64,000 nt of DNA from Watersipora subatra. Lineage: Eukaryota; Bryozoa; Gymnolaemata; Cheilostomatida; Watersiporidae. Under the pieces are notes generated by a model. That model was given only the letters and a program-made list of their open reading frames with translations, did not search any database and had not been told where the DNA came from. Where the stretch lies: positions 30,846,643-30,910,642 of the forward strand of contig NC_088714.1 in the NCBI RefSeq assembly GCF_963576615.1, in the 5' to 3' direction. The position numbers and the translations under genes are program-made. Of this stretch, positions 1 to 64,000 are shown one piece after another (the stretch's first letter is position 1; each line of letters begins with the position of its first letter).

Positions 1-435
1 CTTTTAGCAAAATAACATAGAGTATTTACATAGTTGTTTATCGTAGTTTTTTTTTGTTAAGAATAAATAGTAACACGCTCACAAAACGGAAAAAATCTTC
101 TCAAAAATACACCATTAATTATTCTGTATTCGCTTATATTTGAAAAATAGTTATATATTTTTTTAATATGAATACATTTTTGTAAAGCAGTATTACATAA
201 AATATTGACAAGTTACGATTATGTTCTGAACAAATAAAATGCACATTAAAACGGTTGTCCACTTTGTTACCATTCTGAGAGCCTAAAATGATTCTATTTT
301 ATTTCACTGTAAATATTAGTATTAGCATCTCGTTAGGCATTGATTGTAAAAATGAAGGCAACAGAAGACATCAGTTTCTTATCTTTACTGTATTTGCTGC
401 AAGCACACACTTTTTTAACAACTAACTTTATATTA
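1..435 (+). repeat. Left arm of long inverted repeat
   Basis: It pairs with 5158-5640. Clear landmarks shared in inverse orientation are the CATAGTTGTTTA segment near the outer end, the CTTCTCAAAAATAC segment, the GCACATT / AATGTGC segment, CATTCTGAGAGC, and GCAACAGAAGACAT at the inner end. Similarity is visible by eye over the whole arm but is not perfect, suggesting an old element. The arm probably extends left of the window. Confidence 0.7.
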
Positions 436-992
436 CTACCAAGTCTCAACTGTAGCACATTTTGAAACAACGACAGTATGTAGCTACCTAAGGAACAACC
501 ATTTAATTGTGTATCTCAAATTTTATTTGAACTTGTTACTACAATGGTGCGCTGTCAGTAGCACCGCCAGGCCTAGGCTGTATCTCATCTGTTTGGTTCA
601 CAAAAAGTGTAGGAGAGGAGGCAAGGTAAAGCAAGTTTTTGTAGTCTGCAATGCAGGGCAGTTATAGTTTCGGACTAGACAGCCTGCCTGTGATCAGTAG
701 TCCTCAGTAGTCAGAGTCGCTTACTGCTTGCAATTTGTCTTAAAAAATTAATTGAAATGCACTGCATATTCATATTGCTTCAAGACCTCAGTGGGTCATC
801 ATGTATTCATAACTGACTTTTTGTATTCATCATTTCATCTTCTATATAGGCCTACCTACAGGCCTCCCGTGCCTGTAGTCGGCAATCATGTCGGTAGGTT
901 ATCGAAGCCTCGATAGCTGAATGACATGATCGCTGACGACAGTCAACTTCTACGAGGAGCCTGAGGGCCTACCAAATATATTTTTAATTGCA

Positions 993-1138
993 GTGCATTT
1001 AAGCATTATGCCGCTCCTACTTGCCTCATTGTTAGACGAGGCTGAGCAAGCCATCAAAGCCCATGAAATCGAATATGGCAACAAGTTTTACACAAACCAT
1101 GAGGACGGCATATTCAACAAGCATGAAAGACTTTGAAG
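993..1138 (+). CDS. Candidate coding exon 1 of the gene inside the long-TIR element
   Basis: It follows a TTTTTAATTGCAG acceptor-like sequence and ends at AAG|GTAATC. An ATG at 1008 opens 42 codons, starting MPLLLASLLDEAEQAIKAHE and rich in charged residues, before a TGA at 1134, just short of the donor-like site. The stop means the exon is damaged, is a short separate frame, or is spliced differently. The protein was not recognised. Confidence 0.3.
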
Positions 1139-1887
1139 GTAATCTCGTATCCTTAATGCACTTTTTCTCCACTGCCTAATTTGTGATCTTGTGTTGAAAA
1201 TGAACATTTTATACCTCGGATATTTTAGTGTAACCTTGATTGTGAAGTGTAACCTTGATTGTAAAATGTAGTCCTATGCTTGGTTGTTGTGCAATAGAAG
1301 TACATGTCAATAGTAGCTTATATGTTTTTATGCTGCAGTTTTATGAAGCCCCTTTTGGTTTGTTTTTGTACCATGTGATCTATGACGTCACAGGCCCTAC
1401 TTGAAGCAGAGTTGACACAATTTTCATCAGTTCACTAGCAACTCACACTGGATACACACCATCTACCTCTCAGCAATAAAGGATTACTCTCTATAGACAC
1501 TCAACTCTTAAGCTTAATTTGACGAAGTGGATATTCGTGTATATACAGACATGCAGTGGATTACAATCAAGCTTATAGTGCAGCCTTGATTAGAAGATAT
1601 ACATGGGCTTCAGTGTACAAGCAGTGGCATGCAATTTAAATGACATTAAAAATCATTGTATATATTAATAACTACAATCAAGCAAGCAATAAATGTATCA
1701 AGCATCATATACATGCTGCAGTTAGTTCCCAATTGAGTGTTACCAATCAAGTAAGGCTAAAAACCTACAATGTCTTCAGCCAATGAATCTAAAAAATCTG
1801 TACCATGTTTCTTAATTTTAAAATTTTATCTGCTCTAATTTAGCAAGGTAAAGATATTTGGAGAGGTAAGAACGTCATTCATGACAG

Positions 1888-2008
1888 TCAAGGCTATTTA
1901 TGTATGTATGGCGAAAAAAAAGAGTATGGCGAAGAAAAAGAGTATGGCTGCATGTACAGCCCTAAAAGACAGCAAACCCAGAAGGAAAAGTACAAAGAAC
2001 AGCGGAGG
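1888..2008 (+). CDS. Candidate coding exon 2 of the gene inside the long-TIR element
   Basis: It ends in a strong donor, CGGAGG|GTAAGT, in phase 0. The frame ending there is open and encodes a repeated YGEKKEYGEEKEYG segment followed by a Lys/Gln/Arg-rich stretch. The charge pattern suggests a nuclear or disordered region, but the function is unknown. The acceptor (CATGACAG) is only moderately good. Confidence 0.3.
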
Positions 2009-2849
2009 GTAAGTTACCGGTACACCAAGAATATTTTACTCGGCCTATTATAAGGGATGTTTTTGGACAGCAAAACTCGGTCATTGTGTGTCCAATATAT
2101 TTAGACAGGGCTATCCTTCCATGTCTTTGCAAATGCACAGATAGTATAGTATGGATTTTACATAGAGATGATAAATAACATTTATTACTTTTATGAATTT
2201 TAATTTGTCTTATTTCTGAAATAGCTATCTTGTAACAAAAGCATGTGTGCACATTTATATTCTTGTAAGCTAAAATCAGAGAATGCAGTAAATCTAAGTC
2301 TACACTACTGTGAGGGTTGCGACATGCCTAAGCTGTATTCGATACTTTGCTTTCGGTCTCACAGTACATCAAAGTTCAAAAACATTTTCTCTTATTTTAA
2401 TTTATCTACACTCTCATAGAAATTTGGTAGAATTGCAAAGAAACAAGGACTTGATTGGAATCCTCAGATACCATATCCTTGACCCAATAGCCAGTGAAGT
2501 TTACGGCAATCTGTCTCATTTTTCTTGAGAATTTCTCATCCCGAGGCCTCACACATGCGCCAGATAGTATTATATCGCAGTTCACACCTTTGGTTAAACT
2601 TGGACGTAATATTTTATTTTACATTTAATATTTCACACCTAAAATATGCAAAAACAATCATTAAAAGTAAGATAAAATGAATGCTTATTTTGGAGCCCTG
2701 GCAACAAGGCCTTTGTTTGGACTCTTTTGCCTATTTGAATTTAGTTAGATTGTGCCCACAAATATAAATATGCTATACATGTGCATAAATTCATATATGT
2801 TGTCACATGGTGTCGATATACATAATTTGCGTATTGTTTATATTTTTAG

Positions 2850-2909
2850 TCACAGAATCCAACAAAGAGACCGCATCCTCAAGACAATACATCTGATAGT
2901 AACACGGAG
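2850..2909 (+). CDS. Candidate coding exon 3 of the gene inside the long-TIR element
   Basis: It is exactly 60 nt between a TATTTTTAG acceptor and a GAG|GTACTC donor, giving 20 open codons (SQNPTKRPHPQDNTSDSNTE). It is phase-compatible with the preceding candidate exon, which also ends in phase 0. The composition is polar and disordered-like. The short length means it could arise by chance. Confidence 0.3.
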
Positions 2910-3190
2910 GTACTCACTCACATAACCAGCAATAAAATTTTAGGCAAATCGTGCAATATTAATTATGGTTAAATGTGGAATTTCATTGGTAGGCAGATCT
3001 TCAAGCCATTTATAGCCCTAGATTAGTAGCTAGAACAACATGAAGTTATAGTAGGATAATGCAGAAGAACTCCTTGTGTAGGCAGGATTAGGTTTTAGAA
3101 ACAAATTATTTGCTGCCAACTGCGATATTTGTTAAGTTGCCTGTTCACACCCAGCCAAACGTTCAATGCCTCGAGCATTCTGATTTATAG

Positions 3191-3354
3191 CTCAAGATAA
3201 GGAGGAAACGCAGTGCTTGCTCAGGACGGGTAGGAGTAAGAGCAGAGGCTATGCGAGCTTCCATAGATGTGGGGAGCATCTACAAAACGCCACAAACGAC
3301 AGCATTATAGATGTAACTGAGACACCTGATGTTACTTTCATACCCCACAGTCCG
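3191..3354 (+). CDS. Candidate coding exon 4 of the gene inside the long-TIR element
   Basis: It runs from a TGATTTATAG acceptor to a TCCG|GTGAGT donor. One frame is open throughout (54 codons after a two-base phase), with a Cys/Arg/His-rich first half (QCLLRTGRSKSRGYASFHRC) and an acidic second half ending VTFIPHSP. Starting in phase 0 from exon 3 would instead give a frame that ends at TAG near 3309, so the join is uncertain. The family was not recognised. Confidence 0.35.
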
Positions 3355-3463
3355 GTGAGTAATATTCAGTAACTCAGTTTTAAAATTAAAACCCTGTTGC
3401 ATGATGCTTTCGTGTCACTTTAGTGTAAGTGCTCAGTGTCTGAATTGGAGAGAGTTGTGCAGC

Positions 3464-3725
3464 GATGCTCCCAAATCTCTGATTTCAGATTTGTAAAGCA
3501 TATCAAATCGCTGGCATGCGTTTTGCTCCAAATCAAATCACTTAGAAGGGTGACAACTCAGCTTTGAAAAAAAATGAAATTAAAACCATCATCCACTATG
3601 TAATTGATGGTTTTATTTGATTTAATTTACAAGCTGGGCAATCCATTTTATGGTGCTTTGATGCCAATCTCATGATTGGTGATTTGATGTGATTTGCATA
3701 TCTCTAATCGGGATTTGGGAGCATC
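3464..3725. mobile_element. Short foldback (MITE-like) element
   Basis: The ends are inverted: GATGCTCCCAAATC at 3464 and GATTTGGGAGCATC at 3712-3725. Pairing continues less perfectly inward through AAATC-rich segments on both sides. It lies in the putative intron after candidate exon 4. No clear target duplication was seen, so the superfamily is unassigned. Confidence 0.5.
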
Positions 3726-4164
3726 TCTGGAGTTGTTATCAACTCTTTGAGAAGTTGATAACAAGGTGCCACAACACCATCCGATTCGTTGACTGAGTAC
3801 TTGGACTAATGTCGTTGTTGTCTTCTACAAGTCAACTCTATGGGCTAAGTCGGTTGAGCAGTGTAGGATTGGAGAAGATATATGAAGCCAGGAAATAATT
3901 GTGAAATAAAACTATTGTAAAAACAGTAATAAAGTCAGGAACTAGCAAAAGCAGATTTGCCCGGTTCTTTCAGATCGCCAAATTAACTTTCAGCTAATCA
4001 CAATGTCCAATGTAACTTTCCAATCTACTTCATTAAATTAACACATAATATTCCTGTCAAAGTCAAAAATCACCTCAAAACAATGCCACTTAAATACTGC
4101 ATTCACAGTACTTTACAAGTTCAAGGGGATGTAAATACACATGCTATGATTGTCTTTATTCTAG

Positions 4165-4195
4165 ATCAAGGATCTCCAAGAGGAGTTTGCAGGGA
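4165..4195 (+). CDS. Possible microexon of the gene inside the long-TIR element
   Basis: A pyrimidine-rich TCTTTATTCTAG acceptor is followed by 31 nt encoding IKDLQEEFAG in one frame, then GTAAGAAA as a donor. The segment looks like a fragment of a helical acidic stretch. Support is weak because the exon is very short. Confidence 0.2.
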
Positions 4196-4267
4196 GTAAG
4201 AAATGACAGAGGAAAAATGCTTCCTGAGTCCTGAGGCTTTATAACACATGCAATATCTAGATAGGCA

Positions 4268-4395
4268 TAGAACAAGTTTGTTCCCTATAGCTGTGGGTGA
4301 ACTGGCAATGAAGGGAGGGCACGCCAGAGGGCATCTGGCGTGCCCTCCACCTCATTGCCAGTTCATCTGCAGCCATAGAGAACAAACTTGTTCTA
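4268..4395. repeat. Long near-perfect hairpin (about 61-bp arms, 5-nt loop)
   Basis: The left arm at 4268-4328 and right arm at 4334-4395 pair over nearly their whole length, with a handful of mismatches and one bulge around a GGGCA loop. Outer ends are TAGAACAAGTTTGTTC and GAACAAACTTGTTCTA; inner ends are GGGCACGCCAGA and TCTGGCGTGCCC. It lies between two candidate exons, so a transcript would fold into a long stem. It could be a foldback transposon remnant or a source of small RNA. Confidence 0.8.
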
Positions 4396-4786
4396 GATAG
4401 GAATACTTTTATATGCAAAAACTTGAACTGTTTCAGCTAGGTACTGTGCTCAATTTTGAGTGAATATATTGATCCAATTAAAACATACCTGCATACAAAC
4501 AACATTCAGGACTTTCATCACTGATTTTTTTTAAATAACCCAGACTTATATTCACTTATTTTCACATATCTACATGTAGTATATGTGGCCCTTTTCTACT
4601 GTGTTATTCTGTTCTCATTTGTGCTTGTTAAAGGCCTTTTATGGCTTTGGTGCTGATGTGGTAGTAATTAAGTTATGCGCAACATTTTCTTTTTATATCT
4701 AATAAAGTAAAATTATTAAACTTAACAATTTATCATGATAGATTCGTCTGATAACTGAAACAACCTACTTACTATCATTGTTCCAG

Positions 4787-5030
4787 TGGTCCATCACCAG
4801 ACATTTTGTCATTGCGCATCGACTTTTCAAACAATGTTTGCTGTATAACGTCAGCAATGCCAATAGATATACATCATGCTAAAGGTTTTGTGTGCTGCCC
4901 TCTGATTTTCCAGAATTGGCTACATTGTGCTTGTGGAGGTAATGGGAAAGCTGCTAACAATGATGCACAACAATTGCCACATGCATTATTTATATTGGAG
5001 CAAGAAAATACATCATCATGCCAACAGTAA
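4787..5030 (+). CDS. Candidate terminal exon of the gene inside the long-TIR element
   Basis: An ATTGTTCCAG acceptor is followed by a frame open for about 80 codons to a TAA at 5028. It includes Cys-containing segments (VCCITS, FVCCPL, WLHCACGG) and an acidic/Gln-rich end (LEQENTSSCQQ). An AATAAA-type motif lies about 60 bp downstream, before the right inverted arm begins. The cysteines could suggest metal binding, but no known domain pattern was matched. Confidence 0.35.
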
Positions 5031-5157
5031 GAAAATATTTTTTGCCCAACAAATCAAGAAAACTTTTTGGTCACACAATGCTGTACATAAATAATAAATA
5101 TATAAGCAAATTGACAAATCAATACCTACAAAGTGTGGTCATGTTCAAAATCTAAAT

Positions 5158-5640
5158 AAAGTTAGTTGTTGGAGAAGTCGGTGTTTGCAGTAAAGATACG
5201 ATAGACTAATGTCTTCTGTTGCCTTTTCACGATCTTTGTCTTATGATACGCTAACATAAACAGTTACACTAAAATGAAATAGAATCTTCTTTAGCTCTCA
5301 GAATGGTAGCAAAGTAGACAATTGTTTCAATGTGCATTTTATTTGGTTAGAACATAATCACAAATATTCAATAACTTATGTAATACCACGTTACATACAT
5401 GTAAGTGCAATCATATTACAACGTATGTAAAATATTTTTCATACACACCGTATAAACAAATACAGAATAATTAATGACGTATTTTTGAGAAGATTTTTTT
5501 CTGTTTCGTGAGCATGTTACTATTTCCAATGATATACAGCCCTGTATATCATTGCTTATGTATGAATCTGTATATCATTGCTATTTCGTCTTAACACGAC
5601 AAAACTACGGTAAACAACTATGTGAATACGTTATGCTAGT
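5158..5640 (-). repeat. Right arm of long inverted repeat
   Basis: It is the reverse complement of 1-435. It carries an extra segment of about 50 bp around 5527-5580 that is absent from the left arm and contains three copies, in both orientations, of a CAATGATATACAG-type word, giving a small hairpin at 5528-5553. CTATTT flanks the insertion on both sides, so this is a small secondary insertion. Confidence 0.7.
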
Positions 5641-6848
5641 TTGATGAAAGATCTCATATTTTTGATTAAAGATTTGTCTAAAACGATGTTTATGCTTTAT
5701 TTTGTTACAAAAAATAAAAAGATTACAGACTCAATTTCTAACCGACTAAACATTGGCACTTGCTTAAAACCTCGTCGCTTAGTGCCGACAAAACATTTGC
5801 ATTTCCGGATTAAGCTCCACCTCTACAAAACGACCCAGAAACTGACCAGGTTTTGAGCCACTGCAATTATACCTGACCCGATCAGGGGCGTTATCATACA
5901 GAATTAAGAGTTGTGATTGGATGATTGATTGGTCTTCCCAAACGCGAGAACGCGTGCGATCGAAGCTCGCGGATGAGGGGTTTCTTTTTGCGAGTGTGAA
6001 ATTTTAGTTATCTACATACAAATGCAATCGCTCACACATGACGATTCGTAGCTAGCTGGCAGATCTTTATGGAATTTAAAGGCCGGTTAAACAATTTGTT
6101 TAGTTGCTTCTTTTCATAAAGGTATTTATCTTATTCTTTCATTATTATTATTAAAAATTTTATAGAATGTTTGGACAACAGGCCTTTAACTAATAAAAGA
6201 AAGTTAAAGGCGTAAAAGTTCTGAATTTATTTGATTAGTGGGTTTATACAGTATTTTTCAATTGTTTAAAAATACAGCTTTATATATGTCTAAGTCAATA
6301 TTTGAAGATGGTTTTTAAACAATCTGTATCGCATAAAGCACCGGGCATATTGTTATATTGGTATTTAAGGATTTGACTCACTAAATATCTCTATACAACA
6401 ATATGATAGATATGGGCAATTAACTCAGAGGTGCCATTCAACGTTTAGGCATATTGTGCAAATATTTTAGGTATGTCTATTGCTGTGTAAACTGAATTCT
6501 CAAAATATCGAAATTAAAAAACTTGTGATCAAAGTTTTATAGACGTTCAAATATAAACCAGACATGCCTTACGAGCTTGGGCATCTAATTTTTATTTTAA
6601 TAAATGATTGTATGGTGGTTATGTTTTTATTTTAGTTGTGAGCAAATCCTTTGTTGCAATTTTACTAATACATACAAAAGCATATAAAGCTGCGTAGGCC
6701 TACAGTCTTATATCACTTTTTTATTGTTGAAGCAGTTTGACCTGGCTTGCTCTTGAAAGGCTGCATAAAGTTTGAGACAAACAAACCCATATGTTGAGTT
6801 TGCTATGAGCGCATATTAAATTTTAGTATAGACACTATTGGTAAGGGT
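5641..6848. other. No gene recognised; CpG-rich patch near 5880-6000
   Basis: Most of the stretch is AT-rich without features I can name. A patch around 5935-5980 is rich in CpG (ACGCGAGAACGCGTGCGATC) and is preceded by two GATTGG (reverse CCAAT) motifs at about 5918-5930. That would fit a promoter, but no initiation element or linked first exon could be confirmed. Confidence 0.2.
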
Positions 6849-7026
6849 CATACCTGCCAACTCTCACGCATTGGGCGTGAGACTCACGCAATCACCCCAA
6901 AGAAAAAATGAAAATGCGTGAGGTTTTTGCCCCAACTTCCATAATTTTATATCTACTATCATTGATACATCAATTGCCCCAAAACAAAATCTCACGCATT
7001 GCCCCACTCTTGGGTTGGCAGGTCTG
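6849..7026. mobile_element. hAT-type miniature element (178 bp) with 8-bp target duplication
   Basis: The perfect direct repeat GTAAGGGT lies at 6841-6848 and 7027-7034. The enclosed element starts CATACCTGCCAAC and ends GTTGGCAGGTCTG, near-perfect terminal inverted repeats. Eight-base duplications are typical of hAT transposons. The inside contains several CTCACGCA / TGCGTGAG words in both orientations, likely subterminal binding repeats. There is no coding capacity. Confidence 0.85.
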
Positions 7027-7570
7027 GTAAGGGTTGAAAAATATCTTGAGCTTATACTACATGTAGGCGAGTAGTCGCAATTCAAAGCTACTTAAGTTAC
7101 TTTATTATTGCAAACTTTTTAGGTATGATCTGCTACAACTGTTTAAACTTTCACAAATTATACTGTTATATTTTTATTGCGTTGATTTGTTGATTTATAC
7201 TAAATTTAGACAACTATATGACATAATTAACCAGAAACAAATAAAATGTAGACCTATAAAATTGGTAATTCTCAATCGCTAACGACCAGACCACACCAGA
7301 AGTTTCTATGTTATTTTTATTGAACAGAAGTACAGTGAATTGTTAGGTACAACTCAGTCATTTATGCAAAGGCTGTACTATTGGAACCATCTTTTGTCTC
7401 TGTAACAACATCATCACAGACGTAATATTGATATTAGACTTCTTATGTATGGGTCGAGCCGACGGCGATTAAACTGCAAACCCCCATACAAATGGGAAGA
7501 ATGAATTGGACACTCTTACAGAACCTAAAACAACATTTGTAAAATCACTATGCTATACAAGTGATGTGGT

Positions 7571-7783
7571 ATGGCGGCATCTAGAGGGCGAGGATGGACA
7601 GACCCATCCGTTGGCCAGCCGCTGCAACAAGATGGAGATGCTAGCATGTCTCGACCCGTTCTTGTTCACTGGATACCAAATCCTTCTGGTCACGATAATG
7701 AATCTGGTCCAGCAAAATCTAGAAATCACTTCGACATTCGCACACAGCTCTATGGAACACAATCACAACGACAGACACTTTGA
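7571..7783 (+). CDS. Candidate first coding exon or short gene, unrecognised
   Basis: An ATGGCGGCATC start opens 70 codons beginning MAASRGRGWTDPSVGQPLQQ and ending before a TGA at 7781. Composition is markedly less AT-rich than the surroundings and includes a plausible RPVLVHWIPNPSGHD segment. Overlapping frames on both strands are also open here, so the reading frame is uncertain. It is followed immediately by a purine-rich simple repeat and then, 190 bp on, by another coding-like segment, so it may belong to a multi-exon gene. No domain was recognised. Confidence 0.3.
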   Translation: MAASRGRGWTDPSVGQPLQQDGDASMSRPVLVHWIPNPSGHDNESGPAKSRNHFDIRTQLYGTQSQRQTL

Positions 7784-7785
7784 CT

Positions 7786-7922
7786 GACTGCGAGAGAGGG
7801 AGGGTCGGAGAGAGGGAGGTAAGAGAAATAGAGAAGGAGGCAAAAGAAGGAGGCAAGAGCAAGAGGCAAAAGAAGGAGAGAGGGAGGCAATAGAAGGAGG
7901 CAAGAAAGGGAGACAGGGAGAG
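7786..7922 (+). repeat. Purine-rich low-complexity tract
   Basis: Almost only G and A for about 135 bases (GAGAGGGAGG, GAAGGAGGCAA units). Open frames across it on the minus strand are artefacts of composition. Confidence 0.85.
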
Positions 7923-7971
7923 GTTCCCCAGTTTATGAGCCTTTTACTAAATGAAAGAATGTTCTTTGCAG

Positions 7972-8128
7972 TCTGAGAGAGGTGTGCAGGTTGGAAGCAA
8001 TAGCCAAACACTTTCATAATCGGCGTAAGGAGTCATTAAACCTGCCTTTGATTTTAAACCAAACTCAGCCCCTTCTAACTCCTTGCATTTTGGATAAGCC
8101 TGCCTGTGGTCACATCAGGCTAATTTGA
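7972..8128 (+). CDS. Candidate coding exon, unrecognised protein C-terminus
   Basis: After a TTCTTTGCAG acceptor one frame is open for 51 codons to TGA at 8126: it starts LREVCRLEAIAKHFHNRRKE and continues with a Leu/Pro-rich tail containing QTQPLLTPCILDKP. Amino-acid composition is protein-like and base composition is balanced compared with the flanks. A GTAAGG at 8025 could instead be a donor, leaving only the first 17 residues coding. It may follow the candidate exon at 7571, but the phase of that join is not shown. Confidence 0.35.
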
Positions 8129-8811
8129 AGAAACATGCTGTACACTCCATCTTAATAGTCATATTAATATTTTAAAAACATTGACTCAAGTGAGAGTCCT
8201 AGTGACTGTACATTGCCAGAGTATAGTTTCTCATATTTATATGTATGCTCTTGTTGTTCCAGGTGCTCATAGATTTATGTGTTTGGCAACACACTGTGTA
8301 TGGTTTACTAAACCTAAGAATTACTAGCACATGTATTCATATTCTTTCAAACACCTTTTTCACCCTTCCACCCTACATTCTATTGTGTAACAATCATTGG
8401 AGCAATTATCAAGATTTAAAAAAAATTGTTGTCGATATAAATCTTTGAATTAGTTTCTTTAGCAATGTTAGACCACTCACTAAAATCATTAAATGAAGTC
8501 ATAGCATGAAATTATTGCCAATAAAGTTCTGTACAATAGAGGTAAACTAAATGTAACATGTTTCATATTTAGCTAATGAAGATGTGGTGTCCCAAGATCC
8601 TTATCTTTTCTACAACATCAATGAAAATTTACTGCTTCCCTGTAACACTGATTGAAAAATAATTACATGTACGTGGGAGGGTTGTTTACACCACAGTTTT
8701 CATCTAAATGCAAGACACCATTTTAAAAACTGCAAAATATGAATGACACCATCATACTGTTTTCTTTTCCAAGTGTTCACTACTTGTTCTGTAAACAAGT
8801 GTCTCTGCACT
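8129..8811. other. No feature recognised
   Basis: AT-rich sequence between candidate exons. A 67-codon plus-strand frame at 8245-8448 has hydrophobic, low-complexity content and no recognisable domain. Confidence 0.3.
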
Positions 8812-8868
8812 ATGGACAATAAGAGTGGTTTGATGAATGAAAATGATGACTATTCAATACTCAGAACA
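8812..8868 (+). CDS. Possible initiating exon (19 codons)
   Basis: ATG at 8812 gives MDNKSGLMNENDDYSILRT, exactly 19 codons to an ACA|GTAAGT donor at 8869. A TTTCTTTTCCAAG acceptor-like sequence lies 38 bp upstream of the ATG. No continuing exon could be identified, because Helitron-like DNA begins 170 bp downstream. Confidence 0.25.
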
Positions 8869-9036
8869 GTAAGTGCTACAGTATTATTATTAGTATTGCT
8901 ATAATATGTATTGTTATTTAGCAAATGTTTAACCAACTCAAAGTACAACGCAAGTTTTAGTTTTTTTTTTTTTAATTTACTCTATTAGTATCATAATTTA
9001 CGTTGCTAGCATTAAATTATCACATTTATATAGCTA

Positions 9037-9436
9037 CTAGCGCAATGCCCGGCGTTGCACGGATATAGAAGACAGCTTATAAAACAGTGGCAGGTTATGT
9101 AATGGCCTGCCATTAGCATGGCACATTGCCGATGGCTAATTTGACTATGCTAGTTATCTACGACTCTTACTAATAATAGCCTTGAGAGCAAGCATCAAAT
9201 GACGTTGCACCGTAACGGAGAGCGACAGGGTATTTTCGACAGGGTATATCAACATATATCGCCCAATGAATCTATCAATCTTGCGTAGCTTAATTGGTAA
9301 GATATCTGCCTGGCGAATGGGAGATTCCGCGATCAAATCTTCTGCGATACGGGTTCTTTATTCTGATTTTTTAATAGCTATAGCTGGACTAACCAAAGTA
9401 CAGAATCACAGAATAACAGACCCACAAACTTTGAGG

Positions 9437-9496
<60 letters not shown>
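9037..9496 (-). mobile_element. Helitron-like non-autonomous element A
   Basis: On the plus strand it begins A|CTAGC with a decayed GCCCGGCGTTGCACGG hairpin. It contains a tRNA-like stretch at about 9282-9340 (GCGTAGCTTAATTGG as A box, GATCAAATC as a weak B box) and an AGCTATAGCTGGAC motif near 9376. It ends in AACTTTGAGG plus a long TA run. On the minus strand this corresponds to a Helitron with a hairpin and CTAG 3' end followed by T. Element B follows with no spacer. Confidence 0.6.
9439..9496. repeat. (TA)n microsatellite
   Basis: About 29 TA dinucleotides at the plus-strand right end of element A. Related copies end in TATATATAGA here, so the microsatellite seems to be an expanded element terminus. 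Open frames reading YIYIYI across it are artefacts. Confidence 0.95.
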
Positions 9497-9497
<1 letters not shown>

Positions 9498-10028
9498 TAG
9501 CTGGATGACCGGCATTACACGGCAAATAAAAAATAAATTTTCTACAGAAAATTTATTTTTACTCAACATGAACAACGATTACTATTCTAACTTTTAAAGG
9601 AATTTGTTTTGTTCTGTGTATGTACTGTGTTTTTATTTGTGTGCTGTGTTTATTTTTGTGGACTGCGTCTATCTCTGTGTAACTCATACTATACTGGCTT
9701 CAGTGCCTGCTACTGCGGATCTATACTGATTGCAATAGTCCTGTTGGCCATGTGAGTTCGAACATTTCTATTCATGTCTGGGCACACCTAACGCTAATTG
9801 CAGTGGTAAGCTCGAAGTCATAAATTATTGGCATGTGTAACAAGTATGTACTCAATTTATCCCATAGTGATAGCCAATTGGACAGCGTAGTGCATAGGAT
9901 AAATGTCTATCTGAAGAACTGGAGGTTCTGATTTCAAATCAAGTATGCAGCAGATTTTTTTATTTCTAAAACCTGATTGCTATAACTGGACATGCGGACA
10001 CACCGACAAACATCGATACCTATATAGA
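9497..10028 (-). mobile_element. Helitron-like non-autonomous element B
   Basis: It starts CTAG directly after A in element A's TA run and ends TATATAGA directly before element C. A tRNA-like module lies at about 9866-9943, with an A-box-like TAGCCAATTGG and a B-box-like GGTTCTGATTTCAAATC. A CTATAACTGGACATGCGGAC motif follows. It is clearly related to the copy at 56664. No coding capacity. Confidence 0.6.
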
Positions 10029-11191
10029 CTAGCTAAATGCTCGGCGTTGCCGGGTATTAAAAACATTTGAGCTCAAAAAATGTCTTTTTTTAATGTATGC
10101 AACATTTACCATTCTAACTATTAAACAGCATATCATGAAAAAAAAGTTTTATGCAGCTCAAATAAATTTACATAGAAATAAACAACTGTAAAGGAGTTTG
10201 TTTAAGTGTGAAATAAATAGCAAGTAACAACTACATGTACAGTGTAATGGCTGGATAGTCTGTTCAACTACATGTACAGTGTAATGGCTAGATAGTCTGT
10301 TCAACTACATGTACAGTGTAATGGCTAGATAGTCTGTTCAACTACATGTACAGTGTAATGGCTAGATAGTCTGTTCAACTACATGTACAGTGTAATGGCT
10401 AGATAGTCTGTTCAACTACATGTACAGTGTAATGGCTAGATAGTCTGTTCAACTACATGTACAGTGTAATGGCTAGATAGTCTGTTCAACTACATGTACA
10501 GTGTAATGGCTAGATAGTCTGTTCAACTACATGTACAGTGTAATGGCTAGATAGTCTGTTCAACTACATGTACAGTGATTTTGATGAAAAATGATAGTTT
10601 ACTGATACAATTAATACGAACAGAAAAAATAAAGTAAAAATCAGGAATATGTTGAATTAAATAATAACACTGATTACATAGAAGTGTGTGTGTAAAAAGG
10701 TTACTGTTGCAGTAGAAGCTATCCATCAAAATTTTAAATACAACAACACTGTACCTCTTGATACTGGTAAAAATGTAAAAAAGAGATATTGCTTCATAGG
10801 ATTGCCTTTAGGAAGAACCGCAAATTGAAGGAGTGTAATGGCACATTTGAAACTGAAACGTCACATTTGAAAATGAAAAATTAACAACTAGGTAATGGTT
10901 ATAAGGCTTTTAAAAACTTTGCAAAAGAAAACAAACAAAAAAGGTAATATTTAGTAATAATATAAAGTGCATATTTATCTTGTAACCTGCATTCGCGATA
11001 AAGATAGATAAGAAAATTGATGATAAAGAGATTGTAGTGTAATAGAGGCGCTTTGTCAGTAGACTGAGGTTCTGAGTTCAAATCTTGTGTGATGCAGATG
11101 TTTTATTCTTAGCTTTTAATTTCTCTAACTGGACACACGACAGATAGACCAACAGACAAATGACAGAGACTCATATTTTTATATATATAGA
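10029..11191 (-). mobile_element. Helitron-like non-autonomous element C carrying a minisatellite
   Basis: It starts CTAG with a CTCGGCGTTGCCGGGT hairpin and ends TATATATAGA|T. The interior holds the 37-bp minisatellite at 10229-10577, then a unique block (10580-10900) shared with the copy at 62614, then a tRNA-like end with B-box-like GGTTCTGAGTTCAAATC at about 11069-11085. Non-autonomous Helitron relatives with central tandem repeats are known in molluscs (pearl elements) and flies, which fits this layout. Confidence 0.65.
10229..10577 (+). repeat. 37-bp minisatellite, about 9.4 units
   Basis: The unit is AACTACATGTACAGTGTAAT followed by GGCTAGATAGTCTGTTC. Units are identical except that the first reads GGCTGG in place of GGCTAG. 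Such homogeneity indicates recent expansion. It lies inside Helitron-like element C. Confidence 0.95.
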
Positions 11192-11210
11192 TAAGAATAA
11201 ACAATAAGTT

Positions 11211-11303
11211 ATGGGATTGTTATACGGCATGGGAATGTCTGAAATTCTGATACTCATAGCACTTGCTAGCATATGTCTATTCGCTGTCATAACTTCTTTA
11301 CAG
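11211..11303 (+). CDS. Candidate exon encoding a hydrophobic N-terminus
   Basis: ATG at 11211 opens exactly 31 codons to a CAG|GTAACC donor at 11304. The peptide has a short start (MGLLYGMGM) and a hydrophobic core (ILILIALASICLFAVI) typical of a signal peptide or membrane anchor. It starts 19 bp past the end of Helitron-like element C. No downstream exon was recognised, so chance is a real alternative. Confidence 0.3.
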
Positions 11304-12253
11304 GTAACCATACGATATGTAATTAGCTAATGACCACTTGGTGCACCTTGCATTTGACTCAAATACTCATATAACTGACCTACCTCTTACTCCACCTAAT
11401 CAATTTGGACACATATTTTGAGTTCATCAGCTCAGTGATGCCGACAGTAAACTGTACAAGAAGTCAATATATATGTAGCTTCTAGTATGGCTCCTACAAT
11501 ACAACATTATCCCTGTTCTACTCATTTTCTTTTCTCATCCCGCTACAGGTGTCTACCACAGCTATATTAATTACACTAATAGCTACATTCATATAATTTA
11601 TTGGTTAGTCGGTCAAGATGTTTCATAATGACTTTATTTATCACATCTTTGGAATCAGATGGCTCTTTGACTAGTAAATCTCCTGCTGTTTGAAATTAGG
11701 ATGAGGGGGTTATTTAGCCTTGGTTCTATGATGGTCGCATTAGAGCGGGAAAGATGACCAGTTTTATAGGTATTACAATGTAGCCATATGGAGTAGACGT
11801 CTATGGGTTTATATTATCCTTGTAAAAAACTGTGGCTCAGATGATACAATACTCGTTCTATCTGTTTTGGGCCTGTGGCTGGCAGTCTGTTTACATCATT
11901 GGGTGTTTTAAAAAGCTTTGGTTTGGTTTGTTAAAGTTAAACTTTACATTCCTAGGAGAACCACACACAAGAAAATCTTCTTAAGGTTATCCATCAATTT
12001 GATATAACTAAGCTAAACCGGGCATATTTTTCAAAGGTTTTTCATGGCATGTATTAATAAAATCTGTCATAGTTATGGAATGACCCAGATGTTATCCACA
12101 AAATCTTTTCGATCTTTCACCATTTAAAATATTTTTAATTTGTTGTAAAAGATCTATAAACTCAATAACAAATATGCAAGAAGGTGTTTTTCATATAATC
12201 CTAGCACCCTGGCAGCTCAGTATGCCATGAGAGATCATCAGGTTTGTCAATAC
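11304..12253. other. No feature recognised
   Basis: AT-rich unique-looking sequence without long open frames or obvious repeats. Confidence 0.4.
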
Positions 12254-12512
12254 AGCACAGAGAATATGTATGGGCACAATAAAACAGAGAGAATAAGTAT
12301 GCACACAATAAAGCACAGAGAATAAGTATGCGTACAATAAAGTACAGAGAATAAGTATGCGTACAATAAAGCAGAGAGAATAAGTATGCACACAATAAAG
12401 TAGAGAGAATAAATATGCGTACAATAAAGCACAGAGAATAAGGATGCATATAATAAAGCACAGAGAATAAGTATGCGTACAATAAAGCACAGAGAATAAG
12501 TATGCGTACAAT
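12254..12512 (+). repeat. 29-bp minisatellite, about 9 units
   Basis: The unit is close to AATAAGTATGCGTACAATAA followed by AGCACAGAG, with scattered substitutions. Because 29 is not a multiple of three and the unit lacks stops on the minus strand, all three minus-strand frames stay open and give spurious hydrophobic proteins of 60-130 residues. Confidence 0.95.
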
Positions 12513-13154
12513 TTCTCTACAACCATTAAAACTGCAGGTGGTAGCATGCTTGGCAGCCAAGTCGCTATAGCCTACCCAGCACAACTTGCATTTTACTATA
12601 TGCATACAAGATTTACAGTTGTAAAATTAGTATCAAATTTTTCCGTGTTAACCTTCTTTGAATGGTTTAAATACTGATCAACCTTTTTCTGAGGCTTTTT
12701 GAATTACATGTGTTATTGCAATCAGATTTTATAGGCGGAACAAGGAATTTTTAAAAATGATTTTATTCTGTAAAATACTGGAATACTGTATACTAGCAAG
12801 AACGTGAGAGATAAAACTTATATCAATAAACACGGCTTCCGTTGTTCTTACTTACTGACTGAGTGATTTAGAGAAGCAGCGGCTAGTAGCCATACATCGG
12901 CACAATTCACTAGGGATTATCACACAATGGCTCATTCTTTATACTTGCTGACTCAATTGTAGCCAGAATTGTAACCATTTGTACCTGCTATTCATCCCAT
13001 GATAGAGAAACTGAAGGCATGCTAATATAGGCCTACTATAGAACTATCAAGTATTTATAGTCAGAACTATCTTCTGTTACATTATCTCTCTATCTATTGA
13101 ATAAGCTTGTAATGCAATTACTGCAAGAGACTAGATGTAGTATTATCTGGCTGA
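12513..13154. other. No feature recognised
   Basis: AT-rich sequence; nothing supportable. Confidence 0.4.
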
Positions 13155-13480
13155 AAATAAAATTTTACTTTAAATTCTAGTAGCTAAATTAGTGAATTCA
13201 ACTTCTGGTAGCTAAGGTTCAATTACACTTAATTATAGTCAATCTTGGAATAATTGAAATTTAATTTAATTTCACGTACATTAAATTAGCTAGGATAAAT
13301 TTAATGTATTAAATATGTTGCCTGTTATTTTTTATTGCGAAAACCAATGACTGCACATTCATTTATCCAAACACTATTATCATATCAGGACCTTATAAAA
13401 AATAATATCAGGACCTTTGTAAAGGGAGTGGCAGACCATTGCAGCCATTCCTTACTAATTTACATCTTTACCTTATCCAA
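13155..13480 (+). repeat. Dispersed repeat, first of a local pair
   Basis: It matches 14645-14915 in the same orientation. Shared landmarks are AATTCTAGTAGCTAAATTAG / AATTCTAATAGCTAAGTTAA, CTTGGAATAATTGAAATT, TTATCCAAACA and AAAGGGAGTGGCAGACCATT. Substitutions and small deletions separate the copies. Confidence 0.75.
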
Positions 13481-14644
13481 GTTATTTAACAAAGTGTAAG
13501 ACACGATTGATTTTCATGATTGATGCAACTTTGTGTCATTTATAGCGGCTGCCATAAGAAGAGTGCTTTTTCACATGGCTGTTTTTTGTTATAAGCTACT
13601 AGCCACAAATTGTGTCTGGCAAATTTCTGATATATCGGTACATCTACTGTACTCCCTTTTTTTCTGACGAAGAGAGAGTTCTGCTAAGATAGATGGTTGA
13701 TCAAGGCAAAGGCTGACCAAGCATGTTTTTAAGTCAGAATTGTAGGCTATGGAAAATACTTGTCTGAACTGAGATTTCAACATGAGACATTAAGTTTAAT
13801 AACAATTAATGTAACCTGACACTATGGCTGCAGCGGTGTAAAGACAGATCATAATCTACTGTATATATTCCTATAACAGCGACGCTAATTAAGTGTGTAT
13901 AATAAGTGTGTACTATTTTGCTGCCCCATGCGGGTTATGCACTAGCCACTGTCATATTGAGCCCATATGAGTTTCTGAATGGCTAGCTATACAGACTTCT
14001 TACACAAAACAGCACGAGGGTTACAGATAATGAATTCTATTCATGAGCTCTCTAGCCATCATCTTCCTTAATTAACTCTGTCTTCTTGTACTCTTCTATG
14101 CACTGTTCTGGCGTCAATCAGGTATTTCATCGCCATCTCCTAATGAATTTAGTTGCGCAACGTTTTACAATGCACAGCTAGTATCCTGCAGAACCCGAAG
14201 CGCTGCTCAAAGGAATTCAAACAAAACAGATGTGATCTTTGAACAAAATATCATTAAACGTGTGTCTGTAAATGAATGCCCCCCCAATGCTTAAAGGCTC
14301 GCACATACTGTATCTCGGTAAGTCAAGGTTGTTTTCTTGGAGGTTATTCGTAAACTGTGTGCACTGTATACCGATGTAGTCACCGAGGCAGTGCAGATAT
14401 GTCGGAAAACATTACGGCTCGCATGTGAACTACTTCGGTCATGGTGGTTAGCTGTCGCAGATAGCTTGATCTATACTTTCCTTCGTGATAGTTGCTGCAG
14501 GACTAGTATTTTTCATCGGTTTAGAGATTGCATTGAATAATGATACTTATGCTGCAGACTATTCGCTGATGTTAATGCAGATAGTTTTGCTATAGTGTGA
14601 ACAATGTTATTACAGACGATCACTGATATACTGAGGGATTACAT
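13481..14644. other. No gene recognised between repeat copies
   Basis: A 67-codon plus-strand frame at 14337-14540 lies in a locally less AT-rich patch but shows no domain, and no splice-like edges settle its status. Confidence 0.25.
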
Positions 14645-14915
14645 TTTATTTTTTTTTATTAAATTTTTTTATTAAATTCTAATAGCTAAGTTAATGAATT
14701 CGTCTTTTTTAGCTAAAGTTCAATTACGTGTAGTTGCAGTCAACCTTGGAATAATTGAAATTAAATTTAATTTCATTTACATTAAATTAGTTGTCATAAA
14801 ATTACAATAATAAATCTGTTATTTTTATTTGCACATTCGTTTATCCAAACATTATATCAGGACCATTGTAAAGGGAGTGGCAGACCATTGCGGCCATTTT
14901 TCACAAATTTATCAG
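14645..14915 (+). repeat. Dispersed repeat, second of a local pair
   Basis: Direct copy of 13155-13480, shorter by internal deletions, ending just past AAAGGGAGTGGCAGACCATT. Confidence 0.75.
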
Positions 14916-17900
14916 TGCCGATATACAGCGATACAGTGTGTACCAACCAACCTTTCCATACAAACATAGAGTTGTCTTACTCTGTATAAAGTATTCATCT
15001 TAAGCGCATACATTACTTGCTGAGTAGGTGTTTCCTGTCAACGTCCCACTGGTATATTGATGATATCTACTAAACTAGCAAAATGAATTTTTTGTTGGTT
15101 GTCTGGTGATACAGCAATAAACAGAAGTCCAAGATTTATATTCTGCACAAGTAATTTTTTTCAGCTTACTCTTTCTCCGCAAGCGAAATTCAAGCTTCAA
15201 TGCTCTTTTGATGAACTAAGTCATATTTCTACAGCATCAGCCAAACCAGAATCCAGAACTTACTCTAAGACCATGCATGTTCATTGGTATATCTCAACAA
15301 AGCTTTAGTTTCCTAAAGATGAAAGGGCGGTCTAGAAAGTCAAGCAAATAACTTTTAGCTTTCTGTAGTTTTAGTTGATCCACTTTTAGAATTTGTAGAT
15401 GTCTACTTGTTTTCATGGTGACTACTAGATGGATATTTGGTTCACACTCAATGTATTAACTGTTTTTACTTCATTGCATGGATGTTGGCTGTTAATTATC
15501 TCATCCATATAAGCGTGCTAGATGGACAAGTACGAGGAGGATGGATGACCATCAGATTACTAGCAAGGAATAATTTTTTAAGATTTGTTGTATCTATTCA
15601 TGTAGGTAGAAAACTTCGGCTCAAAACCTCTGTGTAGTTCTCTTGTTTGTTGACTCTATTAGCTTCTAAAACTTGTACACTACTTGTGTTCTGACTCACA
15701 TTTACTATATAACTAGAAATAAATTAGTTTTACGGTCGAGAAGAGATAAATGTAGACATTAGATTTGCCTAAGAATGCCGAACCTTGTTGTATCGTAGGA
15801 TTGACCTATATTTTGATTTATTACGCATTCCTATAATCCAATTAGGCTTTAGCTAGTAACAAACAAGTTTACAGGTATATGCTATAAATACATTTATGTA
15901 ATACAATTTCTAGGGATCATTCACTGTCACTTATGGATTCCAAATAAGATAGGCCCTACTACTAAAATCTGATTTGTAGTAATTGAACCCTTGAGTGTTT
16001 GCTAATGCACAATCAATACTTGGTCTTCTTTTATCTTCTCTATTTTTATTATTGATTGTCACTTCTTATTTTTATAGCTTTCATCTTCTAGTAATTATAG
16101 TTTTTGGCTTATCGGGTATTACTAACATTCCCATCAAGGTTGTCTCAGCTTGACCAATCAACTTTTAAATAGATATACCAGCAGTAATTCTTTATTTGAT
16201 TGGCTGTTAAAGATTGAGTCTTATTTATCAATATTAAAGGTAAATATTTTACACATTTCCTATAGCTGATTAGTCTTGATTAGCTCAAGGTTTCACTACG
16301 AATGTTTGCCAGATCAAGCATATAGGTTTTAGGCGCACATAGAGAAATATGTATGTTTGAGAGGATGGGGAAGGTGTGAAGTGGTACAAACTATCATAGA
16401 GGCATCCATAAAGTTTGAGTTTTCCTCTACTCGCCATTTTCAATGATTACTTAACCAATTAAAGGATGACTGGCAATGAACCCATTAACGAACTTTTGTC
16501 ACCACGACATGCCGTTACTACCATAGTCTCCAAACGTGAGATATTTACAAAGATCTCAGATCACAACTAACAACGGTAGATCTAATGGCATACGCTTACC
16601 AACACTACCGATGAAGGCTTCGCAGCTCGGTTGATGGATACCATCGTGTACTCTGTTCATTCGTTGCAAAAACTATCATAGTTCTTTCACAATTATAAAA
16701 AAATACAAATGGAATCAAAAGACTATATCTGCACCCCATATGCATACCCACTATGCTTGGAGGATTTTCAACCACCCTTAATCACAACCGATACATGCCT
16801 GTATCTTCATCTGTATTAATAAATCCACTCTCTCTCATTGGCCCGTTTGTTACTCTGTGTAAACTCTATGTGTTTCCATGTTTTCCGGCTGATTTCGTTC
16901 AACCTTCACTCGCATACGCCTTCCGCCTGGTCGCTTAAAGTATTTGGTTTCAAAAATTTGTTCGGTTTCTGATCACCAGCCTCCTAAACACCTACCTACA
17001 GTTTATCTGATTGAAAATGTAGAAACTTCCTTAATGTAGTTCGTTAATATGACTACAATTGAAAAAAAATTGACAAAATGCAAGCCATTTTATGGTTTCA
17101 TTCTATTACAGATTAAACACTTGGTTATGTCATAGCTTCTGAAGTAGAATGCCAATTTATCTGATTATCTTTCTGGTTTTGTGGCTGTACAAATCTTAGC
17201 ACATTTTTTCATTTCAATCAACACCAGTCATTCATTATGCCAGCATCACTCAAAACCCTTATACATAATAATATGTACATGTAATTACATCTCGCTCAAA
17301 TGTATGTACATGTACATCCAATGATATGCCCTCAATTATTTCGCTATAGCCTATTCACTGTCATCTAATCCGCCATGATAGTTTAACATCAACAACACCT
17401 CTGTTGTTGTTGATGGACACTTACCTTGGCCACCAACCTTTCTAATGCTCATGCCATACCTACATGTACCTTCCCAGTGTCCTATATATAACCTGTTTAC
17501 AATTTCTTTTGATGATCAGAGAATGCTTGTGGTCATGCTGTTTTATGTCCATTTGATGGAGTGTCCAGCATGATAATGGTTACTATGGTAATCTTTTTCT
17601 GATTAACCTTTGCCCTTCTACATATGCTGCTATTATTTTAGCGTTTTCAGTTTTATCTTGACAATGCTCACCACTTTGCTATGATTTCATTTCAACCTTG
17701 TTGCTCTCAGCAGTTTGATGTTCCCACTCATCGGGTTCCTAGCGACTATAAACTTGCCGTTCATTTAGTTGTTAGCTGATTTCTTCAATGGTTTCTATGT
17801 CAATGGTGTCTATTCTGCAGGTAAGTCATTGTATAACTTTAGCATTTTTATTGACTGCGAGTAATTAGTGATAAGGCCTTTGAGAGTTCTGGAGTTCAGA

Positions 17901-18014
17901 TCTTGAGCTATCGCATCACCTGTTCTGCTTTACTCGCTCTGGGAATGATTCATACATCTCATAACTCCGTCTAATTCTGTATTGTTTGAATTTACTAATC
18001 CTGAAGCTATTAGT
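14916..18014. other. No gene recognised
   Basis: AT-rich sequence. Strong isolated donor-like sites occur, for example CTGCAG|GTAAGT at about 17821, but without a convincing open exon. Short open frames at 15099-15308, 15437-15637 and 16753-16938 have no recognisable domain. Confidence 0.35.
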
Positions 18015-18376
18015 AAGTTTTCATAGAGCGATGATGTAGTGGTACACCCCCACCCCTCCCCTATATGGCGCTGCAATACCATCATGGAAACAGCATTGGT
18101 ACTCTCATTCTGTCATGGTTCACGATCGATATTTGGAATCGAAAGAACTCTGTGATGTACGATCTTTGTGCCATGGAAACAGCCTTAGCAAGCGACGGCG
18201 TCAGTCTTGTGCGTGTAGATATGTCTTGCAATATAAGGCGTCGCTCGTATATCGCTCTACTATAACGCCCTATGGTAAGATTATCTGCTTTTCGGCCCAG
18301 CGTAGTGCTTCGGCACTGGTGCACCCAGGTCTCACCACTCTATCACTTGTATGAAGACTTAGTACATGTAGAAGCT
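18015..18376 (+). repeat. Dispersed repeat, about 360 bp, copy 1
   Basis: It matches 35816-36170 in the same orientation. Shared words include ATGGCGCTGCAAT, CATCATGGAA, CTCTCATTCTGTC, TGTGATGT and GCACCCAGGT. The region is less AT-rich than its surroundings and gives overlapping spurious open frames on both strands. The class is unknown; the CATGGAAACA-type words resemble those in the Harbinger-like and foldback families here. Confidence 0.75.
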
Positions 18377-20745
18377 GTTTATTCTCATCTGCGCATAGTT
18401 TGGAAGCTACCGAGGAAACAAAGCATTCCTTGGACTAAATGTGCTAAGATTAGGTGGGATTGTGAGCGAGCGCGTTGCGAATTGCGTGTGACTAAATTCT
18501 GAAATAATGAGTTGCAGTCAGTGACCCAACAGTACAAAGTTACACCAGTTTGATCAATACAAGCTCACAATTAATTTTAAGTGAATACAATTTTATCTGT
18601 TATCAGAGTGATATTATTATAAAGTTTGTTTACACTTGTTTTGGCTTGTTAATAATTCAGTTTCAGAAGATCATTGATGACAAGTAAAGATTTATCATTA
18701 CCATTGTAATGTAATTTTAATAAGTTTTATCAACCAAAACCGGAATTACACAAATCACGTAATCATGATTGCTTGCACAAATAGCTGAATCATAGTCCAA
18801 TTAGTGCTATGTTTTTCTAAAGAGTTCTGCCCGCAGAACTCACCTTTGCAAATTAAACCACGCCGACAGCTTTTCAAAGTAGTCTTGCATACAAGTAATT
18901 TGTTAGTCAATCTATTGAAGCATTTGCTTCTTTCTAAAACACAGCTGCATTTTGACTTTTAAATAGCAATATTTTTACCAATATTAAGCAACCTTTTGTT
19001 GATGTGGTTTCTCAATAATTGTTTGATGTATTTACATTAAATGTAGGAATGTAAGCAATGAGCATTGCTATTGGCTACTGACATTTGCTTTTGCTTCTGG
19101 TTCTTATGGATTCCCTACGGCGCGGGGCAGTCTATTGGCCACACATATATAAAGCCTTTGGATTCTGATCGTGTAATCGTCATAATTTTGGGAGACATAG
19201 GCTATAGTAATTTATGCCTTGGGAGGACTACACGATGGTACGCAATAACTGAGTCGGCCAGGGCATGCATACAGTGGCTAAACCATGAATTGTGATGCAT
19301 CAGCAAATGCCATTAACTGAGATCGTTATAAACATTGTAATGTTTTTAGGCTACGATGACTGATCGCTTGCCTTGTAACAAACATACTTAGTATATGCTG
19401 AAAACATTTTATTGGATTAGTTTACAGGTCATCAATAGAGTAATTACATGGTAATAGAGTAATTCAGTAATTTCACTGATAGTAACATATAGATGATAAC
19501 TCCAATTATGCATATCACTAAATAAATGCATATCATGTACCCCATTTTCATGAGAATCCTGCTTGTAACATTGTGTCTATTGTACCACTCTTGGGTATGC
19601 TTAGGGAATCCAAAAAGCTCGGGCTCTTTCGGATTGCTTGGGTGTCCGGTTGTACCAGGGTACATGTTTGACGTTTAAATTTCGTACCATTCGTAATTGT
19701 GAAAGAATGGGAGTAGCTTTTATCTATCTTGTGGTAGAGGAGGGTACACGATAGTCGAATCGGTTAAGATTTTTCGACAGTGAATAAGCACTTGTGTCGA
19801 TATTACAGCGAAAGCTGTAGGCCTAAACTGAAACCTTTATAAATAGTCGAATGTTTGTAAACCGTGCTAGGTGAGTCCTTCCTTGATAATAAACAACTTT
19901 GACGTGTGCTAAAATATTTTATTGGATTCATTTATAAGTCCTCAATAGAGTTACTACCTTGTTGGTTGCGTTTTATTGAAGGTGGTGCAGAGGACAACTC
20001 CAATATCATAGGGGCGCGTAGAACTAAACAATTTATTACTGTTTACCCTAGTTAATGATAGATCTTTTTCTAGTTGTTATTGTTTTATATTATGTATTTT
20101 CTGTTTGCGGTACGGGTAAGAACTACAAAAGGACTCGTAAGCTTTATTTTCAAACCATCAGCCCGAAAACAAGTTAGTTCCCTAAAAACTTTTAAAGCAA
20201 CAAATTTAATTTTACCAAACCACTGATGCTTGATGCCCTTCTGGTAGGAAGGAACCACTTTAGATCTGAGTATTCGTAAGCATTAAATGACAACCAAGAA
20301 AGGTTTTAGAAATTTTATATTCCGTAGTGCAAAGCCTTCTGTATTATTTACGCATAGGCCTACTGTAAACTTTATGAAGAAACAGTCACCGTGCCAAGTT
20401 CGCTTTGTTCCGATAATAACTAGCATTGTTTGCTTCTTAGCCAGACTCCGCTGAGACTCTCTTGGGATTTTTTGTGCAACATTTCTGACTCTCTTCAATT
20501 TGCACCCTTGATTGATTTGGAACATTGCTCGAGATAATTGATTTACATCTTGTTGTTTGCTGAGAATAATTGCATTACACCGGGTGTAAGTATGGCTGGG
20601 TGGGCACTAGCCATTCAAAGTGCTCGAATTTCATGTTGTTGCGTTGTACTAATTACTGTTATAAATGATGCGTGTTTACATATGCAGACCAAATGTATGT
20701 TCACCCTAACAGATGATGGGAGAAATGTACTTCAAAAATTAATTA
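18377..20745. other. Mostly featureless; a short duplicated segment
   Basis: A segment at about 19403-19508 recurs at 19912-20003 (shared TTTTATTGGATT, TCAATAGAGT, GATAACTCCAAT / GACAACTCCAAT). A 76-codon frame at 19065-19295 has no recognisable domain. Nothing else is supportable. Confidence 0.4.
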
Positions 20746-20989
20746 TGAATTTACACAATTTTTTTGTAGAATTTATGATAAAGTATCAGTATGTTTCTAT
20801 CATTTGCGATTGTTTTTGATGTTTGAAGTGATCCACCTTTATTTTTCTAGATTAAAATGGATAAGTTTGATAGCGATTAAAATGCTCAGAAGAAAAATAC
20901 GTGCGAAATGACATCACTAGTTATTATTGTTGCAAACACCCATACTTTATGATAAAATCTATAAATATTTTGTGTAAGTTCATCTTTAA
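20746..20989. mobile_element. Foldback MITE family 2, copy 1
   Basis: Left end GAATTTACACAATTTTTTTG and right end TTTTGTGTAAGTTCATC are inverted. The left arm continues with TTTTTGATGTTTGAAGTGAT and a GATTAAAATGCTCAGAAG core ending near AAATGACATCACTAGT. The same arm recurs at 40622-41033 and 54417-54868. The right arm is short here. Confidence 0.65.
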
Positions 20990-21108
20990 GGAAGTGTATA
21001 TAAAAATTAATTTTTAAATAACATTTAAGTTGCTATAGATTTTAGACAAGGAGTTACCAGTTGGTAAATATTGTTATTGAATATCTCTTTACTTTGAATT
21101 TTTAATCA

Positions 21109-21448
21109 TCTATAGGCCTATATATAAATGTGAAAGTATGTATGTTCCTCCAGCTATAACTATTATTAGAATAGCTGTAGCTGGACAACACTGACGCAAC
21201 ATCATGGCGCACCGTCATTATTGGAATTACTGGTATTTATTTACTGGAATTTTCCATTGGCATTGTGCCAGGCTAATAGCAAGTGGTAGGCAACTCTCAT
21301 CGCTTCTCATTGTTTGTAAGCTGATTTTTAATACCATTTTCCATTGGCAATGTGCCGGGCTAATAGCAAGTGGTTGGCAACTCTCATCACTTCTCATTGT
21401 TTATAAGCTGATTTTTAATGTCCGGGCAACTCTGAAAGACACAGCTAA
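21109..21448 (+). mobile_element. Helitron-like element in plus orientation with internal duplication
   Basis: It starts A|TCTATAGGCC and ends CACAGCTAA|T with a decayed TCCGGGCAACTCTG hairpin just upstream. It is the reverse complement of the family at 52465 and 60692. A block of about 105 bp (CCATTGGCA...GTGCC...CTGATTTTTAAT) is tandemly duplicated at about 21251-21350 and 21352-21420. An AGCTGTAGCTGGACA motif lies near the 5' end. Confidence 0.6.
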
Positions 21449-22217
21449 TATATCAATAAAACTGAAAGATTTCTTGCATTCAAGGATATCATTGAAGGAA
21501 AGTTTAGTTCGAGTTTGTGTTCATCATTAGTTATTACCTTTTCTGATCAACCTCTACACAAAAATGATGATGCAGGAGGCCCTATGCACAATTCAAAAAT
21601 CACATTTTGCTAGTTCAAACCTTTTATGATAACTACCCTGCATGTAGTCCTAAAGAGTTATAACTCTCACACAAATCATATAGGATGACTCATCATTTCT
21701 TGTAAGCGTCAAATACTTCCTCTTACAGAAATCTATACAAAGATTGGTATAATACATACATAATACAAAGATTGGTGATCACATATTCCAGCTAACCACA
21801 CTTCCACCAATCACATTACAAACTCCTTTGAACATATTGCCTTATCCTAAACTTGCTTGTTTCTGTATTTGTCTTACCAGTTTATATACCACTAATAAAA
21901 TACCTGCGCAAACTATGGCCAGAATATTTGTATTTCTCTTTCCACACATATGACAAACATTGTTTTCTATTCCATGACACCAACATACTACATCCACCAT
22001 CGTATGTTTCAGTTTATGAACTTTTGTTGCTACACACTACAACCTACAATTCACTAACTTGACTCCTTCCACAATACTATTAAATTATCAACTTGTAAAA
22101 CAATTTTTCCAACTCATACAATACTTCCTGATTTCTGTCTTTTTATTTTTTTTCTGGCATGTTATAAAAAACATTATTTTGTTGAGGATGACAAATGCTA
22201 ATAATAAGTTATGCATA
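21449..22217. other. No feature recognised
   Basis: AT-rich sequence; a 69-codon frame at 21853-22062 has no recognisable domain. Confidence 0.35.
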
Positions 22218-23180
22218 CGAGGTCTGATCCAAAAGTTCCCGGAATTGAGTTGTATACTCGTGCATATTCACACGATGGAAAAACCCATTGCAGGGTTAGC
22301 TGGGAAACACCTCTGGAGTGTTGTCACAAATTTTCAGGTTGCTATGACAATGCGTTCTCATGTGAGCTAACGATATGTCAAGGTCTGTCCGGTGCTTCGG
22401 TATTTTTTTTAACAAATTTATCGTCATGCCTAATCAATCGGAACAGCGTATTTGCATTAAATTTTGTGCGAAATTAGGGAAAACAAGTACTCAGACAGTT
22501 GAAATGTTAACTATTGCTTTTGAAGATGCTGGTCTATAAAGAACACAAATTTTTGAGTGGTACAAACGTTTTTGTGAAGGTAGAGACAGCACTGAAGATG
22601 ACGCGAGGTCTGGCAGACCAGCGTCGGCAAGAACCTGCTCGTAAATTGACAGTGTGAGGTCACTAGTCATGCCAGATCGACGTTTAACCATTAGAGATAT
22701 TTTGAGAGACTGGACTTATTTATCTTTGGAACTGTTCAAAAAGTTTTAACTGACAATTTAAACAATTTTTAACAGATTAAACAAGTCGCAGCAAAGTTCG
22801 TGCCAAGCTTGCTGACTGATGACCAAAACGAGCTCAGGATGCACGCTTGCAACGATTTTAAGGAAGCTTTCAAGAATGATCAAAACTTTATTTTAAAGGT
22901 CGTAATATCCTTGTTTTTCCTAATTTCACACAAAATTTAAAGCAAATGCGCTGTTCCTGTTTATTAGACATGATGATAAAAAAATTTTTTTAAAATACCG
23001 AAGCACCGGACAGACCTTGACATACCGTTAGCTCACATGAGAACGCATTGTCATAGCAACCTGAAATTTTGTGACAACACTCCAGAGGTGTTTCCCAGCC
23101 AACCCTGCAATGGGTTTTTCCATCGTGTGAATATGCACGAGTATACAACTCAATTCCGGGAACTTTTGGATCAGACCTCG
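22218..23180 (+). mobile_element. Mariner-type element with 270-bp inverted arms
   Basis: Termini CGAGGTCTGATCC and GGATCAGACCTCG are flanked on each side by TA, the canonical Tc1/mariner target duplication. The inverted arms (22218-22487 and 22910-23180) are nearly identical and include the 5' leader and the first codons of the transposase on both sides. Ordinary mariners have inverted repeats of about 30 bp, so the 3' end seems to have been replaced by an inverted copy of the 5' end. Confidence 0.9.
22425..22905 (+). pseudogene. Mariner transposase N-terminal remnant
   Basis: ATG at 22425 starts MPNQSEQRICIKFCAKLGKT, followed by a helix-turn-helix-like region with FEWYKRFCEGR and a DDARSGRPA linker, both characteristic of mariner/SETMAR-type transposases. 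Stops interrupt it at 22536 and near 22642, and it shifts frame near 22730. Another frame resumes with KFVPSLLTDDQN and KEAFKNDQNF. It ends where the right inverted arm begins, before the catalytic D,D,D/E region, so it cannot be active. The arm's second copy of the first codons lies inverted at about 22905-22970. Confidence 0.85.
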
Positions 23181-23285
23181 TACATACATAAGTGATAGGG
23201 ATGTAGCAGGCCTGATTGTACTTTCCACTTTTTACACGAAAGAATATTTTCATTACATTTATAGTCATAAATTCTGCTATCCTTC

Positions 23286-23438
23286 ATGGCAAACGGTACT
23301 AAAAAGTTTCTAAAAAGGCTTTTATGTGCTAAGGAGGCCGGTAGCTGGCAACAAAGTGAAATTACCGAATGTGTTTGTTTTGGAGAGGTTAATGGCGGGT
23401 ATAGGCGCTTGTTAAGAGATAGAGGCAGTTGTTTGTAG
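23286..23438 (+). CDS. Short open frame, unrecognised
   Basis: Fifty codons from ATG to TAG starting MANGTKKFLKRLLCAKEAGS, with locally balanced base composition, 105 bp beyond the mariner-type element. There is no domain, splice-like edge or neighbour support, so it may be a chance frame. Confidence 0.15.
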   Translation: MANGTKKFLKRLLCAKEAGSWQQSEITECVCFGEVNGGYRRLLRDRGSCL

Positions 23439-24204
23439 CCATTAGCAGACTAGCTCTGGCTATTATCTTCTATTGTATATATGCCAGTCTAGCGGAATAG
23501 GACCGTTTGGCCTACTCGCTAGTTTTGCCTTATTTGTGTGACTTCCTTGAATCTCATTCGTATCTAAGGTATGATGAAAAGTATATAGGCTATAGCCTGT
23601 ATAAGTTATAGCTGCCATCCTCTATGAAGCCTTCAGTAACTTATAATTGCTTTTATAAATTTTATTTTTACCTGATCTACAACCAATTTCATAGAAAGTT
23701 AACCTCTTATTTTGACCCCATTTTCACCCTGGTAGGTCAAACCATCAAGAAGGTAATAATCTGTCCTGTTACTAACTCATTTATCAGCACTTACTCAGCT
23801 AAAAGTGCAGTAAATAGTTAGCAGGTTTTCTATGCCCTGCAGCAGCCGCTGTTTCGCTGTGATATTGCAGCTGTGTTAGTGCGCTTTTACTTCCTAAGGC
23901 GAGATGTAACTTGAAATGAATTTAAAGTTTTTCTAGCGCACCATTTTTTTGTACAAGGATTTGTGCTATAATATTGGAACAAAGGTTCATTGAAATGACT
24001 AAATTTGAAAACTAGAGTGCTGAACACTTTTTTATACTCCTGTACTTAGCAATGCTTCGAGCAGTAAGATAGCTCTGCTTATTATTCTACTAGTAGGCCT
24101 ACTCTGCTCTCCTATTACTATTAGTCGGCTACTGCTACTTTCTATTTATTTCTTCCTTACCATTCGATTGCATGAATTATCTGCAAATAATATAATAACA
24201 AATA
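23439..24204. other. No feature recognised
   Basis: AT-rich sequence with no supportable feature. Confidence 0.4.
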
Positions 24205-24440
24205 TTGGAGTAGATCATTTTTTAGAGAGGAGATAATTCCGAGGTATAGCTAGTAAAAATAATGCTGTAAAGAAATCAATACTATGTTACTGGAACAAAA
24301 CACACTTTTGAGCGCTTGGGTTCTCTTTTGCTCTAGGTTTTTATTATCTTTCTTAAAATGCTGAAAGTCTAAATCAATATTGTATGTTATATGAGAGTTG
24401 TCTTTTCCCTGACTTAATTGAAGCATAACTCTGTATAAAT
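24205..24440 (+). repeat. Dispersed repeat, copy 1
   Basis: It matches 31875-32110 in direct orientation. Shared words are GAGTAGATC, GGAGATAATTCC, TAGTAAAAATAATGCTGTAAA and AAAGTCTAAA, then a TTGTCTT...TGACTTAA block. The class is unknown. Confidence 0.7.
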
Positions 24441-25084
24441 GTATGCACAAGGTGCCAAGGGTGCGTACTAAGTTCTTCTTCCAAGAGGGCGCCTAAAAAC
24501 AGTATTTCCCTTGTATTCACCCACTTAAATATGATAAGATTATGATACACAAATTTCATTATATATGTACATGTATATACGTATAAGTACACACGCATGC
24601 TAAAAATAATATTGTTTTGGTTATTTAAATCTCATCGGTACAGTTCAGAGCCGGCAATGAAAATAAACCCCATTACCCATGAGAGTTGACTTCCTACCAT
24701 GAAACAACTAAGTTGCCTCACAGACTTTAAGAAAAGTGTGTGACACAAAAATACTCGAATCACAAAAGTGATGAGCATTACACTAAGGCTAGTAGTGTCG
24801 CACCTCTCACAGAGTGCTCAAACAAATATATACATTATATATAATATATATATGTATATATATTGTATATATATTTACATACTAGAAATTCCCCTGTCAT
24901 ACAGCCCACGACCAAAGTGATAATGGAAAAAAGAAAGGGTACTGATGGTTGAGAAATACAATATTAGCAGTCAAATGGCACTGCAGTGCAATAGGAGAAC
25001 TGTAATGTTAGCTGCAATGGTAGCTATAATTTACTAGGTGTTATTATGTACAACAAACAACAATAATGAAAGGAAAAAGTTATA
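24441..25084. other. AT-rich, palindromic TA/AT tracts; no gene
   Basis: Around 24825-24885 the sequence is a mix of TATATAT and TATGTATA words that can fold on itself. Nothing else was recognised. Confidence 0.5.
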
Positions 25085-25828
25085 CAGTCAAACATTGATA
25101 ACTCAAACTTCGTGGGACCGAGTGAAAGTGTTCGAGTTTTCAGAGCGTTCAAGTTATCAGAGCACTGTCATTCATAAGTCCATGTATTCATTAGCAGATT
25201 TATGTACATATACAAACTATAATATAAATCAAAAGGATGAATGGCTTGTTTCAAATTAAATGCTTCTCATGTACAGTTTAAAAATTTTTTGTCAGAAAAT
25301 ATAGAGATTTCCCTATCACTTGAGATTTGTTTGTTGTTTTATGGGATGTGACTGCCAGGACGTTTTCAGATTAAAATTGGCAAAACTTGATCGCTGCTGA
25401 AATGCTCAGAAGGAAATAGTTCTTTTTCTTTTGAGCGTTTTAACCAAGATCAATTTTGCCAATTTTTCTTGAAGTTCATGCGAAGGTTACCTCCCTTTTC
25501 TTTGCCTTCGAAGGACCATCACTAAGCGGATGCTCGGTAAAAATCAAATTTTACCAAACCTTTAGAAAGTTCATTGACAAAAATGTTTTGCCGATGATGG
25601 TAATAACGAAGCCTACAAACTCCTAAAAGTTGAGGTTTATTTCTATGGCTTGGAATAAAGTGATATTCTAAAGCGATAAAACCGTCTCAGTAGCCGTTGG
25701 GCAAAAAACAGTTACAGTTAACGAAGTTGAGGTCGAGTTATCTGAAGCAATTTATCGTGGGAAAAACAAAACCGTTTGAGTTAACCATGTGTTCAGCTAT
25801 CCGAAGGCGAGTTATCCATGTTTGACTG
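25085..25828. mobile_element. Pogo/Tigger-type miniature element (744 bp), TA target duplication
   Basis: It starts CAGTCAAACATTGATAACTC and ends GAGTTATCCATGTTTGACTG, with TA on each side (25083-25084 and 25829-25830). CAGT-start inverted repeats with TA duplication are typical of pogo-like Tc1/mariner elements. A block at about 25325-25480 matches the core of foldback family 2 (GACTGCCAGGACGTTTTC, GATTAAAATTGGCAAAACTTG, CGCTCAGAAGG type words), probably a nested insertion. No transposase was seen. Confidence 0.85.
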
Positions 25829-27666
25829 TATGTTTATATCTCTTCCCTGCAATAGAAAAAATGCAATATTAGATGTAAAATGGCAAACTGCTTTGTAATA
25901 TACACAGTTTGAAAGTTGGTTGTGTTAAATGTAGAATGGTTTTGACAGCGATCTGTAACAGAAAGCAAGCATTAGCATTCATGTGCGTCTGGAAGTTTTC
26001 TGCAAACTGGAGCAAAATAAAGAAATGTTCTTGTCATAAAAGGGTATTGTAGTTCGGCCCTAGTTTGTACATAAGATGTAAAGAAATTTGGCTAATGTTT
26101 TAGATAATTTATTTATTGGAACCTTCGGTAATTAGACAAAAAAACAAGCTGATAAACTGTGTACCACATTTTCGTACCTGTAAATCGGTCTACGGTCTAC
26201 GCCTTAAATGGTCTACGTTTATTACAGAAACCTTTGGCAATTGGACAATGCCATAGACTGGTGAATTGTGCACGTTTTTCTCATGAAATGCGCACGGCTT
26301 CTACTATCTGTTCTACTATCTATCTATTTTGATGGCCAGTCTTAATTTTAATTAAAAAGGCTTGTCAGGTTTTAATGGCGATTTTAGGCCAAATTAATCT
26401 TTCTAGTTATATGTATACTCCGATCAGATGGGTAAGTTTTAGGATATTGTCGACACTTTTCAAAGACTTGGTAAGATATTTAAATAGGTTTATATGTGTT
26501 TTGTATCATTATTATACTTAAACGACTCCACACAAAAATGGTTAAATTTTTTGATGGGATTTCTGTACAAGGGTTTGGTTATGAACGTTGATGGATAATT
26601 TTCGGGAGTTGTGTACACATGCGCATTTATCATGAGACTCCAAACTCCAATCCCACGACCAAACACTCGCTTCGCTCGTGATTGGACGTGGGATTATATA
26701 TATTTATATATTATATATATTAATATCTTATACAATATATATAATGTATTTATACAAGCATCTGACTACATGAGTTAAACATGATTGTTTACTATAAACC
26801 TTCGGGATCTTACACTTTATGGTATGAACCTTTGTTTGACTGAAAAATTATAAATTGTTCTGCGCCAAATCAGCATGTAACTGTTTAGGGATTGTTGGAC
26901 AAATTAACTTTATTTGCGAATCCATCTATTGTAGATTTAACTTCTTGATTTTCAATCAAATCAAATTCAGCCACATGAATAATTACGTAATGTGAATGGA
27001 GTGGAGATGACAGAATAACAGTCAAGTTAATCAATACAAATAGTATAACGACAGTCAGTGAGTAGGAGTTGAGCTGAGATTAAATCTAAAGATCACTGAT
27101 TCTCTGAGATAGAATCTGCATACCTTGGTACTCAGGTTTACTAAAATAATTCTATACTAGTAAACAAATTCCTATATATTTCAGTACGTATATGTGATAG
27201 TCATCTTCAACTGCGTGTGTTATGTGTGGTACCTGCATGTTCATTGACAAACTGAGGAATTTTTTATGTCTATCGCTGTCAAAACATACAAATAATGTCA
27301 TTTTTTACTGAAGTTGCATATGAATAATGCAGATATATGAGTTAAGCTCTCTCATATAGCACATGTTCAAATGAAACTCAGTTTCCATGGCTTCTGTTAT
27401 TGGCTTGAACAAAGTTTGAAAACATAAGCCAGTAGGATTCATGTCAGGCTCCATACATGGCTTCACAGCTGGACACTTTCAAGTCTACATTGTTCATTAG
27501 GTACTTGTTTGAGAGAGTTTCAAATTTTTACGTTAATGGTGCATATAATTGAAAAAAATCAACCCATCTTGCCAAGGTGAGTATTTTTTTAAAAACATTT
27601 ATAATGTGAAAGTCTTTGGTTTTTGTAATGGTCGCCACAAAACATTTTTTAAAGGTTCTTCTAGAC
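25829..27666. other. No gene; hairpin and AT-rich run near 26650-26745
   Basis: AATCCCACGACCAA at 26649 pairs with TTGGACGTGGGATT at 26681, enclosing ACTCGCTTCGCTCGTGA, and is followed by a TATATATTTATATATTATAT run. The rest is AT-rich without recognisable features. Confidence 0.5.
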
Positions 27667-28323
27667 CAGGGGTGGGCAAACTTTTTGATTCGTGGGCCAC
27701 AATGGGTTCTAAATTTTGACAGAGGGGCCGGACCAGGAGCAGATGGATGGAGTGTTTTGGTAACTCCACCTCACAGGAGAAAAAATATATATCATGGGAT
27801 ATGGAGAAAGCATGTGCTTTAATTTCAAATGAAAATGAGCAAAAGCATTAAAACAAAAGATCTGTCTTTAAAGCCCCACAGTATTTAGCTATTTATTGAA
27901 ATGAGTCTTAAAACACTGAAAATTAAATGAATAAAAAATAATGTTTTTGTTACTAACAATTTCTATTTCAAAGCACTGCAAGTTCTGTTACCTTCTGGAT
28001 ATCATCATCACTCTCCTCCTGACTGTATTTCTTTCAAAAACAGTAAGAGATTCAGATGTACTTATCCTGCTCCTTCTATTCAGTTTGTGTCTCCAGTGCC
28101 AAAAGTCAACAACGATCAGCGCAAGGACGGAACATTGATAACGCGCCACTGCGGAGCGCGTTATATTTGATCTGGTGCACATTGTTTGTTTTGAGAACGT
28201 GCGTTCATTTGCGCACCACTTATGTGCGCTCCTTAACAGAAATGACATGTAACATATAAGGCTTACTGAACTAATTATTTTCCAAAGCATTTTTTACATA
28301 ATACAAAGGAGAAACTTTTACTT

Positions 28324-30132
28324 TCAATGGGAACAGTGCTGTTGGTCCCCCTTTTTAGCCAGCGCATCAAAGTCTGGAGTGAGTTTAGTTGTAGCAATTC
28401 TCAGGATGGATCTGAGGTGTTGGTCTGTTAATTGGGATCTGTGGCTGGCCTTGTTGATGTTCATGATGCTGAACGTCTGTTCACACACGTAGGTCGAGCC
28501 GAACAACGCCAGCATCTTCTGCGCTGTCCTCCGGAGATTTGGAAATGCGGCTTCATTGAATGAAGCATAAAAGTCATTCAGTTTCAGAGAGTTGAACTTC
28601 TCTTTTAAGACTGGGTCGGACTGAAGGTCGATCAGTTTGAGCTGCAGCTCCTCTGGAGCTGTTTCGGGGTCTTGTGACAGGGGACAGGCCACCAACTGAA
28701 GTGACTTGTCAATTTTTTCAAAATCGGAAAACCGACGGCAGAATTCTTCGTGCAGCGCATCTAGTGACTCGCTGTATTTCTTCACTTTTACGCAGGCCTC
28801 TTTCAGCGTAGCTAGTGTGGGAAAATGTGTGAATGACTTATTTAAAATTTGCCTGGAGAATAAAACCAGCTTGGATTTGAAGGCTTTCACGTTTGTGTAC
28901 ATGTCCTGCACAAACTGATCCTTCCCCTGTAGTTTCATGTTGAGCTCATTCATGTGTGAAAATACGTCCGCAGCAAACGCAAAGTCACACAGCCAGCTCT
29001 TGTTGCTCAGCTCAGGAAATTTGTCAACCTTTCCCTGTAACTCCAAAAATGCACCAATCTCCTCTTTGAGCTCCTACACTCGTTGAAACACTTTGCCCAA
29101 ACTTAACCAGCGGACTCGGGAGTGATAAAGCAGGTCCTGGTGATCCGCATCAGTTTCCTCCAGAAACGTAATGAACTGACGGTGCTGAAGTCCCCTTGCG
29201 CGAATAAAGTTGATGAGTTTCACGACAGGATTCACAACATGATTCAGCTGTAATACCGATTTACATAGAGATTCCTGGTGGATGATGCAGTGGAGAAAAA
29301 TAACATCCTGGTCAGGATTTTCATCTTTGACTTTATTTTGGATTCTCCTCAGCAGGCCAACGTTTTTCCCCGTTAAATTCGGAGATCCATCTGTGGTGAC
29401 GTTGATAAGTTTACTCCAAGGGAGCTTCATATTTTCGATGACAGCAGACACCCGGTCATACAAGTCTTCTCCCCGTGTTTGTCCTTTCAGAGACTCCATT
29501 GTCAAAAACTCCTCCGTTATTTCAAAAGTGTCGTTAATCCCTCGGATAAAAATGAGGAGCTGAGCAGTGTCTTTGACATCGTTGCTTTCATCCAGTGCTA
29601 ATGAATATAACGTGAATGACTCCGCCTTTTTATTTAAGTTGCTGGTGATATCTTCATCTATTAGTTCCACACGGCGAGTCACTGTCCTGCGCGATAAACT
29701 GATTTTTTCAAATTTGTCTTTGCTCTCTGGGCACAAGACACTTGCTGTCTCCACCATACATTCTTTTACAAACTCGCCTTCAGACAGAGGCTTGCTGGTC
29801 TTTGCCAGTTTGAATGAAAGCATAAAACTGGCCTTGGTACTTGACTCCTGAATGGCAGTTTGGCGGTGAAAAAAGTTTTGTTGAGTCTGTAAATTAGCCG
29901 CCAACTTCTGAGCAGTAGCTTCCCGTTCTTTTGTTGATAGCTTGCTAGCATAGTTAGCATGCTTTGTAGTAAAGTGACGGCTAATATTATATTCTTTAAA
30001 AACCGCAACAGTTTCCTGACATATCAGGCATACAGCAGATGATCGGTGTTCAGTGAAAAAATATTTAGTTGTCCACTCCTTTTTGAACACTCGACATTCT
30101 CTGTCCACCTTCCTTTTCTTAGGTCTGCTCAT
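28324..30132 (-). pseudogene. hAT transposase (BED-finger type) with one in-frame stop
   Basis: The frame begins at ATG 30132 and encodes 352 residues, meets TAG at 29074-29076, then continues in the same frame for about 249 residues to a stop at 28324, about 600 in all, which is normal for this hAT group. Residues 35-58 carry a CxxC...HxxxxH BED-type zinc finger for DNA binding. Asp181 (in LALDESNDV) and Asp248 (in TTDGSPN) fit the first two catalytic acids. The C-terminal part has the conserved CEQTFSIMN and hAT dimerisation segment (HRSQLTDQHLRSIL). The closest family I recognise is the GTF2IRD2/ZBED-like group. The single stop falls just after the RVRWLSLGKVFQRV motif, so the copy is probably inactive unless the stop is read through. 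Confidence 0.93.
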
Positions 30133-30267
30133 CTTTACAGAAGGACTGAGGGGTCAAAAAGCAAACGTGGAGTACCGTAATATGCGGAACCTCACCAAAG
30201 TCAATGTATCTAGAGTGCGCCATCTAGTGGGAACACATTAGAATTGCAGGGAAAATAAAACATTAAA

Positions 30268-31013
30268 CCATAACTGTCACGAACAACTTTTATCGTATTT
30301 ACTAGGTAAATCAGACACGCTGATTCCGATTTTGTACTCAAAATAAAGATTAGGCAACTAACCTTCAAAGTCATTTAGGCTTTTTTAAAGCGTTTCAATA
30401 TCCGTTTCGAAAACAACACAATCGGCATTACAAGCTCCGCCCATTTAGAATTACAAGTCCGATTTAGACTAATAGAGATGGGTGTCTTAAAACCCATTAT
30501 TATCTAAATCCAGCCTGTAAAATAATTTCATTTTTTTATGAAAGGTATATAAACTATTTAAAATTGCTCGTAGCTTGTTACATGACGTTTAAATGGGCTG
30601 AACGCCGAGAAAAATGAGCTCAAAAAGTGTGGTTTTATCACAAGCTAGCGTTGGTATCGCGCTTTTTAAAATATGCAATGCTAAATAGCTTATCTACCTT
30701 TCAGAACAAGCTGATATTATTTTAAGGCTGAATTTAGATATTAATGGATTTTAAAACACCCATCTCTATTATTCTAAATCGGTCTAAACATCCCTACGTA
30801 ACTTCTGTTCCTATAAAGCTAGGTTTCGTCACGTAATTTTGAGCGGAGCTTGTTATGGCGATCGTGTTGTTTTCGAGACCAATATTAAAACGCTGAAAAA
30901 GCCTTCGCTACTCTGAAAGTAAGTAGACTAATCTTTATTTTGAGTACAAAATCAGAATCAGCGTGTTTGATATACCTAGTTAATACGATAAAAGTGGTTC
31001 GTGACAGTTATGG
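30268..31013. repeat. Large inverted repeat inside the hAT element
   Basis: CCATAACTGTCACGAAC at 30268 pairs with GTTCGTGACAGTTATGG ending at 31013. Complementarity continues inward for about 260 bp on each side (AAAATAAAGATTAG / CTAATCTTTATTTT, GAGATGGGTGTTTTAAAA-type words), leaving a loop around 30540-30715. One arm has about 40 extra bases. It is either a nested foldback element or a hAT subterminal structure; no clear duplication was seen at its ends. Confidence 0.8.
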
Positions 31014-31121
31014 CTTATTTATTTCAAAGTTAATTTATTTAATTTCTTCAAGTTCTGTGGGCCGGATTAAAAAGTTTAACGGGCCGCATGTGTCCCCCGG
31101 GCCGTAGTTTGCCCATGCCTG

Positions 31122-31874
31122 TTCTAGACCATTTACAAACAGCCTATAGACATCTGCATTGTCATTGCAGTTGGTTTTATCAATTTATAATTTTCAGTGT
31201 TCAAAAAGTCTCAAAAAATTTATGATGGCTGCCTATAGACACGAGTCAAAAGAAGTTGTTATGGAATATATTAGGATTTTATTATTAAGATGTTATTAAG
31301 ATATTAAGGTTTACTGAGCATCATTCCATGCTAAGATACAACATTTGAAATACTTTTTGCCTCTATCAAACTAATTAACTGGAGAAATGGCTGGTCCATA
31401 TCGCTAAAATTATTTCCATATACTATATACTTTTTCAAGGCTGCTAAACAATCTGTTTTCCGAACAACATTACAGTTTTAGTAGGCAAGTGTATGCGCTC
31501 GCTTTATTCTGAAACTTGTTTGAATAGGTAAAGGAAAAAATTAACTCCCTGCATTTCATAGGTAATATATGTAGTAAGATAATTCTATTGTGCTGGGACT
31601 TGAGGCTATTAGACCCATGCCGTAGTTATAGCGAATTTCTAGCAGGGCAGTTTCATTGTGTTGTAGATTATTAGAATTGTAGTGTTGTAGGAATGTTGTA
31701 GGTCATTAGTTTGGAATTACCGTGTGTGAGTTGAAGTAGAATGAATTACATGGTTTGATTTGGCTGATCTTAAAGTTTATTTTACTGGCCAATGCTGACA
31801 AACTGAAATCAGGTCGAATGGAAAAGAATAAAATAATAACATGGGAATTCAATAGTACTTCATGAAGTGGTAGC
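31122..31874. other. No feature recognised
   Basis: AT-rich sequence beyond the hAT element's right target duplication. Confidence 0.4.
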
Positions 31875-32110
31875 AAATATCAGAGTAGATCGTTTTTTGG
31901 AAAGGGGAGATAATTCCCAAGTTAGCCTAGTAAAAATAATGCTGTAAATAATTCAACAGTAGGTTGCTGGAATAATACACATTTTCTTAGCATTTGATTT
32001 TTCTTCTAATTTAGGCTTTCAACATCTTTTTTGAAAACTTCAAAGTCTAAACCAATCTTAGATAAAGTAAATAAGATTTGTCTTATCATTGACTTAACTG
32101 AAAGCGTGGT
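31875..32110 (+). repeat. Dispersed repeat, copy 2
   Basis: Direct copy of 24205-24440. A weak 76-codon frame overlaps it and is probably incidental. Confidence 0.7.
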
Positions 32111-33567
32111 TAATGCATTTGACCATGCTTGTAGACAGATGATGCAGGTAGTCAAATTTTCTTTTACCATGACAAGCATTCTTAAAACAAACGAACAGGA
32201 TATGATTATGGATTGTAATCTGACTGCTGTGTCAACGTTTATATGTGTTGTGCTTCTATAGAACCTTATTCCTGATGAATAAACATTCCTGTAAGTCATA
32301 AACACATAAACCTGTAAGTCTGATCAAACGATGGTGCATTTTGCTACGAAGACAGCTTTCCTGAGGCGATTGTTGTAAACGCAATAAAGTTTATTGTGCC
32401 TGTTCTGATCACAGCATAGCATCTTATGTCACTATTGTAATATTTATAAACATTTTCTAAGTCGGTAACACTTACAAATTATTGATTTTTAAATTTCACA
32501 TTTCAAATTTTTTTATATATCTGTAGCTTGCAAACACAAAATGTAGTCTTTTTATTTAATATGAAACTATACAACAATCTTGATATTTCCACTTTTTTGA
32601 TAAAAGCCAATATGAATCCCTGCCTAGAGGGTAGCGAATGCAGATGCAGATATTGATGAATGTGATGTACAAATGACAGACCATATGAAGCAAATCTAAA
32701 TATTTCACCTGTTGAAAAGTTGGACGATTAAAAACTTGCTGGTTATTGAAAATTGTCAACTTCTGTTAATTTATCTCCTTTAGGCTCCTTTGGCTTCAAA
32801 AAGGTGTAAGTTTGCTTAGCCACTAGATGGAACATTATTAAATGAGTGGGGCCTACTGATACCTAGCTTCCTTGTGTACCAGAATAGATTTATATGTGGT
32901 TTGGTATTATTTTAGGTTAGGAACTGTTTTTAAATGCTAGATCTGATGGTATTATTTTTTATCACACTCAAACATCGCTAGATAGGCTGAAAAATCTATG
33001 AAATAAATTTAAAATTGGAGTAGCTAAAATGAACTCGCCAATACTGTATCATCGAAATAGAAAAATCTGTATCTTTAACGAAAAGAATATATGGATAACT
33101 CGTGATAGCTACTATTCATTTTTAGTTAAAAACAATTTCACTTTGTTGGCACTGCCCAGAAAGAAATATGCAAATTATTGGCAGCTAATAATGATAATGA
33201 CCTACACTAGGTGCAAGTATTACAGCGCTGTAGACTGTTTGAAGTGTTTAATGGTTGTTAATAAAGCTATTTCTCTGTGTTCCTGCAACCTATTGACCCC
33301 TCTGAAAAGGTCAGCATACACCCCCTGTCAGATTCATCAGTGATGTGTTTATTTGTGAGTGTTGATGCTGTATCACGATATCTGTTTTAGGAGGTAGTTT
33401 ATTTAGGAAGAACTGGGGCATGCTTGAAATTTCTATATAATGTTTTTTAGCATTAGTTTACAGATTGATCATTGTTCAGCTCGAAATTCTGTTTGGCAGT
33501 TTACCAACATTTGTTTGTAACAATTTTGAGTTAAAGCGCTGGTCATTTTTAAACACAGGATGATCAT
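32111..33567. other. No gene recognised
   Basis: AT-rich sequence. Frames of 67-104 codons (for example 33029-33343) have no recognisable domain or splice context. Confidence 0.35.
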
Positions 33568-33722
33568 CAATCTCCATATAGGAAAAATAAGCTCTGAAGT
33601 AATTGATTGGTTTAAGCCTTATATGAACCAATGCTAAAAAATGTATTAGCTACTTCTATTGTTAGCGTAATTGTAACTAGGTAGTTTTTGCATTTGAAAC
33701 ATCCACGATAAATATAAAACTT
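33568..33722 (+). repeat. Local direct duplication, copy 1
   Basis: It matches 34119-34277. Shared words are ATCAATCTCCATA, GAAGTAATTG, TAGCTACTTCTA, GTTAGC and TAGTTTTTGCATTT / CAGTTTTTGCATTT. The two copies are about 400 bp apart in the same orientation. Confidence 0.75.
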
Positions 33723-34118
33723 AAAAGTCACCTTTTTTCAAAATTTTATGAGAAACTTTACCTTCTAACTAGCATAGTAAATTTGTTAAACATTTGTCAA
33801 AGATGTATAACAGAATTACTTGGAAACTGAGGTGAGATTGTCTTGACGGCTGTAATTCCAGTGTGGAGTCATTGAGGAATGTTCATCTAACAATTTTCAT
33901 TAGCAAATTAAGTAGCAGTTTGATGAACTAGTTGCAAATATACATGTATTACAAATTATTGTACCTATGATGCATAAAATTTAGATTTGTCTTCTCCTTT
34001 TCTCTAGCTTTCATTGAAAGGAGTGGACAACTTCTTATATTGAATTCTAAGTAGAGGACGGCCCGCCAAAACCAGTATTTTTATAATTGTTTAGTTCAAG
34101 TTTGCAGTGAAAAGTCAT

Positions 34119-34277
34119 CAATCTCCATAGGCCTATAGGAAAAAGAAGCTCAGAAGTAATTGCTTGTTTCAAGTATTATCTGAACCAGTGCTAGAAAAGG
34201 TAGTAGCTACTTCTACTGTTAGCATAACTGTTACTAGGCAGTTTTTGCATTTAAAATATACACAATAAATATAAAAC
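34119..34277 (+). repeat. Local direct duplication, copy 2
   Basis: Second copy of 33568-33722, with a short GGCCTA insertion after CTCCATA. Confidence 0.75.
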
Positions 34278-35082
34278 AGCCAGGTGCAAAAAATTTAAAA
34301 AAAATGTATCGCAAGATTTTTTGTGGTAGTTCAGCATAAACATGTGGTCAATCGAGATGTCCACTTTTGCACGAATGAGATTTGTATGAATTTAAAAATC
34401 ATTAAATCACTTTAATTGGCGAAGCCTATAATTATAAGCTGAGATTCACAAAAGAATAGAAAACTACGAATTTATAGCAGAAGCTTTCATGCCAAAATAG
34501 ATTAATACTTGTTAAAACTGCTTTATTGCTCACCACCATAACAGTGTGTCAGCAGGCAGCATTGAAATAAAGCCTTGCATCCTTGAATTTTAACTGGTGT
34601 ACTACAAGTATTGCGTTTAAGAGCTCTTTTAACTGATTCGAGTAAGAAATATTGCTTACCAAGTCTATAATTTATATTCTTGGTTGATATTGGTGTTGCA
34701 GAAATTGGCTGCAAGATAAAATCAGATGATTGACCTGTGTAAACATGATGTTACCTGTTTAACAGCTACAGCTGGTCCTCATCCATTTATTGCTATCTGA
34801 GTGAGCCTGCATATACTCACAGGTGTCACATACAGAGAGCGCATTTAAGTAGAGACTCAAATAAATTGGATCTGTAACTTAGATGGATATCAGAAAGATA
34901 ATAAAAAGCCTACACATTTTTTTATGATTGCTTGGTTATTTGTCCAGCCATCCCTGTGAAGGGTGATTATACAAACCAATGAATAGGGCAGCCATGTTTG
35001 ACAGGGATATTGTGCTGATACACTGAAGCAAACACACAGGTCATGCATGAAAGCTGATGTTTTCTTCATGATGCTATACATT
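34278..35082. other. No feature recognised
   Basis: AT-rich sequence up to the Harbinger-like element. Confidence 0.4.
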
Positions 35083-35760
35083 CACTATGTTTCCATGATG
35101 CGCAGTGCTTCGGAGTTGCGCTATCTCCGAATCATGGAAACGGCGTCTTCGCACTGAAATCACTGCGCACTGATCAGTGCGAAGTCAGTGCAAATTCGCA
35201 GCAAAGAAACAGCGACTGCGCAGTGGCTGCGCATAGCTCTCATGCCGTGGATACGGATTCTTCGAAGGCCATACACTAGTACAAAGGTTGTCCTGCTAAT
35301 CTTGTTTTTTTATTCTTCCGATCTTCTTTCACCTAAATTTAATTATGGTCTGCATTCACGAGGATGATGAGGTAATTACTTTCCTGGACTTTGTTATCGA
35401 TGCCAACACATTTCGAAAAATAGGTGGCAAGTCCTAAATTAACGTATAAATAATATATTACTTAAAAATACTTATTAAAAATATATTATTTTGTAAAAAG
35501 TGTGTTAAGGTTTGTAAAACCTTGTGAATGTGTATTGTAAATAAAAGTATAATGACGACAGAATCATAAAAAGACCGTTTATGACGTTCGGTATCCGTGA
35601 TCGATTCTATTTCTCCATCAGGCGATTCGATTTATACAATTTCTCTTCTCTGGCTAATTTGCTGAAATTCTGAAAACCACTGCGCAGCATGGAAACGTAC
35701 AATCCCCTCGACTTCGGAGGGGGGCTGCTTCGCAGTACTGCGCACCATGGAAACATAGTG
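35083..35760 (+). mobile_element. PIF/Harbinger-like element (678 bp), 3-bp target duplication
   Basis: It starts CACTATGTTTCCATGATGCG and ends CGCACCATGGAAACATAGTG, with ATT on both sides (35080-35082 and 35761-35763). A three-base duplication suggests PIF/Harbinger. The left subterminal part is rich in TGCGCA/CACTGCGC words, including the 16-bp palindrome CGCACTGATCAGTGCG at 35166-35181. An ATG at 35345 opens MVCIHEDDE before a GAG|GTAATT donor-like site, perhaps the leftover first exon of the parent element. A second copy begins at 63705. Confidence 0.75.
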
Positions 35761-35815
35761 ATTATATCACTAGTTTTTAATTGAGCTTGCCCTGGCTCTA
35801 GTCTAGTCATTCACT

Positions 35816-36170
35816 AAGTTTTCACACAGCGATAGCCCCACTTTCGCTCTCTCCCAATGGCGCTGCAATGCCATCATGGAACAACCATGTCGCTCTCATT
35901 CTGTCGTGATTTAGTGTCGCTGTTTGGAAGCGCAACACCTGTGTGATGTGCCATCTTTTTGCCATAGAAACGACCTTAGTGACCAACAGCGTCACACTTG
36001 TGAGCGCACAAGTCTTGCTTTCTTGTTGCCTCATATGCATCGCACAACCATCACTCTCCTTTAGCCCCCTATGTAAATAGGATTTGTTTGTCGGCCTAGT
36101 GTAGCGCTTCAACATTGGCGCACCCAGGTGTTGCTACCCTATCGTGTTTGGAACCTTAGTAATTGAAGCT
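35816..36170 (+). repeat. Dispersed repeat, about 355 bp, copy 2
   Basis: Direct match to 18015-18376, including AAGTTTTCA at the left and CTTAGTA at the right. It lies 55 bp beyond the Harbinger-like element. A 97-codon minus-strand frame within it is incidental. Confidence 0.75.
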
Positions 36171-37625
36171 AAGAGTTGGTAGTTTTCAGCAGTTTGTATT
36201 TTTTTAAGTTGTGAAAAGAATGATCACACGATTAAAATTTTCGTGAAATGGGAATTTTCGGTAATTTAGTGAAACGCTCTTTTAGCATTAACAAAATTAG
36301 CTAAGAAGGTAAGAGTTCTGAATAAAGACAAGCAAGCTGGACATAGTGCCAATGTTATAGTCTAAGTGAACACATTTACAGGTAATTGTAGTCCATATGA
36401 GACCTCAGAAGTATAGCTGCTTGTGGTCACAGTAGCGAGCATTAACTTTGTCTGATTGTACCAAGTCAACTACCAAACAGTTTCAATCTGAACGGCTCCT
36501 TGCGCAATGCTACTGACATTTTGATTAACCAGCAATAAATGCTGCTAACATTTTGTGTAATGTATTATCATTATCTTTCTATCTTCCATGTACTAAACCA
36601 CAGGAATAATGGTGAAATGTTGAGATTGTAAAATAGATTGTTCTCTGAACGCAGGAGACTTGAGTACATCTGTGCTATGATGGAGCGCAATGGTGTTTTC
36701 AAGTAGCCTATCGGTATTATCCATCTATCGTGGATACCATTAACTGGTTTCAGCGTCGTCTTTAATTTGTGATATTAGCTAGCATGTTCATAAAAAATAT
36801 CTTTCTTCGATGCCCGCGAAAATATATGCCCGCCTGTAAAAAGTTGACACAAATCATGTAGCTTTGTGGAAAAAAAATTGATTACTAGAGTGGATAAAAT
36901 TCTACAACCAGTTTTTTGAATATATTATCATCCCGGAATCTCTGTCCGCATATGAACGCACAAATAGCTGTTTACCATGACATGGTGAGTTCTGAATTTT
37001 GCAAACATGTCAGCAGGTGGTTGGTGTGTGTACTCTGGAGTCATGGGTCGATGAAATTTTCTGCACACATACGCAATTGGCGGTACAGATTTTTCGCATG
37101 CACGCATTTTGCATAAGTGGCGAGCGTCTTCTAAGAAAGATAAACTACCATAAAAATCCCTGAATACACAGCTCTGCTAATTGCAATTAACTTTGAGAAG
37201 CTGTGTCTGCATTTGCTGATAATCTGGCAGTTTCGCCAAATTCTTGATCTACCAATCAGTTGTGAAAACTTATTTTCGGCCTACCAAAAATATTCCGAGC
37301 AATGGGAAAAATACCAATTTGAATTTGTTGAATTTGCTGACGATTGTACGGTTAGACACTCAATATGAACAGATCAAGTTCCGTTCCATTTTCTCACACA
37401 AAACGAGTTATCATGCGGTAGTAAGCAATGAAGATGATGAACGTATTTTGTGCCAACGATATAAAGCGACAGGGTAGATCAGCTTATGCGCTCATTTGCG
37501 AAGCAAATTATTTGGCACAAAAATCGGCCAAAAAACTTATAACAGATGATCCGCTGGATACTATTCAGGTCACTAAGAGTAGCGCTACATATTTACTGAG
37601 ACGAACTTTAGTATATGTTTAATGT
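36171..37625. other. No gene recognised
   Basis: Several overlapping frames of 64-77 codons (36916-37116, 37244-37622) occur in a less AT-rich part but match no domain I know. This could be decayed transposon DNA. Confidence 0.3.
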
Positions 37626-38308
37626 ACTATGTTTTCATTGCGCAGATGATGCAGGTTTGGAATTGTGCCCACATTGAGTTACTATATGATAAGTGTTTCG
37701 ATGGATGCTCGCGCATTGCGGATTAACGCGGGCGCTTTGTTAAAAAAGATAAGGAATTCTACGCCAGAAGTCATCGCGGCGCACTCCTGTCTTGCTTAGC
37801 AGCGTGCTTTTGACACAGGAATAACACAATTGTAAAAAATATTTCAAAGGAAATAGCTCCAACGATCCACAAGTGTCATTTCATCTTTCACAAGCAAAAA
37901 ACATTTAATAAAAATTTGTGAGCAACAAAACTTACTTGTTGGTTTTTGCCATTTCCAACTTGCGGATGATGCAAACAACCAGCAAGTCATCCGCAAAAAC
38001 GACAAAAATGGCACTTGCGAATGATGTGCCAAAACATGCTGCGCAGGCTATTCCATTTTAAACATTTTCACACTTTGATCGTATGTACATGTAGTTCGAT
38101 TTGAGCAGTTCCGAATGCTCTTATGTTCCGAATGCTGCCAAGCCTGACAAGACTGCGTTGCCGATTATGGACCTATAATTCCTTACCTCTTTTAATAAAG
38201 TGCCGACGTTAATTCACATCATGCGAGCGTCCATTAAAGCGCTCATCGCACGGTAATTCAACGTGCGTATAACTTCAAGTTTGTATCATGCGCGTCATGG
38301 AAACAGTG
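37626..38308. mobile_element. Foldback family 1, fullest copy (about 683 bp)
   Basis: The first 135 bases or so (ACTATGTTTTCATTGCGCAG onward) match the reverse complement of the last 140 (ending CGCGTCATGGAAACAGTG), including TTAACG...GCGCTTTGTTAAAAAAG versus CTTTTAATAAAGTGCCGACG. Related sequence occurs at 43879, 49328 and 54235. The TATGTTT/GGAAACA termini resemble those of the Harbinger-like element, so the same superfamily is possible. No protein is encoded. Confidence 0.75.
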
Positions 38309-39258
38309 ATTGTTCTAATGTCACGGGTCCTTTGAAATACTACACATAGAAAGAAATATTCGCTAATGCTGTCATCACAAAATTTTTTATAAACCAGTAA
38401 ATCAATCATTTCTAGCGTCGTCGATGTAAAATTCTTGTAACACGGTAGAAAATAGTGCGGAGTGCATAAAAAAGGTGTTATTAAATTATTTTGCAATCAC
38501 ATTACTGGCTGGTATAATCAGTAAACCTGCCTTCCTAACTGGCTGAGTATGATTTCTCCTAAGTACCTACAGGTAGGCGAACTCATTCAGTTAGCTAATA
38601 ATCTCTAAAGGATTAGGAAATTAGAGACAGTTAATATTTGCCTTCCTGCTTACGCTCGAGCTCATGTGTTTCAATTTGATTGGTTCATTACAGGATTCTA
38701 TCAGAACTCATGAATTCACTTATTCCTAAAGACACTGACTTCAGACCTAAGATGATTATTGTTACACCAGAGATTTTTCAGTGAGCAAAACAAAAAGCCT
38801 TTTTTGTCCAAATGGCTAAGCGTCATTTACAGCATGTTGAGAGAACCAAGCGGTTAACCGTAGGCTATTATGCATTTATATCTTGACACAGACTCACTAA
38901 ATATGACAAAAGCAGCGAGTCATCTTGCCTGCTAAAATGATTGTCGTCCGCATCAGGTTGTTGACATTGCAATAAAAGTTATTAGTGGTTTTCTCTTTGA
39001 CACCAAAATGAAGCTGTCTCACTTTGGCAGCGTACTGATAGTAATCAGATTTAGTGTTTTTTGCATTACCACCCACGCAAGCTTAATGATATCAAAGTTG
39101 TCACGGCCATGTCTCTAGACACTGTAGCTAATGAATTGAATTGAATGACATCGAATTATCTCAGATATTTGCTGAGTTATTTAGAGTATGATTAAAAAGC
39201 ACTATGGTCACTTACCTCATTCAAGAGTATTACATCACCATTGGTTTAAATAGCAAAT
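38309..39258. other. No feature recognised
   Basis: AT-rich sequence; nothing supportable. Confidence 0.4.
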
Positions 39259-40068
39259 ACTGTAAAACCTCTATTTCAACGCCATGGCGCTGTGTTTTTA
39301 AAACCTTCCCTAAAGTGGCGGTTTATAAGAGCTAACGTTATAATATAAGGTAGTGCTGTATTTTTCGATTAGCTCGTCAGAAGTTTGGGTAGATAACTTT
39401 AACCCTTTCACAGGCAATGCTATGCTAATGACCCCTAAATTTTGCACTCACTTTCTGGTGGAACGACACTAATGCTGTTGGTCACAGCATTTTTTTGCTA
39501 AAACGTGTTTTATTTGCGTATAAGTATGAGACTTAATTAAACAAGGAACTACTACTAGCTGAGTAGTTATCAAATAGTTTATTGGTGCCACTTGTAAAGT
39601 TTTAAAGAAAAAAACTGTAAAACTTCTGGAGTTACATAGACTTCGATACACCATAAAAATGGCTACTATTACGTCATACGATGTTCTTATAAAAATATTC
39701 TCATCATTCATAAAGACGCTTTAAAGTCTTCATGACAGGTTGTAAACTACATCATGTACGAATCTGAAAACAATGGATATAATTTAGACCTTAGTGACTT
39801 CGAATCAAAGTGTAGTTCTGATGATTATGATGATCGATCTTCTCAGGTACACTGTCATCATGGCAACCACTACAGCAACAATGAAATAATTAAATGTTAT
39901 TGATGTAACCGAGTCATTATTAGTACCATTTTGTGGACACCTACTTTTCTGCTGATCACTTTCTATTATTGGTTTGTAAACATCGAAGAATGTAAAAGTG
40001 GCAGTAAAATAAAGGTAGTGTTCAATTAAAGGATGGCGTTGTATTTTTCAACCCTTCTCTTTCGGTAT
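39259..40068 (+). mobile_element. DNA element family X, partial copy with first exon
   Basis: It starts TACTGTAAAACCTCTATTTC, matching the inverted ends of the copy at 46783-48847, and shares with it the leader, a first coding exon (39754-39846) and a stretch of intron. It ends near 40068, inside a GCGTTGTATTTTTCAACCCT block that is subterminal in the other copy. It looks like a deletion derivative. TA-flanked ends and the CTCTATTT motif would fit a Tc1/pogo-like group, but this is uncertain. Confidence 0.6.
39754..39846 (+). CDS. First exon of family X protein (acidic N-terminus)
   Basis: ATG at 39754 gives 31 codons beginning MYESENNGYNLDLSDFES, very acidic and Ser-rich, up to a TCTCAG|GTACAC donor. 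The same exon, diverged but with the LNLSDFESD core and the CGATCTTCTCAG|GTAC boundary kept, is present on the minus strand at 47117-47212. Conservation of frame and donor in two copies supports a real exon. Acidic N-termini occur in piggyBac and other transposases, but the family is not established. Confidence 0.5.
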
Positions 40069-40621
40069 AACACTTAAAGACTGTTTTGCGTGTTTTGTGA
40101 CTTTTTTGTTACGGAATATCAATGGAAGGGAATTTTTGCTTACGAGTGATGCAGAGATGTACTTCTGCATAGAAAGCATAGTTTACTCTTTTTTTGAAGC
40201 TCTTTCAACCCTTTTGCAAATATAATGCTGATCAAACCATTCTACAGAAATACATAAACATTATGTAGAGCCTCCCTCGCATTCAGCCGACGCTATAAGG
40301 GTGTTATTCTCTCATACTTTGAACATCTGTTTTTAAGCACATCTCATGGGTTTTCCATTGCAAAATTACATTATATTAACTTCTTATTAAAATGTTATTT
40401 GCTAAAATGCACCAAATGACATACAGTGACTAAAATTGAATGATCGCTGCCTCCTTAACCTCTCCGTATTCAAGGAACAAGTTTACAAATGATGCAGCAA
40501 TCTCTATTGACCAAACTTTTAAGCTTTGCTTCTTATATGGCAGCTTCTTATATGTCGTTATTGTGGATTTTAGACACACATAAAAGTCTGGGATACCAGA
40601 TTAGGCAGTACGAGTTTAAAG

Positions 40622-41033
40622 GTAAACTTATACAACATTTTGGTAGATTTTATTAGGCAGTATCAGTATTTTTTGATCATTTGCAAGTATTTTTGATGTT
40701 TGAGGTGATCTGACTGCCAGGATATTTCTAGATTATAATCGACAAATCTTGATCGTGGTTAAAAGTTAAAACGCTCAGATCAGACAAAAGTGCGATGACA
40801 TCTGTAGCTGCAATAAGATCAACGGAATAGACGCATAAGGCTGCAACTAGTTGGCGTCATTTCGCATGTATTTTCCTTCTGAACGTTTTAACTGCGATCA
40901 AGCTTCGTCGATTTTAATCTTGAAACATCCTGGAAGTCAGATCACCTCAAACATCAAAAACAATCACAAATGATAGAAAAATACTGATGATTTCTGATAA
41001 AATCTACAAAACTTTTGTACAAGTTCATTTTTG
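40622..41033. mobile_element. Foldback MITE family 2, copy 2
   Basis: The left end AAACTTATACAACATTTTGG and right end CAAAACTTTTGTACAAGTTC are inverted. Arms of about 190 bp share TTTTGATGTTTGAGGTGATC and GACTGCCAGGATATTTC with their reverse complements near 40915-40970. The centre has GCGATGACATC and GGCGTCATTTCGCATG. There is no coding capacity. Confidence 0.75.
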
Positions 41034-43878
41034 ATATTTATTTTTTAAACAAGTACATTAAATGACTAAAATTTAGTAGCCCCTGTTTGAGTCTACGTAT
41101 TATAATGTACTGTGTGTATCACATTTCCAAAAAGAAAGGTATCGTCGACTACTGTAGCAGAACAACCACTTTCACTTTAAACATTAGCATACAGACAGTA
41201 AACAATTTACTGCCCCTTTATTAACCAATGCCGGACTAGGGCTTGTTAAACCTCCGCTGTGATATAACTGTGCAGGTGGCTAGCAGGCTGAGCAGGCTTA
41301 GTTTTTATTGGACGAAGCAATATTTGCATTGCAGAGATTAGCTTACTATGCGCGATTGATGGATTACAGCAGGAGGCAAACACTGGCAGCGGTATATGTA
41401 CTAGGTGTAATGTTTATATTCTGGTTCATCAGTCGGTGAATACACAAGGGGCTGTTTCGCCATACCATCTCATCTGTAGCTCTCCTCCTAGCAAAGATAC
41501 CTTGTTTCATAATAGCGAGCAACCCTTTTAATACTGAACCTGCCTTGTGCGAAGCATTGGCATGCTGACTTGAGTGCCCGCAGGCAGCTAGGCGACGAGA
41601 ATTTACCGCTTACTTTCGTAACACACATTTCACCTCTGAAAGACCATGGATAGTTGAGTGCCAGCACTAAGAGAGATGGGCGATACACCGTACGCTGACT
41701 GCCTTGAGCAGGTGAGCTGTTATTGCATATATTGATTTTCATAGCTTTTTAAATTAGCAAAAGATATGCAGACGTTCATCATATTTTTTCCGAAAACTGG
41801 CTGCTTCGGCTGATTACAAAATTATAGCGATTTTTTGCCTTATGTATGTTCTGTGTAAAAATGAGCTCATTTAGTAAATTCATTGTCGCAAATCCCAAAA
41901 ATTGCTAGAATTCTTCATCGCATTCGTCATGCTACTGATTTTGCGCATTGAAGTGAATGCTATTAACCAATTAAAACTGAACTAGGAATGTAAGTACCCA
42001 ACTTGATATTGGTATTTCACATCAGTTTCTCGTCACTCATTTGTTGGTACTCATGGTTTCGAATTAGTTTTCGGTCTGATTACCTCCCTCCTAGAACTAT
42101 TAAAAAGTTAACATTTTAGCCACCTACCTTTGAGCTAGTGATAAAAATATTGTGTCTTTGTTAGATTATTCCTTTGCAAAGGACATACATTTGTTTGAAG
42201 TACACACACTGATACGATAACTCCTATAATTCCGGCCATAAAAATCGACAAGCAAAACTTTTGGCTATTTTATGAGAAATAAATTTTGGTTGTACACTAG
42301 TTGTACAGAACCGTCATAACACTATAGAAATATAACCTGTAACCTCTGTGTCATGGCTTTAATGATATAGGCACACCTATCTATACGCTAATGGAAGTTG
42401 GGCTCTAAATGATGTAATATCATCATCAACCCCTTAATTTTTCTACTTTTTACGGAATGTTCCATACCAACTGAGCATTGTGCCAAACAAATTTTGGACT
42501 ATTTGCTGCCTTTTAATGATATGCATGATATGCAGAAGGTAATGAACGCCGGGAATCGTAGTGCTGAAATAAAGAAAAATCATTTGTATGGCTCTTGGCC
42601 GACTAAACTTTCCAAGAGTTGACCATTGCAGTCCCTTAGTAAATTGAATAGACAGGTCACACTTTCCTTCGCAGGATAATCAATTAGGCGCCTGCCCGTG
42701 TTTGGCGACTGAATTATTCATTAGAAACAACTTGAGTTGCTTGCTGCCTCGAGACGAGACTTTTCATCGACTGTATTGCGTTTGATGAGTTGAGGGAATC
42801 AATATGCACATAAAGTACATATCGTCTTCTCAATGGATAAATCCTTCATCCTTTTTTATTAGTTATTTGTGTAAATTGTAAATATTCAATGCATGGCAGC
42901 ACGCTGCCATGTACCCGCTGAACAAACTTACTGTTACCATAAACAATGAGGCTGCCATTAGTGACCAAAAATGTATGCTGAATTCTGTTTGTGCCAAAAC
43001 TTTATCGTGGGGGAAAACTTTAAATTGGTGGCAATTATCAGCAAAATTCCGAGTAGTTGTGAAGGAGATGTTTCGTTGATGTGTTTTCAGTTGATCTTTG
43101 AAACTTTGATTAAGGTCTGAGGCATAGCTGTTGCAAATGCGATCCTTTACAAAACGATTTACAAAACCCAGAATCTTCTTTATAATTATATTAATATCAT
43201 ATATTATTGATTTATGTATATTTTACAATCCACAAAATGAGGAGATTTATTTTTAAACTAAATTATGAATTTGAATAACTATCATAGACAAGGTTAGTTA
43301 AGCATCTCACATTATCAACTTGACCTTACTGAGCTGTGAACTCATGGAATTATTATAAAATGAGTAGCAGTTATATTTTGTTTGTAAACAGAAGCCTTGT
43401 GGTTACACATTTACACATACCTTATGTTCCATAATATATAGCATGGTATTATTAGAAATAGTTCAAATTCACCAGGCTTCGTCATTTGACGCTTATAACT
43501 GTTTTGACAGTGACAAACTCCCTTACTCAATTTAGAACAATGACAAGCTTGGCTATCACTCTGATTATATAAACATACCAGAAGGGCACACAATCACCAT
43601 GAAAACCATCAGCCACCTATTTGGTCTCCAATCATGCCCACACTCTATGCTTTCCCATGAATGCTACCGCAGCAATATCTTGTGATAACCATTTGTCTTT
43701 CGTGGCCTTGTTGAATTAATCCCATCCGTATGGTAGTAGCTGGTTGTAGTAGTTTTATTCAAAGCTATGGTTCATTTCAAGGTTTCTGCGTTATTTAATC
43801 TGTTGTGAACCGGACATTGACTGAAATAATTTTTTCAGTTCTCTGTATTTGCAAAGTGTTTTAGATTTAGCTATATAT
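41034..43878. other. No gene recognised
   Basis: AT-rich with a few less AT-rich patches (around 41230-41700). An 84-codon minus-strand frame at 41488-41742 has no recognisable domain. Confidence 0.3.
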
Positions 43879-44232
43879 TACTATGCTGCTATGACGCAGA
43901 TGATGAGGATGATGTGAATCTGTAGCTGCGCGCGTGTTGAATTACCATGCGATAACTGTTTAAATGGACATTCCGTAAGCTGCAGATTAATGCAGGCCCT
44001 TTGTTAAAAAGATGAGCGTTTCTGCACCAGAAGTCATGTAAAACTGCTCAAATCGAATTAAGAATGACTGAAGTGAAGAAAATGATTAAAATGGAATAGC
44101 TTGTGCGGCGTTTTCTTGCGTACCATCCGCAAGTGCCGTTTCTGTAGCAAAACTCGCTTGACTTGCAGGCTATAGCTGTTTCAATCATGCTGATGATGCA
44201 AACTTGTGAGTTAACTGTGCCTTTTGGTGAGC
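43879..44232 (+). mobile_element. Foldback family 1, partial copy
   Basis: It starts TACTATGCTGCTATGACGCA and shares with 37626-38308 the GTGTTGAATTACC, TTTGTTAAAAAGAT and CCAGAAGTCATG blocks, then the GGAATAGCTTGTGCGGCG and TGATGATGCAAACTTGTG blocks also seen at 49328. Confidence 0.6.
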
Positions 44233-46149
44233 CAAACACTTGATGTTTAGAAATTTGATGAGGCCCTTTCTACTGTTTAGATGAATTGCATATCAACCAT
44301 TTGCTGAATTCCAATTGAATTACCGAAGGAAATGTATCCCTTCAGAACGCTGTAAGATGCACCAAAACATTACGTTACAAAAATACCGACATCGATATTT
44401 TGTTACCGGTTGTCTTCCAATATATTTGAAAAAAACTAGATGATGTGATGCCGTCTAACAGACCAAACGCAGGCAGTGCATCCTTGAAGCACCATTTACT
44501 AGCTATTCTAATACTACGAGATGCGTCAGATGAAAAGTTCCAATACGAGCTGCTATTCATCTGTTTACCTACTGAAAAAATCAGTGCTGCGTTAGGTTCG
44601 ACACTAGCATAGATTATACACGTGCGTAGCTTGTCTACAACTAATCAATGAATGGATATAAACTAGGTAAATAGGATAGCGCATAGGTTGCAATATGTTG
44701 AGTTGTTAGCTAGACAACTACTTTCATCGACACTGACGCATGCAGGATTTCTATCCATATGTTGCTTATAATAGAATACTTATGATTGTGAGGCCCTGCT
44801 AGTCATACAATTCAATACTTACTAGTTATGAACTGTAAGGAGCTCATAAGTAGTCAATACTTACTAGTTATGACTACTTGTGAGCTTCTTTCAAATTAAC
44901 TAAGTTATAGATTATTATAATTTGTGTTACGCCTTTAAGTTGTACTCTTAAATACTGACACATTTATTCATTGAACGAGAGTCCTTCTTTTCCTGACCTT
45001 TTCTCTACAGGCTGTTTAACACAAATTATAGAAAATTATCAAATCAGGATTTGATGCTATGATTTGATTTGAATTTGATATTATTTTTGTGCTTTAGACT
45101 GACTACCTTTTAGGTTTATAGACTCATCATGTTGGTCAGTGAGTCAATTAAGAGCATGTGCACCAATAACAAATAGCTTTTATGAGTTTAATAGTAGTTT
45201 AGATTTATCTTCTCTTTGTATATTCAAAAGGTCTGGTATGGCACTAAAACAGGATTAATATATATAGGTATATATCCCTATATCTCCTTGTATTGGTGTT
45301 ATCATTTACATGATAACACCGATATAGGGAGACTTTTTGTTGTTCTAGAGCTTACTAGCCATTTGAGAAGCTCAGGGTTTTTTCACTTCATTTTGCAATA
45401 AAAACCACAAGGATGAGCTTCATTTCCCTGGTTTAAAAACAGACTTCCAAAACACCAGAGAATGACTTCCCTTACAGAATGTTTGCTGTCTGCGAAGGAG
45501 ACTCTATGTAGTGGCATTAATGTAACTTTTAGAATGCCTTGATGAGCATAATATTAAAACAACATATTTTCTGATATTTGCTAAAGGGTACAAAAAACTC
45601 TAGAAAATGGAGCCCACTTTATTTTGCAAAGCAGAAATGCGATGATGGCAAGCATGCATGAATTAAATGCTAGCTCTTCAACAAAAAATCTTCCAAACTC
45701 TATGAGCATAATTTCTGAATAAATCAACATCAGAGAGAATTTAGCTCGCTAATTTTTTTTGTTTTGACAGGTAATGTCATAATATAATTGTGTAGACTAT
45801 TTAGGTTGACCTTTCTAACATTGTCTGAAGTTGGACATTAGAGCTAGCAAACAAATTTGCAGCTTCAAAAAGGAGCACATCCATGGTTTATGGTATTTAT
45901 CTTTGAATTAGCAAAGAATTTACTCCTACACTGATTATAACCATAGTACTCTTGGGAGTAAACATTACACCTGCCATTACTAATATTACTCTTGGCAACA
46001 AGCTAATCTTACTCTTCTACTCTTACTCTCCCGATTAGGAGAGGTAGGTAAACCGGTCCTTTCCTTATTTCATAACGCCAAATTTACTATGTTGCTGCAT
46101 GATTTCCTTTTTATTTCCTTTCTACTCAACATTAAATATTTCGCAAATC
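44233..46149. other. No gene; two hairpins
   Basis: AGCTCATAAGTAGTCA (44841-44856) pairs with TGACTACTTGTGAGCT (44871-44886), 15 of 16. GGTGTTATCA (45295-45304) pairs perfectly with TGATAACACC (45311-45320), with an outer CCCTATAT/ATATAGGG pair. No known regulatory function is implied. Confidence 0.6.
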
Positions 46150-46448
46150 TCTCTCCCTCTTTTTTCTTCCTTCCACCCCCTCCCTCTCCTTCTCTTTTCC
46201 TCCCCCTCTCTCTCTCCCCCTCCCTTTTTCCCTCCCTTTCTCTCTCTCTCCCTCCCTCCCTTTCTCTCTCCCTCTTTTTTTTCCCTTCCCTCTCTCTCTC
46301 CCTCTCTCTCCCCCTCCCTTTCTCTCCCCCTCCCTCCCTTTCTCTCCCCTCCCTTTCTCTCTCCCTCCCCCTCTCTCCCTCTCCCTCCCTCTCTCTCCCT
46401 CTCTCTCCCTCTCTCTCCCTCTCTCTCCCTCTCTCTCCCTCTCTCTCC
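46150..46448 (+). repeat. Polypyrimidine tract of about 300 bp
   Basis: Almost pure C and T with CCCTCTCT and CTCTCTCC units becoming regular (CTCTCTCCCT) toward the right end. Such mirror-like tracts can form triplex (H-DNA). Long open frames through it, on both strands, are compositional artefacts. Confidence 0.95.
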
Positions 46449-46782
46449 TTATAGTATGCAGTATATCATAGAACATTACATTATTGTGCAGCGTTGCTGT
46501 TCTTCACAAACAACAAACAAGCATCTATACACTTGTTTCAAGGTACTGCAGGCATTAGTCTATCATGCCCATATACTATTATACCATTTAAAATGCCATG
46601 CAAGCCTTCAGATCTGGCAATTCTTAGAGAGCTTGGGTCATTGCTGAGAGGCAACCATAACAAATGCACAAAGCCGGCTTTGCATGTCTGATATAAACAG
46701 AACCACAATCTTGTAATGTTATTACTGAGCTAAGCTAATACGTCGCTGAGCTGATAATGCAAGCATCAAACTATAACCGATA
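46449..46782. other. No feature recognised
   Basis: Unique-looking sequence between the pyrimidine tract and the family X element. Confidence 0.4.
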
Positions 46783-47116
46783 TACTGCAAAACTTCTATT
46801 TGAATGCCACCTTTATTTGAACTCCACCTTTAATGGAACGCCACTACAGGAAAAAGGTTGAAAAAACAGCACCACCCTCTCATAGAACGCCACTACAAGA
46901 GAAGGGTTGAAAAATACATTGCTATCTTTTAATTGAATGCCACCTTCATTTGATCGCCACTTCGACATTCTTTGATCTTTGCGAACCCATGATAGGAAGT
47001 GATCAGTAAAAAAGTGTAACAAAGTCGTACTAATAAAAAGTGACTCGGTTACGTCAATAGCAATTACTTATTTCGTTGTTGCTGTAGTGGTTGCTATGGT
47101 TTTAGCATAGATGTAC

Positions 47117-47212
47117 CTGAGAAGATCGCTCGTCACAATCATCCAAATTACAATCCGATTCGAAGTCACTAAGATTTAAATCGGATCTATTGTCTTCAAA
47201 TTCGTCTATAAT
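47117..47212 (-). pseudogene. Decayed first exon of family X protein
   Basis: Minus-strand open segment reading EFEDNRSDLNLSDFESDCN and ending DERSSQ at a CTCAG|GTAC donor. It aligns with the exon at 39754-39846, but the start codon position reads ATT, so this copy is probably not translated. Confidence 0.5.
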
Positions 47213-47462
47213 ATGGTTCACAATCTGACCTGAAAACTTTAAAGCGTTTTTATGAATGATGAGAATACTCTTCAGGAACATCGTATGACATAATAGCAGC
47301 CATTGTTATGGTGTACTGAAGTTTATTCTCTAACTCGAAAGCTTCACAGTTTTTTCTTTAAAACTGAAAGCGGCACTATTGACATAATTAATAACTATAT
47401 CTGACTAATATTATTTTAGTCAAAGTAGTTCCTTGTTGAACACAGTCTGATATTTCGATGTA

Positions 47463-48241
47463 CAGTGGAACCTTGGTTCTCGAACGCTTTGGTTCTTGAC
47501 CAAATCGGTTTTCGACCAAAAAATTTGAGATTTGTTCGTCTTGGTTCTTGAACATAAATTCGGTTTTCGACCAAACCAGAGCATGCGCATTGGAATTAAA
47601 CGTTCGGATCAGCTCCAGAAACAGCATGGAAACATTTGGGAAAAGCAAGTTACTCTTCATAAATTCTTTACAAAAAGTAAGGAACAATTTGGAATGATGC
47701 CTCCTCTACCGAAGAGATTTACTATGGAAACAACTTCCCTAGTCGAATTACCCTAAATTGTTTTGGAGGAGGACTCTCCTTTGAAGATGTGAAGTAAACG
47801 TGCCATTGCTGTTTATATTTTCTTTTTCACACGATTTTTGATGCAATTGATCTGTTGCATTTTTTGATGTTTCATTATCAACTTCTGCGATTTTTGGTAT
47901 TGCATCTTAACCTTTAATGTTTTCAATGTTTTAAGAGCAAAACATGCGAAATGTTTACTTTTCGTCTTCTTTTTTATCCTCATAGATAGAAAATCTTTTA
48001 TTAAAATTAAACATGATCTATATCTACCTGTTTTTATTTATAGTATGCGGTAAACAGTAGGTGTAATGTTTATGGTGTAAAATGTTAAAAACATACTGTA
48101 GCGAAATTGATTTCTCGACTTGGAGCGGATTAGAATTTATATACATTAATTCTAATGAGAAAAATTGTTTTGGATCTCAAACAACTCGGTTTTTGAACAA
48201 CCTTCTGGAATGGATTATGTTCAAGAACCGAGGCTCCACTG
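47463..48241 (+). mobile_element. Pogo/Tigger-type element (779 bp), TA target duplication
   Basis: It starts CAGTGGAACCTTGGTTCTCG and ends CAAGAACCGAGGCTCCACTG, with TA on each side (47461-47462 and 48242-48243). The inner sequence holds further GGTTCTTGACC / GGTTTTCGACC repeats. A plus-strand frame at 47580-47756 contains KQVTLHKFFTKS, resembling the tail of Tigger-type transposases, so this is an internally deleted copy. Confidence 0.9.
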
Positions 48242-48441
48242 TATATGAAAAATGGTTTAGCAAAAGTGCTAAGGCCGGCGGCATTAATGACGCTACTTTC
48301 AAAAGAGAGTGTAGAATATAGGCGACTTTAGCATAGTTTCGCCAGTAACAGGGTTAAATCTATCTTCCCAAAATTCTGACGAGCTAGTAGAAAAATACAG
48401 CGCTACCCTCTATTTGAGAATAGAGAATTTTATTCTATTTA

Positions 48442-48791
48442 TTTAACCTACAGAAGTGTTATGAACTCTGCAAAATGCACAATATAAAGCATAACTATTT
48501 AATGTGTAGTTTTTCATCAAAAATCAAGTACAATTTTCAATCAACTACCATCTCTTATCTATTTTCTTCTCAGGACAAGGTTGACAACTAGCTTTTTGCT
48601 TGTTATGTAAAACAACAAAAAAAGCCCCTCTGCCAGATTACCTATTCTTCTTTAGCGCTTTCTTCTTGCAATGTTTTCTTTGGTGCTCAAGAAAGTGACA
48701 CCTAAAGGTCAATAAATATTGTGACACCTAGAGGTCTTTGAACATTAGACACTCAGATGACAGCCAATATTTTTAACCAGCCTTTTTTTTA
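48442..48791 (+). mobile_element. 350-bp repeat inserted with 14-bp target duplication
   Basis: TTTTATTCTATTTA occurs exactly at 48428-48441 and again at 48792-48805. The insert runs from TTTAACCTACAG to AACCAGCCTTTTTTTTA. A related copy in reverse orientation is at 51345-51690. The long exact duplication suggests target-primed retrotransposition, though the T-run at the plus-strand end is not an ordinary poly(A) tail, and AT-rich low-complexity flanks could mimic a duplication. Confidence 0.6.
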
Positions 48792-48847
48792 TTTTATTCT
48801 ATTTAAAAAATCGAGCGCCGTAGCATTCAAATAGAGGTATTACGGTA

Positions 48848-49327
48848 ATACCATCAATCTGTCTGTCTTGATGGCACATGATGGCAGGCACATCTGCTTG
48901 GAGTTGAGATGCGGTAGTACTTAAACCAGGAATAATAGTTTACATCACTTTATGTTGCTATCATAATAAAATCAAATTTCTTCAAAGAGTTGTTTCATAT
49001 TGAGATCATCACATTCTGGAGCGAATATTCCTTGAGAATACTTTCTAGTTTTGTTTTAATTTGTTCCTCAGAGACTCCGCGGCATGTCTGACTTTAACAT
49101 TGATATAAAAATTAGCTTCATTTATGGTTCTCTATTTTATTTGTCATTTTTCTCAGCTTCACTTTTGTTTATGGAACTGGAATGTTTTAAGATTGTTTTA
49201 TATTGTAAATTGGAAAATCTCCGGGTTGAGGTGGTCAGTTTAACTGTACTTTACAAAACATCTGCTTGCTGTACAAACATGATAGCCTGCCTACAGCAGT
49301 GTAGAGTAAAAGGTTTTTGTGGCTATT
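48848..49327. other. No feature recognised
   Basis: AT-rich; an 89-codon frame at 49084-49353 is hydrophobic but matches nothing I know. Confidence 0.3.
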
Positions 49328-49873
49328 ATACTCTGCTTCCATTGTGTGGATAATGCGAATCTAGAATTGCACGCATGTTGAGTGACAGTGCAATAAGTGT
49401 TTCAATTGACATCCACATGCTGAAAATAAAGGAATTTCACACTGGAAGTCAAAGCGGCGGCGCACTCCTGTCTCGCTTAGTAGCACGCTTTCAAAATAAG
49501 AATGACCAATGTATGAAAAATGTTCAAAGTAGAATAGGCTGCAAGGTATTTTTTTCGCATGATTCGTAAGTTCCGTTTCCATCTTCACAATATTTGCAAT
49601 TTCAATCGATGCTTTCTGATAAAATCTACCAAAAATTTTATTGAAGTTCATTTTTTGGCATAAAACTGTTAAAAATGGAATAGTTTGTTCGGCATTACAA
49701 GTGACGCTTCTATCTTTTGCAAACATAAAACATTCGATAAAAATTTGCGAGTAACGAAACCCGCTTGGTTTGTGGGTTTTTGCTGTTTCCATCTCATGAA
49801 TGATGCAAACTTGTGGATTAACTGTGGATTAACTGTGGATTAACTGTGGATTAACTGCGTAATAGAAACAGTG
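49328..49873 (+). mobile_element. Foldback family 1, copy with internal family 2 fragment
   Basis: It starts TACTCTGCTTCCATTGTGTG and ends AATAGAAACAGTG. It shares CGGCGCACTCCTGTCTCGCT and GATAAAAATTTGCGAGTAAC with 37626-38308. At 49613-49664 it contains TGATAAAATCTACC and GAAGTTCATTTTTT, the terminal part of foldback family 2. Near the right end an 11-bp unit (TGGATTAACTG) is repeated about four times at 49812-49857. Confidence 0.65.
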
Positions 49874-50010
49874 CGTGACTCTTCATGTGTTGGGTTCTAA
49901 TCAAGACTGGGCCGGTGTTGAAATTGTTTAAAATACTAGTAGAATAACCTTGAATAGAATCTTGCTGGACTGAACATAACCTGTACTTGTATATCTGAGA
50001 AGTTTAGTGC

Positions 50011-50055
<45 letters not shown>

Positions 50056-50416
50056 GTGATGTCTCAACTATCAACTGTATATATATTGTATATATTATAT
50101 ACATCCCAAGTTTTAGTTGAAGGCTGCTTCCTGTCACCCCTAATGTCAGCTAGATACGATGCATAGAAATGATGACTAGTGCTTGACAGTGCTTGCGTGA
50201 AACCTTAGCTGCTTCTGTAAACACTTGTACTCACAATAATCGGCAGCCAAAATACCAAAATATGACATTGACTGGCATTATGTTATTTCTTTAGCTAGTT
50301 TTTATCACATGTAGTTCTGAAAGCCGCTACACGCTTTTTATTGAGAAAGTTTTAGATGAAAGCTTCAGGTGAGGTCTGGGAGTTATCTTTGTCAATTGGT
50401 CTTGTAATTAAAATTA
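49874..50416. other. No gene; (AT)n microsatellite at 50015-50050
   Basis: Eighteen AT dinucleotides, then a short TATATATTGTATATATTATA run. The rest is unassigned. Confidence 0.6.
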
Positions 50417-51283
50417 CCGTAAACCCCTGCCATACGACATTAATTCGTTCTGGTGTAGGGATTGTAAGGCGAAAATGTTGTATAGAGGGGTATAGGAGCC
50501 CATAGTAATTATCCAATATAAACACTCCCAGTAAAAAATTATCAAAATTTTATATACATACAGTACATAACAAAAATTAGTAACAAAATAGTATATTAAA
50601 AGTTTGTAGTAAGTGTTATTGTGGTGGCAGGAGCGCACAGACATTATCAGCTGCATTTTAAAACTTACACCTTATTTTAGTGATCTTTAGCAGCTGTAGC
50701 TGTCACATATGGGTATCTATATTTAGCCATTTATTATATCATTTTCCTTGTGTACTGAATAATGTCTTACCACAACTTATGTAATTGCCATCACAAGTTT
50801 GACCATGCTATCTTATGTAATACCGTAGGTCAACCATATAAAAGGCTGGCACTTTTTCTGAGATGGCAGAGTAGTCTTTGGTTGTGATTGTGCCTGGTAT
50901 ATACAAATATACACTAAAGCACTCTACTCTCATGTGTTATTATTTCTGTGCCTGAAAAAGGGGAATTAACTAGTGTGCCGCAAAAGACTGGGCAGCACTG
51001 AAATGCGCAATATATTCAATATGATTTCACTCACGCAAGATCAAACTTTTACGAAACACGAAAAATGCTGAACCGAGAAAAAGAGCATTGTATCTCTTTC
51101 AGACGTCATAGGAGGCATTTTGGTGAATAACATATCGGCATCTTCGTGACTCTGATGTATAACAGCACACTGACCGCCAAATGTGAATTTCGAGAGACAT
51201 TTTTGTTGATGTATCGTGAGGAAAATACTGTAACACGGCGAGAAAACCGTAAGACAGGGACGCCATTACCCTGGAGTCTACTT
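50417..51283. mobile_element. Tigger-like element (about 867 bp), TA-flanked
   Basis: The left end CCGTAAACCCCTGCCATACG and right end (reverse complement AAGTAGACTCCAGGGTAATG) are diverged inverted repeats, each bordered by TA (50415-50416 and 51284-51285). The GTAGACTCC type terminus is typical of Tigger-like elements. The interior has no recognisable transposase. Confidence 0.55.
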
Positions 51284-51344
51284 TATATTCAAACAATTCT
51301 AAGCTGCTATATTTGATTACTGCTATATGCTGAGCACACTTTTT

Positions 51345-51690
51345 TACGGTCAGTTAAAAATATTGGCTGTCATCTGAGTGTCTAATGTTCAAAAACCTCT
51401 ATGTTTCATATCACAATATTCATTGACCTCTAGGTGTCACATTCTTGAGCACCAAAGAAAACATTGCAAGAAGAAAGCGCTAAAAAGAATAAGTAATCTG
51501 GCAGTGGAGCTTTTTGTCATTGTTTTACATAACAAGCAAAATGCTAGTGGTCAACCTTGTCCTGAGAAGGAAATAGATAGAAGATGGTAGTTGGTTAAAA
51601 ATTGTACTTGATTTTTGTTGAAGAAATACACATTAAATAGTTATGCTTCATATTTTGCAGAGTTTATGACTTTTTTGTAGGTTAAACGAA
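51345..51690 (-). mobile_element. Second copy of the 350-bp repeat
   Basis: Reverse complement of 48442-48791: GTTAAAAATATTGGCTGTCA at the left, CACCAAAGAAAACATTGCAA in the middle, GTAGGTTAAA at the right. A 70-codon plus-strand frame (51378-51590) is partly shared with the other copy but broken there. Confidence 0.65.
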
Positions 51691-52041
51691 AAATGAAAAA
51701 TTTGTTTTCACTTTCTCAACTGCATGTTGTTGCATGGTCAGCAAATTTTTTTCAAACACTGCATGAGTATTTTAGTTAACTGTAATGGAAACGATATCAT
51801 TATTATATGGGGTTATTCCATATGAAGGACCCAAATAAATGTCTGTGCATTTTGTTTGACAATGAATAGGCTAATGAAGAGAAGGTTCTTGTGCAAGCAT
51901 TAAGAGTTATCTCTGCAAATCAAGTGAAAAGGTTTGGCAAAAATCGGTAGCTTGCAAAAATTTATTGCATGCTGCTTGCATAGGTATTAATGTGAAATTA
52001 CTGTTTATTCGATAGCTTTAGAGCAACACTTTCTTAAAACT
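51691..52041. other. No feature recognised
   Basis: AT-rich sequence before the 46-bp minisatellite. Confidence 0.4.
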
Positions 52042-52464
52042 GGTTTATGGTTAGATATAGCAGAGTAGACAGAAGTTTAGAGCAACAGGTTTAGGATTAG
52101 ATACAGTAGACAGAAGTTGATAACAAGAGGTTTATGATTAGATACAGTACATTAGACAGAAGTTGATAACAACAGGCTTATGATTAGATGCAGTACAATA
52201 GACAAAAGTTTAGAACAACAGGTTTATGATTAGATACAGTACACTAAACAAAAGTTTAGAACAACAGGTTTATGATTAGATACAGTACACTAGACAAAAG
52301 TTTAGAACAACAGGTTTATGATTAGATACAGCAGAGTAGACAAAAGTTTAGGACAACAGGTTTATGATTAGATACAGTACAGTAGACAAAAGTTTAGAAC
52401 AACAGGCCTATGATTAGATACAGCAGAGTAGACAAAAGTTTAGAACAACAGGTTTATGATTAGT
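52042..52464 (+). repeat. 46-bp minisatellite, left part
   Basis: About nine units of GTTTATGATTAGATACAGTA followed by CACTAGACAAAAGTTTAGAACAACAG-type sequence, becoming more uniform rightward; early units are shorter and more diverged. The array is interrupted at 52465 and resumes at 52845. Confidence 0.9.
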
Positions 52465-52844
52465 CTAGCTGTGCTACCCGGCGTTGCCCGGGAATTAAAA
52501 ATCAGTGTATAAACAATGAGAGGTAATGAGAGTTGCCTGCCATGTGCTATTAGCCTGGCACATTGCCAATGGATAATTTGAGTAAGCTTACTAATAAGAG
52601 CTACCTGGTCTTATGATGTTACGCCATCACTTTGCATTGTGACGGGGAGCGGTAGCGTATTTGCTTCCATAATGATTACACCAATCTCGTGTGGCTGAAT
52701 TGGTAAGGCATCGGACTGGCCGAACCGGAGGGTCCGAGATCAAATTTTTTTCCATACGGTTTCTTTATTCCAAGATATTAATTAATAGCTACAGCTGGAC
52801 ATACCGAAGGACAGACGACAAACTTTGAGAAACATATATATCGA
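52465..52844 (-). mobile_element. Helitron-like element D inserted in a minisatellite
   Basis: It starts CTAGCTGTGCTACCCGGCGT with a clean hairpin and ends CATATATATCGA|T. Because it splits the array inside GATTAGATACAG, the empty site is known: no target duplication, with insertion between A and T if the base at 52464 mutated from A to T. A tRNA-like module lies at 52688-52746, with A-box-like TGGCTGAATTGGTAAGGC and B-box-like GGGTCCGAGATCAAAT. Confidence 0.75.
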
Positions 52845-52925
52845 TACAGCAGAGTAGAGAGAAGTTTATAACAACAGGTTTATGATTAGATACAGTACAG
52901 TAGACAGAAATTTAGAACAAAGTAT
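52845..52925 (+). repeat. 46-bp minisatellite, right part
   Basis: About 1.7 more units of the same array, beginning TACAGCAGAGTAGA directly after element D. Confidence 0.9.
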
Positions 52926-54234
52926 AAGGTAGGACTGGTGCAGAGTAATATGTCATTGCTAGGAAGTTATCTTCCTACAAGAAACGGCGTCAGACATGCA
53001 GTAGTGGGCAATGTAAATATTTGCCATTGAACCACACTCATTAAATGATCAATCAATTAGTTTAGTACTCTATAGCACGTACTTTTCACTAATTGCTACT
53101 TGCATGGTTCTTTTTATCTCCAGCTAATGAGTGAACAAGTTCTGTAACCGGAGAGTCTTTAACTGCTTGGTAGTAGAGTAACTAGTTAACTGCATGGCTT
53201 TTGCTTCTTTTGACTACAGTTTGCTAGAGTACATACAAGGTCAACTGAAGGACAATTTGTGAGAAAACTAATGTCATTAATTTGAAAGAAATACTAGAAT
53301 AATATGACTTTTTAAAGTTGTCATTTGCTTGAGCTGGGAGTCCTTTAAAAACGGTGTTCTGCTTCAAATGAAAAAAATCAAACTTTGAAGTTTTTGCTGA
53401 ACCTCATTAATCTTCATACATGGCTCAATTCTACTTTGCTGCGTCACACAAAAATTAACCACATATTTATATTTTTCAGTTCTATCATTAAGTTTTGGCA
53501 TTTTATGACCTCTCTTCTTTCTGAAGGTATGTAATTCATGCATCTGTTCGGTTGTTCATATGACAACTTATTAGGTGGTAAGGTAAAGTGTTTGGAAATT
53601 TTTTTAACAGCCGAGTCGGATTGCCAAAGATTGCCCTAATCACCGTTTACATGCAAAACATTCTATAAAGGTTCACTTCTATGAGACCACATATATGAAC
53701 ATAATGTATGAACATATGAACATATCATAAGGTTATGCAAATGGTATTAAATGCAACCTGCGCTGGCAATGTAAAAACACAAAACCTTATTGTCACAAAC
53801 TCGCATGCTGGACCTGTTTGCAACCAATGTGATCGATGGAACCAATTTTCTTGACTGGGATTCAAAACGGATGGACCCTCTAACCTCACATGATGATGCA
53901 TGTTTTATCTTGTATTTCATATGCTGCTTCTTATATGTTGGAAAATATCATTTGAAGTTCGACAATAACATACTCAACATAACGTAGGTATACAGGAAGC
54001 CATTGCCTTATGATCAGTTCGGGGCGACTATGACCAGGCTTCGCTCAAACATAAACTCAGCTTATCCTGCTAGTTTTATTTTCTAGTGTGGGTGGCAGCC
54101 ATAAAATAATATAATGTTAATTAGGTGATGTTGGCAACAGCTAAAGTGTACTTTTTATAATACTGATGTTAGCGTTAGGGGTTAGGTTGAATAACTGTCC
54201 ATCTAGGTTAGGCAGTAACAGTGTTATCACTCAT
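52926..54234. other. No feature recognised
   Basis: AT-rich sequence with no supportable gene. Confidence 0.4.
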
Positions 54235-55050
54235 GACGTGGGTGCTCCACAAGTTTGTGTCGTCCGCAAGATGGAAACGGCATAGACTCGTAAGTCTAGC
54301 AAGTTTTGTTATTCTCAAATTTCTATCAAATGTTCCATGCTTGAGAAAGATGGATATGACGCTTGCGAATGATGTGCACTAAAATGCCGCCCAAGCTATT
54401 CAGTTTTGCTATCCAAAGATGAACTTACATAAAATTTTAATAGATTTTATCCAAAAACGAATCAAAATTTTTTCATAATCTGAGATTTGTTAATGCTTGA
54501 GGTAATCTGACTGTCAGGATGTTTCAAAATTAAATACGGCAATGCTTCATCGTGGTTAAAATGCTTAAAAGACAAATATGTGGGAAATGACATCACTAGT
54601 CGCTATCGTTGTGATAATTGATATCGGCTATTATTTTCAAGTTGCATCATTACGCATCTCTATGCTGTCGGTCTCTTTGCAACTATGGAGGTCATAATCA
54701 CAATTCCGCTTGATCTGAGCATTTTAACTGCGATCAAGTTTTGTCGATTTTAATCTTGAAACATCATGGCAGTTCGATCACCTCAAATATAAAAAACAAT
54801 CGTACATGATAGAAAAATACCGATATGTTCTGATAAAATCTACTAACATTTTGTCCAAGTTGATCATTATGTCGTTCCAATTTCAAAAGCGTGCTGCTAT
54901 GTACTCTGGCATAGAATTTCATACCTTTTTTAACAAAGAGCCTGCATTAACCCGCAACATGCGAATGTCAATTCAAACACTTATCGCGCAGTAACTCCAT
55001 GTGCACACAATTCCAAATCCGCATTATCCGTATTATGGATTATCCGCACT
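54235..55050 (-). mobile_element. Foldback family 1, reverse copy split by family 2
   Basis: The left part (54235-54416) and right part (54869-55050) match, in reverse, the CACAAGTTTG / GACGCTTGCGAATGATGTGC and TTTTTTAACAAAGAGCCTGC / CGCAGTAACTCCATGTGC blocks of 37626-38308 and 43879-44232. The middle is a complete family 2 element. Confidence 0.55.
54417..54868. mobile_element. Foldback MITE family 2, copy 3 (nested)
   Basis: Ends AAAGATGAACTTACATAAAA and ACATTTTGTCCAAGTTGATC are inverted. Arms share GTAATCTGACTGTCAGGATG and CATGGCAGTTCGATCACC type words. It sits inside a foldback family 1 copy, so it is younger than its host. Confidence 0.7.
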
Positions 55051-56663
55051 ATGGAGCTTACCTGCTCAGAAAGCAACGTTTCCATTCTTTGCATTCATGA
55101 TGCAAGCGTCTGGTCGCATTCTGTCCAAACAGTCAGAAGCATTCCTCATGCTAGGAATCAGCTATTCGGTTCCAATGTTATTTATCTACGTGAAACAGCA
55201 TACTGACATAATATTTGGGCTACTGAGAGTAGATTGGCTACTTTTTCCTCGTCGACAATTTTCAATTCAAACAATGGCACTTCACCCAAGGTAGTGTAAC
55301 TAATTGAATGGCTGATTCTCAAGATACTTTTGAGCAGAATAATACCTAATGAAAAATACAACATACGTTATGCAAAGCTTTTGAATATCTGCTCGTAAAT
55401 TCATAGCACTATTGATACATCACCTCAGGATTCTGCTTTGATAGCAGAGGTTATGTTGGGAATATTTAGTGAAAATGCTGACAGAAGCAAGCATTGCCAC
55501 TTCGGCTCCCAACCAAATCTGCCTCTGTGTAGTTGTTAGTAGGGCATAACTTTTATAAAATATTTTAAAGAAAATTTAATGAACTAACTTAGTTTTTTTG
55601 AACAATTTAAGCAAAATTTCCTGTTTTACTCTCCTCTGTAAAAGCATATCAATGAAATCATATCATATCAGTTATATCATAGAAAGAAGGAGAGACTTTT
55701 TTCAAGTTCATATTGCTCTACGTTTTGCCAGACCCATCATATTTCATTGGATTATGATCCCTTGAGGGTTTAGGGCATTTTATGAGGGTTATAATAAGTA
55801 GAACATCAGTAGGCCTACATTAGGCAGCGCTGGTATTTCAAACTATGCCTTAGGCTGCGTAGCCATGCTTGTTTCTCAGCTGACTCTATTAAGTCAACCC
55901 GCTGTCGAAAATACAGCTAAAAGTCGTCCGCTAATTCAGGTGAGATTAATCGCTAATATGAATATGTGATGCCTATATCTACTTAGTTTTTATTTTGAAG
56001 CTTGCTGTGGTTAAAAAACTTATTTGACTTGTTGTATAGAATATAATTTGAAAAGAAAATTCAGTGTTGCCTAGCCGAGATGCTTCTTCATCCTATTATA
56101 TTACTTTATTGACAATAATTTTATTTCAAACAAGAAATGGTTTATAAATTATGACATACAAGATTCATAAAAAAGATTAAAGAGAAACAGTTAGCCAATC
56201 AAATCAAATAAACGATTTGACATAGAAAGTTTCAATATCTTTCCCTGCTAAGCGAATGGATATTAGATGGAAGATTCTACAAGATTTCACCAATCAATGA
56301 TTTCGTCAGGGGTCTGCTGATGCATTGACATGAATCCCCTCAGCTGTAATAGGACTATAATAGTCGATATGACTAAATTATTAGCTTGCTTTACCTTAGA
56401 CCAGCCAATCCAATCACACTTTATCTAATGATAAAAATCCTTTACAAGCGAAGCTTTACAAAAGGCCCAGGGGAGCGAAACACAAATAGCCATACCTCGA
56501 GTGTGCTATTTCGTAAGCCTACATGACAAAATAAGTAAGCTTATGTAAGTTAATAGGCTTTGACCTTTTCTATCACCAGAAACGATGCAGACTGGTTTAG
56601 CTTGCTACACTCATACCATAAAAAAGTCCTCCTAACGCATGTTAGCTGTGATATTTACTACTA
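55051..56663. other. No gene recognised
   Basis: A 97-codon frame at 55001-55294 overlaps repeat-derived DNA and has no recognisable domain. The rest is AT-rich. Confidence 0.3.
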
Positions 56664-57202
56664 CTAGCTGAATGTTCGGCATCGCGCAGGTGAAAAAAAG
56701 GTTTTTTGCCCAGAAAATTTACTTTCATTCCATATATACACCATTTATCATTGCAACTTTTGTATGAAGGTGTTTGTTTATTTCTGTCCACAGTGTTTAT
56801 TTCTGGGTAATTGTACGGTACCGGCTGCAGTACCTACTACAGCTCTATACTGATAGCAATAATCTTACTGTCCGTGTGAGTTTAAGCATTTTTTTCATAT
56901 ATGGGCACACACATGTATTTTTTTTCTGATATGGTTTCATGCATAATGCCAGTTGTAGTGTTGAGCGTGAAGCCAAAAAATTGGCATGTGTAATAAGTAT
57001 GTGTCCAATTCATTCTATTGCATAGCCAATTAAACAATGAAGTGTATTGGATAAATGAATGTCTGCAGAACTGGAGGTTCTGAGTTTAAATCTAGTGCGC
57101 AGCTGGTTTTGACTTCCTAAAACTATCGCTATAACTGGACACGCAGACGGAAAGATGGACAAACAAACAACACACGCAACAGAATACGGACAAACACTTG
57201 CG

Positions 57203-57241
<39 letters not shown>
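56664..57241 (-). mobile_element. Helitron-like element E
   Basis: It starts A|CTAGCTGAATG and ends in an (AT)n run at 57206-57239, then GA|T. A tRNA-like module at 57019-57093 has A-box-like CATAGCCAATTAAAC and B-box-like GGTTCTGAGTTTAAATC. It is closest to element B (shared GTGTTTATT, ACTGCAGC / GATAGCAATA, CTATAACTGGACACGCAGAC). Confidence 0.65.
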
Positions 57242-57750
57242 TGTATGTAAACAACTTGGCCTTTTCTTGATACCAGAGCTGCAGTATAGATTAAGTAAAT
57301 GTACTGAATACCGTTTGTTTTTTGCCATCCAAAACATTTGTTACTTAGCCACAAATTTATCAAAAAAATTCTGTAGACCATCACTGGGAGGTGACATCAT
57401 ATATAACAGGGATCAAAACAGCTAATGTAGGCTCAGGAGAGTGTCATTACTCGTTGCCTGGTATATAAAAATAGTAGGCCTATAGCATTATAATTATTCA
57501 ATAAATAAAATAAATAAAAATGCTATAATAAGCTCATTGAATGTCAAGGTCTCTATGGTTTATTAATGCGATGGCTACCACTGGTTGCTAATGATCGATG
57601 TTTACCTTAATGCCAAATGGTACCTTTTATCCTCAGAGATAATGAAATGTATTACTGTTCCTAAAGGCTTGGATATACGGTAGTGTCTAAACTTACTCCT
57701 TTGATGAACAGTAAGAATAATTTACTAAAATTACATAATTATTTGCGTAA
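57242..57750. other. No feature recognised
   Basis: AT-rich spacer between Helitron-like element E and the piggyBac element. Confidence 0.4.
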
Positions 57751-59142
57751 CCCTTTAGCGATGGAAAAACCACTAGCGTACCAGCCGATAACTGGCGCGA
57801 TTTGAGCTTTCGACATGACCGCATAGAAACTGCAGTAACCTACAACAAAATTGTGGCAGTTACATAAATTGACATGCATAGGAAAGTTAAGAAATTTCTC
57901 TACAAGCTGATGCTTCTTCTATGTAGATAGCTTGCAAATATTTACCAACAAAAGTCTCAATTTGCTGAAGCGATGAATTTTTTATTTTTGTACGTCATTT
58001 TTAATTGTATTTTTCTAATTGATAAAGGCAATTGACAGTGTTGTCTAAATAATTATTGTATAGATTCATATCTTCGCAACAATTTGCAAAAAAACTGGAC
58101 GCCAAAGAGCATTGAAAGTGTAGATATGAGCTCCGTTACAATGCAGGAGCGCCTTTCCAAATTTTCACCGCGTGACCCAAACGACCTGCGAAAATCGAGG
58201 CTTGACATGGCCGACTAAAATTGGCTATAACTCGCATGCAAATTAGCATGGAGCTATAAATGAATATGCATTTGAAAGCTTAGAAATTTTTCAACGGACA
58301 GCCATTTATTCCCTGCAAATTGGCTGTGCACACTTTAGTCAAAATTCTGATTTAACAAAGTTGTCACCTCTATCATGAAATATCGATTACAAATATATTT
58401 TTAAAAGCAATATTTCTGCCAAAACTGGTTTATGATAAGCATCTGCACGGTGTCATATGTTTACAAGAATTTGCAAACAAATTGGGTTATCCAAGCCCAT
58501 CAAAAGTTGAGTTAGGTGCTTCTGTGCATTGCGGGAGCAGACCTTCGAAATGCTCATATCGCCATGGCGATAAGCAGTGCAACTGTTACCCGACATGGCT
58601 TCTCAAACTCTGCTATAACTCTCGTGCAAATTGGCATAAGACTGCAAATGAATATGCATCTGAAAGCTGAGACATTTTCCTTCAAGCAGCTTGCCGAAAC
58701 TGCAACTTGAGATCAATATATTCACAAATTTGATTTTTTACTGGCAGATTTATGTGCATTTCTTGAAATTATAGATTCAAGTAACAATTTTGCATATAAA
58801 CTCATTGCACGGATTCAGGTGTGCTGCAGCTAAGATCCATGGGTGCTGCAGCAAGGATTAACTGGTTGTGCACAAGAAGAATTGAGTGGTGAGCCTGTAT
58901 TCACACATTTTGTGAAGCAGCAAAAGACAGGAAGCAACATTTATTATGAGCAGATACAGCAAATGATGGAGAAATCATTCTGCTAGATGGCAAAACAATA
59001 TGAGAACTGAACTCTTTTGATTAGGTGGATGATAAGGGCAATGGGCAACAAATACAACATATCAATACACAACAAATACAATAGATAATGACATTTCAGC
59101 GAACGTATGTACAAAAGCTAGCAATACAAAGCAAGGAAGCAT

Positions 59143-59558
59143 TTGCAGAAACTAAATAAAATACAATTTGTAAATAAATTTATTTTGCATGGTAGGGATC
59201 AAAATATGACTCGCATAGAGATATTCCACAAGAGAATCTGCTGCCAGTACCTTCAGCTTGCTCTTGCTCATCACCCATGTATACAGACAACTTGTGCACA
59301 TAGCCAGAGACAGCATCGGAGAGCAAATAACTTTGATCCAAATCTGTTAGATAGAATACACTGTCTGAAGTTTAGCCGTCCTTTCCCTGCCAGCAAGCTT
59401 TCATCTATAGATATAAATTTACCAGGCAGCAAAACAGAATATAACCAGTCGCATATCATGGCAAAAACATTTTCCAACTTGAACAATTTATTGCCAGCAG
59501 GGTCTTCAAAATTGTCAGTAAAAGGTAAACTTGCTTCTATTTTTCTTTCTACTTTCAA
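59143..59558 (-). pseudogene. piggyBac transposase catalytic fragment
   Basis: The minus-strand frame from 59558 includes KLFKLENVFAMICDWL and LPGKFISIDESLLAGKGRL, the conserved block around the first catalytic Asp of DDE_Tnp_1_7 proteins, followed by FGSKLFAL. A frameshift follows; the next frame (about 59290-59150) reads SDAVSGYVHKLSVYMG, the second-Asp block. The third-Asp region and the Cys-rich tail were not found. This copy is non-functional. Confidence 0.8.
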
Positions 59559-59792
59559 TTTTATTAAAAATCAGCGTAGATGATGAAGGATTGTGGACTA
59601 GTAAGACAACAGAGTAGGCTTTTTGAGAATACCTATATGCAAAACTAAACCAATAACTCGTCATATATATTTATCATCAACAGGCTCCGAAGCATCGCAA
59701 TGTTTTTGAAAGCCATATTTATTCGTTTCGTTAAATATTACATTTATCATGGTCAATGTTATAAAAAGCTTCAAATAATAAAAAATACTTAC

Positions 59793-60106
59793 CTGTTTAA
59801 GTATTCGAACTTATCTCCTGCCAAGCTGTCATCAAAATGTAATTATTTTGGTTTTAAATCAGCTCCTCTTTGATATCCGTCATTATTCCCAGTTTCAACG
59901 CCGGCCGTTTCAATCCCACTTTCGCAATCCAATTCACTCTGTTGACCTTCTTTTTCACTTCCATCGTCTTCTCTAGATTTTTCTGACCTGAAATCCTCTT
60001 CTTCACTTTCGAACCAGTCGATATCATCCTCTAAACAAATTTTTTTAGCCGAGCTCAAATAATCAAGTCCGTCCATGTTGATCAGCTTTCCATAAAGAAT
60101 GATCAA
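59793..60106 (-). pseudogene. piggyBac transposase acidic N-terminus
   Basis: ATG at 60106 opens 87 codons with an acidic stretch (DIDWFESEEEDFRSEKS and onward) typical of piggyBac N-termini, ending at TAA 59843-59845. Reading past the stop, the frame continues through FDDSLAGDKFEYLNR to a CAG|GTAAGT donor at about 59793, so this was probably an exon now carrying a stop. Confidence 0.65.
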
Positions 60107-60350
60107 ATCTTTACAACGTGCTCTTTTTGCACATGCGCATAAAATTTATTATTTATAGCCTCAAAACAGTAGTAAAAAACTTACTGAAAATGCTCAAATT
60201 TTTAATTTTAATTTTTAACGTTGTTTTTAAAATAAATAAAACATTTCAAAAAAGGTCTATCGAAAACGGCAAAAATGTCGGGTTTGTCGGTTTTGGTACG
60301 CTGAGACATTGCTCGTAAACCGACAAAGGTCGGTCTTGGAACGCAAAGGG

Positions 60351-60691
60351 TTAAAAATTGTACTTTGCTCACAAAATGAATCCTTTGACACGGTGCTGAC
60401 TTAAAGTGCATTTTGCGTGAGGAAAATATGATAAAGTTTTTCTACGGTATCTTCCAGACCAGTTGAGCACAGCTGTATCACCATGGCAGCTTTTCTGGAT
60501 TCACATAGTTTCTGTATAGAGCACCATACTTAGTGCCATGTTCAGTGAATTAGCTAACCAGCACTTAACGCCAGTATGTTGGCATACTCAAATGGGAAAA
60601 ATTGACTAAATGAAGTCACTAAATCTTGTAACTAGCTACCTTATATAAATACCTATGTACTATATGTAATGTAGTATGTTATATAATATAA
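60351..60691. other. No feature recognised
   Basis: Short unassigned spacer between the piggyBac TTAA and element F. Confidence 0.4.
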
Positions 60692-61339
60692 CTAGCTGTG
60701 CTACCCGGCGTTGCCCGGGCATTAAAAATCAGCTTATAAACAATGAAAAGTAATGAGAGTTGCCTGCCACTTGCTATTAGCCCGGCACATTGCCAATGGA
60801 TAATTTGAGTAAGCGTAACGTCATGGAGAGCTACCCCTCTCCAGGACGTTACGCCATCACCCTGCGTAGTAACGGAGAGTGGTTGCGTATTTGCTCCAAT
60901 ATAGCGACATATATCGCCTAGGGAGTCTATCAATCTTGTGTGGCTGAATTGGTCTGGTGTCCGACTGGTGAATGGAAGGGTTTGAGATCAAATCTTCTCC
61001 GGTATGGATTCTTTATTCCAAGATTTTATTAGCTATAGCTGGACATATACAACGACAACAAACTTTGAGAAAAATATATATCCATCGTTTTTTTTGACGT
61101 CATCAAGTCGTTTGCACATGCGCTCGTTCATGAAAAATCTGCCATATTTGTAGAAAACGATCATTTTCTTTTATTTAATAGTACTTTTTAGTGTTGTTTT
61201 AATACTATAATAAAAAAATTGCAAACAAAAGCATCATTTTTAAAAATTCATTGCAAAAGCTTCGTGTTTTTAACGATAAAATTGTCTATAAAGGTAGCCG
61301 ACAACGATAAAATGGCGTCACGAAAAAACGAAAGATAGA
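60692..61339 (-). mobile_element. Helitron-like element F, interrupted by a MITE
   Basis: It starts A|CTAGCTGTGCTACCCGGCG with a clean hairpin and shares nearly all its length with element D. The tRNA-like module is at 60936-60993 (TGGCTGAATTGG; GGGTTTGAGATCAAATC). Near its right end the TATA run is split by a 255-bp element at 61081-61335; after that, TAGA ends F and element G starts at once. Confidence 0.65.
61081..61335. mobile_element. TA-flanked miniature element (255 bp)
   Basis: The left end TCCATCGTTTTTTTTGACGT and right end (reverse complement TCTTTCGTTTTTTCGTGACG) form imperfect inverted repeats of about 24 bp. TA lies on both sides (61079-61080 and 61336-61337). The type fits a Tc1/mariner MITE. 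The interior is AT-rich. Confidence 0.65.
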
Positions 61340-61809
61340 CTAGCTGTACTACCCGGCGTTGCCCGGGTAATAGAAAAGTCTTGGGACAGAAAATTGATGT
61401 GTATTTAACATATAACAACAACATTTTCCATTCTAACTTTTAAACTACATATCATGAGAAAAGTGTTTTGTCTTATAAACAATGAGAAGTAGTGAGAGTT
61501 GCCTGCTATTAGTCTGCGCGCTATTAGCCAGTACGGTTAATAATGTGAGCGAACAGCTTCTCGTGACGTTATGCTATGACCCGCGTCGTACGCAAAGCCG
61601 TTAGGTATTTGCTCTCATATAATGACTTATATTGGCAAGCTAGCAATTCGATGTAGTCTAGTGGGTCGGGTGTCGGACTGGTGAACGGCAGGGTCTGAGA
61701 TCGAATCTTCTTCGGTATGGAATCTTTATTCCGAGATTTTAAGATCTATAGCTGGACAATCAAACCTACAATACACAAAAGACGACCAACTTTGAGAAAT
61801 GTATATAGA
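61340..61809 (-). mobile_element. Helitron-like element G
   Basis: It starts CTAGCTGTACTACCCGGCGT, with the perfect 6-bp stem ACCCGG/CCGGGT around CGTTGC, and ends GTATATAGA|T. It contains the best tRNA-like module, at 61650-61709: TAGTCTAGTGGG as A box and GGGTCTGAGATCGAATC as B box. It abuts element F with no spacer. Confidence 0.7.
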
Positions 61810-62613
61810 TGTACTAAATTAATGCCATGATCTATATTAAAAGATGCCACTGTGTGTCTGTCTGTTAGTCCAAGTTAACACTATCTGTTTTCAAATATTT
61901 GTGGCTTATTTCATCTAACCTTCACATGAATTTGCTTCGTGCTTTCTGCCAAATCGCTAAAATATTTTGTTTTAAAGCGCTGTCTGGTTCATGATAACCA
62001 GCCTTTCAAAACCCAACCAGAAGATGAAAGAATTTGCGGGTCTAGCCTTGCTCACTGCTTGTGAAAAATAAAAATTGACTAAATGACAATGTTAACTTTG
62101 AAAAAATAATTTTTTAGCCAAAATTTATATTTTTGGTGGGCTTTTTGATCAAGCTACTATAGTTACCATTTTATCAATTTTTCCTCGCACTGTAGGTCAC
62201 AAGCAGCCGACAGCGTGTTGGCAGCTTACATGTGTATATTTACCTTCAGCCGCTCTTATAACTTGTGGTAACCTCTGGGCATTCATCTCTCTTAGGAATT
62301 ATTTATTGGTGATAATAATAAACTATCATCGTGTGCACTTTTAATCATCATATATGTCTTATCGTTAATTATATTTCGTAGCTCTATTGTCATGTATATT
62401 GTCAACAAGCCCCTTGATCCCAATGCCATTGATTCAGGTATATTTGAGTTGACTGAATCAAAGTTTGAGTAGACAGTTAGAGGTTGTGGTGGGGATGGCT
62501 CAACAGGTAAGGCGAGCTTATAGTGTTTTTACATGTATAACTCGGGTGAGTGCGAAAGTAGCAGTCAAAAGTTTTTATGGATCTTAAAACATGCATGCTA
62601 TCTTATGTCATGA
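61810..62613. other. Possible plus-strand Helitron 5' end at 61831; otherwise unassigned
   Basis: A|TCTATATTAAAAGATGCC followed by TGTGTGTCTGTCTG resembles known animal Helitron 5' ends, but no matching CTRR end with hairpin was found before 62614. Confidence 0.25.
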
Positions 62614-63150
62614 CTAGGTGAATACCTGGCATTGCTCGGGTAATAAAAAAGTCTTTGCGCAAAAAACTAATTCTTATTTAGAATCTTCAACATTTACCAA
62701 TCTAACTTTTAAACTTAATAATTTCAGAAAAATGTTTTTGTGCAGTTCAAATAAATTTTGTGTGCAGTTCAAATAAATTAAGTGCAAAAATAAAAAATGA
62801 GTACATGGAAGTGTGTGTATAAAGAAAGTTACTGTTGCAGCAGAAACTCGTTGTATTTAAAGTTTTGATGGACAACATTGGTACCTCGCGATACTGGTGC
62901 AAATGTAAAAATGAGATATCGGACTTACTTTGTCTGATACTTTGTCTGAATGAATGGACGGAGAGGGTAAAGGCTATTCTTATTCCAGATAAAACAATTG
63001 TCCAGGGGAAAAGCATTTAGCTTTTACAGATTTACAGAAGCTGTAAACATGAGTGCAACAACACATTTGAAATTGAAACAACACATGTGAAAACTACAAA
63101 TTAAAAAATTAGGTAATGGTAAAGAAAAAATAGTTTTAAAGTACTACTTA
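62614..63150 (-). mobile_element. Helitron-like element H, right end unclear
   Basis: It starts A|CTAGGTGAATACCTGGCATT and is related to element C over GAAGTGTGTGT, GTTACTGTTGCAG, GATACTGGT, AAATGAGATAT / AAAGAGATAT and ATTAGGTAATGGT. It lacks the 37-bp minisatellite, and no tRNA-like end was found past about 63130, so it is truncated. Confidence 0.55.
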
Positions 63151-63403
63151 CTATTATTCTTTATTCATGTTCAACTTATCAAATTACAAATTTTCTACCA
63201 ATCCTTAATTTTACTTTATTTTTTGTTACCGTATTTCTGTCAATTACAGTTCTGTAGGAGTCTCAAGTTCCATATGCAGAGTTGAACAAAAACAGACTAA
63301 GAAGACCTGAACTTTATAGTTATAGGTATAAAATATCTGAAACTGTACTACAATATCAATTTGATATGCTTTCATGCTTTCAGAATGACTTCATTTGTCT
63401 CAG

Positions 63404-63500
63404 CTGCAATATTAACACTCAGGAAGGATCCAATAGGGTGGCTCTGGCAGCTGAAGGCTTTGGCAACAGGAAGTGCTTTACAGAACCTCTGCAGGCAGAG
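63404..63500 (+). CDS. Candidate internal exon (97 nt), unrecognised
   Basis: A TTCATTTGTCTCAG acceptor and a CAGAG|GTATGA donor enclose 97 bases of clearly higher GC than the flanks. Two frames are open: one reads NINTQEGSNRVALAAEGFGN, the other ILTLRKDPIGWLWQLKALAT. Which is used, and the gene, are unknown. No partner exon was identified. Confidence 0.35.
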
Positions 63501-63506
63501 GTATGA

Positions 63507-63603
63507 ACCTCTATTGATACCTCTATTGACCCCTCTATTGACACCTCTATTGACACCTCTATTGACACCTCTATTGACACCTCTATTGACACCTATATTG
63601 ACA
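63507..63603 (+). repeat. 12-bp minisatellite, about 8 units
   Basis: The unit ACCTCTATTGAC is repeated with single-base variants, starting seven bases after the candidate exon's donor. Frames through it give LLTP repeats of no significance. Confidence 0.95.
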
Positions 63604-63704
63604 TGTGTGGCTAAGATACTGTTTATAGCTTGGTTTACGGGTTATTAAAAGGTGATCAAGTTTTTCAGGTATGTTTTAGTTATTATGACGTTGTACCTAT
63701 ATGT

Positions 63705-64000
63705 CACTATGTTTCCATGATGCGCATTGCTATGGAGTTGTGCCCTCTCCGAATCATGGAAACGGCGTCCTCGCACTGAAATCACTGCGCACTGATCAGT
63801 GCGAAGCCAGTGCTAATTCGCAGCAAGGAAACAGCAATTGCGCAGTGGCTGCGCATAGCTCTCATGCCGTCGAAACGGATTCTTCGAGGGCCATAAACTA
63901 GTACAAACGTTATCCCGCTAATCTTGTTTTTTTTTTATTTTTCTGATCTTCTTTCACCTAAATTTAATTATGGTCTGCACTCACGAGGATGATGAGGTGA
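63705..64000 (+). mobile_element. PIF/Harbinger-like element, second copy (cut by window end)
   Basis: It starts CACTATGTTTCCATGATGCG and follows the element at 35083 closely, including the GCGCACTGATCAGTGCGAAG palindrome and the ATGGTCTGCA...GATGATGAGG start-like segment at 63970. The right half lies outside the window. Confidence 0.8.

Follow-up and report, generated by a model that had tools for sequence, protein, structure and literature searches.

The passages of PMC4778049 that deal with element ends describe Helraiser/Helibat1 as having 5'-TC and CTAG-3' ends, inserting at A^T and carrying a 19-bp palindrome 11 nt from the 3' end. MER6 and MER6A, in the part of PMC6887750 concerned with them, are a mariner-type MITE with the body and tail of a V-SINE, without its tRNA-related head. 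For PxSE1, a tRNA-derived SINE, the relevant section of PMC8010984 reports a 72-bp region 64% identical to a tRNA. The locus described here lies in a 64-kb stretch of DNA, which we call the window and whose GC content of ~36% and hAT-type transposase give it a eukaryotic character.

Ends and insertion of elements A to G

We delimited seven elements in the window, A to G, and saw two further members, K21 and H:

Element A: 9037-9495, - strand; Helitron whose left end is of type I; on the right, (AT)n continues as far as element B and no TC end was seen
Element B: 9497-10028, - strand; Helitron with a type II left end, its TC end adjoining the CTAG end of element C
Element C: 10029-11191, - strand; Helitron with a type II left end, containing a 37-bp tandem array at 10228-10577
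Element D: 52465-52844, - strand; Helitron within a 46-bp tandem array
Element E: 56664-57241, - strand; Helitron with a type II left end and a long (TA)n ahead of the TC end
Element F: 60692-61083, - strand; Helitron with CTAG at 60692, a hairpin and a worn TC end
Element G: 61340-61809, - strand; non-autonomous Helitron with its CTAG end at 61340 and its TC end at 61809
K21: 21115-21449, + strand; damaged type I copy in the opposite orientation to A to G, left tip TTAG rather than CTAG
H: 62614-63120, - strand; type II left end and C-like body, no module or right end found

On the + strand, all seven elements start with CTAG, followed by a CCCGGCGTTGCCCGGG-like palindrome that is strong in D, F, and G and worn in the others. 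The base before CTAG is a host A in 6/7 and a T in D. The palindrome stem CCCGG/CCGGG in D, F, and G has a folding energy of -11.5 to -16.1 kcal/mol; the palindrome near the CTAG end is weaker in A (-8.5 kcal/mol) and C (-5.7) and degenerate in B, E, and H (-2.9 to -4.3 kcal/mol). At the right end, the + strand runs into an AT-rich tail whose last two bases are GA in five of the seven (B, C, D, E, and G), with a T following in four of these; the GA is absent from A and F. Read on the - strand, A to G therefore have the Helitron layout of TC, palindrome, and CTAG. No transposase was noticed within A to G in a Pfam search that covered 4 of the 11 listed open reading frames of the window. The CTAG 3' end, the 5' TC, the palindrome, and an A^T target without duplication were all found, as in Helitrons of the TC/CTAG type, and the best explanation of A to G is that they are old, non-autonomous Helitrons.

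Element D comes with a natural empty site. It splits a 46-bp array (52038-52463) that resumes in phase at 52843 (52843-52920), and its flanks rejoin with at most a 1-base ambiguity and no target-site duplication of 2 bp or more. The site would be A^T, as for Helitrons, if the present T before CTAG arose by mutation of an A. Since D interrupts the array without a duplication of at least 2 bp, we conclude that its movement was that of a Helitron, not of a SINE. None of A to G has a target-site duplication directly at its ends, and the longest words common to their 25-nt flanks measure 2-6 nt and do not lie at the ends. Retrotransposition of the whole unit as a SINE was ruled out on these flanks, that is, on the missing duplication and on the array split by D. 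The several-base-pair duplications at the ends that mark SINEs were not found in A to G, and neither were stand-alone copies, as all seven significant module matches in this one 64-kb window fall inside Helitron-ended elements.

Elements A, B, and C are arranged head to tail (9440-9497; junction 10028-10029). At the B/C junction, TATATAGA is followed immediately by CTAG, so that CTAG is joined directly to TC on the Helitron strand. This exact contact between the TC of B and the CTAG of C resembles a Helitron circle junction, though the bodies of B and C differ, and for that reason the pair is not a simple concatemer. The units of the 37-bp array in C (10228-10577) are 99% identical.

Other mobile or repeated sequences were seen in the window. 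A hAT-type transposase at 28324-30153 (- strand) consists of two adjoining frames, with Pfam Dimer_Tnp_hAT in one and a zinc finger in the other. An inverted repeat at 22216-23182, with 191-nt arms that are 98% complementary and separated by 585 nt, has the appearance of a recent foldback or MITE-like element, and inverted arms of 148 and 74 nt (90% and 96%) lying ~2.7-2.9 kb apart in 48476-51659 may belong to a DNA transposon. A dispersed repeat of ~300 bp occurs at 35082-35373 and 63704-63998 (91-94% identical).

The A/B-box module

The consensus of the Pol III A box is TRGYNNARNNGG or TRGYNNARNGG, and that of the B box is GWTCRANNC. Scored against these, the modules of the seven elements are as follows:

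Module of A: 9286-9339, + strand; both boxes perfect, at 9286-9297 (A) and 9331-9339 (B), with a spacing of 45 nt
Module of B: 9888-9940, + strand; A box with one mismatch, B box with one mismatch, 44 nt apart
Module of C: 11035-11084, + strand; A box with one mismatch, B box perfect (GTTCAAATC), 41 nt apart
Module of D: 52692-52746, + strand; A box 52692-52703 perfect, B box 52738-52746 with one mismatch, 46 nt apart
Module of E: 57040-57092, + strand; worn, A box with two mismatches, B box with one mismatch, 44 nt apart
Module of F: 60941-60994, + strand; both boxes perfect, at 60941-60952 (A) and 60986-60994 (B), with a spacing of 45 nt
Module of G: 61654-61707, + strand; both boxes perfect, at 61654-61665 (A) and 61699-61707 (B), with a spacing of 45 nt; first T-run at 61737

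The initial annotation had placed tRNA-like motifs of G at 61650-61709, and we found TAGTCTAGTGGG at 61654-61665 and GATCGAATC at 61699-61707, inside 61340-61809. The pair TGGCTGAATTGG...GAGATCAAAT that it gave for D and F is present in both. It had also assigned GGTTCTGAGTTCAAATC to B, C, and E, which is exact in C only, with B and E each one base off. Element A, which was not among the module carriers listed, has a perfect pair too (9286/9331).

Total box mismatches are zero in A, F, and G, one in C and D, two in B, and three in E; both boxes are thus intact in 3/7 copies, and five of the seven have at most one mismatch in total. All seven modules lie on the + strand, antisense to the Helitron and near its 5' end. 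Our profile, pair search, and consensus all bear out the earlier proposal of tRNA-spaced A/B-box modules inside Helitron-ended elements on the opposite strand. The distance from the end of the B box to the right end of the element is 88-107 nt in B, C, D, F, and G, 149 nt in E, and 156 nt in A; A and E, the two with the largest distance, have long (AT) runs at that end. Measured from the element ends, the A box lies 140-209 bp in from one side and 227-1006 bp in from the opposite side.

A script-made majority consensus of a 7-row alignment has both boxes perfect and 45 nt apart, as in tRNA; its A box is based on six copies, as the row of C starts inside the A box. A profile built from the seven copies found these seven by construction (E 5e-43 to 2e-30, all on one strand), and its next matches were the tail of K21 and a neighboring piece (E 0.05-0.06). 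With this profile, no free-standing copy of the module was recognizable in the 64-kb window. Exact patterns of the CTAG end and the module tail had no match in viral_contigs or genome_contigs, so that the members described here all come from the window. The module is present in seven of the nine members seen. It is absent from K21, whose right part is damaged and has no A/B boxes (the profile matches only its tail, E 0.05), and H has no detectable right end. K21 also contains an 87-bp duplication at 21240-21413, with inverted GCTATAGCTGGA-like copies nearby in the module's place. Loss of the boxes from a consensus and absence of the module from most members had been named beforehand as outcomes that would speak against the proposal; within the window, the consensus keeps both boxes perfect at 45 nt, and most members carry the module.

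To gauge chance expectation, we looked for perfect A and B boxes spaced by 36-60 nt in the window and in single-strand dinucleotide shuffles. Three such pairs occur on the + strand of the window (A, F, and G, all at 45 nt) and none on the - strand, and each of 20 whole-window shuffles had none. With up to one mismatch in total, there were six pairs on the + strand (five in the elements and one at 21568), none on the - strand, and 0-4 per shuffle. When single elements were shuffled 200 times, the observed score was matched by none of the shuffles for A, F, and G, by 2 for D, by 5 for C, by 16 for B, and by 147 for E, which makes the modules of B and E weak on their own. Because the module copies are homologous, the box matches do not amount to seven independent events.

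We then examined whether the module folds as a tRNA. At default settings, ARAGORN called no tRNA in the window, the consensus, or the copies. The tRNA covariance search suggested by the initial annotation gave no support: with Rfam, the modules of A, B, D, E, F, and G gave no tRNA hit at E<=10, and the window gave none at gathering score, the latter being the sole Rfam coverage of the module of C. Cloverleaf stem pairs in five copies did not exceed those in box-keeping shuffles (p 0.16-0.96), and RNAalifold gave a weak hairpin, not a cloverleaf. With ARAGORN relaxed to 90%, calls were made in 1/7 copies (E), 1/500 box-keeping shuffles, and 0/500 window pieces; at 75%, in 4/7 copies (A, C, E, and G), 91/500, and 23/500 (Fisher p 0.026 against shuffles and 2e-4 against window pieces); and at 50%, in 5/7, 202/500, and 69/500, respectively. 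The script-made consensus yielded no ARAGORN call at any threshold, and a hand-filled consensus yielded a tRNA-Ala call at 75%. In drawings of the relaxed folds, read by eye, the B box falls in the T loop only in C, and A, E, and G are out of register, so that these relaxed matches are a hint at most. No convincing cloverleaf survives in the module; the promoter grammar remains, as in worn SINE heads. A tRNA origin is suggested by the two short boxes and their spacing.

The first run of at least four T lies 1-30 nt downstream of the B box in 7/7 copies, giving a predicted Pol III stop after ~66-94 nt if the count starts 12 nt upstream of the A box. With a background probability of 0.39 per 50 nt and with related copies, these T-runs are weak evidence. 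In A, D, F, and G, the ten strict box positions have 1/40 mismatches compared to 56/336 in the other columns (P 0.016 by random column sets), which is suggestive of better conservation of the box positions than of their neighbors, in a test that was small, chosen after seeing the data, done on related copies, and restricted to these four, with B, C, and E left out. If a copy were still transcribed by Pol III, the product would be short, an antisense RNA of ~65-95 nt that stops at the first T-run, and not a full-length SINE transcript.

Origin of the module and exchange of ends

The initial annotation had distinguished two tRNA-like heads. We compared the modules of A, D, F, and G with those of B, C, and E by BLAST and obtained a match at E 1e-3 in 14/21 element pairs, comprising 9/9 within types and 5/12 between them. 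Within the B-C-E type, B and C match at 73% over 91 bp and C and E at 69% over 101 bp. Between types, the matches are A-C (72%, 78 bp), C-F and C-G (both 71%, 69 bp), C-D (70%, 56 bp), and B-F (61%, 123 bp), four of the five involving C. The pairs without a module match at this threshold are A-B, A-E, B-D, B-G, D-E, E-F, and E-G. The B-box half and the tail align across types and the A-box half is more diverged; in the 7-row alignment, B and E are one base short in the A-box half. In place of two heads, we thus see a single module that has diverged and that occurs with two left-end types and several bodies.

The left ends themselves fall into type I (A, D, F, and K21) and type II (B, C, E, G, and H). 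Element G is a mosaic of a type II left end with a type I body piece and module; its left 130 bp match C and H, and the first 37 bp of these are matched by D and F as well, at 89%. D and F agree at 117/126 positions on the left and 186/244 in the rest (Fisher p 5e-5, for a split chosen after seeing the alignment), a contrast that agrees with exchange of ends. The right end with the module is therefore what A to G have in common, and the rest would have been exchanged.

Taken together, we consider it probable that a single ancient SINE-like Pol III promoter module was captured next to a Helitron 5' end and was thereafter inherited with it, with exchange of the other ends and bodies. Under this model, a Helitron ancestor would have gained, once, a SINE-like module (tRNA-derived or tRNA-type) in antisense, ~100 bp inside its 5' (TC) end. 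The module would have stayed with the terminal segment of the 5' end as bodies and 3' ends were swapped, giving the different elements, and these would have spread by rolling-circle transposition with the module mainly a passenger. Several observations run against this account: there is no convincing cloverleaf, the boxes are intact in only 3/7 copies, K21 has the left end without the module, and 7/21 pairs, all of them between types, have no module match. The earlier label of a SINE-Helitron composite remains the best one available, provided that it refers to a single ancestral event and not to several heads.

We weighed this model against others. Could two or more different SINEs have been captured independently by related Helitrons? 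The A-D-F-G and B-C-E modules do differ, mostly in the A-box half, and 7/12 between-group pairs are without a module match. Independent capture of two heads was nevertheless set aside because the module is homologous between types by both profile and BLAST: the B-box half and tail are homologous in the other 5/12 pairs, with C bridging four, and all seven modules share one strand and sit close to the same end, which leaves this reading very improbable. That the units are SINEs moved by a LINE, with Helitron-like ends as mere look-alikes, we find scarcely credible. Several copies do have tRNA-type boxes followed by a GACA-rich tail; the lack of a duplication abutting the ends of A to G and the splitting of the tandem array by D already contradict the idea, and the distances of the A box from the two element ends and CTAG at the left of 7/7 speak against it as well. 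It is also unlikely that the boxes are a chance likeness in ordinary conserved subterminal sequence of a Helitron 5' end, with no tRNA or SINE history. Such a likeness would account for the missing cloverleaf and covariance match, and one ancestral coincidence would suffice for all of these homologous copies. Against it, perfect pairs occur only in the elements and all at tRNA spacing, 0/20 window shuffles had any, 0/200 shuffles each matched A, F, and G, and the consensus is perfect in both boxes.

The module could instead be a working part of the Helitron 5' end, namely, an internal Pol III promoter that is kept by selection and whose antisense transcription acts on that end. Proposed modes are opening of the end, a regulatory RNA, or blocking of sense transcription. 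Apart from the CTAG/palindrome tip, it is the segment that A to G have in common, near one end, on one strand, and with different bodies; the left terminal sequence (LTS) is essential in Helraiser according to the relevant part of PMC4778049; and the box-position counts (1/40 vs 56/336 mismatches, P 0.016, in A, D, F, and G) and a run of at least four T within ~30 nt of every B box point the same way. However, that conservation test was small and post hoc, on related copies without B, C, and E, and T-runs are common here (P 0.39 per 50 nt). The boxes of B and E are worn, and the part of PMC4778049 on cleavage places the Helraiser determinants in the terminal 40 bp, i.e., outside the module. 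On this balance, we regard a working module as improbable. A stronger form, in which an antisense Pol III unit is built into the 5' segment across families and selected, with an RNA of ~65-95 nt or polymerase traffic controlling access to the 5' end, strikes us as quite doubtful; if true, it would give a Helitron end its own Pol III regulatory unit.

Relation to known systems

In the parts seen of the open-licence literature, a scope with Repbase outside it and hence weak evidence of novelty, we found no description of Helitron ends with a tRNA-like module in antisense or of a SINE-Helitron composite of this kind. If the module proves widespread, these Helitrons would be carrying tRNA-type promoters to new places; this could spread Pol III sites and short RNAs through a genome and mislead the annotation of SINEs and Helitrons. 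Persistence of the module across exchanged ends would also make it possible to test whether the 5' segment of a Helitron requires anything beyond its terminal bases.

The 37-bp array of element C is like the satellite arrays carried by Helitrons in PMC12692304, whose passages on such elements do not mention tRNA-like modules of the kind found in A to G. With PxSE1, as the section of PMC8010984 presents it, A to G have in common a short module containing Pol III A and B boxes; unlike in PxSE1, the programs used matched no tRNA to these modules, which also lack a duplication and have no free copy in the window. As in Helraiser/Helibat1, in the passages of PMC4778049 on these elements, A to G have TC and CTAG ends (TC being joined to CTAG here at the B/C junction), an A^T target, and a palindrome. 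They differ in the antisense A/B-box module ~100 bp inside the 5' end, and no transposase was noticed in them. The closest published parallel that we found is MER6, as described in the part of PMC6887750 on it, in which a SINE-derived piece was likewise multiplied by a DNA transposon. In MER6, the carrier is a mariner and the head is missing, whereas in A to G the boxes are kept and the carrier is a Helitron.
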